Shown here: one piece after another, positions 1 to 64,000 of the stretch
How positions within the stretch are numbered: position 1 is the stretch's first letter
How the letters are laid out: each line of letters starts with the position of its first letter
Assembly: GCF_008831285.2 (NCBI RefSeq)
Contig: NC_045147.1
Span: forward strand, 11,225,427 to 11,289,426
Direction: 5' to 3'
DNA length: 64,000 nucleotides
DNA from: Nymphaea colorata
Taxonomy: Eukaryota; Streptophyta; Magnoliopsida; Nymphaeales; Nymphaeaceae
Position numbers and translations under genes: made by a program
The notes under the pieces: generated by a model
Told to the model about the DNA's origin: nothing
Database searches by the model: none
What the model saw: only the letters and a program-made list of their open reading frames with translations

Positions 1-367
1 ATGCAAGCCCAAAAAGGCTGTTGTGCCAGCCAGAGACACGGCCCGTTTCTAACCGGGCCGGTTTTTCGTATTATCAGGCCTCGGTCTTTATTGTATGCCC
101 GAGGCCCGGGCCGGGCTTTTTCTGCCTTTTTCGATTACTGCTAGCAAAAGTATACAGAGAAACCCTAACCCTTCTTGGGATATGTTTGTTGCTTTTCTCA
201 TCATGAATGGGTTGCCAGAATTACTTTTTCTAAGCACTCCTTCTCCCTAACCTCTCTCCCTCTCCGTCTCTCTTTTCCAAATGACTTTTCCTTACTATGT
301 TCCTTTATTTTGTCAAGGGCTTAACGGGTTGCAAATGGGAAACCAGACATCATAGCTTCCAAAACAT
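1..367. other. Intergenic; GGGCCGG-rich repeat fragment at the start
   Basis: The first ~120 bases hold GC-rich inverted words (accgggccgg, cccgggccggg) like the GC ends of the mosaic repeats near 8100 and 9370, so this may be the truncated end of a repeat whose rest lies outside the window. From 120 to 367 there is plain pyrimidine-rich intergenic sequence. I see no gene. Confidence 0.35.
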
Positions 368-810
368 TTGAACAAGCACCGCAGGAAGCCGTTCTTCCAG
401 CAGCGGCTGCTGATTTTGATCATGTGGCACAACGGAGTGCTTCAGATGCAAAGCCTGATTTCTTGGCCATGGGTGCGACCATGCAAGAAGTCCACGACTC
501 TGCTCTCATTAAAGACACTATACCACTCTCTAGAATGGCAAACACCATTCTTCAAAGGGCTTTTCCCCTTTCTCTATTATCCAGATCGCTTAGAAACCCT
601 AACCCCTCTTGCCGCGCTGTTCCTTTTTCTGGCAGAGATGATGGGCGATGGTGTTTGCATCCCCAAAATTTTTGGTATTTGGAGTGCTTCAGAAAAATGA
701 GTTTTGTTTTGAAGATGAGAGAAAAAGGGACTCACTCATCGGTACGAGGATCGACCGTTCCCGGCTCCTTTACTAGGGGTAATCAATACAATAACTATAT
801 TTATTATTAA
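368..810 (+). other. Unrecognised open frame, possible gene fragment
   Basis: A frame that is open well upstream of the methionine at 424 runs to a stop at 808-810. Its composition (acidic and polar stretch, then SRMANTILQRAF and an Arg/Ser/Leu-rich tail) looks more protein-like than nearby noise, and the tail has the feel of an organelle-targeting segment. I do not recognise the family. There is no clear splice partner. Two frames are open over the same stretch, which weakens the case. It may be a captured or decayed exon, or chance. Confidence 0.2.
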
Positions 811-4550
<3,740 letters not shown>

Positions 4551-4561
4551 ATATCGAAATA

Positions 4562-4814
4562 TGTTGAAATTGTAAATCTAGCTAGGTTGTCTTGAACGTT
4601 AGAAAAATCAAACGACTCATTTTTCCAACGTTGAAGACTCTAACATTTATCTTTTTCTCCAACATTTTTTTCTCCTTTCCTTGTTTAGCACTCTCTCATT
4701 AGGAATTTTCCCATGTACCATTGCAATGGAACGTTGTACCATTCTTGTATATATTTTACCGTGTAATGAAAAGGGCAACTATTCAACTTGCCTTTCCTGC
4801 CCGTCTCTCTCTTT
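4562..4814 (+). repeat. Copia LTR copy, inverted relative to its partner, truncated
   Basis: Starts TGTTGAAATTGTAAATC and contains gctaggttgtcttgaacg, catgtaccattgcaatgg and ccgtctctctcttt. The same sequence, diverged, is present in reverse complement at 5449-5702. This copy stops at ctctcttt, about 28 bp short of the LTR end next to the primer-binding site in the other copy. It then abuts the 3' part of gag directly. LTRs of a normal element are in direct orientation, so this is a rearranged locus. Confidence 0.75.
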
Positions 4815-5397
4815 AGATTTGATCTGAATATGCCTTCATGGCACCACAAGAACAAATAGGGACGAGAGAGTAAGAACCAAGTTCGTCCCAAAGAGCTTTT
4901 AGTTTAGTATAATATGACGCAATGGACATAGTATCTTGTTGTAGACGGCATATGGAACTTTGGATTTGAAAAATCCGAGGAGCAAGACTTTGTGTGAAGC
5001 GCTCTTTCAAATCTTGCCAGACTTCTCTAGCATTAGTCGAGTATATGATGCTTGCTAAAATATCTTTAGTGACTGAATTCAATATCCAAGACAATACAAG
5101 ATTATTGCATCTAACCCACATACGATGGTTAAGATCACTCTTGTTTGGTTCTATAACTGAACCATCTATGAAGCTGATCTTATTTTTTGCCGAGAGAGCC
5201 ATTACCATGTCTCAACTTCATGTTCCATAATTTTTCCAATTAAAACTTTGAGACACCAAAGCATTTCCAGGATTATCGGAATGATGAATATAAAAGGGAT
5301 CAGACAACACCTGGATATCGGCACCATTGATGTTGAGATCTACATCATCACTACACGGACAGCCATTGTTGGTCTCCATAGGTGCACGTTCTGCCAT
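4815..5397 (-). pseudogene. Copia gag remnant (UBN2/retrotran_gag type), broken
   Basis: On the minus strand an ATG at 5397 opens a frame with the N-terminal Copia gag pattern (HHSDNPGNALVSQSFNW). It breaks near 5210 and continues with FIDGSV, SWILNSVTKDI, EVWQDLKERF and YYTKLKALWDEL. These are the hallmarks of the plant Copia gag polyprotein that forms the virus-like particle. The frame is truncated at the border with the inverted LTR copy near 4815, so the zinc knuckle, protease, integrase and RT are absent. It cannot be functional. Confidence 0.85.
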
Positions 5398-5410
5398 TGA
5401 ATTGAATGGT

Positions 5411-5419
5411 CCGATACCA
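5411..5419 (-). other. Primer-binding site next to the Copia LTR
   Basis: On the minus strand the LTR ends ...CCACA and is followed by TGGTATCGG. This is a slightly mutated form of TGGTATCAGAGC, the complement of initiator tRNA-Met used by plant Copia elements. It fixes the minus strand as the element's sense strand. Confidence 0.65.
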
Positions 5420-5702
5420 TGTGGAATTCCTTCATGGAAAACGTGAGAAAAGAGAGAGACGGGCAGGAATGGCGAGTTGAATAGTTGCCCCTTTTCATCA
5501 CTATGTAAAATATATACAAGAATGGTACAACGTCCCATTGCAACGGTACATGGGAAAATTCCTATTGAGAGTGTGATAAACAAGGAAATGAGAAAAAAAC
5601 GTTGGAGAAAAAGAGAAACGTTGGAGTCATCAACGTTGGAAAAATGAGCCGTTTGATTTTTCTAACGTTCAAGACAACCTAGCTAGATTTACAATTTTAA
5701 CA
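5420..5702 (-). repeat. Copia 5' LTR, minus orientation
   Basis: In element orientation it starts TGTTAAAATTGTAAATC at 5702 and ends CCACA at 5420, next to the primer-binding site. It pairs with the inverted copy at 4562-4814. Both carry the duplicated word aacgttgga and the gtaccattgcaa segment. No target-site duplication is visible because the opposite end is rearranged. Confidence 0.75.
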
Positions 5703-5826
5703 AAATACATCACACACAGATTGACGGACAAGGAGAGTAATTAATGTGAGAGAGGGAGGGAGAGAGTGGGCGGGGGAGAGAATAATGAATGTCATTTGTG
5801 TGAGTGAAAAAGAAATCATACCTTAA

Positions 5827-5913
5827 AAGAGAGAGAGCCATAAAATGAGAATTCATTACAAAATTTGGGGACAAGAAGTCCCCTAGCAACAAAACAAACC
5901 GCAATAACAAAAC
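5827..5913 (-). mobile_element. 5'-truncated LINE 3' end stub
   Basis: About 85 bp matches 18584-18671, the 3' end of the LINE described below. Shared words include aaaatttggggacaagaag and aacaaaccgca. On the minus strand both copies end with a CTCTCT run, and this stub also has a GA run on its other side (5914-5939). The simplest reading is a severely 5'-truncated LINE insertion of the same family. Confidence 0.6.
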
Positions 5914-5939
5914 GAGAGTGAGAGAGAGAGAGAGAGAGT

Positions 5940-6550
5940 ATTTAATGGTAACTGCCTCTTTGTTTTCTCTTTGCATCTTTCATACGCCAAAAAATTTAAG
6001 TGGACCCGAAGACAGTAAACTGGGTCGAGCTTTATGAAGTTAAACTTGGTGAACCCAAGCTCGACTAGTTAAACAAATGAATTTTCTTAAAACTAAAACT
6101 TGACTTGTTTGCGAAAGGAGTTGGTTCACACTTGGGCTTAAAGATTAGCTTTACTGAGTTGAACCCGAGCTATTCGATTTGGTGTTCAGCTATGAAAGTA
6201 AAGGTCACGACTCTCAACCAGGCGGTATGATGAAATGCTCATCTTGGTCACCTGAAACTATATGAAGGAAAGCATTTATGGCCTAGCAAGAAACTCTTCT
6301 GAAAACATTGAACTGGTAGAAGTGCATTTTGATAGAGAATGGAACACAATCAATTCACCATAATCCTACTTACAAATACTTTGATTATTATTATTGCATC
6401 TTATTCACCTTGCCACACAATATGTGTCATGTTCACATTTTAAACCAACCTCCCTTTAAAAAAAAACTTCCAGAACAGGTTATATGCAAACCCATAGGAG
6501 ACTGAGAGTGGGCGCAAGGGCCACTATGAGGGCTCTGCCAGGCACACATG
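5940..6550. other. Intergenic; degraded CGAGCT-type repeat
   Basis: From about 5995 to 6185 there are words such as gggtcgagctt, cccaagctcgac and gaacccgagct. They resemble a decayed copy of the repeat at 17580-18010. The rest shows no gene. Confidence 0.35.
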
Positions 6551-6554
6551 CACA

Positions 6555-6792
6555 AATATTTTATTATCTCATACTTATGTTTAGCATTATCTCATGCATT
6601 TGTCCGTTATCTCATTATCTAATAATTTTTTTTGTTATCTCATAAAAATTTTTGTTATCTCATAAACATTATCATACTTATGTTTGGCACTATTTCATAC
6701 GTCTATCTATTCGTTATCTTATTATCTCATAAATTTTTTGTTATATCATACTTGTTTGTTATTTCATACCTATTTGTTATCTCATGCACATG
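6555..6792 (+). repeat. Degenerate gttatctcata repeat tract
   Basis: The decamer-like word gttatctcata and close variants (ttatctcatac, gttatcttatt, gttatttcata) recur roughly a dozen times over about 240 bp at irregular spacing of 10-40 bp. It is a decayed short-period satellite, not coding. Confidence 0.7.
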
Positions 6793-8095
6793 CATATGAA
6801 ATGTTTGGGCATGAAAGTAAATGTACATATTGGCCACCCTCGCCGTACGCTCAGTGTGTACTCCAAGGTGGTGCACGTAACTCGGTCTCAACTAACCCTA
6901 GAGTTGAATCCCCGTCTGCCTCCATCGTAGCCCACTTAATTTCCTTGTATATATGAAATAGATCCTAACATCAAACTATTTTCTGTTTCTGATCATATAT
7001 TAGGACAGTTTGCCAGCCTTGTAGCTAGGCAATCCTACATAGGCTTAATGTTGGTGTAGAAGCCCTCTGAAGAAATTTGTGCAAGCATCGACTCATTTTT
7101 GAGGATCCTCTAATCTCTGGTCACCTTGATAAATTATGAAAAATCTATCCATCCTTCTTTTCCCCATGGCAAGTGTCGATGCGTTACCTTAGTTGATCGG
7201 ACTGATAGTAGGCTGGTAAAAACCCATTCATCAGTTTGATTTTCGTGAGCAATTTTCTTCTTGACAACAAATGGCGGCAGACACTATTCTAAAATTAAAT
7301 GAAGTAATCAAAAGTAAGTCTTGAAGCTGCCTTGAACCCTAGAGACAAGGGGAAGGGGAAGGGGGAGAAGCTAGAATTAATGCTTGGGTGCCCACTAAGT
7401 GGACCTAACATAACAAAAGTAATCAGTTTAAGGCGATGTTTAATAGTCTTGGAGCTGAGATTCGATACTGATTTAAAATCACTTTAGGTTAAATCCACAA
7501 CTTAAACAAATAGTGGATTTTTCGATTGGAGATTTCAAAGATTTTAAATCGATGACTTTGTAATATTTTTCTTTTGCAAATATGGTTGACATCTTATACT
7601 AGAAAATGCTCTTACGAGGTTGAAAGCTACAAGTGCTCATAAAAGAAAGCGCTGGAAATTTTATTTTTGAAGCCCACGTTTTGCATATTAATTTTTCAAA
7701 AACTCAATTTTATATATTTTTTTTCTAATAGGAGCCACGTTCTTTTATGAAAATGCTCAAATGAAAGTCTTAAGTGTAATTCGAATGGAAACCTTAAGTG
7801 AATTTCAATTAACCTAAAAAACATGACAAAATTATCTAAAATGACAAACATGAAAATTTATGCTGCGGGTAATGTTGAAAAATAATTATGGCTAATGTTT
7901 CTGTTTCTTGAGTAAACTAAAATATTCCCATCAAACGCTTGCACGTTTACCAAGCACGAGACCATTATGAAGAAAATGCAAAAAAAATGTGATTTTTCCA
8001 ATTACAAGTAAAAGGTTGGCTTGAAATTTGATTTTTTTAAAAAGTAACTATGCAACAATCTATGAATGGGAGAGGGGAGAAAGGCTGTCAAAGCG
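6793..8095. other. Intergenic DNA, nothing recognised
   Basis: Mixed AT-rich sequence with short unsupported frames. A purine run (aaggggaaggggaaggggg) lies near 7350. No splice or domain evidence was found. Confidence 0.4.
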
Positions 8096-8099
8096 TCCA

Positions 8100-8440
8100 A
8101 TGGTGCTGGGTTTTAAGCTTGGGCATCGGTCATGCCTGACATCCAAAACCCAGACCCAAAAACTGAGCCCAAGCTCGGCTCAGGCCCGACCCGATTAAAT
8201 TAAAAAATATTTTTAACATAAAAATAATATATAAATGTAATTAATTGAAATAAAATATTATATTTACATATAAAAAATAATAAAATAAATATTAAAAAAT
8301 TTTATCGGGCCCAACGGGGCCAGCCCGATAAATTATCGGGTCGGCCCAGTGCCCTTTTTTCCATGCCCGGGCCGAGGTCTGAGTTGGGCTGGGTACCAAC
8401 TGCCCGGCAACGGTCCGGCCTAGTTGCCAGCCTTACTGAC
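8100..8440. repeat. GC/AT mosaic repeat, copy 1
   Basis: GC-rich flanks with cccgaccc and atcgggtcggccc surround a ~130-bp very AT-rich core (aataatatataaatgtaatt). The same arrangement and words recur in the same orientation at about 9370-9715. No protein is encoded. It is probably a non-autonomous element, but I could not define terminal repeats or a target duplication. Confidence 0.55.
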
Positions 8441-9369
8441 TTCACGAGCTCATGGTTGAGTTAGTGTGCGTGTGCGTGTGAAGTGAAGGTGGGGTGCTTG
8501 TGGTTAACGTGTTTGGCAAGTGCAGCTCACTAAGTGAGCTGACATCTATTGTGTTTATTATTAAGTGTGTTGCTTGATCAAGTTGATCACTTGAAGAATT
8601 TAGTTGATTTTGTTATCGATATTTGGATAAGGGGATTCTACCAAGCATGTTATTAGAATTATTTTGGAAACCTAGACTCTGCCACATTTTCTCTGCATAA
8701 ATTAATCTGATTTGGATCTTGACAAATTAAAATTTAAGCATATTCGAAGTCCAAATTTTGCTACATTAATTTGGTATCAGAACTACATTTGGATCCAAAT
8801 AATTTTCCTACGTTTCTTTTATTCAACGCTCCAACCTTGAGGCTTAATGATTGGCTTTACCATTGATCACACTCGTATTTATTGGGAAATTCCACATGCT
8901 TTTTTAAAAAACTCGGCACCGACAACTCTATCCTATCTACATTTTGAATGTAAAGTCCTCAGTTGCTTTTCTCTCTTCTCCTTCTTTTCTTACATTTTAT
9001 TTTTCCTCTTCATAAGTTCATAACTGTCTTCTCCACCCTAGCTAGATTGATAAATTCCAAAGGAACGACATGAAGCACAAGAACTCACGAAACTAAAAGC
9101 AAATACAAAACGAGACAATACAACTATAAGAAGTAAAAGAATTCAACGTGCAGTTGGTTTCAAAAAATAAAATGCTTAGTTCAGATATCAAGAACAAAAA
9201 AAAGAAATAACCATCATAAAATAAAAGCTTTTCAAAGGTCTGATTCCATCTCTCATTGAATTCATAATCAACATGTGGGATTGCCTAATTATATGCATTG
9301 GCTCATGTTGGGCCCACATTAAACAAAAAGGATAAAAATTTAAAATATGCTACTTTTTTTTAGCAACAT
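8441..9369. other. Intergenic DNA between the two mosaic repeats
   Basis: A short GTGTGCGTGTG run lies near 8465. The rest is unremarkable AT-rich sequence. No gene recognised. Confidence 0.4.
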
Positions 9370-9718
9370 TGCCCAAAACCAGGGCATCGGGCCGGCCCGA
9401 AACCCGGGCCCTGCCCGACACCTAAAACTCAAGCCCGAGTCGAGCACAAGCCAGAGTCCAGCTCGATTAAATTTAAAAACATATATTTTAGTATAAAATA
9501 ATATATAAATATAATTAATCTTAATAAAATATTATTATTATATATATAAATTTAACAAAATATATATTAAAAAAAGTATCTGGTGGAACCAAGCTCAGTC
9601 GGGTCCACCCGTGCTGGCCCGATAACTTATTGGGTCAGCCCGGTTCTTTTTTTTTTTTGGGGGCCAGTTACTGGGTACCCATCGAATACCAGGCACCCGA
9701 CCTAACACCCAGCCTTAA
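9370..9718. repeat. GC/AT mosaic repeat, copy 2
   Basis: Same organisation as 8100-8440: gggccggcccgaaacccggg at the left, an AT-rich core with aataatatataaatataatt, then cccgataacttattgggtcagcccgg at the right. The two copies are direct repeats about 1.27 kb apart and clearly diverged, so they look like separate old insertions. Confidence 0.55.
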
Positions 9719-10084
9719 TTGCCCTTAATGGCCATTATGGACCATTGGCTGATATTTTAGAAGTGTCATATTGCCCTTATCTGGCATCGCCGAACAGCAA
9801 GGCAGCTCACATTTAAAAGATTCGAGATTAGAATGTCATAATCATTGTCATATTCTGCTCTCTTATTTATCTTGGCTGCACACGACTAGTGGGACACTGT
9901 TAACACCCCAAATTTTTTCACATCACAATTGAAGCAACGTGAAAATTTTACAAAAAAAAATTTGTGTAAAATGCAATTTCAAAGTCAGTTTCGAATCTAA
10001 AGAACAATTTAGGTTCAAATCATGAATTTATCTCATGACACAAATCCCAATGTAGGATTACGAGTCCAAGCTATGACGAAATTA

Positions 10085-10180
10085 GGATTTGAAATCTAAA
10101 TCCAATTGCAAATGTCATTTGAGATCTAAATCCAATTGCAAATGATATTTGAAATCCAAATCCAATTGTGAAATTCAAAT
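10085..10180 (+). repeat. Short tandem repeat, about three units
   Basis: The word aatctaaatccaattgcaaat recurs three times with small changes at a spacing of about 36 bp. It lies inside the candidate solo LTR. Confidence 0.7.
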
Positions 10181-11284
10181 TTTGACTTAAATCGGAGAAT
10201 TGGATCTAATTTAGTTTAAATTGCTACGTGAGACCCACGGGTGGATCCCACCTAGCCCATGTGGTCAAGAGCCCCTCAGGGGTCACGCCCTCCCCCATTT
10301 AAAAATAAATAAATATTTTTTTCTCAATTAAATGAAAAAATCATTTTCAAGGAGAAATGAATGATATCATAACTAAAAACCTATGAAAAGAGAAACATTT
10401 ATGCATCTCTCTCTTCTTTAACTAAGTTCTCTTTAAAGATGAGTCAATTTTCGAAAACCAATAACTAGGCTGGTCAAACCCACTTAATTCAAGTAGGTTC
10501 GTCCCTAGTGCACCCAAATCTCGGCTAGGCTCAGTCAACATGAGCTTAGCTTGGCACAAAAGGGTAGGTCTGTCTTACAATCCAATTAATGGACGAGAAT
10601 AGACTTTGACCAAATCAAGTCTACTTTGACTAAGCCCAAATTCATCAAATTACCTCAAACAAAGTCAAACTACTCGCAAATGAGCTTTGACTTTGGTCAA
10701 TTGGTCGAAATTGACCAATCTAGACAATTTTAACATTTTATGATCAAATTGAGTTTACAAAGCCTAAAATTGGTTTATGAAAGGCGCATATACATTTGGA
10801 TTTGTCAAATGTGTAAATTAAACATCAAATTAAAATTCATTTTTTCAAACCAAAGTTTAATTCAATTGAAATCCATCTTCAATCAAGTTTTGGACGAAAA
10901 TACTCTTTTCGAACCAAATTTGATATAATTTTCAAATTTTATTCAAATTCAAATTGAATTATCATAATTTAATGGTATTTAGAGCTTAATAACTATGTTT
11001 TAACCTAACAAGCTCGATTTCAAACAAAAAATAAATAAATGGCACAAAATAAGGTAAAAACCTGTGCAAGGTCATTTTTATCCAAAATTTTGGTCAAGGT
11101 TGGTCAGCTAGGTTTGAACCAAGGTTGACTAAACCTAACCCATCTCACCTAGCTCGTGTAAATGGTATAAAAATGATTAAATGAAGCCATTAAAAACTCA
11201 TTTAATCCAATTTTCATCTCCCTAAGCCTTGATTAATCTTCCAAGGCAAATTAAATGAGGTGGTTGAACTCACCTCCTCCTCTC

Positions 11285-11290
11285 TATAAA
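11285..11290 (+). promoter_or_regulatory. Candidate TATA box inside the putative LTR
   Basis: CTCTATAAACCTCACC sits in a locally GC-richer stretch. It is followed within about 150 bp by a purine-rich and then pyrimidine-rich leader and a possible 5' splice site (ttggtaagtgc near 11460). This is consistent with a retrotransposon promoter. No gene start follows. Confidence 0.4.
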
Positions 11291-13143
11291 CCTCACCTTG
11301 GCCATTAAGGGGGGACTAATTTTTGATCATTTTCACCAAGTTGCTGCAACCAAGGAGTTAGGAGGGAGAAGCCAAGGAGGAGAAAGAAGATTCGTCCAAG
11401 CCTTCTTCCCCCCTCTCTTTCATTTTCGTCTTCATTTTCTCTATTCTCTCTATTGAGTTTGGTAAGTGCTTAGGTAAACCTTTACTTAGGATTTTCGTTC
11501 TTTCCCACTGCAAATTTCAGCAAGCAAGCTATTTTTATTCTAGCTTGCTAAGCTCAAATCCAAGCTTGGATTCTTGCTTAAGATTGCTTCATTTAGAAAA
11601 CAAGTGAAGAAAGAGATCAAGTATCAAGACCAACCGCAAGGTATGTGATTTTAACTCATTTCTCATATACCTTAGCTTCCTGTTGGTTTATTTTAATTTC
11701 AGCAATTCATGAGGGGTTTATTTTTATTTATTTAATAGCTGGAAATGATATCCAGGTAGGAAAAACCTACGATTAAATGTACATGTTAATGCATAATGCA
11801 TACATACATTGGTTTTTCATAAAGATGAACTCATGTATCAAATTTGAAGAGCCCTAAGGCCACGTCCCTTTCAAAACAACCAGCTTAAAACCATTTTGAA
11901 CTCCCCACCATGAGAGAATCCCACGGTGAGAAAGTGATTTTGCTGCAATATATATGGGATGAAAAAACCTATTAAGGATGGATGCATTCTCATGAATGTA
12001 ATTCACCTTTACATGGCGAAACTAAGGGTGGACTAGCTTGAGCATTCATTTATCTCTTTCTATTTAAAGTTATTTTGTATCATGCTCTTTCTTTTAATTG
12101 ATCAAGGATAGTAGGGAGATTTGAAACAAGTTTTCAATCTTTCTACGTAAAAGAACCCAGTCATGAATCATCATGAGTCATACGGTCCCTTGATAAAATT
12201 TCATTTTGAAGAGTAAGATACGTATATATATATATTGTTATATATATACACGTACAATCTCTTATTAAAAATCAATTTTTCCTTTTAAAATCATGTTAAA
12301 ACATGTTTCCAAACTGGTTTTTAAGAAAATGGATCATTTTGTTGATTTTCATAGTACAAAGCTATGAAATTAATTTTCATTTCATTTTAAAATTTGCTTA
12401 ATTTCAGCAATCCATACTATGTAAGTTGCTGAAATCAGACCATAATATATTTGAAATGTCAATTTTCAGCTACAAAGTAGCTATGTTTTGAAGAACAATA
12501 AAAATGTTCTAGCCCTACCTAATCAGCTCTCTAAAAGCCTTTTAAAAATTTCTGATTTCATTCACCAATTTTCAAACTTACATGTGATTTTTCGAGTCTC
12601 AAAAATGATGTAAGATTATACTTCAAAAACCCTAATCTTTGTATCCCTTAAAGAACAAGACGAAAAATGTTTTAATAGTCCAAGAAATGAATGGATCTTC
12701 TAGGACAAGAATCTGAAATTTTGTTTGATTTTGGGGAGAAAGAAAAGTTCTTATAACTTCATGACATGAATGAGAACATATGGCACATGATTTTTGCCAA
12801 CTTGGATGTTTAATTCACATAGAGTAAAACTGAATTTCATCATTTTCTAAGAGTCAAACACTCTTAGAATCAATATTGTAATCTATTTAAATCAGAATAA
12901 AATCTTATTTTTATGACAATTTTGAAGAAAAAGGATGATATCCACATTTTCTGTATTTTAAAGTTTGATTTCATCCTCTTTTGTCTAATTCTTAATTGTT
13001 TTGAGCTTCTCATCCATGACTCAAATTTGTGGATTGCATCTCTAATTCATGTGCTTAATAATATGATGAACACATTTAAATAAAGTCCCACATTTTAATC
13101 AAAATCAATCTTCATGCATAGATTGTATGATGTGTGATCGCAA

Positions 13144-13241
13144 ATGAATGAACCTTGAGAGATTATGAGAGAGTGAAAAATGTATGTTTCATATGAATGA
13201 ACCTTGAGAGATTATGAGAAAGAGAAGAATGAATGTTTCGT
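13144..13241 (+). repeat. 49-bp tandem duplication
   Basis: Two adjacent copies beginning atgaatgaaccttgagagat at 13144 and 13193. They differ at several positions in the second half. Confidence 0.85.
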
Positions 13242-13509
13242 ATAGTTTCCCTTCTCCTTTCATACATTCACTTTCACTTAAAATCAATTGCACCACATGC
13301 ACGTTCTCAAGAAATTAAGTGATTCAAATTTGAGTTGCAAAAAGTGATCAAGTCATATTGCAACAAGAATTTGTAAACTTCACTTAATTTCAAAAGAAAA
13401 CACAAGTAATGCATTCACAGTCTTGGTATGTGTAGAAAACAATATGTTTTCTAACAATTTGAAACCTATGTTCTATCAGAAGAAGAACTTAAAATCAATT
13501 TTATTTGCT

Positions 13510-13871
13510 AAGGAAACTTAGATATTTTCCCAAAAGTTGATCATAAGATAATCATTATTTCAACTCAGGAATCATATTGAATTCACAACAAAGAACTATA
13601 TCTCAAATCTTCAAAATCCTCAAGAATTGCGGATTTCAAATCAAATGACACTAAAACAAAGTTTTTTAAAATCAACTTGAAAACTCTCCAAAGGAAACTT
13701 AGCTATTTTCCCAAAAGTTGATCATAAGATAATCATTATTTCAACTCATGAATCATATTGAATTCACAACAAAGAACTCAATCTCAAATCTTCAAAATCC
13801 TCAAGAATTGCGGATTTCAAATCAAATGACACTAAAACAAAGTTTTTTAAAATCAACTTGAAAACTCTCCA
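13510..13871 (+). repeat. 181-bp tandem duplication, near identical
   Basis: Copy 1 is 13510-13690 and copy 2 is 13691-13871. Both start aaggaaactta and end gaaaactctcca. Only a few differences are visible (agatatttt/agctatttt, caggaatc/catgaatc, ctatatctc/ctcaatctc), which points to a recent duplication inside an otherwise old block. Confidence 0.92.
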
Positions 13872-14172
13872 ATCTTCAAATTCATTTTCAAAACAAGTTC
13901 AAGTCACTTATTCAAAATGAATTTTGGTTCTTGAATCAAAAATCTCAATGCACAAGCATATAGGATGTGCATCAATAACTCGTACATGATCCAAATGATC
14001 CTTAGTCTTTAGTTCAATTACCCCTGTTAAAGGCGGCAGGAACAGTTGGACCTCGTACCGATGGGTGGATCCCTTTCTCTTCAAATTTTTCCTCAAAACC
14101 TCAATTTTAAAAGAATTTTGCTGATTCGCATTTCAACCCCCTTCGAGAAAGGGATGGTGTGCGAATAGACAC

Positions 14173-14541
14173 CTGAGTCGAAGGATGTAGCATCAACCAC
14201 ACAAATTCAAAAGCAAGCCAGAACTTTCAAGGTATAAGTGTATGACCTTAAAGGTTTTACACACATTAAAAAGAAAGTGGCGAATGGATGGAGGCTCGCG
14301 CCCTCTAATATCAACGACATATATTGACAACAATGCCTAACACAACTTAAGTAGAAAGCTGGACTTGTTAAAGAGTGCACCATAATATATAGGGACCCCA
14401 ATTCCAGCATCAGATGCCCAAGTTACGTTATTCGATACATAATTACTTCAATAGTTCAGCTCATTAGTCACGGGAAAGAGTAGTCCTATATGACACATGC
14501 ATGGCAAATATTTCAGCGTCTTCACCGTTTCTAGATGATTT
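14173..14541. other. Downstream region of the sterol oxidase gene
   Basis: This lies 3' of the minus-strand SMO1 stop and probably contains its 3' UTR and terminator. I see no unambiguous polyadenylation signal. Confidence 0.35.
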
Positions 14542-17426
14542 TCACTGAGATTTCAGGTCCTCGGACGACTTGTGAAGAACTTCTGCATTTCCTGCTGCAG
14601 CCGATCTGGCCTTTCTGATCATCTGCAGAAGCAGTTCACTGTCAAAGATAAACAACCAAGTGCAAAAGAAACTAAAAAATGGAAGTACAACCTTATAAGC
14701 AGAACTATTCAGAGGCCTCAGCTTGGCTAAGGATGCTTTCTGATACCGATAACCCTGAAAAAGATTAATACGAAAAGCATATGAGAATATTTTGATTTCT
14801 CTAGACATGTTAAAGAGAATTGAAAGATTCCATGCACAGTGAAAAGAGAGTGATGACCTTATCAGTTCCATAAATGTAGTCACAGTATGTGAAAACAGAA
14901 GCAAAATTGCTTTGGCTCTTTCCCACAAAGTGATGGTAATCGTGGTATTCTGCACCTCCATAGAATGGAATCAATTTGGTGGGACTCCCGGGGAAATCAT
15001 ATCTGGGTAGAACATGGAAGGACAGATGTCATAAACTTATCAGAGCCAGTGAAGGAGAATCACTGCCTTACATTTATAAGGTTCAAAATGCTCTTTGATC
15101 AAGCACCATATATCAAATGTAGATCATAACTGGTGATCAAGCACAATACCGATTAATATACACATACTGTTAAGTATATATCCGTTCTTGTCACCTTATT
15201 TTTCAAGTTTTCAATTTTAACAAAAAAAATATTTTAATTTGATTTACAAAATGAAAAAAATTTAAAAAGAAAAAAGTAAACCCGGGCAAGCCCTATGTCT
15301 TGCATGAAAGGGCATAAATATGATGCGTATCAGCAGATTCACTCTGATTTGAGTGCTCTATTGACAACTCCGGTTTTAGTAATTATTAAACATACATGAC
15401 CGCTAGTAGCTTAAAGACTTTCAGTAACTGGTAAGCCTGTATCTTACTCATAATTCTAAGGAAATGACATATTTGTTATTTTTTATAATAAAAAGAATTC
15501 GTTAATATGTTTAACGAATTTTGTTTAAATGGTTGGATGTAGAAACCCAACGTTTTCTCTTTAGTCATGTCGTTCATTCTTCAAAAGCAAACTTTTTATT
15601 TTTCCACCTCTGTTTTCTTTCTCACTGGCTTACTTTTTTTCTATCAAAAATTTGCATAGTTCTTGAATCTATAATCTTATGTATACCTTTCCATTTTTAT
15701 GTTTGTTTTAACTCTTAAAACATGTTGTCCTTATTTCTACATATTGTACCATAGTAATAAGGAAACATGTCCTGTCAAAGACTTTCTTGTGTTTCTTTAA
15801 TTGTTCAGTTCTTGAAAGTTCCACGAAGAAAAATACAAACCAAATTGTTAGTTTCTTGTATAGTACTCCTACAAAGAATATTTAATAGTACACATGGCAT
15901 TTATACCCATGGTTTATCTCGCCAAAAGTGGAATTCAGAACTACTCTGTACTCAACTAAAACAAAATTGAGAAAAACATAGGGAAACATTATTTCACTTC
16001 TTATTATTAGTCGAGGTTGTGATAACGATAACAAATGTAGTTACTTTTAAATAGAGTTCTTTGGTAGATATCTGTTTCATTCAATGGGTTTTAGTTGTCG
16101 GGTGTACCACTCCTCAGATCTTGACATAGTTGGAGAGGGGGCTTCGGCCTGATTGGTAGATGTAAGTTGTAATGAGGGAGTAGACTTGGAGTTTTAGTTG
16201 TCCCACTCCTCACTCAGGTCTTGAAGCAATTGAAGAGGGGCTTCGGCCTGATTTGGTAGATGTAAGTTAGATTGTAATGAGAATGAAGAACTGGAGTTTT
16301 TAAACATTGGAAAAGGATTAATTGGATGCATCGGTTGATACAGGTCACTTTTTTATTTATGCTTGTATATTTTCTAGTCTTAAGTTGTTAAGTAATGTGG
16401 GAATTTTACATATTTTCAAGATAAATATAATAATATATTTCTTGGGCAGTTCACAATCGACTCACTTAACAACAGCCTGACAGCCAAAGCGTAAAACAGT
16501 CGACGACGAAGGGGTTTAATTCCTCTTAACACAGAAGCTTTCATGGCTACCCTTACCTAGAGGTACGCGATCATAAGGCAAACATTCAGGAAGAAAGAAA
16601 GAAAGAAAGAGAAAAGGTGAAGGGCTAAGACACAGTAAAGCAAATCGAGGGAAGAGAAAGTAGTAGTACCCACTGTGCGTCTCGATGGCTTCCATCTGGC
16701 GCAGAGCGATCCAGGCGCACAAAGTGAGGACATGGCAGGGGACGATGACCGGACCGGCGATCGTCGGCAACCCCAGCACCAGAACCTCCGCCCAGTGGGC
16801 GTAACTCGCGGAGAAGCCTAAGGGGGCGGTGAACTCGTGGTGGACGCGGTGGATCTTGTCGTAGGCCCACGGCCAGTAGTGCATCCACCTGTGAATCCAG
16901 TAGTTCCCGTAGTCTTCCACCAGGAAGTAAACCACAAGCTGTGCGCCAGTTTCCCAAAGCGACGGCAATGGCAGGCCCGTTCGAATCCCCGACCACTACA
17001 TGAAACAGTAGGAATTCACTACAGCTGCAGAGAAAGTTAAAAGAAGACGACATGGCCGGTAGCAGCAGTAGCAGTGGCAGTGGCAGCTCTCCTTACCTTC
17101 AACAAGGGGTAGGACGTCAACTGCAGGGGAGCGACGACGAGAAGGAGGACAGCCACCACGTCCCTGTAACATTGCACCACGCTGGAGAAGGGCACCCTCA
17201 CATTGGGCTGTATCTTGAACCTGCACAGAACGCTTACCCCCATCGCCTCCATGAGGACCAGAGGGAGAGGGCCGAGGGAGAAGAGGCAGAGCAACAGGAA
17301 GAAGGAGTGGGTGTAAATCTGGAAGTCGGGCATGGTGGCGGAGTATCTGAACCAGAGGGTCTCGGCCGGAGTGAGGGGCCTCCCCAGACTCGCCGCTACT
17401 TCCTCCAAGTTCCGGAACGGCAGCAT
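14542..17426 (-). CDS. SMO1: Sterol C4-methyl oxidase, SMO1 type
   Basis: Five exons on the minus strand: 17426-17097, 16995-16670, 15002-14858, 14754-14692 and 14622-14542. All introns are GT-AG, phases agree and the product is 314 aa. The protein matches plant SMO1-type methylsterol monooxygenase, a membrane di-iron enzyme of the endoplasmic reticulum that oxidises the C4 methyl group of 4,4-dimethyl sterols. Exon 1 holds LWFRYSATMPDFQIY and hydrophobic segments. Exon 2 holds HRWMH, HRVHH and WIALRQMEAIETHSG. Exon 3 holds FYGGAEYHDYHHFVG and FTYCDYIYGTDK. These supply the three histidine boxes of the fatty acid hydroxylase superfamily. The last two exons are a short basic tail typical of the family. 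Length fits the usual ~300 aa. The start is the first methionine before the conserved LWF block. Intron 2 (1.67 kb) holds a tandem duplication. Confidence 0.93.
16091..16301 (+). repeat. Tandem duplication (~105 bp) in SMO1 intron 2
   Basis: Two adjacent diverged units share accactcctca/cccactcctca, gaggggcttcggcctgatt and ggtagatgtaagtt, and both end near ggagttttagttg or ggagttttt. They are non-coding and lie within the second intron of the minus-strand sterol oxidase gene. Confidence 0.75.
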
Positions 17427-17579
17427 CTTCGGCCTTCAGTAAGGAAATGTAACTGAGATCTAGAAGGAAGCGAGGCCCCTCATATGCACCAGAACCGTAG
17501 ATGGAGGACGTACGTAGAACTGTCGTCCGCAAGAAAAGAAAAGATGACAAGTTGACAACTAGTCAAAGGGCTTAAGTAG

Positions 17580-18010
17580 TAGAGATCCAGTTTATGAGTG
17601 GACTCGTTCAAATAATCGAGTTGAGTTCGAGTTGAACACGTAACTGTTGAGTCGAGCTCAAACCTTAATCGAATTTGTCAAGCCTTAATCTAGTCGATAT
17701 ATTCAAACGAGTTTACGAGTTTATCGAACCTTAATTGAGTTGAATTCGACCTCAACACATAACGATGAATATCAATTCTATTCAAACAAATTTATCGAGC
17801 TTTAATATAGTGGAGTTCAAGCTCAACACTTAATGATGAATATCAATTCTATTCAAACGAATTTGCCGAGCCTCAATCAAAACGAGCTCGAGTTCAACAC
17901 GTAACTGCCAAGTCGAACTCGAGCTATTTTCGTTGAGCAATTCTTAAGCTTGAGTTTTCATTAGTCGAATCGAGCTCGAGCTGACCGAACTCGGGCTCGA
18001 CTCGGCTCGT
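17580..18010. repeat. CGAGCTCGAG-type interspersed repeat
   Basis: About 430 bp dense in cgagttgagttcgag, tcgagctcgagc and gactcggctcg. It includes an internal duplication of gatgaatatcaattctattcaaac (near 17765 and 17835). It ends with ctcggctcgtgttcacccctt, the reverse complement of a terminus seen in many plant repeats. A related copy lies at 52945-53385. It sits 150 bp upstream of the SMO1 start codon, so it may be part of or next to the promoter. Confidence 0.65.
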
Positions 18011-18572
18011 GTTCACCCCTTGAGCCAGCGTTAGGTGTCCCCAATTGGTCATGTTCCCGTTCCTAGGGGGAGGGGCACTGGACTGAAAGACAAGCAAAGG
18101 ATCAGGAGGGATGTGAATGAATTCAACCCAACTGTTTCAAAAAAAATTGACAAAATAAAAATGTCATCCAGTAGAATTCATATATATATTTAGATTCCAA
18201 TTCAGATTTAAGATTTAGTTCATATATAGTTGTAAACAAACATCTTATATTCAATATTAATATAGCATATAGGTGTATAGTTTGCCATCCATCCTTTGCA
18301 TATTTTTAGTTTTACAAGCGTATAGGTCGCGGTCAATTATTTTATATATATATATATATAACATACAATAGTAGCCATGATATATAGCCCATGGGGATTT
18401 ATATTTCATATTTTAAAATTATTTTAAAAGAGGATAATTGATTTTAAAGTGAAAACTGTGCCAATATGGGATTTATGTATCTTAATGAGCAAATTAATAC
18501 ATCGCCGGTATTGATATTAATTCAACTGAATTTAGTTAGTAAATTATCGTCAATTGGTCATTGGAGACAGGA
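18011..18572. other. Intergenic DNA
   Basis: AT-rich, with a short TA run near 18345. No gene recognised. Confidence 0.45.
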
Positions 18573-19774
18573 AGAGAGAGAGAGAGAGAGAGAGCCGATA
18601 AAATGGGAATTCATAGCAAAATTTGGGGACAAGAAGTTCCCTAAATACAAGAACAAACCGCAAAAACAAAAATAAAAGACGAATATACAAGACAATCACA
18701 CAGTAAAATGAAAATAAGAAGAGGTGGAGAGAGAGTGGATGGATGGCGCAGCACACCGTAACCGAAAAGCAAAATGGATATCTCCCTGCACCAGACGAGC
18801 CACAACATCTGGCAATGAGAAGGTGCTCCTGAAGACCATGTTGTTGCACTCTTCCCAATGCACCACCAAGAGAAAATGAGCCACAGCCTCCAGACTTGCC
18901 CCCAAGAAGCAGACAGGTGGGGGGAAGGTGAGAAGAGAAAAAGAAGGAGAATGGAGGGTGGGTCTGGGAGGCTGCCAACAAGGGAAGGCCATGTAGAGAC
19001 AAGAACACTCAAGAAGAAAGGAGAAGTAGTAAAAAGGTGGACCCGAGACTCAGCCGCGGCTAGACAAAGGGGACACTGGTTAGCTAAACTGATGACAAGG
19101 CGCCGTAAGTGGTCAAAAGTGTTGACGTGGCCAGCAAGAATAAGTCAGACAAAAGCAATGGCACGAGGAGAAGGGTCTGGAGACCAAAGGGACCGGAGAG
19201 GGAGCAACGCAACAGAAGAACCAAAGGAGGCCAGGTAACAAGAAGAAAAAGTGAATCTCAGGAAATGTGAAAGAGGCCAAGATGGGGGTGCAAAAGAAGG
19301 GATGTCAGCAAGCCGGAGGAAAAGGGGAATGGCAAAAAGTAGGTGGCACCAAAAGTGGGAGGGAGATGTGTGAGAGATGGAACTATTCCAAACACTAGAG
19401 GAAAGCAGGTTAAATTTGAAACAAATGAATAGGGTGATAAGAGCATGCTTAGTTGCCAGACGCCACCACCAAGAACACAAGAAGGATTCACATGCCCGAC
19501 TAAGGTTGGTAACCCTAGCACCCCCAAGCAGACGCGAAAGGACAACCATATCACAACGTGCAAGGCAATCTGAAGGTCAATCACCATTCTAGATAAATTT
19601 ATGAATAATCCTATCAAACCTTCTCAGAACAGCCACAAGAGGTCGAAAGACCGCCAGAACATAAAGGGGGACCGACGAAAGATAATGCTTAGCAAGAGTA
19701 ATACGACCAGGGAGAGAAAACAGTTTACCATGCCAACACTGAAGGCGATTCACAAGCTTCTGCTCCACTCCATT

Positions 19775-20976
19775 TTAAAAGGAGAGAGTAGGAGGCGCTA
19801 GCGTAATATGAAGACCTAAGTAGTCCATGGGCAGGCCACAAACCTTACACCCAAAACAAGCTTCCGCAAGGAGCTCCGTAGTTGGGTCCGCGTGAATGAG
19901 AGGAATGTGGCATTTAGAGGAATTAATAGAAAGACCCGAAATGAGCTCAAAGACCCAAATAATGAGCCAAGTTGTCACAATCTGTTGCCTAGAAGCGTTG
20001 CCAAACAAGAGGAAGTCGTCAACATACTGAAGGGTAGAGAAGGCCTGTAAATGGGGGAGTGAATGTGGCGTGAGGAAGCCAACGACCGTAGCGTGATGAA
20101 ATAACGTAGAAAAGCACTCGGCAACTAAGTTGAAAAGCAAAGGCGATAACGGGCAACCCTGACGGAGGCCGCGATCGAGACAGAAGAAATCTCTACACAT
20201 CCCATTGAAGGTGACTGCAAGCTGGGCCCCAGTGACAAGCGAAATGATCCACTGCCGAAACGATGGACCAAAAGCAAGGCGGGTGAGTAGGTCAGAATGG
20301 AACCCCAACTAACTGAATCAAAGGTCTTAGAGATGTCTAACTTAAGGATGAAGGAAGGAAGACGTAGACAGTATAAAGAGTGAACAACCTCATTGGCCAG
20401 GACAACCGCTTCCTGCAAACGCCGACCCTTGATGAATGCAACTTGTAATGGGTTAATGATAGAAGGCATAACAAGCACAAGTCGTAAGGAAAGCAATTTA
20501 GCAATAATCTTGTAAGGTGTGCCTAAGATGGAGATCGGGCAATAGTGGTTGACGTCCATAGGGTTAGGACGCTTAGGCACCAAGATGCAGGTGACTCAAT
20601 TAAATTCCTTAAGGAAGATGGAGTTGGAGGCAAATTCATCACAAAACGCAAACACATTAGCGCTACAAGCCTCCCAAAAGGTGCGGAAAAATTCTACGGG
20701 AAAACCATCAATGTCGGGCGTCTTACCAGAACCAAGGGCCCAAACAGCATTCTTGATTTCTTGGTGCAGGAAGGGCCGCTCAAGAGAGATCGCACACGAG
20801 ACGAAGAGGGAGGAGAAGGGAAAGTCTGGCAGCGGGGCACGAAAGCGAAGAGGCTTAGAATAGAAATCACAAAAATGGACGGTCAAAGACGGAAGAATGT
20901 CATCACCAAGAAAAACCCTGTGACCAATAACCATGGACTGGAGCAACGCTTGACGGCGTCTCTGAGATGCGGCCAA
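19775..20976 (-). pseudogene. LINE reverse transcriptase domain, broken
   Basis: In minus-strand order: GSGKTPDIDGFPVEFFRTFW (LINE RT block 0/1), then NHYCPISILGTPYKIIAKLL and VAFIKGRRLQEAV, then FILKLDISKTFDSVSW, then DRGLRQGCPLSPLLFNL, then LQYVDDFLLFG carrying the catalytic DD pair, then GLSINSSKC. These are the canonical motifs in the right order. They fall in at least three frames (20976-20596, 20583-20125, 20308-19775), so the gene is frameshifted. Confidence 0.92.
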
Positions 20977-21499
20977 GTGAAAAAATCTAGAATTTTAGTC
21001 TCCATACGAAAGCCAACCCAGCCTAGACCGCTGCTGCCAGTGGATGGACTCCCTAATCCGCCACTCCTAAGGCAAACACTGGAGACAAAGGAGGCGGGAA
21101 GACTGATCCACAGAAATAGTGTCAGAAGACTGGAGGGACAGGATCTCCTCATTCCAACCGACCACCTCAGAAAACTTGCCGCTTCAGAAAATGTGCTTAC
21201 AGGCAAAAATCTCCCTCCTGATGGAGTGCAACTTCCGTTAGAGCCATAAAGTAGCCCACCCACCATTTAGGGATGACATCCACAAAGGACTCATCTCGGA
21301 ACCATCAAAGCTCAAAACGGAACCTAGCATGCCCAGAACTAGCCCTACCCCGAAGAAGGGAAAGGAGCAGCAGACCATGATCAGACAAGTGTCTCGGCCC
21401 AAGAACTAAGGAGGACGAAGGAAAAGCAGAGAACAGCTCAGGCGAGAGGAAGACCCGGTCCAACCTACGGAGAATCGGAGGATTCTTATTGTTGGACCA

Positions 21500-22033
21500 A
21501 GTAAACTAGTCATTACTTAGAGGCACGTCAAAAACACCGAATTTATCAAGGAACAAACGAAAAGCCAACATAAATGGACCAGAAGAGACAGGGGATGAAG
21601 AGTCGTCAGGACTAAGCAAACAATTAAAGTCTCCTGTCAAAAGCCAAGGCGAGGAAATAAGCTGACGAGCATGATGTAGCCCATTCCACAATTGGTCACG
21701 CAAGGCCCCAATGCATGGGCCATAGACGGCAGTAACTAAGACTGGGTCAGAGACCATTGAGAATGACCGAGATAGAATAATAACCAACATGCACCACATC
21801 CCTCGTAAGAGGAGGAGACCAGGCCAGCAAGATGTCCCCAGCGGCACCATTAACAAGGAGAAACCCAAAAGACGGTTGACGCAACAAAGTACGAACACAG
21901 GCGTGAGAAATCACAGACAATTTGGTCTAACCACGATAAGCAAGGAAGGTCCATGCTAACGCACCGAAGAAGAGAGATATCTATGCTTATAACGGGCTCC
22001 CAAGCCCCGCACGTTCCAACATGCAACCCTCAT
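21500..22033 (-). pseudogene. LINE endonuclease domain (APE type), broken
   Basis: An ATG at 22033 on the minus strand opens MRVACWNVRGLGARY, the N-terminal signature of plant L1 ORF2 endonuclease. After a frame break the domain continues with AVYGP and SPWLLTGDFNCLLSPDD, including the TGDFN metal and active-site motif. The enzyme nicks target DNA to prime reverse transcription. Frame breaks make this copy inactive. Confidence 0.85.
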
Positions 22034-22039
22034 GGAGAA

Positions 22040-24345
22040 ACCATGTGAGGGGGCGTACGCCTGGCCACTCTAACAGTACCGGGAGGGAGGATGGAGGCCA
22101 CAGAAGGCCCGATCCTACGCTATTCCCGCTGCAACCTAGTAAGGTTGGAGTGGAAAGTCGGCGCAACAGCGGCAACAAATGAAGAACGCAGAAAATCAAG
22201 TTGTTCTTGAGGAAGCGTGACCTTAAGATAGGCAAGCGCATCTGGAATGGAGATGCCTAACTCAGTGTCTAACAATGGAGAAAAAGGTGGCAACCTATCG
22301 AGCAAGAGAGGACAAACAGAAGGTCCGGTGGTGGGACCAGGCAACCGAGCAAGAGACGGCGGGGAGGACGGGGGGTTAGCGGTGGACGCAGGATCAAAAC
22401 ACAAGGTGGGGAAAAAAGTGTCAACACAAGGGAGGTGGGGGAGGGCAGGGCTAACTGGGGGAAGGGGCAAGCAGGTGGGGTTGCGAGAACAACAGCGGCC
22501 GAGTGCTGGTAGCAATACACGCAGGGAAGGCAAGCTGACGACAATCCAACTGTCAATGGAAATAGTAGAAAACCAGAGCAGGTGGGCAAAGGAGGCGGTC
22601 ATAGATGGCAGGGGGCAAAGGGGGGACGGTAACATGGGTAAGGAGAAAGGAAGAGGCAGCAGATGGAGATTGGCTAACTGTGCAAGACGAATCGACAGAG
22701 GTCAAAGCAACGGAGGCCACAGTCGAGAAAGAGCAAGCAACAATAGTTACCTCAAGGGGGCAACCCCCTGCTGACGGGCTGGCAACCAACTGTGACGGAG
22801 CAAAGGACCGGATGACGCCACGATCAGACGAAGCAGCAAGCAGCACCTCGGGGGAGCATGGTGGAGATCAGGCAGGGCACCACCGAGTAGGCAAGGCCGC
22901 CTTCAGTGGTGAGGGAAGCAAAAGCGGGAGCTGAGGTGGCGAGAACTCGGCAAGCGAAGAAAACTAGTGCGGCAGACCGCCTGGGCTGAAGACCTGCTGG
23001 ATCTCTACCGAGAAAGGCGGATCCCGTGCACTAGGAAAAGCAGGCCCAGGCCAAGGAAGTCCGATAGAACCAAAGAAGATAGAGTTAGCATCCGAAGCAG
23101 GCGACTGAGAAGTAGCTGGTAGAGAAACCTAGACCCAGAAGGAGAAAGCGACCACCGCAAAGCCATGCCTTTGACCGAAAAGTCGTCGATCATTCTGACT
23201 AGCAAGAAAACGGCATCAAGAACACGTGGCTGCCCGATGGCCGTTCAAGATAGTACACCTCTGACACCACCAATGGCCTCATCTGATGCGGATAGAAGCG
23301 ACAGACTGAAGAAGGCTACGTAGCCTAGAAGCACAACGGGAAGAGGGGACACACCAAGGTGAGGGAGTCGGCCTACCAACGGAGATCACCTTGGGGAGCC
23401 TCAGTCGCAAGGAACAATCACCCATCTGCAAAAGGAGAAACAAATAGCGCGTGGGTGGTAGGAACGCCTGGAGGATGCCGCGAGTGTCTTGCAGCTGAAG
23501 CGAGCCAGCAAAAACACAATTGAAGATGGTAGACTGCCAACTGAATGACAGCGCCATAGCCTGATGGACCCCCTTAGGTGAGCAAAGAAAACTGATTGCA
23601 GCACAACAAAACAAACGATTAAGAGGGGGGGGGGATTACCCGGTCTGATCCCACAAAGACTGGGACCACCAACCCAAGCACCCTGTGGTGATCGCAAAGG
23701 AGGAGGAGGAGGGGGGTGGCCATAACACCAACCTGGGTCAAGACCAAAAAAGGCCGGCAAGAAAAACAACGAAGCCAAAGCACACGTGTGTGTCCACCTA
23801 CTGCCAAAGGCAGCTGCGTCTGGACCCGCTCAAAGCCTAAGCTGAGCACGGCCCCGCAGGCTGGTGAGATGCCACTTAGCGCAACGTGAGAGCAAGGCCC
23901 CGAAAAAGGACTGACCAGCTAAGAAAACACTTCAAAAGAAGAAGTGGATAGCACAAGTTGTAACAAGCATTTCAACAAACAGTTGTCGAGTAGGGAGAGG
24001 GCGCAGCAGAGCAAGAAGCAAGAAATGCAGCACTGCAAGCTGAGACGGTTGATGAATGGGAGGGAGGAGGAGCAACGCGCCCAAGGGAGGAGCTGGCGGT
24101 GAAGCAGGTGAGTGGATTCGGGAAAAGAAGTGGTTGGAGGAGGACGCGATTGCCCTGAACTGCAGCCACGGGCAATGCTGAAGGGAAGGAGAGGAGGGAG
24201 TGCAAATCAGAGAGGGAGAGGAACCAATGTGCATCATGAGTGGTCGGAGACGAGGCGCCGCATCTCGGTGCTCCTGAGCTCTATCCGGACGAGCGCCATA
24301 GGAGGGAAGCCTGGCGGGAGTCTCTGAGCAGAGAGAGCCATGCAA
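22040..24345 (-). pseudogene. LINE ORF1 region, degenerate
   Basis: Several minus-strand frames of 65-170 codons, Pro/Ser/Leu-rich, lie 5' of the endonuclease and fill the position of ORF1. I could not confirm a zinc knuckle or a DUF4283 domain. Long plus-strand frames over the same stretch are shadows caused by the GC-rich composition. Confidence 0.45.
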
Positions 24346-24379
24346 GCGAACCCTCGAGAGCGCCGAGAGAGAGAGAGAG

Positions 24380-24417
<38 letters not shown>

Positions 24418-24422
<5 letters not shown>

Positions 24423-24984
24423 CAACCTAGCTTATATTGCCCAACGGAGTTGAGAAATGCAAAACTCAAGAGAGTTGAGCCATCTTAGGAGGGGCCGAGG
24501 CAAAGGGGGTAGTAGGGGCCATGGCCTGCAGCAGGATTTAGTGGAATCTTTTAATCATTTTCACTTGTATACCGTGCCTAGCACGCAAGATGTTTGATGA
24601 AATGTCAGAAAAAATTTAAATCATGTAATGATGCAAACTAAACAATGATACAAGAGTATCCACGTTCAGAGACCTAAGTCGATGAGAGAAAGGTTGCACA
24701 TTGGTCTCATTCATCTAGTGATTCTTCCCTACATCAGCATAAGCCAATGAAGATCATTTGAATAAGTTATTACTGTTTCATAACCTGTCATAAAAGTTGG
24801 GGAGATTCATGAAAGATTGTATCACATTATTCTATGAACCTACCCCGAAAATGGGTTAAGTTCATGGAAAAGTAACGTGTTGCTTATTATTACAAAATAG
24901 TACATTGTAAGTGTCCCATGAAATTTGCCTCAAAATTGAAATAGGTTTTATGGAACAATAGTTTTAGTGTCCGATAAACTTATT
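24418..24984. other. Intergenic DNA between the LINE and the TIR element
   Basis: No coding signal. Plain AT-rich sequence up to the TTA duplication at 24985. Confidence 0.45.
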
Positions 24985-26194
24985 TTAGAGGTTGTTTGAT
25001 TGCTGTCCATTGAGACAGGACAGACAGGACGCCCTGTCCATTACACTTCCTGTCCTCATGGACAATAATGTCTCTTGTCCACTGTTTGATGATTTAAGAA
25101 CATAACACTACATTCTTTTTATCTGGCGTTTGTTTCGCATATGTCTATTCTGTTTGTTTTGTCATATGTCTATTCTGTTTGTTTTGTTCGTTCTGTCTGA
25201 CGTTTGTTTTTGTCTTATCCGATCTATTTGTTCTGTCCGTTGTTTTGTGTGTTGCATGGTTAGTTATGTCTGTCCTGTCTAGTGTTTATTTATGTTCTGT
25301 TCGAATTGTCTGTTATATTCGGTGTTTGTATCTTCTATAATCAGTTTTGGCTATTACATTTGTTTTGTCCGCTAAATATGATATCTTATTTTCTGAATAT
25401 GTTATATCAAAACAAGTATAAAATTCATAACAACATGTTATATGCAAATCAATGCATTCGATAACATGATTCATACTATTATAGCAAAATCAACTCTTTC
25501 AATAGAGGCATATATATACATCATTACTGTAAAGTGTTCAAACTTCTATATAATTACCAATATTAAGTAAAAATACAAAATACAAATAGTCTAAAATGTT
25601 CAACTGTTATAAGCCATATGTTGGAGTACATTGATACAAAAATACGGTTCCTATATAGTCATCTTCTGTCCTACACTACTCTTTCCATCGAAGTCATGTA
25701 ATACTTAAGAAGAAGCAACACCAACTGGTTCCTGCATTTCATAAATTGAAAAGACAAACAAATAATTAGATAATCGCCATAAAGTAATAAAATAATCAAG
25801 TATAATTAAAACAATGTCATATAATATAGTGAGAATGTTAGACAATGAGTATATTACTTGAAACATAATCAAAAGGCACTGGAATCCAATTTATGAATAA
25901 TAATATTGAATGAAGATGTCCTTTTGCAAATTACGAAAGTGCTGGAATCCAATTTATGCACTAAAGCAAAACGTATGAATCACCTTATCAAAAGGGAGAG
26001 AGTAACAGATGGGCACTTACCTTATCAAAAGCATAAAAAAGGCGCATAGGGAATTTACAAATGTCCATACTCTTAAAAAAGAAAAATCAAAACAGGCAAA
26101 TTATCAAGAGGTTTTGATTTCTACCAACATGTTCTATCAGTAATGAAAGACCACAAACAAATTATTGGGAGTTAGTGGAAACCCACCATTGTAT

Positions 26195-26616
26195 ATGCAG
26201 CAGAAGTGATTCGATCCTTGAATTTGCAATGCCCAACTTATGTTTGCAACATCATTTCCACCCCCAATTCAGCCATTCGAGTATTCTCAAACAGACAAGA
26301 GTGGAAACAGGCTCTCAGGAATGCTCTTGAAGCTAGAAACCGGATGCTGAAGCTCTCCTGTTATAGACAATATGTCTGCCTTTACAAATGGAATCAATTT
26401 GTACTGGAGACAGGCGATTCTGATCCATTTTCTATGAATGAAATGGACCCTTTACAAATGATAGAGTCTGGTTTTGATGTTCTATCTAAAGAATGCAAAC
26501 AAAGTGATCCTTCACGACCCCAGTTTGGGGTTTCTAGGAAGAATGAATCTAGACATTTTGGTGCTTGTAAGGAACAGCTTCATGTTATGCCATTCATATT
26601 ATACCAACGCAATTAA
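26195..26616 (+). pseudogene. Unrecognised exon-like fragment inside the TIR element
   Basis: A frame open from just after a good acceptor (ttgtatatgcag, ending 26200) reads NRQEWKQALRNALEARN, YRQYVCLYKWNQFVLETG and MIESGFDVLSKECK. It has the balanced composition of a real soluble protein, with helical, charged segments. I do not recognise the family. It has no start codon of its own near the acceptor and no identified partner exons. It lies inside a transposable element with no transposase, so I read it as a captured host-gene exon. Confidence 0.4.
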
Positions 26617-26842
26617 ATCACATAAAATAAATTGCAAAAAATTTACAAAGGATCAGGACATATCAAAATACAGAAGAATTTGTGGTTGTGATTAACTGAA
26701 TCATCATCGTTCAAATCAGTGATAGCACAAAAACTGCAGCCTTTTATAGGTGCTCAGTTATGGGCCAGTGATTCTGTCCCTCAAATCTGCCTTTTTTGGA
26801 CTTGGGCTTGATGCCTGTCAGAGCATCCATGGCTGTCCTTAA

Positions 26843-28815
26843 GGGCCCATTTGATGGGCTGGAAATGTGGAATTGAAAATATATTTCTGGAAATATATTT
26901 TCTGGAATAATGAAATGAGAAAAATATCTCTGATTCCCATTTTGATGTGTGTGTGATGACTGAGAAATATATTTCCAAAAATATATTTCTGTTTTTGATG
27001 ATAAAGAAAGATATTTACTAAAACATATGGAGATCTTAGATGTGGAGATCTTAGATGCATGGTTCTCAAAGTCACAATGTGCTAGAACCACTGATTTAGG
27101 GTGGGCTCCATGTTAAATTAAACACTCAAAATCGAATTATATCTATTAACTGAGCTATTAACAGAACAACAAAATAGAGAAACGGGAAACAACAGAGGAT
27201 ATACTGCAGAAATTGGTTACAGGAGCATACTAAAGTAAACTAAGAAACAGTGAGATGCAGTATCAGAAATGCCTAGTGACATAACCACTAGATGGGTTAG
27301 AATAGTTGAGTTAAGAAAAAGAAAAAAACGCCAGGGTTAAGAACAACAAAACAAAATATTTGTTCTAATCAGCTATTGATATATAACAATAAAAAAAGTA
27401 CCATTGAGAAAAAAAATATTTGTTCTAATCAGCTATTTGGTTGAACTCTCCAGTTCACCATCTTTGACTTCATCTCTAATGGCATCTAACAGTGAACATG
27501 CTTCTGGTTTTTCAATTCCAAGACATTCGACGGTCAATGGTTTCTTTTCCTCATATTCACATGAAATTGCTTGTTTCCCAGTTTCTGATTCACCTTCATT
27601 AGAATATTCTACAATTCCACCATCAAGCAGTATGGAGAAAACCTTTGCAGCAGCCTTCTCAGCCTTCTGTTTCTGATTGTTCACAATCTCGAGCTGTGTC
27701 TCTAATTCATAAACCTAACAAAGAAGACCAGGCTACCAGCAAAATTAAAATACGCGAAACTAAAGTTAAAAATGAACACCAACATATTCGAACCAGGCCC
27801 AAGAATAGGCATCCGTGATGAACCCAATCCCAACAACAGAAATCAACAAAAGCATAAATAATCATAAAAGCCTAAAAATCACCACAGCATGACACCCAAC
27901 AATAGAATTCGCACAAGAAAGGAAACAGACACCAAATCGAAGACAATAAAATGCAGTCGATGGCACTTACGAGGACACCCGAAAAGGAATACATGAAAAC
28001 CCATCAAAACTTCTATTCTACGACTGCGACGGGGCATAGAAGTTGCCGGGAGGAAGAGAAGGGGAAACAAACATAGTGAGGAGCCCTAGTGTTGGTAAAC
28101 AGCACAAAGTGAAACCTCAAAAATTCCAACCATCATGATCAGCACCACCAATGTTCACCATTTGTTTGGTTCGTGAGGTGAACAGAATGGACACCTGACA
28201 ATCTGTTCTCGTTGCATTCCAAGCACCGTCTCAGAACACCTCATCGTCTTCCTCATAAACCTTCCTACGGCCATGGCATTTCACAGGGCACGAACCTCAT
28301 GTCGCCGCACACCTCGCAGACATCGCCGCAAACAACTGATGAACCTCATTAACAAACAAAAGAACAACAAATGCCTATGGTCAGGAACGACCAACCTCAA
28401 CTCTTAAAACCACAAAAGAAAAGGGGGAGACGAAGAAAAACCCCCTCCTGCTACTCCAGAATCCTTACGAGGAAGATGAGAAGAGGCAGTGGCGGAGGAC
28501 GATGATGAAAAGTGGAAGAGAGGCAGCAGTAGCGTGAGGCAGTGGTGGAGGGCGAAGATGAGGAGAGGAAGACAAGGCAGCAGCATGAGGCAGCGACGGA
28601 GGAAGACGAAGCAGCCCGACGTGAGCCCTAACGGGCAAAAAAATAATTCCAAAAAAATGTTTCCACCTCTTGCGGTGGAAATATGTTTCTGGAAAGATGT
28701 TTCCGGAATCGACCTCAACGGTCAAAAAAAAGTTTCCGTGTTTGTTATGCTGGAAATTTTTTCAAAATTTGAAATATATTTCCTGATCTACAGGAAATTT
28801 CCAGCCCGTCAAACG
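26843..28815. mobile_element. Nested TIR element (TAA duplication) with a captured exon
   Basis: The left end contains CATTTGATGGGCTGGAAAT. The right end in reverse complement is CGTTTGACGGGCTGGAAAT. TAA flanks both sides (26840-26842, 28816-28818). Subterminal words (ggaaatatatttctgg, gatgtgtgtgtgatgactga, and on the right ctgatctacaggaaattt) recur in the element at 34057-35224, so both belong to one family. The left end has about five extra bases beyond the match. The interior carries the coiled-coil exon at 27433-27722 on the minus strand. No transposase is visible. Confidence 0.65.
27433..27722 (-). pseudogene. Exon-like coiled-coil fragment inside the nested element
   Basis: On the minus strand an acceptor (TTTGTTAG, ending just before 27713) is followed by a frame reading VYELETQLEIVNNQKQKAEK, AAAKVFSILLDGGIVEY and then an acidic tail, with a stop (TAG) near 27433. 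The leucine and charged heptads suggest a coiled coil. The pattern QKAEKAAA..ILLDGGI resembles segments of plant coiled-coil proteins that I cannot name with confidence. Upstream exons are not found. Its position inside a transposase-less TIR element suggests gene capture. Confidence 0.4.
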
Positions 28816-30483
28816 TAAGCTAATTGCAACAAAACAGAAGCATCTGGGGAGAACCCCAAGAGCGGTTGAACAGCAAAAGTTTCACACTGAAAGTTTCAAT
28901 GCCTCAAGATACAGTTATTATATTTAGTGAAAAACATTCAATATACTACGAGATCTAAAAGTAATATCTTTAGGAAACATGATCTTTGGCGCTTAGGAAC
29001 TAAATTGCAGAACATATAACAAGCATAGCCTACTGACCACCAACAACATTTTCCTGATGTATGTATATGACTCAACAAGATGGAAGTGACTGAACGAGAA
29101 CTAAAAGCAAGAACTGCACAAGAAACCTGCGGTATGACGAGGCCGGCTGCCAAAAATACAATAATCTAACAAGAGATAACAACAGCAAAAACCATAATAT
29201 GCCATCAACATACAGAAACATAAGGTACAAAGCCAAATTTTATAAAATTAGTAGAGACATACCCAAGGCCATAAGTAAAGAAAACACTAGAAGCACACGC
29301 ATAAAGAGAATTTAGCAAGCAAAGTAGAAATGGAGGATGAAATAAGAAACTTGTGAGACATCTGATGAGACCATGTAGATTTTATTTCTGCAATCTTGTT
29401 GAGCTCAGTATTTTAGTGTTTAGTGACAAGCCCCAAAAGCAGTTCATCATCAGAAAATTCAATCATATTGTGTTTTGCTTAAGCTATGTCGGCATCTTGC
29501 TGTAAAGTTTTACAAACAGCAAAAGCAGAAATTGGAATGGAGGAAATAACTTAAAACAGGCAAACAAATGTTTTTGCTCTGTTAGTTGGCTCATGTCGAA
29601 GTCTAGGAGATGACAATCACAATCACAATGACTATTAATCATGATATGGCTGTCCTGTGCATGTTTTCACCTGTTTTTTTTTTCTTTTGACAACAACAAC
29701 ACAAATCCAGAGGCCATACCAACGTGAAAAATGCAATTGACAAAAGGGAGACTTGAAATAGGGCAGTAGCTTTTGGACTTTCAGATGATTTGGGAAGCAA
29801 AAATCAAGAAGAGAGGATTAGTCACTTCACTGCCACTGCTGAAATCTTCAATCACTTGAAAGCTCCACGTCTTTCTCTCCTTCTTCCTTCTTCCAACTGA
29901 AGAGGTCGATGAACGGCAAAGACCAACGGGAGCAGATAACTCCCTCAATGACTCTATTCAGCAGAGGAAGAAGCAAACGAGTGATATTTTTCAGTAGACG
30001 GAACAAAAGCGTCCGGCGGTTGCCCTCCCGCGGAGACGGAGGAGGAGAAAAACAAAAGGGCTAGGGCAGGTCGAGCAACGAAGAATAAGGAGAGAAACAG
30101 GAAGAGCTAGGGCAGCTCGGGGCGGAGACGGGGGCGGAGATGGAGGAGAAGGAGAAAAAAAAATGGAGTCGGGGGCTCAGGGTTGGGGAAGCTCGTGGTC
30201 GTCGGGGGTGGGAGAGTTCTGAAAGTGGAGGGGGGAGAGTTCTGAAAATGGAGTCGGGGGCTTGGGGTCGGGGTCGGGGAAGCTCGTGGTCGTCGAGGGC
30301 AGAGAGTTATGTCTGTTCTGAGGGTTAGCTCGGAATGGAATGGAACAAAAAATCATGTTATACTCTTGTCCAGTTGTATGTCGTGTCCAGTCTGTTCTGT
30401 GGACGATGTTTGATGAAAAATTTACTTAGACAGGACACGTGTGTCCTGTTCCGCATGTCTTGTGACCATCAAACGACCTCTTA

Positions 30484-31209
30484 ATGTATGAAACATATTT
30501 ATGGGATACTCACAAAATATCTTTGAGCCAGTGGAGCCAAATGGTGGCTAGAGTGCCAGCGTCATTTTTTTTTTTTTTACTAGAAGTTAAAAGGCTCGCC
30601 TTAAAATTTGATGAAAACACTAGTAGCCATCCATCCATAAAATTTAGAAAAAGTGTAAATCAGCCCTTTTCCGTTCTCCACAACTATAATGTGTCATACA
30701 TCTTTGCTTTTGTAGAAATCAAATCATTTGTTATGGAGAAGAATCAAGTCTAATGAATCTGGTGTTCGCATACTTTTCTTAACTGGAGTGTATTTTATTT
30801 GACATGGGTATGTGATGATGGCGGGCGTAGTTCTAGTTTCCTGGACCAACTATAGTGGTAGATTTTCGTTCAAGTCTAGGCGAGGCTCAATTTGATCTAG
30901 AATTTTAAACAATCTTGATTGTGTTGATCTTTATTGTAAAATAATATTTTTAACTATAAGTAATTAATGAGATTACATGTACGAGCTATAGAACTTATAA
31001 ATTGTCGTTTTATGTATTATTTATTACCTCATGAATAGTTTTCCTTTAAATTATTTCTTAGGGTTGTCTTTTCCAAACTCATATATAACAGACAACTACA
31101 CCCCGCACTGGCATCTGTACCTACAACATTAAAGCCCTTGGCCTTTTTCATTGACCCAATTAGGGCGTCTAAAATGACAGTATTAGGGTGATTTGATTGA
31201 TAGGTCAGT
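30484..31209. other. Intergenic DNA
   Basis: Continues the host sequence interrupted by the 24988-30480 element. No gene recognised. A T homopolymer lies near 30568. Confidence 0.45.
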
Positions 31210-31585
31210 TAAGTTTGCTGGTCCGTTATGTTTCAATCAACATGCTTTGTTAGTCAACTCAACAATGGTATCCTAACTTATTTTGTCTGTCGGTAATTTA
31301 ATGCTGCTCAACTCGTGCATGATAGTGTTGCAAGAGCCTGCCGGTTAATTAGGTTTGCTATTTTTTGCCCAACCAGGTGGCTTGGCCCAATCGGGTGGCG
31401 GAGCCAGGATTTTTTTTAATCTGAGGGCAAAAAATAGCAAACCTAATTAACCGGCAGGCTCTTGCAACACTATCATGCACGAGTTGAGCAGCATTAAATT
31501 ACCGACAGACAAAATAAGTTAGGATACCATTGTTGAGTTGACTAACAAAGCATGTTGATTGAAACATAACGGACCAGCAAACTTA
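31210..31585. repeat. 161-bp perfect inverted repeat (large hairpin)
   Basis: The left arm 31210-31370 (taagtttgctggtccg ... ttttttgccc) and the right arm 31425-31585 are exact reverse complements as far as I can read. They are separated by 54 bp (31371-31424). The spacer contains ggtggcggagccagg, the terminal motif of the hAT-like MITEs found at 50950-56586. A transcript through this would fold into a long perfect hairpin. Confidence 0.93.
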
Positions 31586-32153
31586 GACTTTTTCCTATTA
31601 TTTTAGCTTATTCAGGCTGAATTGAACTCACATTGGATATAATGACTCACAAGTCGTAACTTGTCATCATAATTAGATTAGGTGCTCACGTTCCACATCC
31701 TCAAAGAGGGCATTGTGGGAGAGTCTCATAATTCTCTCCTATCACTGTCTCCTTTCAAGTTTGGATTCATTTTAACCAGGTGGCTTGGCCCAAGCGTGCA
31801 TGATAGTGTTGCAAGAGCCTGCCGGTAAATGTTGTTGCCTTTAGCAATGGTTGCTGATCCATTCAGTGATTTATTTTTTAATTTTAACCATCTAATAACA
31901 TTCAGCATCTGCCATATTTGAATTTATACTATTATATATATGTTGTATCAATTTGCCTGTTATTTTAGACTTTTTCCTATTATTTTAGCTTATTCAGGCT
32001 GAATTGAACTCACATTGGATATAATGACTCACAAGTCGTAACTTGTCATCATAATTAGATTAGGTGCTCACGTTCCACATCCTCAAAGAGGGCATTGTGG
32101 GAGAGTCTCATAATTCTCTCCTATCACTGTCTCCTTTCAAGTTTGGATTCATT
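31583..32153 (+). repeat. 189-bp direct repeat flanking a mosaic spacer
   Basis: Copy A is 31583-31771 and copy B is 31965-32153. Both run from ttagactttttcctatt to ttggattcatt. I see no mismatch. The spacer starts with aaccaggtggcttggcccaa (31774-31793), which is the start of the hairpin loop (31371-31390). It then has gcatgatagtgttgcaagag, a third copy of a segment from the hairpin arm. The block is a patchwork of recent local duplications. Confidence 0.92.
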
Positions 32154-32334
32154 CAAAACTCATGCATTTTTTCCAAACTAAATATGCAAATGAGTTCATA
32201 GATTATTCGATCTTCACAATCATATTTTCCTACAAAAAAGGATTTTATTTCTAAAAGCTTGTACTTTCCATTTCCTATATGTATGAAATGCTACGCATAG
32301 AGCTTTCAACCTCAATAAACAAAGTCGAATTAGT

Positions 32335-32339
32335 AAGGA
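32335..32339. other. Target-site duplication AAGGA (left)
   Basis: AAGGA precedes the TG of the 5' LTR and is repeated at 35479-35483 directly after the 3' LTR. This fixes the borders of the LTR element. Confidence 0.8.
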
Positions 32340-33056
32340 TGTTGCAGACCGATTGTGTATGGCCCGGCCAAGTCAGTAGAAAGATATGTTGTTTGGTCAG
32401 CTTAGGCATTGCTCGGGAAGAATGTGGGATCCAATCGAACGCTAAGTCAAGCAGAAAGCAATGCTTGTAGATGTGCAGCGCGGTGGTGCAGTGACGAAGC
32501 GAATAAATGCTTCATAGTCATCAGTCCTTTTGAAAGTGCAAGTTCGACGTTGGGGAATCAGATGGGTTCCCAACGCATTGCGTTTGGATGTGCAAGGGGG
32601 TGCGCGTGGGTTAGGGGTGATTCCTCGAGTAGACGCATATGCTGCGTTCATAACCACGTAGAGTCACGCGGGAATGAGCAAGTGAATGTTAATCGTCGAG
32701 TAGGGTGATGGTTGGTCGCCTTACTTAATGACATATAGTTGTCAACTGGCTTCGGCTGGGAACTTCCTCTCAAGGGAAGTCTACCCCCACTCAGATTTCG
32801 TATGGAAGTAGATGGGCACTTGGAAGAATGGCGATGTTCTGACAGGGCCTCATGGCCACGGCTTGCCAATGGTTTACAATGGGATAAACCTGGGTGATGG
32901 TGTGTTGAGTGCGTAGTACTCCTCGTCTAGTCCATAGCCCCATAAGATTGATGAAGGCTTTCGCTATATTAAGAATGACTCAGGCTGGCCGAAGGCTTTG
33001 GGAAACCCTTCGGCGTCGCGCAGGTCAAATAGGCTTGAAAAAGTCAGCCAGTGACA
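32340..33056 (+). repeat. 5' LTR of the small LTR element
   Basis: 717 bp, starting TGTTGCAGACCGATTG and ending CAGCCAGTGACA. It is the intact copy: it carries the uninterrupted sequence ccttacttaatgacatatag where the partner LTR has the TIR element. This makes it an empty-site reference. Confidence 0.88.
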
Positions 33057-33058
33057 AG

Positions 33059-33070
33059 TGGTATCAGAGC
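33059..33070 (+). other. Primer-binding site, tRNA-Met type
   Basis: TGGTATCAGAGC lies two bases after the 5' LTR. It is the standard primer-binding site complementary to the 3' end of initiator tRNA-Met used by many plant LTR retrotransposons. Confidence 0.92.
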
Positions 33071-33656
33071 AGACGATTTCTCGAAAAGAACTTGAAAGAT
33101 GAGAACGCTGTGAAGATAATAAACAAGTGGTTCTGAAAAACGTTGGCTTGTTTGGTGCCCCAGGGTTTGGACATGTTCGTCGGACACTAGTTCAAGTGAC
33201 CGCGTTGGTGTTGGTCAGTTAGAAATCACACGTTCCAAAGATGGTGTCTGGGTGTCAGGAGTATGAAGGCCAAGAGGGCCGCTCGTTGAGGCAGATAGGG
33301 TGAGAGACCCAACGTGAAAAAGGATTGTCGAGGAGGGCAAGTGCCCTTAGTGTTTACGTGACTCAAGGGAGCATGTAGAGTACAGGTTGGCAACACATCT
33401 TGCAAATTTGAGATTTAGTGGTCGTCGGATATGTTTTAGACTTTACTAAGGAAAAGTGCAAATAGTGATAGAAAAGTAGGAAAAAACTAAGAATGGACTA
33501 GAGGCAAAACACCTGATAAGGCAGGTAGCCACGACGTGACGGGTGCGTCAATCAGACGGATGTAGGCTCGGTTGAAAAGAAATGAAAGGAATGGTTGCTG
33601 AGTTTCTCTCGCTCGAAACAAAGTCACTGAGGACTGACGATTTGGTGGTGGGAGAA

Positions 33657-34056
33657 TGTTGCAGGCCGACTGTTTATGACCCGGCCAAGTCAGTAAAAGG
33701 GTATGTTGCTTGGCCAGCTAAGGCATTGCTCGGGAAGTATCTGGGATCCAATCAAACGTTAAGTCAAGCAAAAAGCAATGCACGTGGATGTGCAGTACGG
33801 TGGTGCAGTGACGAAGCGTATAAATGTTTCATGGTCATCAGTCTCTTTGAAAAGTCCTTTTGGAATGCAAGTCCATCGTTAGGGAATCAGATGGGTTTCC
33901 CATGTGTGGCGTTTGGATGCGCAATGAGGTGTGCATGGGTTAGGGGCAATTCCCCCAGTGGATGCATATGTTGCTTCCACAACCGCGTAGAGTCACGCGA
34001 GGATGAGCAAGTGAATGTTCATCGTCGAGTAAGGTGATGGTCGGCTGCCTTACTTA
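33657..34056 (+). repeat. 3' LTR of the small LTR element, first part
   Basis: Begins TGTTGCAGGCCGACTG and follows the 5' LTR closely to ...gccttactta, where the nested TIR element interrupts it. Confidence 0.87.
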
Positions 34057-35224
34057 GGGGATGCAATGGAAATCAAGAATTGGAGACATTTTGCTGGAAA
34101 TAAGTTTCCTGGAAAAAATGAATTGGAAAAAAGTTTCTACGTCCCATTTGGATGTGTGTTTGATGACTGTTTCTCAGTTTGATTAAAAAGAAATATGTCT
34201 CAAGATTGAGCGCCGCCAGCTCTTCTCTCTACCCATCCGGCGGCCCTCGCCCCTCTTCGCCGTGCCCTCCTCCCCCTCTTCCCCTCCTCCCCTTCTTCCC
34301 CTCTTCCCCGTGCCCTCCTCCCCTTCTTCCCCTCTTCCCCGTGCCCTCCTCCCCCTCTTCCCCTCCTCCCCTTCTTCCCCTCTTCCCCTTTTCCCCTCTT
34401 CGCCGTGCCCTCCTCCCCCTCTTCCCCTCCTTCCCTCTTCGCTGTGCCCTCCTCCCCCTCTTCCCCTCCTCCCCTTCTTCCCCTCCTTCGCTCTTCGTCG
34501 TGCCCTCCTCCCCTTCTTCCCCTCTTCCCCTCTTCTCCTTCCCTCTTCGCCATGCCCTCCTCCCCTTCTTCCCCTCTTCCCCTCCTTCCCTCTTCGCCGT
34601 GCCCTCCTCCCCTTCTTCCCCTCTTCTTCTTCCCTCTTCGCCGTGCCCTCCTTCCCTCTTCGCCGTGCCCTCTTCCCCTCCTCCCCTTCTTCCCCTCTTC
34701 TCCTTCCCTCTTCGTCGTGCCCTCCTCCCCTTCTTCCCCTCCTTCCCTCTTCGTTGTGCCCTCTTCTCCTTCCCCTTCTTCCCCTCCTCCCCTTCTTCCC
34801 CTCTTCGCCGTGCCCTCCTCCCCTTCTTCTCCTTCCCTCTTCGCCGTGCCCTTCTTCCCCTCTTCTCCTTCCCTCCTCGCCGTGCCCTCCTCCCCTTCTT
34901 CCCCTCTTCCCTTCTTCTCCTTCCTTCCTCCTTCCTCCTTCCTTCCTCCTCCCTTCTTCTCCTTCCCTTCTTCTTCCTCCCTTCTTCTTCCTTCCCTTCT
35001 CTTCCTCCTCCCTTCTTCTTCTTCCTTCCCTTCTTTTCTCCAACGGTAAAAAAAAAAAAAATCCAAAAAAATTTTTCGACCCCTTTGGCTGGAAAAAAAT
35101 TTCTGGAATTTTTTTTCGGTTTCCACCTCCAATGGTAAAAAAAATATCTCCCCGTTTTATGAAATCAGAAAATTTTCAAATATTTTTTCCCCTGTTACAG
35201 GAGATTTCCGGCGTATCAAACGCC
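34057..35224. mobile_element. TIR element nested in the 3' LTR
   Basis: The insertion is defined by comparison with the intact 5' LTR. It shares subterminal words with the element at 26843-28815 (catttggatgtgtgtttgatgactg on the left; ctgttacaggagatttccgg and gtatcaaacg on the right). The expected TTA duplication is present on the left (acTTA), but the right side has lost it with about three LTR bases. It has no transposase. Its centre is the pyrimidine-only minisatellite at 34240-35040. Confidence 0.72.
34240..35040. repeat. Homopyrimidine minisatellite (CCTC/TTCC with CGCCGTGCC spacers)
   Basis: About 800 bp of almost pure C and T on the plus strand. It is built from irregular units of roughly 30-45 bp such as ccctcttcgccgtgccctcc followed by ccccttcttcccctc runs. 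Open frames on both strands (Pro/Ser-rich plus, Glu/Arg/Gly-rich minus) are artefacts of the missing stop-codon letters. The strand asymmetry could favour triplex or slipped structures. Confidence 0.93.
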
Positions 35225-35478
35225 ACATATGGTCGTCAACTGGCTTCGGCTGGGGACTTGCTCCCAAAAGAAGTTTACCCCCACTCAGATTTCATATAGA
35301 AGTAGATAGGTACTTGGAGGAATGACGATGTTCTGACAATGCCTCATAGTCACAGCTTGTCGATGGTTTACAATGGAATAAACCTGGATGATGGTATGCA
35401 CTCAGGATGAAGTGCTGATTTTAGAACACGAGCGAAGGATATATTAAGAATAGCTGAAGATTTTTCTGTGCCGTGACA
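35225..35478 (+). repeat. 3' LTR of the small LTR element, second part
   Basis: Resumes acatatggtcgtcaactggc and follows the 5' LTR to about 35400. It then departs: a 35-bp segment (35404-35438) replaces LTR sequence. Short matches (atattaagaata and the terminal ccgtgaca) follow before the AAGGA duplication. Confidence 0.75.
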
Positions 35479-35514
35479 AAGGATGAAGTTCTGATTTTAG
35501 AACACGAGCGAAGG
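35404..35514 (+). repeat. 35-bp direct repeat, one copy in the LTR and one in the host flank
   Basis: aggatgaagtgctgatttta... at 35404-35438 recurs with one mismatch at 35480-35514. The second copy includes most of the target duplication and continues into the DUF1499 5' region. The intact 5' LTR lacks the segment, so host flank appears to have been copied into the 3' LTR. Confidence 0.85.
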
Positions 35515-35636
35515 GCGTGAAGAGGGGGAGCGGTGGCCCTGGCCTACAACAATATCACATCGAGAGACGTGGTATTCATCCACGGAAGGGCCGTCGGACG
35601 GTGGCCGAGGTAAGAAGTCCGCTGAGTTGAGCGGCC

Positions 35637-38600
35637 ATGGCTGCCTCTCTCGCAGTAACGAGCGGGCAGGGGTTGTGTCGCAAGAACGACGGTCGCTCTC
35701 TCCGACACCCCGTCGTGCGCTTTTCCAGATCAACCCTCTCCGTCGCCGCCGCTTGCAGCGGCGAGACTCAGGCCCAGAGGAAGGAGCCCTCTTCTTCCGC
35801 ATCAGTTGGTCGGAGGTGACCATCTCCCGCTCTCTGTGTCTCTCCTCCATTTGAAACTCTGAGATTCCGAAGATTTGTTTCGTGTCTCTTGTCTCTTTTC
35901 CTACTCATCCTCCCCATTGATTGCCTAACCTGCAACCTTTTTTTTCTCCGATGCCTGATGCGGCGGTGACTGCGTGATTGAAGAGAAGTTATCCTGAGGA
36001 GCAGCGAAATGGCCGTCCTCGCTGCCATCTTTCATTTCAGGTACACAACGTCCTTCCTTCCTCCACTCAAATCCCCTATGCCTTTCGTTCTGCTTTCTGT
36101 AATTAGAGAGAGAGAGAGGGAGACAGAGAGAGGAGCGGGTTCTGCCATTTCTTTCTTATGTGTTGTTTTCCGGTTGTGTTTCAATTAAGCGGGACAAGAC
36201 CCAACTACCTTGGGGTACAGAAGAATCCTCCATCTCTAGCACTCTGTCCCGCTACCAAAAACTGCATTACCACAACAGAGGAGCTCAATGATCCTGCCCA
36301 CTTCGCACCTCCATGGTAAGCTTCCCCTTAACACCTATCCCTTTGCACCTGCATCACCTGTCGTTTCGACCTGATATTTTCTGTTCCATTTCTTAGGAAC
36401 TACAATCCTGAGAATGGACGTGGAAGCAAAAATCCTGTCACTAGAGAAGTAGCCATGGCTGAGCTTCTTCAAGTGGTACGTTTCATGCCCGTTCTAGCCA
36501 TAGTCATAGTTCTCTCGTTGCCATTTCACGATGGGAAAGAGACATGACTATTAAGAAGCAACGATTCTTTCAGTAGAGAAAGAAGGAAAACTAAAAAAAA
36601 AAAGGAAAAGAATCTGGCAGTACAGAGAGTTAAGAAAATTTTGTTCTGCATTGGGTTCAATATGTTCAAGCAAAAGAAACTCTCGTTCAGAATCAGATAC
36701 AAGATTGAACTGAATCCATGGAAGCTTCAGTTTAACTCCCACACGCAAGCTTCAAACACAACTCTGATATATGATGGAAGTTGAGTCCATTTTTAGTCTC
36801 GTTCCGCTTAGCCAATTTCATAACCGATTGATGATAACTCAGATATGGATCTCATCCAAGTCTAGTTCTGAATTCAACTTGAATCCAAAGGTGAGTACAT
36901 GCACAAATCAGGTTTTTAGCTGGTGAAATTCAAAAAATTTCATCAGACTGTGAATCGGAGTCCAGTTCCAATTAAACTGTACAAAATAAAATCGTACTTG
37001 GTAATCTGTTGGTAAGAATCGTAAGACCCGAGTTCAACTCATTTGTTTACTCGTTTTAGGTTCTTAAACGGACTATGTCTGGCTTCCGATTTTCACGACT
37101 TAAAAGGTGATTTATTTGTCCTGTGCAGATAGAATCAACGAAACCAGACAATTTTACTCCTCATGTCACTGAAAAGAAGGATGATTACGTCCGAGTGGAG
37201 TACGAGAGTCCCATCTTTGGCGTAAGTTTACGACTCTTGGTTTCAATTTCTTTTTGCAAGTATGTGTGTGTCCACCTGCCTTTTACAAAATATCTAGCTA
37301 TGGTTTGGCACGGACAAACAGTGTATATCAGATTGGGTGCGACATGAATTTAGAAATATAATCTTCTATCTTGTGCAAAACCTGGAATTCAATCTTAGAT
37401 CAGTTTGTTTGGTTGCCTAAATGATTTTTATAAAGATGACAAGCTCGACCGTCTAAACTTTCCAGAATCAAAGTAAGCTGATCCAAGCTTGAATTTGTGT
37501 TTTGATCCATGTTTGAAATTTACAGAAAAGCTGAAAAATTAGATTTATAAGATGTAATCGCATGGAGTCCTCAATAAATGGACGTCATAGCTTCATATTC
37601 ATTCTAATGGCTTCTTTATATTTGTTGTAGTTTGTAGACGACGTGGAATTCTGGTTCCCACCTGGGAAGAAATCTGTTGTGGAGTATCGATCAGCATCAA
37701 GGCTGGGAAGTTACGATTTTGATGCTAATCGAAAAAGAATCAAGGTTTGTTCCCTGAAGCTCCTCCATCAATAATATCTCGGTTGATGTAGAAAGTCGCA
37801 TCTCAAGAGCTCTTCCAAGGTTCTCAGAGCTGGATGACCTTGAAGTGAATGCGAATCAGGTCACCCAACCGGTGACCTGAAGAAGGTGAAAAGCCATTAG
37901 TGCCACTCACTTTCTGTCCACACTGCAGTTAACATTGCATTAAAAGGGAAACCATGGGCTGCACGTCACTCAATGGATGACTTGATCCCTCTTCATTGGA
38001 GTTCCACCTAGCCTAGTGCTTGTTCTGTGTTCAACTGGTTGCATGCTTTGCATAATGCTGGAAATGTCCATGATTTCTGAAATCTGGAGAGGGTAGGTAT
38101 CTGCTTGAGAAAACTTGGCTGTAGCATCAATGGCTACTAACTTGGTCACAGTCAACAAGGATCTTTGGATACTGTATTTGAGATTTTTGTTGACGGGTTC
38201 ATGCTTGAAAGGCGCTGTTGTGATTGTAAGCTAGGAGCTAGCAGTACCTTCTTCACCTGAAGTGGTAGACAGTGAATGCATAAGTGGGTGCAAATACAAA
38301 AGGGTATTTCAAACAAATGCTGAAAAGGAATGATAAAAATGCTGATTTCCTACCTTGATCCTACTAACTGCATCTTCAAATTCAGAAAGTCTGGCTTCAT
38401 GAACAGATAACATGTGCACGTTTCCCTTCATTATCAGAATTAGGCATTGAGAGAGAGGCGCTATGGAAAATGAAAGTGCATAATAGTCTTCTCAATGTTT
38501 TGGATGTTAAAGAGCATCCGACACCAGTATTGTCGATTCTTTGCATTACATATTAAATTGGTAATGCTTTGTCCTGAGCACTGTGTAGATGGAAGCAAAT

Positions 38601-38960
38601 GATTTATGCCCAAACCGTTTTTTTATTAAAGAAGCAGTTTCCTTTGTTATTTAATTTGGCGACCTTTGTTAATCGTCACTCCAAGTGTCTATAACCTTGG
38701 TGGTGGATTTTTCCTGCTTGAGAGAAAAAAAAATGTATGGATCTAGAAAATCCGAGGGAGGATGAATATTTTAAATAGCTGAGGAAGCAGCCCATTTTTC
38801 CACTTATAGGGAATCCAAAAGAAAAAAGTTTCTACTCTGTTTAGTTCAGCTTCCAGAATTTCTTTCTTTTGAATGCTGTCTCAAACCCTCTTGGTGACTC
38901 CCTTGCTAGACATTGCGTTTGGCATTGGAGAAGAAGGGCTGGGCTTCCCAAGGTTTCTGA
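35637..38960 (+). CDS. DUF1499 family protein, plastid-targeted
   Basis: Six exons: 35637-35815, 36190-36315, 36397-36475, 37129-37221, 37631-37744 and 38910-38960. GT-AG borders, consistent phases, 213 aa. Exon 1 encodes a Ser/Arg/Ala-rich stretch typical of a chloroplast transit peptide (MAASLAVTSGQGLCRK...). The mature part has RPNYLGVQKNPPSLALCPAT, NCITTTEELNDPAHFAPPW, NPVTREVAMAEL, VRVEYESPIFGFVDDVEFWF and VVEYRSASRLGSYDFDANRK, ending LRLALEKKGWASQGF. This is the DUF1499 fold of plant plastid proteins such as Arabidopsis At3g60810; the biochemical role is unknown. A second ATG with a following donor lies inside intron 1 (36009-36045) and could be an alternative first exon. The gene lies between two LTR elements. 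Confidence 0.9.
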
Positions 38961-39289
38961 ACTAGCGGTCTCCTTCACATGCCAGCGTTCGATCGTCTTC
39001 CAAGGAAATGAAACAGCAGCGTATGGAGATGAACGGCGAATAAATGGAAAGCAGTTCGTTGATTTTTGAATTTTTTCCTCTCTTCTCTTTGTTCTCTCGT
39101 CTTCTGTCATCTATGTATTTATTAGAAAGTTGTCCTCTACAGATAAAAAGAACATCATCTCTGCATTCTTTTATCTCTAATCACATCTTGTCATTTGACC
39201 TATCGAGATTAACATAACTGGTCGGGCTGGATGACGAGTAATGGTGTTTGTTTGATTCCTGGAGTGGTTACTCTCTTGATGGCATTGAG

Positions 39290-39294
39290 AGAAG
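39290..39294. other. Target-site duplication AGAAG of the Copia element (left)
   Basis: AGAAG precedes the 5' LTR and is repeated at 45018-45022 after the 3' LTR. Confidence 0.88.
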
Positions 39295-39615
39295 TGTTGC
39301 AAGATTTGTGGAAGAAGATTGGTGCTGCCCAAAATACCAAATCAACTATATTCTGCTGTTACGATGAGATTGTGCATCATCAAGAGAAAATGAAAGAAAT
39401 CTTCTTTAATTTTTTGGAAAGATTAGATAACCGTTCTCTTGGTTATCGTCTCATTCAAATGTATAAAAACCCTCTTTCTCTCTTGGATTGTATGTATGGG
39501 AAGACAAATAAAATAGCAGCCTTTTTCTTCCTCAGTGGACATAGACCAGAGTGTCGAACCACGTAAATCTGCTATTCCTTTTTCTGTTGTTGCTTCTACC
39601 TCATGTTTTCTAACA
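39295..39615 (+). repeat. 5' LTR of the Copia element
   Basis: 321 bp, TGTTGCAAGATTTGTGG to TGTTTTCTAACA. It contains a likely TATA-type sequence (gtataaaaacc near 39461) placed for transcription of the element. It differs from the 3' LTR by scattered substitutions and a small indel. Confidence 0.93.
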
Positions 39616-39627
39616 TGGTATCAGAGC
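39616..39627 (+). other. Primer-binding site, tRNA-Met type
   Basis: TGGTATCAGAGC directly abuts the 5' LTR of the Copia element. Confidence 0.95.
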
Positions 39628-39747
39628 GGGTTATATAAAGCTGCTGCATATTTCTTCGACAATCTTGGAGACAGGTTGTGAGCTGTTTTTTTTTTACAAG
39701 GAGATACCTGCTGTTTGAAGAAGTAGCAAAACAGCGTGTCGACCGTC

Positions 39748-40100
39748 AGAAAACCTGTCGGAAAATTGGCCGGTGTTGTCTTCCGGCGACGTCAAGGGTC
39801 GAGCAAAGACTCCTTAGAATCGTCTACTTCTGAGGAACGTTCCTACCAATTTTCAGATTTTATGATGCAACCATTAAGGAGTTATGATTTTTTGAAGAGA
39901 CGTATGTTGTTGCTGCTCCTCTATTTTTCCCAAACCACCAGGAAGCTTGCCGCAAAACTGGCCGACGTTGTCATCTTTGGCAATGTCAGGGATCAAACAA
40001 GGGCTCCTTAGAATCGTCTGCTTCTGAGGAACGTCCCTACCAATTTTCAGATTTTTAGATGCAGCCATTGAGGAGTTATGATTTTTTGATGAGATGCGTA
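39748..40100 (+). repeat. Tandem duplication in the Copia leader
   Basis: Two diverged units (from about 39748 and about 39940, period roughly 190 bp) share aaaactggccg/aaaattggccg, ccttagaatcgtct, cttctgaggaacgt, accaattttcagattt and gaggagttatgattttttga. They lie between the primer-binding site and gag. Confidence 0.85.
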
Positions 40101-40493
40101 TCGCTGGAAAAACTGTCTGCAGCTACTCTTCTTTTTCCCCAATTTCTATTCGCGAATTGGGATGCGAGGGCACTCTCCAATTTTTTTCTTGCCGTGTCTC
40201 TAGTTTGAGTTAATTGTCTCAAATACTTGGTGTCAATTGGTTGTCAGGAGTTGTTGTTGAGGACCGGGAAAAAGAATCAAAAGGTCTTCACTGGCGGCCG
40301 AGGTTTTCTAAATCCATTATTGAGGTTCTTCATTATCGGGTGACATTCTCTTCTCCCTTGTTCCGTGAGAGCATGATTGATTATGCACATCTATTCTGAA
40401 ACGAGGTTTTGAATGATCGAGTAGCATCTTTCACTAGCTTCCATTGCTATATTCTGCAATTTTGTGAAGTCCTGTCTCGTATTCTATTATTCC

Positions 40494-41390
40494 ATGGCAA
40501 ATAACCAGCAAGAGACTACAAAAAGTTTGAGATATCTCAACAGCAACGAGCGAAGCAGCCAACCTCCGAAAATCACCAATATGCTATTGAATGGCACCAA
40601 CTACTTAAGTTGGGCTAAGGCGGCTTGACTAATTTTAAGTGGTCGATTCAAGGTTGGATACATAAACGGGAAGATCAGTCCTCCTAATAGGTCAGATCCT
40701 AAATTTGATGATTAGCAATCTGAAAATGATATGGTGATGTCGTGGCTTATTAACTCCATGGAACCCTCTATTTCAAATTTGTTTATGTATCAAGAAACTG
40801 CAAAGGAAATTTGGGATGAGTTAAAACAACTTTTTTCCAAACAGAATAACCTCGCATGAGTATCAAATTCAGGTCGAGATTGTCAATCTTATGAAGGGCA
40901 AAAAACCACTGAATCTCTACATAGGAGAACTCAAAAGCCGATTTGATGAAACTTCTGCAATATAGGCCTGCTACGACTGATCCTGATACATACAAAACCC
41001 GGTTTGAGGAAGACAAAATCTTCAAACTTTTGGCAGGTTTAGGAGCCGATTATGAAGGTATTAGGAGTCAAATCCTCAATACCACTCTGTTGTCCAACTT
41101 CAACAATGTTTGTCAAATGATACAAAGGGAGGCTGCACGAAGGCAAGTTATGAATTCCAAAATTGAAATTTCTGAAGAAAGCCGTGAACAAATGGCATGC
41201 GTCACTCAGGCCGATTTTGTCAAAAGGGATGAAAAACTCTCGAATGCCAACAAACCTTCCAATGCTAACTTCAGCTATCAGAAATAGAGAAATAAATTTA
41301 GATGCACTCATTGCAAGTGAACTGGTTACACTCGTAAAAGATGTTGGGAGCTGGTCGGAAGACCAATCCTAATTCAGTGAACTTTGTCAC
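40494..41390 (+). pseudogene. Copia gag, interrupted
   Basis: An ATG at 40494 opens MANNQQETTKSLRYLNS. The UBN2-type gag follows with LLNGTNYLSWAKAA, VMSWLINSMEPSISNL and TAKEIWDELKQLFSKQ, then FKLLAGLGADYEGIRSQIL. In-frame stops occur near 40626, 40711 and 40858. The zinc knuckle near 41301 reads CTHCK, then a stop, then TGYTRKRC, so it is broken by a stop and its histidine is replaced by tyrosine. Confidence 0.88.
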
Positions 41391-41459
41391 CAAGGACGAC
41401 CTTGAGAAATTTTTTCAGAAGTTCGCAAAGACCAATCTAGTATCATCTCAGCCCATCAG

Positions 41460-41920
41460 CAATTCAGAAGGTAACAACTTTGCTTTGACCGCTACTTTAA
41501 ATCGTTCTGCATGGGTTATTGACACAGGGGCCACCGATCATATGTCTAGCGACTTAAGAAAATTGATTAATCTTGACAAAAAAAAATAAAGATCAGTTTT
41601 TAGCCGATGGATCACCCATTATTGTTGAAGGATACGGTGAAACTACATTCTTTAAGAAATGGCAGAAATCTCAAGTTTTATATATTCCCAAACTGTCAGC
41701 TAATCTCATGTCAGTAAGCAAATTAACCAAGTCTCATAACTGTTGGGGTGTTTTTTCCTCAAATGATGTGATATTTCAGGATTGTGTGACGAATCAAGAG
41801 ATTGGTAGAGGACATGAGCAGAATGGGCTATACGTGATGGACAAAAATTGTTGCAACCTCATTGTGAATGATCAACAAGATCGACGTTCTCTACTGGACC
41901 TGGCACGCCAGACTTAGTCA
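41460..41920 (+). pseudogene. Copia protease and pre-integrase region, interrupted
   Basis: WVIDTGATDHMSSD near 41512 carries the DTGA aspartic-protease active site of Copia elements. The frame shifts in the AAAAAAA run at 41579. The region then continues through VLYIPKLSANLMSVSKLT, the standard protease to GAG-pre-integrase link. Confidence 0.88.
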
Positions 41921-42775
41921 CATCTCTGATCAAAGTTTAACTCGTCTTATTCCAAATCTTACGGTTGAAAATAAATCATGTGATGCTTGTGAATTTTCTA
42001 AATCCACGATATTACCATTTCAATCTTCTACTGAAAAATCAAATGACATTTTTTATTTAGTTCATTCTGAGGTTTGGGGGCCAGCCCCAAAAGTGTCAAT
42101 TTCTGGATTTGGATATTGTGTTTCCTTTATTGATGACAAGACACACATGACATGGTTGTTCATTCTTAAGTATAAGAGTAAAGTTTTTAGTGCTTTCAAA
42201 GAATTTTTCAAAATGGTACATACTCAATATGGAGTAAAGATTAAAAAACTTCGCTCTGACAATAGTGGAGAATATGTAAATATGCTCTTGAAACCTTTTT
42301 AAAAGGAGAAGGAGTACAACCTCAATATTCTTGTGCAGGTACTCCACAACAAAATGAAGTGGGAGAACAAAAAAATAGGCAATTGCTGAATGTTGCTAGA
42401 TCTCTTATGACTCACGTGCATGTTCTTTTTCGTTTTTGGAATGACGCAATTGCTACGGTCTGTTATATTATCAACAGAGCACCAAGTTCCAGCATTGAAA
42501 ATCAAGTCCCTATAAAACTTCTTCTCAACAGAAAAGTTTCTATAAAGCATCTTAACGTTTTTGGATGCAAATGTTATGTTCATATATATGAAAACTTTAT
42601 GAACAAATTTGGAAAGCATGTTGTTAAAAGCATTTTCCTCGGTTACTCCAATAGAAAGAAAGGGTATAAGTGTTATGATCCAGTCACTAGAAGATTATTT
42701 ATATTTCGTGATGTGAAATTTTTTGAACAGAACTCCTTCTTTGATTCTTTGATTATCAAAGACAGGGACAGATGA
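41880..42775 (+). pseudogene. Copia integrase, interrupted
   Basis: WHARLSHISDQSLTRLIP and CDACEFSKSTILPF give the zinc-binding GAG-pre-integrase HHCC part. The rve catalytic core follows (VSFIDDKTHMTWLFILKYKS and LRSDNSGEYVN). A stop at 42300 and a frameshift separate this from GEQKNRQLLNVARSLM and FGCKCYVHIYE. The DDE acidic residues appear present, but the frame is split, so no integrase can be made. Confidence 0.88.
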
Positions 42776-43159
42776 ATGTTGCTAATCCGACCAAGCAGCC
42801 CACATTGCCAATAGTAAAAACCAGCTATGAAGCTCCAGTGCTAGCAAGCAGCCCACATTGCCTATGGTTGAACCCCATTTTGAAGTAAACAAAATCGTTT
42901 CAAATGATGTGTCTCTACTTTCGCCTCAAGAACCCGACACCAGCTTCAATCCTCCCACTCTTTCCACCGAACCAAATCTCAATTCCAACCAACCAAAAAA
43001 ATTCATTAGACAATCCACTCGTCCTACCAAACCACCAACAAAATTTTGACTATTATACCTATCTTACAACAAACAAAAACCATTCCATAAACCAATACTT
43101 GTCATTCAAAAATTTGTCCATTCACTATAAATCCTATATCCTAAATACCTACTCCCAAA

Positions 43160-43910
43160 ATGAACCAAAAACTTATGAGGAGGCAAAATCTGATCCAAAG
43201 TGGCATAATGCAATGAAAGAATAACTTACGGCATTGAAAAAAAATCAAACATGGGATCTAGTTCCTCTACCTGATGGCAAGAAGCTGGTTGGATGCAAGT
43301 GGGTCTATTGAATAAAATACAACAGCGATGGAAGTGTAGAACGCTACAAAGCTCGCCTGGTTGCCAAAGGATTCACTCAAACCGAAGGTATTGACTATAC
43401 TGAAACTTTGCTCCTGTTGTAAAGATGAGTTCTGTCTGAATGTTAACCTCAGTAGCAGCAAACAAGAGATGGCCTCTGACTCAACTTGATGTGAAAAATG
43501 TTTTTCTTCATGGTGAACTCAACGAAGAAGTTTATATGGAGGCTCCAAAAGGTATAAGAAATGAGTACAGGTACGTATTAAAATTGAAAAATGCTCTATA
43601 TGGTTTGAAACAGTCACCGCAAGCTTGGTTCTCTCATCTTAGTGATGCGCTTAAAAAAATGGGTTTCAAAAGAAGCAGTGATGATCATTCTATGTTTACG
43701 TCTTTGAGAAATTTTAAAATCTATATTCTCCTAGTCTATGTGGACGAGATAATAATGGCAGGTGATGATATTGATTTTATGTCACACGTCAAATACTATC
43801 TTAATCAGCTGTTTGAAATCAAGGATTTGGGGATATTAAGATTCTTCTTAGGAATTGAGTTGCACACTCAACCAAAGGAGTCTTCCTTTGCTAAAGGAAG
43901 TATATGTTAG
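43160..43910 (+). pseudogene. Copia reverse transcriptase (RVT_2), interrupted
   Basis: KTYEEAKSDPKWHNAMKE, then a stop at about 43222, then [60 protein letters not shown] and NALYGLKQSPQAWF are in order. The polymerase motif reads YVDE instead of YVDD at about 43738-43749, so a catalytic aspartate is lost. Stops and shifts also break it near 43309, 43420 and 43909. Confidence 0.9.
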
Positions 43911-44667
43911 ATCTATTGAAAGAAACAAGATGCTTGGGTGTGAAACCAGCAGAGACACCCCTTGAAGTCAAATTGTAAATTAAAGAAAGATGAATGAGAA
44001 CTCGTCGAGAATATTCAAAGCTTTCAGAAACTCATCGGTAAGCTCATATATTTAACTGTTACAAGACCAGACATATCCTATGTTGTAAGTCTCATCAGTC
44101 AGTTTATGCATTCTCCTAAATCATCTCATATTGAAGCTGCTCATGGAATCTTGAAATATTTGAAAAGATGTCCTGGAAAAGGAATTTTAATGAAACGTGA
44201 TCTGCCACTAGATGTTGTGGGTTATATTGATGCAGACTGGGCAGGGCATCCAAACGATCGAATATCTACTTTTGGTTTTTTCACCTTCGTTAGAGGAAAT
44301 CTTGTAACTTGGAGAAGCAAAAAACAATATGTAGTTGCTCGATCAAGTGCTGAAGCATAATACAGAGCTATGGCTGGATGTATATGTGAACTGGTGTGGA
44401 TTAAAGTGCTTCTAAATGTTATGAATATTGACGTGCGAGACTCCATAAAGCTTAGATGTGACAATATGGCCCCAATCTACATTGGGGCAAATCCGGTCTT
44501 TCACGAAAGAACCAAACACATTGAAATTGACTCACTTCGTTAGAGAGAAGATTCAAGATGGAACTATCGAAACTTGTCATGTTAAAAGTGAAAATCAGTT
44601 GGCCAATATTTTCACCAAAAGCCTAGCACGAGAGAAGCATCAAAGCATTGTAAACAAGTTGGGATAG
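43911..44667 (+). pseudogene. Copia RNase H region, interrupted
   Basis: Connection segment motifs (LIYLTVTRPDISYVVSLISQF and SSHIEAAHGILKYLKRCPG) lead to YIDADWAG and VTWRSKKQYVVARSSAEA. A stop follows where AEAEYRA is expected. The final block HIEIDSLR... and LANIFTKSLAREKH is in a different frame. Confidence 0.88.
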
Positions 44668-44700
44668 ATTGATATCTGTCCTTCAACTAGTGGGGGAGAT

Positions 44701-45017
44701 TGTTGCGAGATTTGTGGAAGAAGATTGGTGGTGCCCAAAATACCAAATCAACTATATTCTGTTGTTACGATGAGATTGTGCATAATCAAGAGAGAAGGAA
44801 CGAAATCTTCTCTAACTTTTTGGAAAGATTAGATAACCGTTCTCTTGGTTTCTCATTCAAATGTATAAAAACCCTCTTTCTCTCTTGGATTGTATGTATG
44901 GAAAGATAAATAAAATAGCAGCCTTCTTCTTCCAACGTGGACGTAGGCCAGAGTGTCGAACCACGTAAATCTGCTGTTCCTTTTTCTGTTGTTGCTTATA
45001 CCTCATGTTTTCTAACA
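44701..45017 (+). repeat. 3' LTR of the Copia element
   Basis: 317 bp, TGTTGCGAGATTTGTGG to TGTTTTCTAACA, immediately after the purine run gtgggggagat. Followed by AGAAG. Confidence 0.93.
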
Positions 45018-45022
45018 AGAAG

Positions 45023-47602
45023 TTGGTACCTATCTCTCCTTGCGCAGGTGGATACCTCATTCTGATCATGGCTCTGCGACTACTGGTCCACCTGCAAACT
45101 GCATATCCGGCTTTTCCTGCCAATTTTGAGATGAATTGACGATCATAGTTTGAGAATGCCGTGTAATCAAACAATATGATGGTGCGTGCTTCCTATATGT
45201 ACATTACTATTAGTGGCGATTTGAAAGGTTCAGATCCTTGTATCCATCTGCTATTAAGGTCGCAGCTAGATCGGATAAATGCTCGATAATTCTCTGTGTC
45301 GAAGTTGGAGGTAGCTAAATCAGATGCTTCTGTACCGATACTCTGTTATATTCAAATTGATATTTTGTTTTCCATAATGGATCAGATGATAAAAGAGGAA
45401 GGTGTCTAAAAACCGCTACTGGGTTGGATTGATTCGATGTGAATCAGAAAAGGTAGGTCACCGATTGATTCAGAATCTGAATCAAATCGAAGCAGCAGTC
45501 TTGCCAATTTGTTGCTGGAATTGTGGAGCTTAGATAGAACTCACGAAACATGATCGGCCCTCATCCTTGAATGGGCCAGTTGCTGAAGCTGGTTATGTGT
45601 GTTGTGCTGGTGCATGAAATTTTCATGCGCCAGTAAAGTTAGTAAGGAAAATGTCTCCGTTTAATAGAAAAAAGAGAAAAAAAATAAAAAGTCAAAAGAA
45701 TGAAAAGAACATTTTCTTTTTAATTTAATTTCAAAAATCTCTTTTTTTTTTGTCGTATGTTTGTTGCGTGCACTGAGCAGCACACGCAACTCGCAGTTGC
45801 CGTTGTTGTTTACCTCTTAATAGCCACCTGTCCCGCTGTCCGCATGTTCCATTCATTCACACTCATTTCTGATTTCCAACTGATATAGCCATCCCTTCCT
45901 GCTTTAATTGCTGTTTGCAAATTATTCTCCTCACAGTTTCTGCTTTGGAGTTGGGATTTTCGTTGCTTTAATCTCTGGAATCTTTTTTTTTTTTTACCAT
46001 TAACCGCTTGGGGAAAAAACCTACACAGACATATTTTTCCTTTCACCTTCATTGTTACATTACTCGTGGGGGAAGAGTTTGAGTACTGTGATATGATCTG
46101 TCTCACATAGCGCTGCAAACAAGTCATTTCGAACTCAACTTGTATAAACTCAGCTTGTGCTCCCCTTGTGTAGGTAAATGAGCTGAGGTCCAGATTGGTA
46201 AGTTTGTATTAAGTTCACTTAAGTTTGTTGAATTTGCAAGCATGAAATGTTTATTAATTTTCTCAATAATAATGTCTATTCGACTTTTCTGAAAAGAACT
46301 TTTTGGTTCAAACTTTCTCACTATGCCAACTGAAAGAAGTATACACAATTTAAAATCGAGCAAGCCGACCCGAAGTCGAGCGCTTCTTAACAAATTAGAG
46401 TTGGTTCAGCGCGCTCAAACTCTGCTTGTGATCAAAGGCACTTGTCTCAACAGCTAGTGGCAATGGCGGAAGGTTTGTATAGGCGGTTGCCCACACAGTT
46501 CCACAGCCATTTTGGTTGGTGGCATTAATTTTCATAAAAGTTTCTCAAACACACATATGCAGTGACATGATAATAGTGTCCAAAGCCCCATAGAGTTCAC
46601 TAGAACCATCGATTTAAAGGTCGAGGGCACGTCATCGTCTCTCGTCGTGCTTCGCTATCAGCAACAACCGGTCTGACGACCATGCATTCTGTCCTTTTCC
46701 TCCCCATTGCTCCTGTGGTGCGAGCTCAACATCGCTTCGCTTCAACTTCATCTTCACGTTGAGTCCGTGGGGCGTGCCATGTGTGCTGCCACTGGCCGGA
46801 AGTCAGCTCGCGGACGATTTCCGGGCAGAGTGTGACGTCGGGAAGAAAAGATGGCGTGGCAGCTCGCGCCCGTCGCAGACGAGGACACCTGAATGGGGCG
46901 AGACCGAACGGCGGCAGGACGTTATCTGGAAGCAGGGGAGGCGGTAGCTGGTGACGGAGAGAAGCCCATTCCCCTCTTGCCACATGGCTGGCGTATCTCT
47001 CTCTGCAATGTCCTCCCACAAAAACTGACCGTCACTACTGTAATATTGATTATTTATGGAATGTCGTGAAGGGGAAAAGTATCGTCTCCTCGCTTACTGT
47101 TTCATTTTGGCAGTAGCTCGATGCATTGTTTACGTTTCAGAGATTAGTTTATGGATCGATCATCGGTTGGAGCCTTGTTGCTTTTGGCGCTTCTTTAAAG
47201 GTCATGGCGTTTTAGAGAAGGAAGATTGAACTTGGGGCAAATTGGCTGTAGAACCAACTACAAGATAGAGCCGTCCCTCGTTTCCTCCTGACCTCCAACG
47301 GTCCTCCACCGTCCTCGAAACCCGATGTCGTAACAAATATCGCAGAACTTTTGTCCTCTTCTTCTTCTCAGTTACAGGCGGCAAGCCTGACCGGAAACGG
47401 CTGGGCGTAGCTCCCCATCTGCAGCGCAGCGTCCTCACCTTCCATTTCCTCGATTAGAAAGAAGACAACTCTTTCCTTTCGTGTACTTCCTTTCCTCGCG
47501 CACGTTATGAGCCTCTCGACCCACCTCCCCGGAAATTAAAGACGGAGCCCGACTGACCTCTGTCTCTCTGAATTCGCCACTGCCATCGCTACCATCATCA
47601 TC
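45023..47602. other. Intergenic DNA between the Copia element and the DUF7054 gene
   Basis: No gene recognised. Host sequence resumes after the Copia duplication. A GC-rich stretch at about 46600-47020 has open frames on both strands that look like composition artefacts. 47100-47602 is the likely promoter and 5' UTR of the next gene. I found no clear TATA box. Confidence 0.4.
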
Positions 47603-48282
47603 ATGAGCAACAAACACAGGACGACTTCGTCGTCTCGACCTCTTCCCGGACACAGCAAGCACCAGCCGATCGGTTTCAAGAAATCGGCGTGTTTGAACGG
47701 CCATGTCCGCCGGGATCCTGGGTCACCGCAGCGTGGACCTCTTCCTGAAGCCCAACCCCGGCGAATGGTAGTGTCGCTCCAAGAACGTGGAGGAGGGGAT
47801 AGATTAGGCAGCAGCCAGAAACTGACTAAGCTGCTGATTCATGTCACGGTTCAGCGCAGCATCTCACCGGTGAACGTCATCATCTCGCCGGAGAGCACCG
47901 TCGGGGATCTGATCAAGGCCACGTTGGAGGTCTACGCCAGGGAGGGGAGAAGGCCCCTGCTGAGCACAACGGACCCAAGTGCTTTCGAACTACACTTTTC
48001 GCAATTCATCCTCGAAAGTAAGACATTATATTGATCGCCATGAATTCACAATGTTCCATTCCATCGGAAGATTTGCTACAGTTTAATTTGTTGGGTCGGA
48101 ACGCAGGCCTGAACGCCGAGGAGAGGATCATGAGTCTCGGCTCCCGCAATTTTTTCCTTTGTCCGAAACAGGGAGCTCCCAACAACAAGAACACGTCGTG
48201 TGCAAACGAAGCAGAGAAGGTGCGCCACAGCAACAGGGCCTCTCCCTCCCGCCTCTTGGAGATCATGGATTTCCTGCTGTAA
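47603..48282 (+). CDS. Uncharacterized At4g22758-like protein (DUF7054)
   Basis: Two exons, 47603-48017 and 48107-48282, joined by an 89-bp GT-AG intron, give 196 aa. The N-terminal ~70 residues are basic and low-complexity (MSNKHRTTSSSRPLPGHSKH). The conserved domain follows with KLTKLLIHVTVQRSISPVNV, VGDLIKATLEVYAREGRRPL, FELHFSQFILES and, after the splice, LNAEERIMSLGSRNFFLCPK. This is the signature of the plant DUF7054 family (At4g22758-like), with a ubiquitin-like-looking core and no known activity. The C-terminus is a basic tail ending LLEIMDFLL. The start is the first methionine of the open frame; an in-frame methionine further in would also leave the domain intact. Confidence 0.87.
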
Positions 48283-50940
48283 CCTCCCCATCCTTTAATT
48301 TCCTTCTGTAAATGACATGGAAGCGTTTATCTCTTGGAACGATTACATGTTCCTTTTTCTTCTGCTTCTTCACTCTGAGAATAAAGGTAACGAGTTTCAA
48401 TCTGATCGATCGGCCCCGTGCTCTGTTTGTCTTCCTCGCTTTCCAATCCCTTCTTCTTGAATTGGCATGTGCTCTGTGAGGAAAAGGAACCGCAGCGTGT
48501 CAGCTGAGACGGTAGCAAGCGAAGTTCATCCCAAAGTATTCCCCGACCGACACAACGTCGGAGACAACGAACTCTCCGTCCTTAGCAACAACTTTTGGAG
48601 GTATGGAGGCCTTTCATTCACTTTCTCCCAACACAAATTTCTCCCAACACAAACACGAGAAGCAGGATTGTATTTGTTTCCAGTTGAATGGGAGGATTAT
48701 TGTTTATAGAGGATTAATGCCACTTTCTCTTCCTAAGCGAATTTTCGACTTTCTTCATGTGGACTTTCTTCATGTGCTTAGGGTCTAAAACTAGGTTGGT
48801 GCCAAGATTGAGGTCTTTACGTGCTTCTATGGTGCAAGAGTATAACCTCCTATGAGTCGAACTATGGCACACCACATATATGTCAACCCATCCGTTTGAA
48901 CTATGCCCCCTTGAGGTGAATCGTATTTGTTTTCATTCTTCTAAAATGCTAAGGACTGGAGATTTTGTTTGGGACATTCCATAAAAACAACATCAAATAC
49001 CTTCTATGTTTTTCTATTTAACCAATAAAATAAAGCCCCAAGAGGCGTACCATAGTGGTAAGCTTTTAGATATGCATAGTCTTCAATTTGATTCATATGA
49101 GTGTTATTCTTCTGAACTATAAACGATTATATGTACGACACTAAGTTAAAGGGTGTACTTTAAGACCACTTAGGTTCCCTGAACCCTAGAGGTAAGGGGA
49201 AGAAGGTAGCTTCCCCTGTCACATACCACTACTCAAAATAAATGAAAAGTGATTTTCTTTTGAACTTGAGCATTCTTCTATCCTGTCATCACTTGAAGTT
49301 AGATATGTTTATTAAGATTTTTCACATCTTTTAGCCCTATATTGACAAGTCCTTTGGGAATAATTTTCAGAAGCATCGTGTTGGTCAGTTGTTGGAACTG
49401 GGGCCTTCTTGAAGAAAGAACACACAGTTCGTTTCTAGATTGGGAGAGAATTGTAGATTGCCCAGCAATGCAAAACCCTGAGGCTAACCAGTACCTCTTT
49501 CTCTAGAGCTTCTACTTACTTTAGTTTGGTAGTCAAATTAACCACAAATTTGGGTTAAGGGGCACTACCTCAAATAATTTTACCTTCTTTTGGGGCACCA
49601 ATATATAGAAATGAGCAAATTGTTAAACAATATGTAAAATCATGAAATTTTGTGGGACCGTGTGTGGGCAAATGCCGACACCAGCCCACATATGGTTGGT
49701 TTGCGCAAAAGGTTAACATATCGAGATGCACTCGTCATAAACGCCATCGCTGGCATATGAAACTCAGACTGGGACTCTTCCTGGGCCGTCATTCACAAGA
49801 ATTGAACCAACGATTCGTCTCCTGCCAGCTGTGGCCCCGCGTGCTGTCTTAAATCAAACATTTTCTTAATACAAAAAGGCAAAATAATGATTTTAAGTAT
49901 GGATCTTAGGCCGGAACTAAGTTCCTTAATTTGATGAACAATGGATTTTACCATTATCATTTACCACATTAGTAAAAGCATGTCAGGTGCATGTCAAACC
50001 CATGGACTTCAAACCTGGAGTAATCAAATGCCACTTTAGGGTTACCAGAAGATGCTTTTGCTAAAATTGGGTGTACCATGGCAAATTTTTTATCTCAAAA
50101 CTGTTTTTTGATGAAATTCCTTCATTCAAGCTTTCCCTAGATAATTAAACGGAGAGAAATATTCCTAGATCAAAGAAAAAAGATAGGTAACGTTGAAGGA
50201 CATTGGATGGTGAAGCTACTTTAGAGAGTTAGCATTGGAGTCACTGAGCTCACTAAGCTCCTTGTGGTTGTATAACCCCACAACATAGGGTTGCAACAGG
50301 CTGGACTTTGTCATTTTTCCTATTGTATTGGATTTGATTCCTGCCTTATATATATCTTTGATGATGTGCTTGCTTGTGCCACTTGGTATATTATATTAGT
50401 CAACAACTGCATAAAACAGCTGATTACGGTGACATTGTACCTAAAACACTACCTTATAAAGATCATATTTTTCTATTTAAAAGACCAATCCTTCAACAGA
50501 AAGCATGTTTACCAACCTTTAATTTTTCTTCTTTATGAACACATGAAGAAAGAGTCATCAGTGCTAACAACAGGAAATGGAAATTCTAGTTTAGTTCTCT
50601 TATTGCAGGTAGAGGAGGAAATAGAGCTTCTCCCGAAATCGTGGCTAACAAAGTTCAACTTTTCCGCATCACAAACGAAAATCCAGATGTGCATACTCTT
50701 TCCTTGCTGCCCTTAGTTTGAGGTTCATTGTTTTCTCTTGTGCAAGTTGCAGCAATTTTTGTTAGTTCCCTTGTAAATATTGTTTTTTTTTTTTTTGCAC
50801 TGTTGGATTAATAAAAGTTATGGAGTAGTCCTCCAGCAGGTTTGATGCGGAACACATGAAGAAAGAGCGGACTAAGACTTAATCCAGATCTTCAAATTGA
50901 TGCCTTTCGCCACTCTCTTTTTATCATTTGCAAACTTTTC
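48283..50940. other. Intergenic DNA
   Basis: Contains the 3' flank of the DUF7054 gene. Scattered 60-140 codon frames (for example 50291-50716) have no recognisable domain. A T homopolymer lies near 50785. No repeat border was found before 50942. Confidence 0.4.
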
Positions 50941-50949
50941 AATTGTGTT

Positions 50950-51137
50950 CAGGGGCGAAGCAAAGAAATTTTTGCTGCAGAAACGAACTAAAGTTTCAAA
51001 ATTTAATGGAAACAAAAATGTCATTTTTAAAATTTTTCTATAGGTTAAACTAAGATTTTTAAAATTTACATGTAAAATTTGAAGATTTAAAAATCTGAGG
51101 GGTCATGGCCCCTTTCGCCCCCCTGCCTCAGCCTCTA
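50950..51137. mobile_element. hAT-like MITE with 8-bp duplication
   Basis: The left end is CAGGGGCGAAGCAAAG. The right end in reverse complement begins AGAGGCTGAGGCAGGG. ATTGTGTT flanks both sides (50942-50949 and 51138-51145). The 8-bp duplication and CAGxGGCG-type terminus fit a non-autonomous hAT element. It is about 188 bp and non-coding. Confidence 0.72.
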
Positions 51138-51689
51138 ATTGTGTTCATTCACTACTGCAAATCTTTTTTTTTTTCGTTTCCTTCTCCTAAAAGTAAATCT
51201 CCAAACAGAAGACTTGTTCATCAACTGCAGATTTACACAATTGGTGTGGATTTGTTATAGTAGTTTATCCATGTTTGGACTGAAAAAAACCTTCAAGGGG
51301 ATATCTTAAACATTGCTAACAAGTGGATGTAAGGCCATGTCTCAAGATGTTCTTTCATCCTAGAAGTGCTTTGTGAGATAATATGTTTCACATGGCTCAG
51401 ATGAGCAGAAAATAGATGGCAAGAATGAGGGAACCGGAAATTTTATGGATTGTGGTCAATAAGGAAAGGCTATCTCAAATCTTGAGGATCATGATTTAGA
51501 AAGAAATCCTACCAAAAATACTTTGTAATAGTTCTTAGAGCAAGAAACGAATTCAAATTCTATAACTGCTCAAACGAAAGACTAAAATTCTTTGACTCTT
51601 GTCTCATTGAGGTGATGGGAGTTGGTCCTCTTTCTTTTATATTTATTCTCTCTTAAACAAAATTTGTTTTCATATCAAACTTTGAGATA

Positions 51690-51701
51690 TGGTATCAGAG
51701 C
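51690..51701 (+). other. Primer-binding site, tRNA-Met type
   Basis: TGGTATCAGAGC follows the 5' LTR of the degenerate Copia element. Confidence 0.88.
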
Positions 51702-52079
51702 TTTCTTTTTATTGGTTGTTCTTCTATTTATTATGTGCATCATGATCTGCAGCTCGCTCCTAATTCTATTCTAAATGTGCCTGAAATTACTCAGAATCTC
51801 CTTTTTATTCATAAATTAGTCAAAGATAATGATGTTATTTTTGGATTCCATCCTAACAAATAATTTGCAAAGGACAACAAGACATGAACTATCCTTCTGG
51901 AGGGTGACAATGACAATGTCCTGTATATTGGATTGTGAAAAGTTGATGTCACAAAGTTAATAGGAGAAAAGGACTTCTTTACAGCAATGGTATTTGCATA
52001 TGGGACATCCATATCTTTGATCAGTTTAATATGTTCTCAATAAATTTGGCTTACCAGTTTTACATAAAACTTTTAATGT

Positions 52080-52700
52080 TGTATGTGAAGCATGTCAAAT
52101 TGGCAAAAGTCATACTCTACTCTACGACAAAGCTTTTTATAAGGTTTAGAAGCCTATAGAGTTAAGTGTTTCTTATGTCTAGGGACCGTCTCCCGTTTCT
52201 TCTATGCACAAATATCATTAAATTGCTGGATTGTTCTTGGAGAGCATAAATCAGATGTTCTTCAAGTTGTTCATCATTTCAACCATGGTGGAAATTTTTT
52301 TTTCATGCAAAAATCAAATATTTTCGATTGGGAGGGAGAATCTTGGAATATATCATTCTATCTTAAAGATTGTGGCATTACTCATAGAATATCTTGTCCT
52401 CATGCTCATGTTCAAATGGAAGAGTGAACAGAAACACAAACATATTGTGAAAACAGGACTTACTTTACTTACACATGTTGGAGTGCCATAGAAATTTTGG
52501 GATTTTGCTTTTCTTATTGTTATTTTCCTTATAAATTGTATGCCCTCTACGTTCATTTAATGACACATGATGGATTTCTGAAGTAGGTTGTGTGTTTTTC
52601 TTGGCTATAACATGCAACATAAGTGATTTGTATGCCTTGACACCAAAGGTCACACGATCATTACCAGTGGGGATGTTGTCTTTGATGAAGGTCGATAACC
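52080..52700 (+). pseudogene. Copia integrase remnant
   Basis: CEACQIGKSHTLLYD (end of the HHCC region) is followed by stop-ridden sequence. The C-terminal integrase signature near 52590-52690 (CVFLGYNM, then CLDTKG and VVFDEG in shifted frames) can still be read. No intact frame remains. Confidence 0.65.
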
Positions 52701-52944
52701 CATTCAAAGGAAAAGTTATCACAACAACACCCTCACCTTCAGCCTCACCTATACCCACATCCTTTCCTCTAACACCTTCACCAAACATCTCACCTACAAC
52801 AGACCAAACGCCATCCCTCAAATCCACCACCATTACTTAATCCAACTCTCTTTATCTCACCCGACTCCGTCCTCATCTTACGCTGCTACACCATCCACCA
52901 ACCTTATTCCAACCACTAATCCCTCACCCGACCTATCGTTACTC

Positions 52945-53385
52945 TATGTTCATGAGCGAGTTTGAGCCGAGTTGAGGCAGGTTCGGTTCAATTTCTTAAA
53001 ACTCAAACTCATTCGAGATCTGTTAAGCTTGAGCCGAAGATTGGCTTGAGCTGAGCCAAACATTTCATTAAAAAGTTATTTTTTTAAAGAAAAAGGTGGC
53101 ATATTGACTTGAACATGGAAACCTCCCACATACCAGTCACGTGCATACCCATTTGAGCAATCTATTTTTTGATAATTTTATGAGACGTATTTTATATATT
53201 TTCTTTCTCGAGTTTAACCGAGCTGAGCCTACTTAACTCGAGCTCGACTCGTTTAGGTTGTTGCATTCATTTCTTAACTCGAACTTGACTGGTTTAATAA
53301 ATGAGTTGAGTTCGAGTCAAGTTTATCGAGCGAGTTCGAGTCGAGCTCGAGTTAGCTCGGCTCGTTGAACAGCCTTACCCTCTAG
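52945..53385. repeat. CGAGCTCGAG-type repeat nested in the Copia remnant
   Basis: Rich in gagccgagttgagg, cgagctgagcc, actcgagctcgactcg and cgagttcgagtcgagc. It ends ctcggctcgttgaacagcctta. It matches the family at 17580-18010 in word content and separates the integrase from the RT part of the dead Copia element. Confidence 0.65.
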
Positions 53386-53431
53386 CTCGACACCACCCTT
53401 AGATGCCATACTACCTATTCGAACTCATACA

Positions 53432-54480
53432 ATGGTCACAAGGCTCATACGAGATCTCTTAAACCAAAATTTTTTTTGTGTCTCTACCAATCCTAGCTCA
53501 AACCTCGACCATGAACCATCTACCTATACTCAACCTTGCAAGCATCCACATTCACAACAAGCAATGAAAGAGGAATTTGATGCACTTGTGGAAAACAATA
53601 TGTGGCACTTTGTACACCCTTCCCCTCCTCAAAATATTGTTGGCAATAAATGAGTCTTCAAAATAAAACACAATACATAGATCTCTTCGACACTATAAAG
53701 GCTGTTTGATTGCAAAAGAATATACACAAGAAGAGGAAATGGTTTGTCGATGCTCAGTGTCCCCATTGTATTTGCAAGTTAGACAAAGCCATTTATGGCT
53801 TGAAACAAGATTTGTTGGCCTGGTTCCACCACTTGAACATGTTTTATAGTCTCTCTTGGTTTTATGTTATCCAAAATCGATCGTTCTCTTTTATGTTCTT
53901 TCAGGACACACATGTATTATATATGTTTGTTTATGTAAATGACGTTATACTCACTGGGAATTCTTATTTAAGTATTTCTTCCACCATTACCAAGTTGGGG
54001 AAAGAATTCTCAATGAAGGACCTCTGATCCTCACGATTTTTCTTAGGAATTTAGGTCATTTTCTCCAATCGAATACTTCTTTTGGCACAATATAAATATA
54101 TGAATGATATTATTAACAAAACTGGGATGATGAATGCCAAATCGGCCCCAACTCCGACGTTGTTGTCTTGCGAGCTCATACAAAATGATGAACCTAGTTT
54201 TTGCAATGCAACTTACTATCGTCGGTGCACTTCAATATCATGCTTTGTCTAGGCCCAACCTCAGCTTTGTAGTGAATCAGATATGCCAGTTAAGGGTGGG
54301 CGCGGGACCGAGCCGCCGGCGGGGGCCCAGTACCCAGCCAAGGCCCGATGGGCCACCCAGATCAGCCCGACGGGAGCCCGATCTGGCCCAGACCCCGGTT
54401 CTTACCGGGCCGGCCCGATGCCCACCCCTAATGCCATTACATGAAAACTCCCACCGAGGTCCATTAGAATGCTATAAAAC
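53432..54480 (+). pseudogene. Copia reverse transcriptase remnant
   Basis: QAMKEEFDALVENNMWHFV, CKLDKAIYGLKQDLLAWF and MFVYVNDVILTGNS are RVT_2 motifs in order. The polymerase site reads YVND where YVDD is expected. Stops and shifts interrupt it at several points. VNQICQL near 54275 is cut by the MITE at 54293-54428 and resumes on its other side. Confidence 0.8.
54293..54428. mobile_element. 136-bp GC-rich MITE with TTA duplication
   Basis: The left end is AGGGTGGGCGCGGG. The right end in reverse complement is GGGGTGGGCATCGGG. TTA or TAA lies at each border (54290-54292 and 54429-54431). Removing it restores a continuous Copia reading (ICQ-L-MPLHENSHRGPLEC), which confirms the insertion point. 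It is GC-rich and non-coding. Confidence 0.78.
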
Positions 54481-54510
54481 ATATCCTTAGATACATTAAA
54501 GACTACCAAT

Positions 54511-54704
54511 CAGGGCCGAAACCAGGTTAGGCCCGCAAGGGCCCTGGCCCCACTTTAAAAAAATAAATAAAAATACATGTAAATTTTAAAAAAAAAAATT
54601 ACTTGTCTTATATAAAAATTTTGAAAAATGATATTTCAGTCCATGTCAAAATTTAAAAACTTTAACTCGGCCTCCCTCATGAAAAATTCCTGGCTCTGCT
54701 CCTG
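54511..54704. mobile_element. hAT-like MITE in the Copia remnant
   Basis: The left end is CAGGGCCGAAACCAGG. The right end in reverse complement is CAGGAGCAGAGCCAGG. The 8-bp flanks CTACCAAT (54503-54510) and TTACCAAT (54705-54712) differ at one base. Non-coding, 194 bp, same family look as 50950-51137. Confidence 0.72.
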
Positions 54705-55169
54705 TTACCAATTATGGGATTCCAGCTTCGTAATTTTATTTACGTGCTCATAGTGATGCATATGAAGTCCGAAATTTGGACAACTGCAAGTCGATCCGAG
54801 GCTTGTCCGTCCTTTTTGGTGGCTCTCTCGTGTCTTAGAGTGCTCGAAAGGAGGTTGCCAATTCTCGCACAGAGGCAGAAAATCATGCACTTTTCTCTAC
54901 AGTTGTTGAAGTAGTTTCACTCAACACCTCTTACACGAACTGCATTTGCATCAGCCGCCACCACTGATCTTACCATGTGACAGCATGAGTGTTGCAACAT
55001 TACAACTTCATCCTGTTTTGCATCAACACACAAAGCACATCGAAATTGATGTGTTTTCATTAGAGATTACACTACAAAAGGTGATATTATTGTTCGATAA
55101 GATCCTTTAGAGAAGCTGTTGATCTTATGATCAAACCACTAACTACACCTTAAACTTAAGGTAGGGTAC

Positions 55170-55518
55170 TGGAACTGAAGGTATAATAGAAAAGGGCCAA
55201 AATGTAAAGGTGATTGGTGTTCCAAATGACAGGTCGAGCAAAATAGATGGCATGGATGAGGGACCCGACAATCTTGTGGATTGTGATCAAGAAGGAAAGA
55301 CTAAAACAAATATTGAGTGTCACGAACTAGAAAGAAAGCCTATCAAATATATTTTGCAACAGTTCCTTACTGCAATGAACAAATTCAAGTTTTATAATTG
55401 CTTAGAAGAAAGAATAAAATTCATTGACTCGTCTCATTGAGGTGATTGAGTAGATGGTTCTCCTAATCGATCTTTCTTTTCTCTTAATCAAAATTTGTTT
55501 TATATCAATTTTTTGACA
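55170..55518 (+). repeat. 3' LTR of the degenerate Copia element
   Basis: Starts TGGAACTGAAGG after the purine-rich ttaaggtagggtac and ends TTTTTTGACA. It aligns with about 51400-51687 over most of its length. The first ~80 bp are diverged. Confidence 0.65.
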
Positions 55519-55555
55519 GTATTGCTTTAAACACGGGGCAAAAGGGACAGTTTCT

Positions 55556-55779
55556 TATAGAGGTTGTTTGGCAACAGTGATACATTGTTTTTATCTCATT
55601 CGTAAAATACTTTGGCAAGTACTGTTCCATGACTCTGCCCATTCTTTTGGGTCAGATTTACGAGACAGTAACAATATATTACTGCTATCAAAGCAAGTAC
55701 TGTTCCATGAATCTGCCCATTCTTTTGGGTCAGATTCACGAGACAGTAACAATATATTACTGCTATCAAACGACCCCCT
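55556..55779. mobile_element. Fold-back MITE built from a 78-bp tandem repeat
   Basis: The ends read TAGAGGTTGTTTGGCAACAG and, in reverse complement, TAGGGGGTCGTTTGATAGCAG, similar to the ends of the large element at 24988-30480. Inside are two tandem copies (55615-55692, 55693-55770). Each is itself near-palindromic around ttcttttggg. The exact target duplication could not be resolved. Confidence 0.65.
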
Positions 55780-56122
55780 AGCATGTCATTTCCATCTTCA
55801 AATCTAATTGCACTAATAGGGCTACTGCAACTAGTTTCATATATGGAATACTCACAAACACGTCGAAAAGTGTTTAGGAATTCCCATGAAAGGAAGAATA
55901 TGACACTTTGAAAGGAGTCTAGGAATTCAGTCCTGCTCATCTTTGTTTTTGTCGCCTCTGCTCATCACAAGACTTGCAATGACTGAAGAGCATCATCACA
56001 CTGTTGCTGGCATGTTTGCAGCCACTAGCATCCAGCTAGCGACCTGCTCTTCAAATATAATTGTCTTTGTCTATACTGATTCTCTTCATCCTCCTAACAC
56101 CACCATCTTTGTATCGAGCAAC
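55780..56122. other. Intergenic DNA
   Basis: No gene recognised. Short frames only. Confidence 0.4.
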
Positions 56123-56130
56123 AATATTAC

Positions 56131-56302
56131 CAGTGGCGGACCTAAAAATTTTTAGCAAAAGGGCACTAAGCGTTCAAGTTTTAAACTTTGTCTGCAATAC
56201 ATGTAAATAAACGTAAATTTAAGAAGGTACCAACAGATAAGTACAGTAATTTTTTTGTGTTCGTGGAGGTAATTGCACTCACCATCTGTGGCTTGGCCAC
56301 TA
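56131..56302. mobile_element. hAT-like MITE
   Basis: The left end is CAGTGGCGGACC. The right end in reverse complement is TAGTGGCCAAGCC. The 8-bp flanks AATATTAC (56123-56130) and AATATCAC (56303-56310) differ at one base. Non-coding, 172 bp. Confidence 0.7.
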
Positions 56303-56410
56303 AATATCACCCTCATAACCCCACAAAAGGTTGTGAAACTAGGTGGCTCCTAAATTCTATACTCAACTGCTCAAAAATTAATTGTGAAATGATCCCAGAT
56401 CATGTGCCTG

Positions 56411-56586
56411 CAGTGGCGGACCTAAAAATTTCTTGCTGAGGGGCACTTCAGGTTTAAATTTTGAATCTTAAGGGGCACTGATATGTAAAAAAATTGAAAC
56501 TTAATGAAGTTTCCGTATGTAAACAGTGTAAGTTTTTGAGCTTGTGGGCAATTGCCCACACCAGCAATAATGTTGCTCCGCCACTC
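56411..56586. mobile_element. hAT-like MITE with perfect 8-bp duplication
   Basis: The left end is CAGTGGCGGACC. The right end in reverse complement is GAGTGGCGGAGC. TGTGCCTG flanks both sides exactly (56403-56410 and 56587-56594). It starts with the same 20 or so bases as the copy 280 bp upstream. Non-coding, 176 bp. Confidence 0.82.
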
Positions 56587-56952
56587 TGTGCCTGGAAGGT
56601 ACAAACTGCTCGTCATCAAGTAAAGATGCACGACTAAAGAGTCCCTTGTTTTACATATTGAAGCCTCAGATCTCAATGGGCAATGATGTCACGTGATGGG
56701 AAAACATTTGATGCTAGAGATTAACTTTTATTTCCTTTGGAACACATGGTCATAAAGAAAAAAAATATTCTACTTGATCGTTCATCATACAATGACAAAT
56801 ATTCTATTAATTATAGAAGTTCTTTTAAGTTAATATCTCCATCAGCAATCTTGAATTTCTTCTTTTACATCAGCAGCCTTGATTTAGACTTTTCACTCTG
56901 CTTTTATTCTCTGGTGGGAGCTAGATGCTATCATACGGCTATCTTTTCTCTC

Positions 56953-56983
<31 letters not shown>

Positions 56984-58040
56984 TCCGTGGTAGATTGGGT
57001 CATTTAAATACAACAATTATTGATCTCTTGATTTCAAATGACCATCACATTTATCATCAAGCCACATACCATATCTGACTATGAGAATTAATTATTGGTC
57101 CTATTTTATCTACAAATTTGCTTGCTTGGATTTGGATTTGTGTTGATACTGTAATGCAATCCATATCTCCATGACTTGTGAGCTTTACTACTGAAAGATC
57201 TCACATAATTGTAGTTGTAATACAACAAGTATACGTGCTATGAATGTCCTAGATAGTGGGACTTGGTGAGTGAACTGACCTCTTAGTTGAGGCGCGTGAT
57301 CAGCATATATCACCTATGAGTGTGATGTTAGAAACAACTTCACTAATTGATGAATATAATTAATATAGCAAGAGACCCGCAAGAGGCGATTCACTAGAAT
57401 CTCAACATAGAACTTGAAAATGAGAGATAATAGCTTTTGTAAAGAGCATTAGATTGAGTGACAATCCGCCTCAAAATTAAAAAAGAAAGGAAGAACACAA
57501 AGAGAGAGAGTGTGTGCATCATGGATTGGCAGAAGCATGATGGATTAACCATCCACTACAACCCCTTTACCATTAATTAGTCTAAATTTAACTGAAACTC
57601 TTTGTGCAACATGACCTGTTTATTTTGCAATTTACCAAGTCATCATAAAAAGTTTGTTTTGTTATTACAAAAACAGTAAATCAATTAGCATTTGCAAATA
57701 TATCTTTTATGATTGTTGGTAGCGACACAAAATTTAAAAAATATATATATATATATATATATATGAGTGACAATTGGCTCCAAGGTTGTTCATACGAAGC
57801 AAATATATAATTGAGAAAAAATAAGAAGAAAAAAAGTATGAATTAATATCAATTAACTAAAATACTTATAATCTTTTTTTCTAAAAAATCACAGTTAGCA
57901 TTCAATTATATATATATATATATATGTTTTAAATTGAGCCGTTTCGCAGTATCAAAATGGTATCCAGGGTCTGGATGCTACGCGAGCTCCGTCGATCCAA
58001 TTTACATGATGCCTAACCTCCGTCTCCCTTCGCCCTATTG
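56587..58040. other. Intergenic DNA with microsatellites
   Basis: Contains a CT microsatellite (56947-56982), two TA microsatellites (about 57738-57765 and 57907-57925) and AT-rich sequence. No gene recognised. The last part runs into the SNU13 promoter. Confidence 0.5.
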
Positions 58041-58045
58041 TTCCA

Positions 58046-58052
58046 TATATAT
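58046..58052 (+). promoter_or_regulatory. Candidate TATA box of SNU13
   Basis: TATATAT within ttccatatatatgaccc lies about 230 bp upstream of the start codon at 58280. It is followed by a CT-rich leader typical of plant housekeeping 5' UTRs. No experimental start site is known from the sequence alone. Confidence 0.4.
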
Positions 58053-58279
58053 GACCCTTCTCTAAACTCATCGCCGCTTTCACGAAGACCTCCGTCTTCT
58101 CTTTTGCCGCGGCGCTCTCCATTCCCTCTCTTTCTCTTTTCTCTCTGTACTGTGGGTGGTGAGCGCCGACAGCTTTTGCCCGTTCTCCGCGTTTTCCTTT
58201 CTTCTGTTTTTCCGTTCCTTCGGCACGCCGTCCTGACCTATCTCCGACTACAGGATCTCCGAGCTCGTCGACTTCGATA

Positions 58280-60802
58280 ATGGTAGCTTCTTCTTCTTCC
58301 TCTTCTCCTTTTTGTTCGTCTTCTTGTGATTTTCCTTCTCTTTTTGTTAACTTTCTCTCTCTGTCGCACGCCATTGGCGATAACGAAGTTCATGCCAACT
58401 GACCTTTATTCTTTCTGGGTAATGGTTTCCTTTTTTGCTTGTTTTCTGGGCGTGGGATGGTGGTTTGATGGGGCGGCAAAAGGCTACGGAGGCGGTGAAC
58501 CCAAAGGCTTACCCATTGGCTACCGCTCAGCTGACCATCACCATCCTGGACCTCATCCAACAGGCTGCTAACTACAAGCAGCTCAAGAAAGGCGCCAATG
58601 AAGGTCATCATCGTCATCATATTCTTTTTCTTCTTCACTTCTGTTTTTTCATTTAGTTGAGTTTTTTTTTTTCTGTTTCCCTTTTCTCGTATGATTTTCT
58701 TGTAACATGTTCATCAATTTTTGTTTTATGGTGTTGCAGCGACCAAGACTCTTAACAGAGGGATATCTGAGTTCATCGTGATGGCTGCCGACACGGAGCC
58801 CTTGGAGATTCTACTCCACCTCCCTTTGCTAGCGGAGGACAAGGTTTCCCTTTACGTTCCCCCGCTGCTTCTTTTTCTACTTTGCTTTCTATTCGGTCCT
58901 ATTCTCACTTTTCTCTATCTGCCCTTTTTGCTTTTCTTGTTTTTACTGCTTGATATTTACAACAAAGTTGCTGGCGCAACTTATTTCATGATTTATGATG
59001 TCGGCGTTATTACTTGGTGATAATGAACATGATTTCCATTTGGACGGCGTTATCGGACTTGCCTAGCGTAAATGATATTTGCCCGTCAGTTTATACGACG
59101 ATAGCTCCTTAGAAGCAAAATACACTGCAATTTTAGCCCCGATTTTCCGTTGCAGACCAAGGCCCTAAGTTGTGAATGTCTTATAAAGAATATTGAACAG
59201 TTAAGAAATGTCAGGCTGATGTCACATGGTTACCACTACGACATGGTTAATGGTTGTTGTTTTGTCGCTGAGTTCTAACGCTTGGTGTCTTCTTTCTTTC
59301 TGCTTTTCAGTTCTAGTCTGGTTTAACAGATGGGATTTTCTTTGTCTTTTGATTATTGTTTGACTATTAATTGTGGGTTATGATGATGTTTCCCAAAAGC
59401 GTGATTTAGTTGTTTATATAGAATAAGATGATGGTTTAGTTCTGTTGAAATTTTATGGTTGCGTTGATTTTGTGATGAATCATGATAAATTTAAAATTTC
59501 ACCATTTTCACATTTCTTTGAATGTTTCACTTGGTCCTAGATCCTCTTCTCTAGAAGACTGGGGACTTGTGACCTTGGATCCAAGCCATATGACATGTGA
59601 AAATATGATTGTCTTTATAGGCTTGTTACTCATTGCAAACAAACTTAATTATTTTCTGTCCTTGAACTTCCTGTTGCGTCAGGACGGGCATGGGCTTATT
59701 CCTGAGGTATTGTAGCAGGCACGCTTGAACCAAATTTACTAGAGTACCTCCAACCTAAAAGGATTGTGGAACCACTGTGGTGTTAAATAAGCACTGCTAA
59801 TTCTAAGCAACTAAGGCGAACTTCGTCCAATGAGTTAAACTCTCATTCATTTTTTTCTTGAAATTGTTTACTAGTTGTATTTGAATTTTCTTTGGTACTA
59901 TTTCAAAGGCTACCCATCATCGATCTTTTGAAGCTAATTGCATCCTTAGCTCATGGGCCCGTATCTGGGCTGGATAATGACTAAATGAAGTGGGAAGCTA
60001 TATAAGCTGTAGCAAAGTAACATTGCTAGCCCAAATGGATGGGATTGAGGGTGGAGCTGCTGTCAAATCATTTAAGTGGGAGGCAATTTGATCACTACAC
60101 ATGTTTGGGAGGCAATTTGATCACTACACATGTTTCTTTGTTGAGAGTATGCTGTTCAATTTCTCTTAAGTGTTGTAATGGTTGTTGAATCATTAGACAA
60201 CTGGTGATTATGTTAGTTCCTTGTCTTGATGGTTGGTTTCAGACATGTTAGCTTTTGTTTTTGGGGTTTGAGCTCCTTTATAATAAAAAACTCCTTCAAT
60301 GGCTTCTACTTCTTCCATCTTTGGTTTAGGTGTAATCCCAGTAAATATATGGTTATACATATGTACTAGCAACTCAGCTGTAAAAGGGGGATCTAGCATG
60401 TTAACCTCAATAAACAAATGAGTCCCTCCATTGGACAAGTTAAACAATGACGTTTCCTTATTGGTGTTTATTTTATGTGTTTAAACTTAAAGTACAACCA
60501 TCTAGGGTTTTTTATGACTAAGGACAAGTTGTCACATAAATTGTATGGATAGATATTTGAGAATAAGATAACTTAGCAAATGTCTCTCTGTGTATATATG
60601 TGACTGTGTGTGTGTGTGTGAATTTGCAATTTGACTCCATTCTGGAGATAAGTTGTATGCGGTAATGAGATAGCTAGACAAATTTTCTCTCTCCATCACG
60701 ATCTCTGTCTCTCTCCCTCCCTCCCTATATACATATATATTTTGTATGGATAGATATTAGATAATGAGATAACTAAGCAAATGTCTCTCTCTCTCTCTCT
60801 CG

Positions 60803-60863
<61 letters not shown>

Positions 60864-63193
60864 TGTGTGTGTGTGAATTTGCAATTTCACTCCATGCTGG
60901 AGATAAATTGTACGCAGTAATGAGATAGCTAGGCATATTCTCCCTCTCTCTCTATATCACTATCTCCCTATCTTGTGCATGTAAGTTTGCATTTTCACTC
61001 CTTTGCTGGAGTATCTGAACCGAGACTCAAGCGCTTACTTAGGTTTGAGCAATCCATTTTGCGCTTCCATCCACGGAAGCTATAACTTGTTGTCACCATG
61101 TTCATCCATTTTCTTAGATTTGTTACCAGCGGTCCAGCAGTTCCATCGAATTATGCTTCCTGTCATCTAAGACAAGAATTCAGATTTTGTTATTTGTTTT
61201 TACCTTACCAGTTCATTTATTGACGGGAAATGGTGGATAAGTGGTTGAGGCAGAGTGATTGTAAAATCCATGTCCTATTAACAATTGTAGCTGATAGATT
61301 TTTTCATTTCTTTTCTGAGTGGGTTAAGTAGGCAATTAAAATTTTAATTCAAAAACTTTAATTAATGCATTTACTGGAACTGAAGGCCGAACTTGTAATC
61401 ATTTGTTTCTTCAGGCTCCTGGAAAAACTTCAACAAGTTTCTGCATTATGACAGTTGTCTGTAATTGTCTAATAACATTTTATATTTGATTATTATACTT
61501 TCTGCCGTTGAGTGTTTGAATCAGTATCAAACTGCATGGATATTTGTATTGACTTAGTTGCATGTATATGTCCATTGGTAGTTCAGAATGCATACTTTGT
61601 TCTTCTAGGTTGGGTAGTTTTTATTGAAAATGACAAAGATATGAAAATTGCATAAATAAGTAGTGAAGAATGAGATGAGTAAAAGCTAGTAGAGGTTGGC
61701 CCCTGCACCGAAGACTTCAGACTAAGCTGAGAACATGTAACCAATTTTAATACTTGAATGTAAAAATTGCATTTTTGAGAACAAAAGTGAAGAAACATTA
61801 TTAGCATAGGACAGGGAGAACGGCCATGGGAAACCAAACTATTTTTCTGAACTGGGAAAATATTTTTCTCCATTGAAGCATGCCTTTTTCATGGCATGTA
61901 GCATGAAGGAAGAGAAAATTCTTCCTTTGTGGAAATGATTTTATGCAGATTTGAATATTGAGGACCATCATGGTAGAGAATCTGGGGCTGATGGTGGTCC
62001 TTAAGCTGGATGTGTAGGTTTGTGTAATGCTTTCTCAGGGGAGGTTTGATTTTTACAGTAAATTTGTGGATTTTTTCATCAAGGACTGAAGTCTGAACAG
62101 TTAACTTATTTGCTTCTGTCATTATTCATCAGATGTGAACTGGAGAACATCTCTTTGTCTGATATTTACAAAGTTTGGATTTCCAGTTTCCCTCGTTTAA
62201 CAAGTGCCCTGTTTGGTGGTTGACTTAAGCTAGCAAGGAATGGCATGAGTAATGAGTCACGCTGTGAATTAGCCAGACATAGATAGGTTACTTTTTGCTC
62301 TAAGATGAAGTTTAGGAGGTAGGAGTAGCTGGGCACTAAACGACATCGTAGCTGGGCACTAAACGACATCAAAAAGAAGAATATTTAACTGATTTTCATT
62401 TTTTCCCGTCTCTTTTCGCAAAATCCTGGCCATGTTTGCAATCTGTGACACCTTTAGAAGATGTTTTGTGTGATGGTTTAAACCATGTTTTTGTTCTTTT
62501 TGGTGTAGCATGTTCCTGTGTCAGTATTTTTTTCTTTAAATAAGTTTCACTAGTTTGTGCACGTTCTGCAATACCCATGTCTCTTTGGCATCACCTAAAA
62601 ATGTCAAACTCTGTGTGTGTGTGTGTGTGTGTTGTGTGCATGCACATTTGTTGGGGGGAAGGGAGATCCCTATTTCCATGTCTCGGAAGAGGCCAGCCAG
62701 TTTCTAGTTTGTAATCCATCAGTTTTAGTGCTGAGGTCGCTGGATGCCACCTTCTATCTCGGTTGTAAAGTAACACTTCCTGCTCATTCTTGTGCCGTTT
62801 CAGAAAAATTGTTTATATAATCCACATGCTGCTTTTTCCCATCTGTTAATTCATTTTACCGACTTAGATGAATCTGAATTGCAAAATATGTTTATCGTTG
62901 GCACCCTTCATCTGCGGCATTTGACGTTCAACCCTTTTATCTTCTCCCAGAATGTTCCCTACGTTTTTGTTCCATCAAAGCAAGCCCTTGGACGAGCATG
63001 TGGAGTCACGCGGCCTGTGATTGCTTGTTCTGTCACGAGTAATGAAGGTAGCCAACTCAAACCACAAATTCGGCAGCTTAAGGTATGTCGGATTGCAACA
63101 TGTCAAGTTGTACTTCGTATGGTCAACTTCTATCTTTTATCCTCTAACCTGCTTTTGGGAACACAGGATGCTATTGAGAAGCTTATGATCTGA
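58280..63193 (+). CDS. SNU13: SNU13/NHP2L1 (15.5K) RNA-binding protein
   Basis: Five exons: 58280-58282 (ATG only), 58483-58603, 58740-58843, 62951-63082 and 63167-63193. All introns are GT-AG, phases close and the product is 128 aa, the usual family length. It is a ribosomal L7Ae-family protein that binds kink-turns in U4 snRNA for the spliceosomal tri-snRNP and in box C/D snoRNAs for rRNA 2'-O-methylation, in the nucleus and nucleolus. Diagnostic segments: [100 protein letters not shown] and a DAIEKLMI end. The start uses an exon that ends right after ATG, giving M-ATEAVNPK. An unspliced ATG at 58468 would give [13 protein letters not shown] instead. Intron 3 is 4.1 kb. Confidence 0.94.
60070..60135 (+). 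repeat. 30-bp tandem duplication in SNU13 intron 3
   Basis: gggaggcaatttgatcacta followed by cacatgttt occurs twice in tandem. A similar small duplication (gtagctgggcactaaacgac) lies at about 62326-62370 in the same intron. Confidence 0.85.
60541..61020 (+). repeat. Large tandem repeat with TA/CT/TG microsatellites in SNU13 intron 3
   Basis: Two long units start ttgtatggatagatatt (60541 and about 60736). Both contain aagcaaatgtctctct or agcaaatgtctctct, then a microsatellite, then gtgtgtgtgaatttgcaatt, cactcca/gactcca and gcagtaatgagatagcta. A third partial unit (ttgcattttcactcctttgctggag) follows. The second unit holds a ~60-bp TA run (60803-60860). The units differ mainly in microsatellite length. 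Confidence 0.85.
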
Positions 63194-63975
63194 ATCCACA
63201 AGTTCCTCCTGGCACGATTGCCTTGCGTGAATGATAGTTGATCTGATCGATGATATTGCTATTTGGGCAGTTGAGTAACCTTTTTTCTTGTCTTTTTCTT
63301 TGGTACCCACCTATGTGGTCACCGTGTTATCCAAATTCCTCTGTCTGGAATAGTGACGACTAATTATGAGTTTGGTGTTTGATCTACTCTGGGTACGTGT
63401 TGGACTAATGGTACTGAACCATTTAGACTCCTCTGCCTTAGCCCGGCAAAGGTGCACTTATATTGAGTATTATCGATGTTGATCTAGATTCAGTGTTTGG
63501 AAGTTAAATCTGACAGTTTGAAACATATTTAGATTGGCTGAATGATATAATTTTTGCTGATAAGGTTTGAGGCTGAATTTCATTTAGATTATGATTAAAT
63601 TCTGACCGAATTTTTACACACAAGAAGCAAGTTTATATTCGGCTATTTTCTTTTGAGTCAGATCATACTTCAATTATTGGGTAGAACGGTTTATTCATGA
63701 TCGGTGAAGTTTCATTTAATTTGCACACACAGTTGACTTAGACTCGAACACGACTGATATTTTGTCTTTTTGTTATTTTGGCTTTGCTGGAGTAACTTTC
63801 CATTTATATAATATGGCCATAATTTCTAAACTAGTTCTTTAGGTATAGGAGAGCTGAAAAAACCCTAAGATATGCATACAGGTACATGTGTGGGACTAAT
63901 CTTATTTTAAGATTGGTTTGCTTAATCTTTTTCATTTATTCATACTTTTTTGTTAATTTTTGTAAAAAATAACTT
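63194..63975. other. 3' flank of SNU13, intergenic
   Basis: Probable 3' UTR and intergenic DNA. No further gene recognised. Confidence 0.45.
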
Positions 63976-64000
63976 TACGCCCTGTTTGGTTGGAGGGAAA
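63976..64000 (+). mobile_element. Possible left end of a TIR element cut by the window edge
   Basis: CGCCCTGTTTGGTTGGAGGG follows ttTA. A YTGTTTGGTTGG-type start after TTA is common among plant Harbinger and hAT MITEs. Only 25 bp are available, so this is tentative. Confidence 0.3.

Follow-up and report, generated by a model that had tools for sequence, protein, structure and literature searches.

The 64,000-nucleotide stretch analyzed here, referred to as the window, is C10:11225427-11289426 of the 408-Mb, 783-contig Nymphaea colorata assembly. Positions 24988..30480 hold a PIF/Harbinger-type element without a detected transposase, as judged from its ends, from copies elsewhere in the genome, and from a search of its frames. 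The inverted ends of this outer element are 15 bp long: the left terminal inverted repeat (TIR), GAGGTTGTTTGATTG, lies at 24988..25002 on the plus strand (seen in the sequence and in genome copies), and the right one, whose reverse complement is GAGGTCGTTTGATGG, at 30466..30480 on the minus strand (sequence and fetched copies). TTA flanks both ends, at 24985..24987 and 30481..30483, as the first-pass annotation had reported. Between the two arms lie an open frame of composite origin, a second TIR element, and a likely further piece of host DNA.

Within the window, the end motif does not exceed chance expectation: with up to three mismatches it has 15 matches against 11.4 expected, and 16 of 100 shuffles reach 15 or more. 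A self-comparison of the window for a second copy of the outer element yielded none. The outer ends are secure because of the genome copies and not because of window statistics. The motif TGTCCTGTC, with at most one mismatch, occurs 21 times in the window against 11.1 expected, a count reached in 0 of 100 shuffles. Nine of the 21 occurrences are in the outer element, four of them in its first 300 bases and four in its last 110; these are the dense subterminal repeats described earlier.

The genome was searched with the first 413 bases of the outer element, and 40 of 323 candidates were scored; the search gave at least 46 matching pieces, including the window copy itself, a number that is a lower bound because 40 of the 323 candidates were scored. 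The left boundary is sharp, since 38 of the 46 rows start at query base 1 or 2. Twenty other copies were fetched, these being the best listed minus three (two starting at base 189, plus C5:19003547). TTA or TAA stands outside the left end in 17 of the 20, the exceptions being L011 (TGA), L021 (CGT), and L022 (TCA). The right end was sought in the fetched copies with up to three mismatches and a reach of about 9.6 kb; a three-mismatch hit in L019 was discarded for lack of a fitting surround, as were hits belonging to neighboring copies in L012, L014, L016, and L020. Ten of the 20 copies yielded an acceptable right end; the other 10, among which L023 is half masked, did not. The target triplets match in eight of the ten two-ended copies (L009, L013, L014, L015, L016, L017, L020, and L026) and are mismatched in L018 and L022. 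The short TIRs are thus common to family members in both the genome search and the fetched copies, and the genome copies back 24988 and 30480 as real element ends, a point on which the first-pass annotation had made its reading depend.

The same annotation had noted no transposase, and this was borne out when the 58 open frames of at least 45 aa in the window element were searched: none matched a transposase or Myb family at E ≤0.1. The left arm (24988..25871, plus strand), defined by BLAST against the 20 copies and by tblastn of a frame in L028, is common to relatives that have a transposase remnant just inside it, and in the window it stops at about the point where the L028-type frame starts in those relatives. 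The L028 frame matches DDE_Tnp_4 (5.2e-4, 20.1 bits) and Plant_tran (6.3e-4). The corresponding piece of L015 matches DDE_Tnp_4 at 3.4e-5, scoring 24.0 bits where the cut-off is 24.8; both DDE_Tnp_4 matches are thus under the Pfam cut-off, and the piece of L021 gave no Pfam transposase match. By tblastn, the L028 frame has matches at eight other loci (L010, L011, L014, L015, L016, L021, L023, and L026), those in L016 and L026 being weak. A second frame, located further in, is common to L014, L015, L021, and L028, and the L028 version has no Pfam family. No intact autonomous copy with these ends was found. The right arm (29379..30480, plus strand) has parts in common with L016 and L021 (from 29379), L013 (from 29422), and L017 (from 29424), and near its end with others.

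The open frame between the arms runs from 26176 to 26616 on the plus strand and comprises 146 codons and a stop, according to the frame list and the DNA comparison. Searching the host genome with it, as had been proposed, recovered source loci for two parts. By DNA alignment, positions 26108..26379 (plus strand) are 88.3% identical to a locus on C8 (L037 4960-4681), and positions 26389..26597 (plus strand) are 94.7% identical to a 646-codon frame on C11 (L036 5081-5289), with the reading frame kept. The C8/C11 junction is visible in the alignment, and because the DNA comparison splits the frame, we regard it as a fusion of two unlinked sources and not as one exon. The protein-like exon frame first placed at 26195-26616 therefore stands as an open frame but not as a single exon; likewise, the AG motif of the splice acceptor assigned before 26195 is present, but the C8 match differs at this spot, leaving the acceptor putative. 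The length of 146 codons is modest: with the insert left out of the element, 13 of 300 simulations reach it, as do 2 of 300 for the left 1.86 kb. A protein search with the window frame returned seven genome matches including itself: two places on C3 (91%), the 646-codon C11 frame (87%, residues 66 to 136), two overlapping matches on C8 (52% and 55%; one of them contains two stops), and a weak match at C3:11136711 (E 0.07).

The C8 and C11 loci match the elements over the captured stretches only and not over the arms, and they are taken as sources because the arms have no match there. Only 26389-26597 sits in a long open frame at its source. The C8 stretch has stops at its source (L037) in the reading frame of the window frame, and a Pfam search with the frame L037:5042-5308 found no family; the C8 locus is a candidate source whose status as a gene is putative. 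On C11, frames downstream on the same strand match PX (2.3e-7) and Rubicon-homology (2.8e-16 and 5.4e-10) families. No Pfam family matches the 646-codon frame, and from its position we infer that it belongs to a PX/Rubicon-homology gene. Further to the right in the element, positions 29008..29382 (plus strand) are 93% identical in a DNA search to C1:21922625-21922993 and are likely another captured piece; the same search gave another match at C3:18255265 (73%).

Two of the fetched copies, L009 and L020, are separated by about 220 kb on C3 and carry the same C8-C11 fusion, each with TTA on both sides and without the nested element. They are 99.1% identical to each other (1251/1262 in the compared part), and the window copy is 95.1% identical to L009 (464/488); the left flanks of L009 and L020 are unlike (81/139). 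The C11 part extends over 527 bases in these siblings (95.8% and 96.6%), within a stop-free frame of 276 codons, and the window copy has lost the remainder that they keep. Pfam and PDB searches with the L009 frame returned nothing useful. A plastid ribosomal protein L28 exon is also found in L009 (Pfam, 3.2e-18; PDB entry 4v61, 6.1e-36) and is present in L020 at 96%; sequence comparison points to C8:23418617-23418868 (89%) as its likely parent. A third place with this exon, C12:4884299 (79%, one stop), is inside the L022 element, and another match (54%) is on C14. With L009, L022 has in common the left arm and the L28 part (87%), as well as some of the right arm; it is without the C8-C11 fusion. 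In L015, a 7.2-kb relative with TTA on both sides and a transposase remnant, positions 3727-4194 are an exon of cellulose synthase (1.6e-61). The first-pass annotation had suggested looking for same-ended copies with other cargo, and these exist (L015, L022, L009, and L020). Such elements with different, partly shared contents are as stepwise capture would predict, although recombination between copies could also produce them. A search of the 51 frames of at least 150 aa in L010-L028 found 16 families, mostly of retrotransposons; an aspartic-protease-like frame in L013 was discounted, as it lies outside the L013 element.

The second TIR element reported inside the first is present at 26843..28820, flanked by TAA at 26840..26842 and 28821..28823. 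It carries host exon DNA and is absent at this place in L009 and L020. An extra TAA at 28816-28818 makes a right end at 28815 possible, and 28820 is preferred because it gives equal end lengths and fits a sibling, L043. By DNA alignment, positions 27447..27726 (minus strand) match the beginning of a 288-codon frame on C1 (L039 1768-1489) at 95.4% identity. L039 shares only these 280 bases with the nested element, and its frame is, as judged from sequence, the likely source of the exon piece; L044, on C11, is a paralogue (81%), and Pfam gave no family for either. The frame at 27436-27714 is not unusual in length (153 of 300 simulations) and has eight genome matches, including a weak one on C6 (E 0.6). 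L043, on C9, matches almost all of the nested element, as two pieces (85% and 91%) separated by additional sequence; its ends are similar to those of the nested element, with TAA on both sides as read. Three matches on C13 cover parts of positions 45-1237 of the nested element. At the nested site, L009 and L020 read CCTTAAGGTTATTGC, whereas the two sides in the window read CCTTAA and TAATTGC, a 5-base difference; the sibling site may be one that was never filled or the trace of an excision. For the two window frames, Pfam and PDB searches gave nothing useful (the best weak repeat-protein match had an E of 0.017), and single-sequence structure models were poor (mean pLDDT, 49 and 53).

Elsewhere in the window, frames match the fatty acid hydroxylase, DUF7054, Ribosomal_L7Ae, RVT_1, RVT_2, and Copia gag families. 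At 32336-35398, a TGGTATCAGAGC motif, which we take to be a primer-binding site, separates two related copies of a repeat, an arrangement like that of a short LTR element. A degraded relative of the nested family, matching it at 78% and 71% over its two end parts and rich in CCCCTCTT internally, occupies 34067-35222 inside one of the two repeat copies; the other copy, 32336-32904, is without it. A 376-base self-inverted repeat (91%) occupies 31210-31585, and after it come 189 bases repeated exactly, in direct orientation, at 31583 and 31965. An apparent small element at 55560-55782 has the ends GAGGTTGTTTGG and, as the reverse complement, GGGGGTCGTTTGAT and contains a 78-base tandem repeat.

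We interpret 24988..30480 as a Pack-type PIF/Harbinger transposon, with a probability of roughly 0.92. The source loci and the same-ended copies with other contents support the first-pass annotation in this respect, and the host genome does contain probable parental loci, that on C11 and that of the nested element on C1, whose absence would have counted against it. The C11 and C1 loci would be parents rather than copies, which sets the presumed direction of capture. The element retains two arms, which a PIF transposase would be expected to recognize; where a transposase gene would lie, it holds host DNA pieced together from at least two, and probably three, unlinked loci (C11, C8, and probably C1). 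Copying during repair and joint movement of neighboring copies are the candidate routes by which host pieces were taken up. Transposition would have been in trans, by the transposase of related elements. The mosaic has spread with the element, as seen from copies at different sites of one assembly, among them the two near-identical C3 siblings. A second PIF-like element, with other ends and another host exon piece, inserted into the window copy.

The assignment to PIF/Harbinger follows from the target-site triplets together with the transposase remnants of relatives, which are under Pfam's cut-offs and so leave some room for a capturing element from outside this superfamily, for example from hAT or Mutator. 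Given the 3-bp TTA or TAA copies at eight of the ten two-ended copies, and given that the L028 frame matches at E <0.001 both DDE_Tnp_4 and Plant_tran, which we assume to be PIF-type transposase families, such an origin is very unlikely. Harder still to credit is a rearranged host gene or a segmental duplication with transposon ends nearby by chance. Such an origin would fit a cargo of host DNA in which 69 codons keep the C11 reading frame; yet the fused cargo recurs at two other sites with the same ends, TTA copies, and unlike left flanks, and its sources are on different contigs and match piece by piece only.

A separate question, which would add to the transposon reading, is whether the fused frame is a new chimeric host gene instead of a passive passenger. 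The stop-free 276-codon frame of both siblings speaks for this, as do crude non-synonymous/synonymous ratios against the C11 source of 0.46 for L009 (14 non-synonymous and 8 synonymous changes) and 0.52 for L020 (12 and 6). These counts are small, however, and the window copy is shortened, with a ratio of 0.70 against the same source (8 and 3); the ratio is 0.79 between L009 and L020 (6 and 2) and 0.49 between the window and L009 (10 and 5). Because the counts are too small, constraint on the fused frame cannot be claimed, and we consider a chimeric gene improbable. A broader scenario is a speculative one: the C8-C11 frame would be transcribed, giving a chimeric protein or small RNAs acting on the C11 gene, while successive capture steps would be preserved in L022, in L009/L020, and in the window copy. 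The captures would be the work of two PIF lineages that interact, one having departed again from the siblings and left a small trace there. We give this combination a slim chance.

Pack-MULEs have target copies of 9 bp. Those of rice, named in the available part of PMC13317346, resemble the window element in holding host gene fragments between TIRs but belong to another superfamily and have longer TIRs. Closer counterparts are the Pack-PIF elements described in maize and rice, which, in the portion of PMC8903248 at hand, have the same PIF-type ends, a majority of TTA/TAA copies, internal host coding DNA, and a non-autonomous nature; the present case differs from that portion in that single copies are traced to their sources, relatives have partial cargo, and a gene-carrying element is nested inside. 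In grapevine, the Pifvine-3 PIF elements contain transduplicated exons and introns, sometimes in several copies, with mostly TAA/TTA target copies, and a Mutator family there also has a cellulose synthase fragment, comparable to the exon of L015 (available part of PMC2528002). According to the same part of that source, the grapevine PIF families keep coding capacity for transposase and ORF1, whereas the window element shows neither. Harbinger-type capture, initially described as a less common example, is thus already in print for PIF elements (PMC8903248 and PMC2528002, each in part), and the window element is an unusually legible case of established exon shuffling. One genome suffices to read its sources, its partly shared cargo, and its later spread, and therefore models of gene uptake by cut-and-paste elements become testable for PIF.
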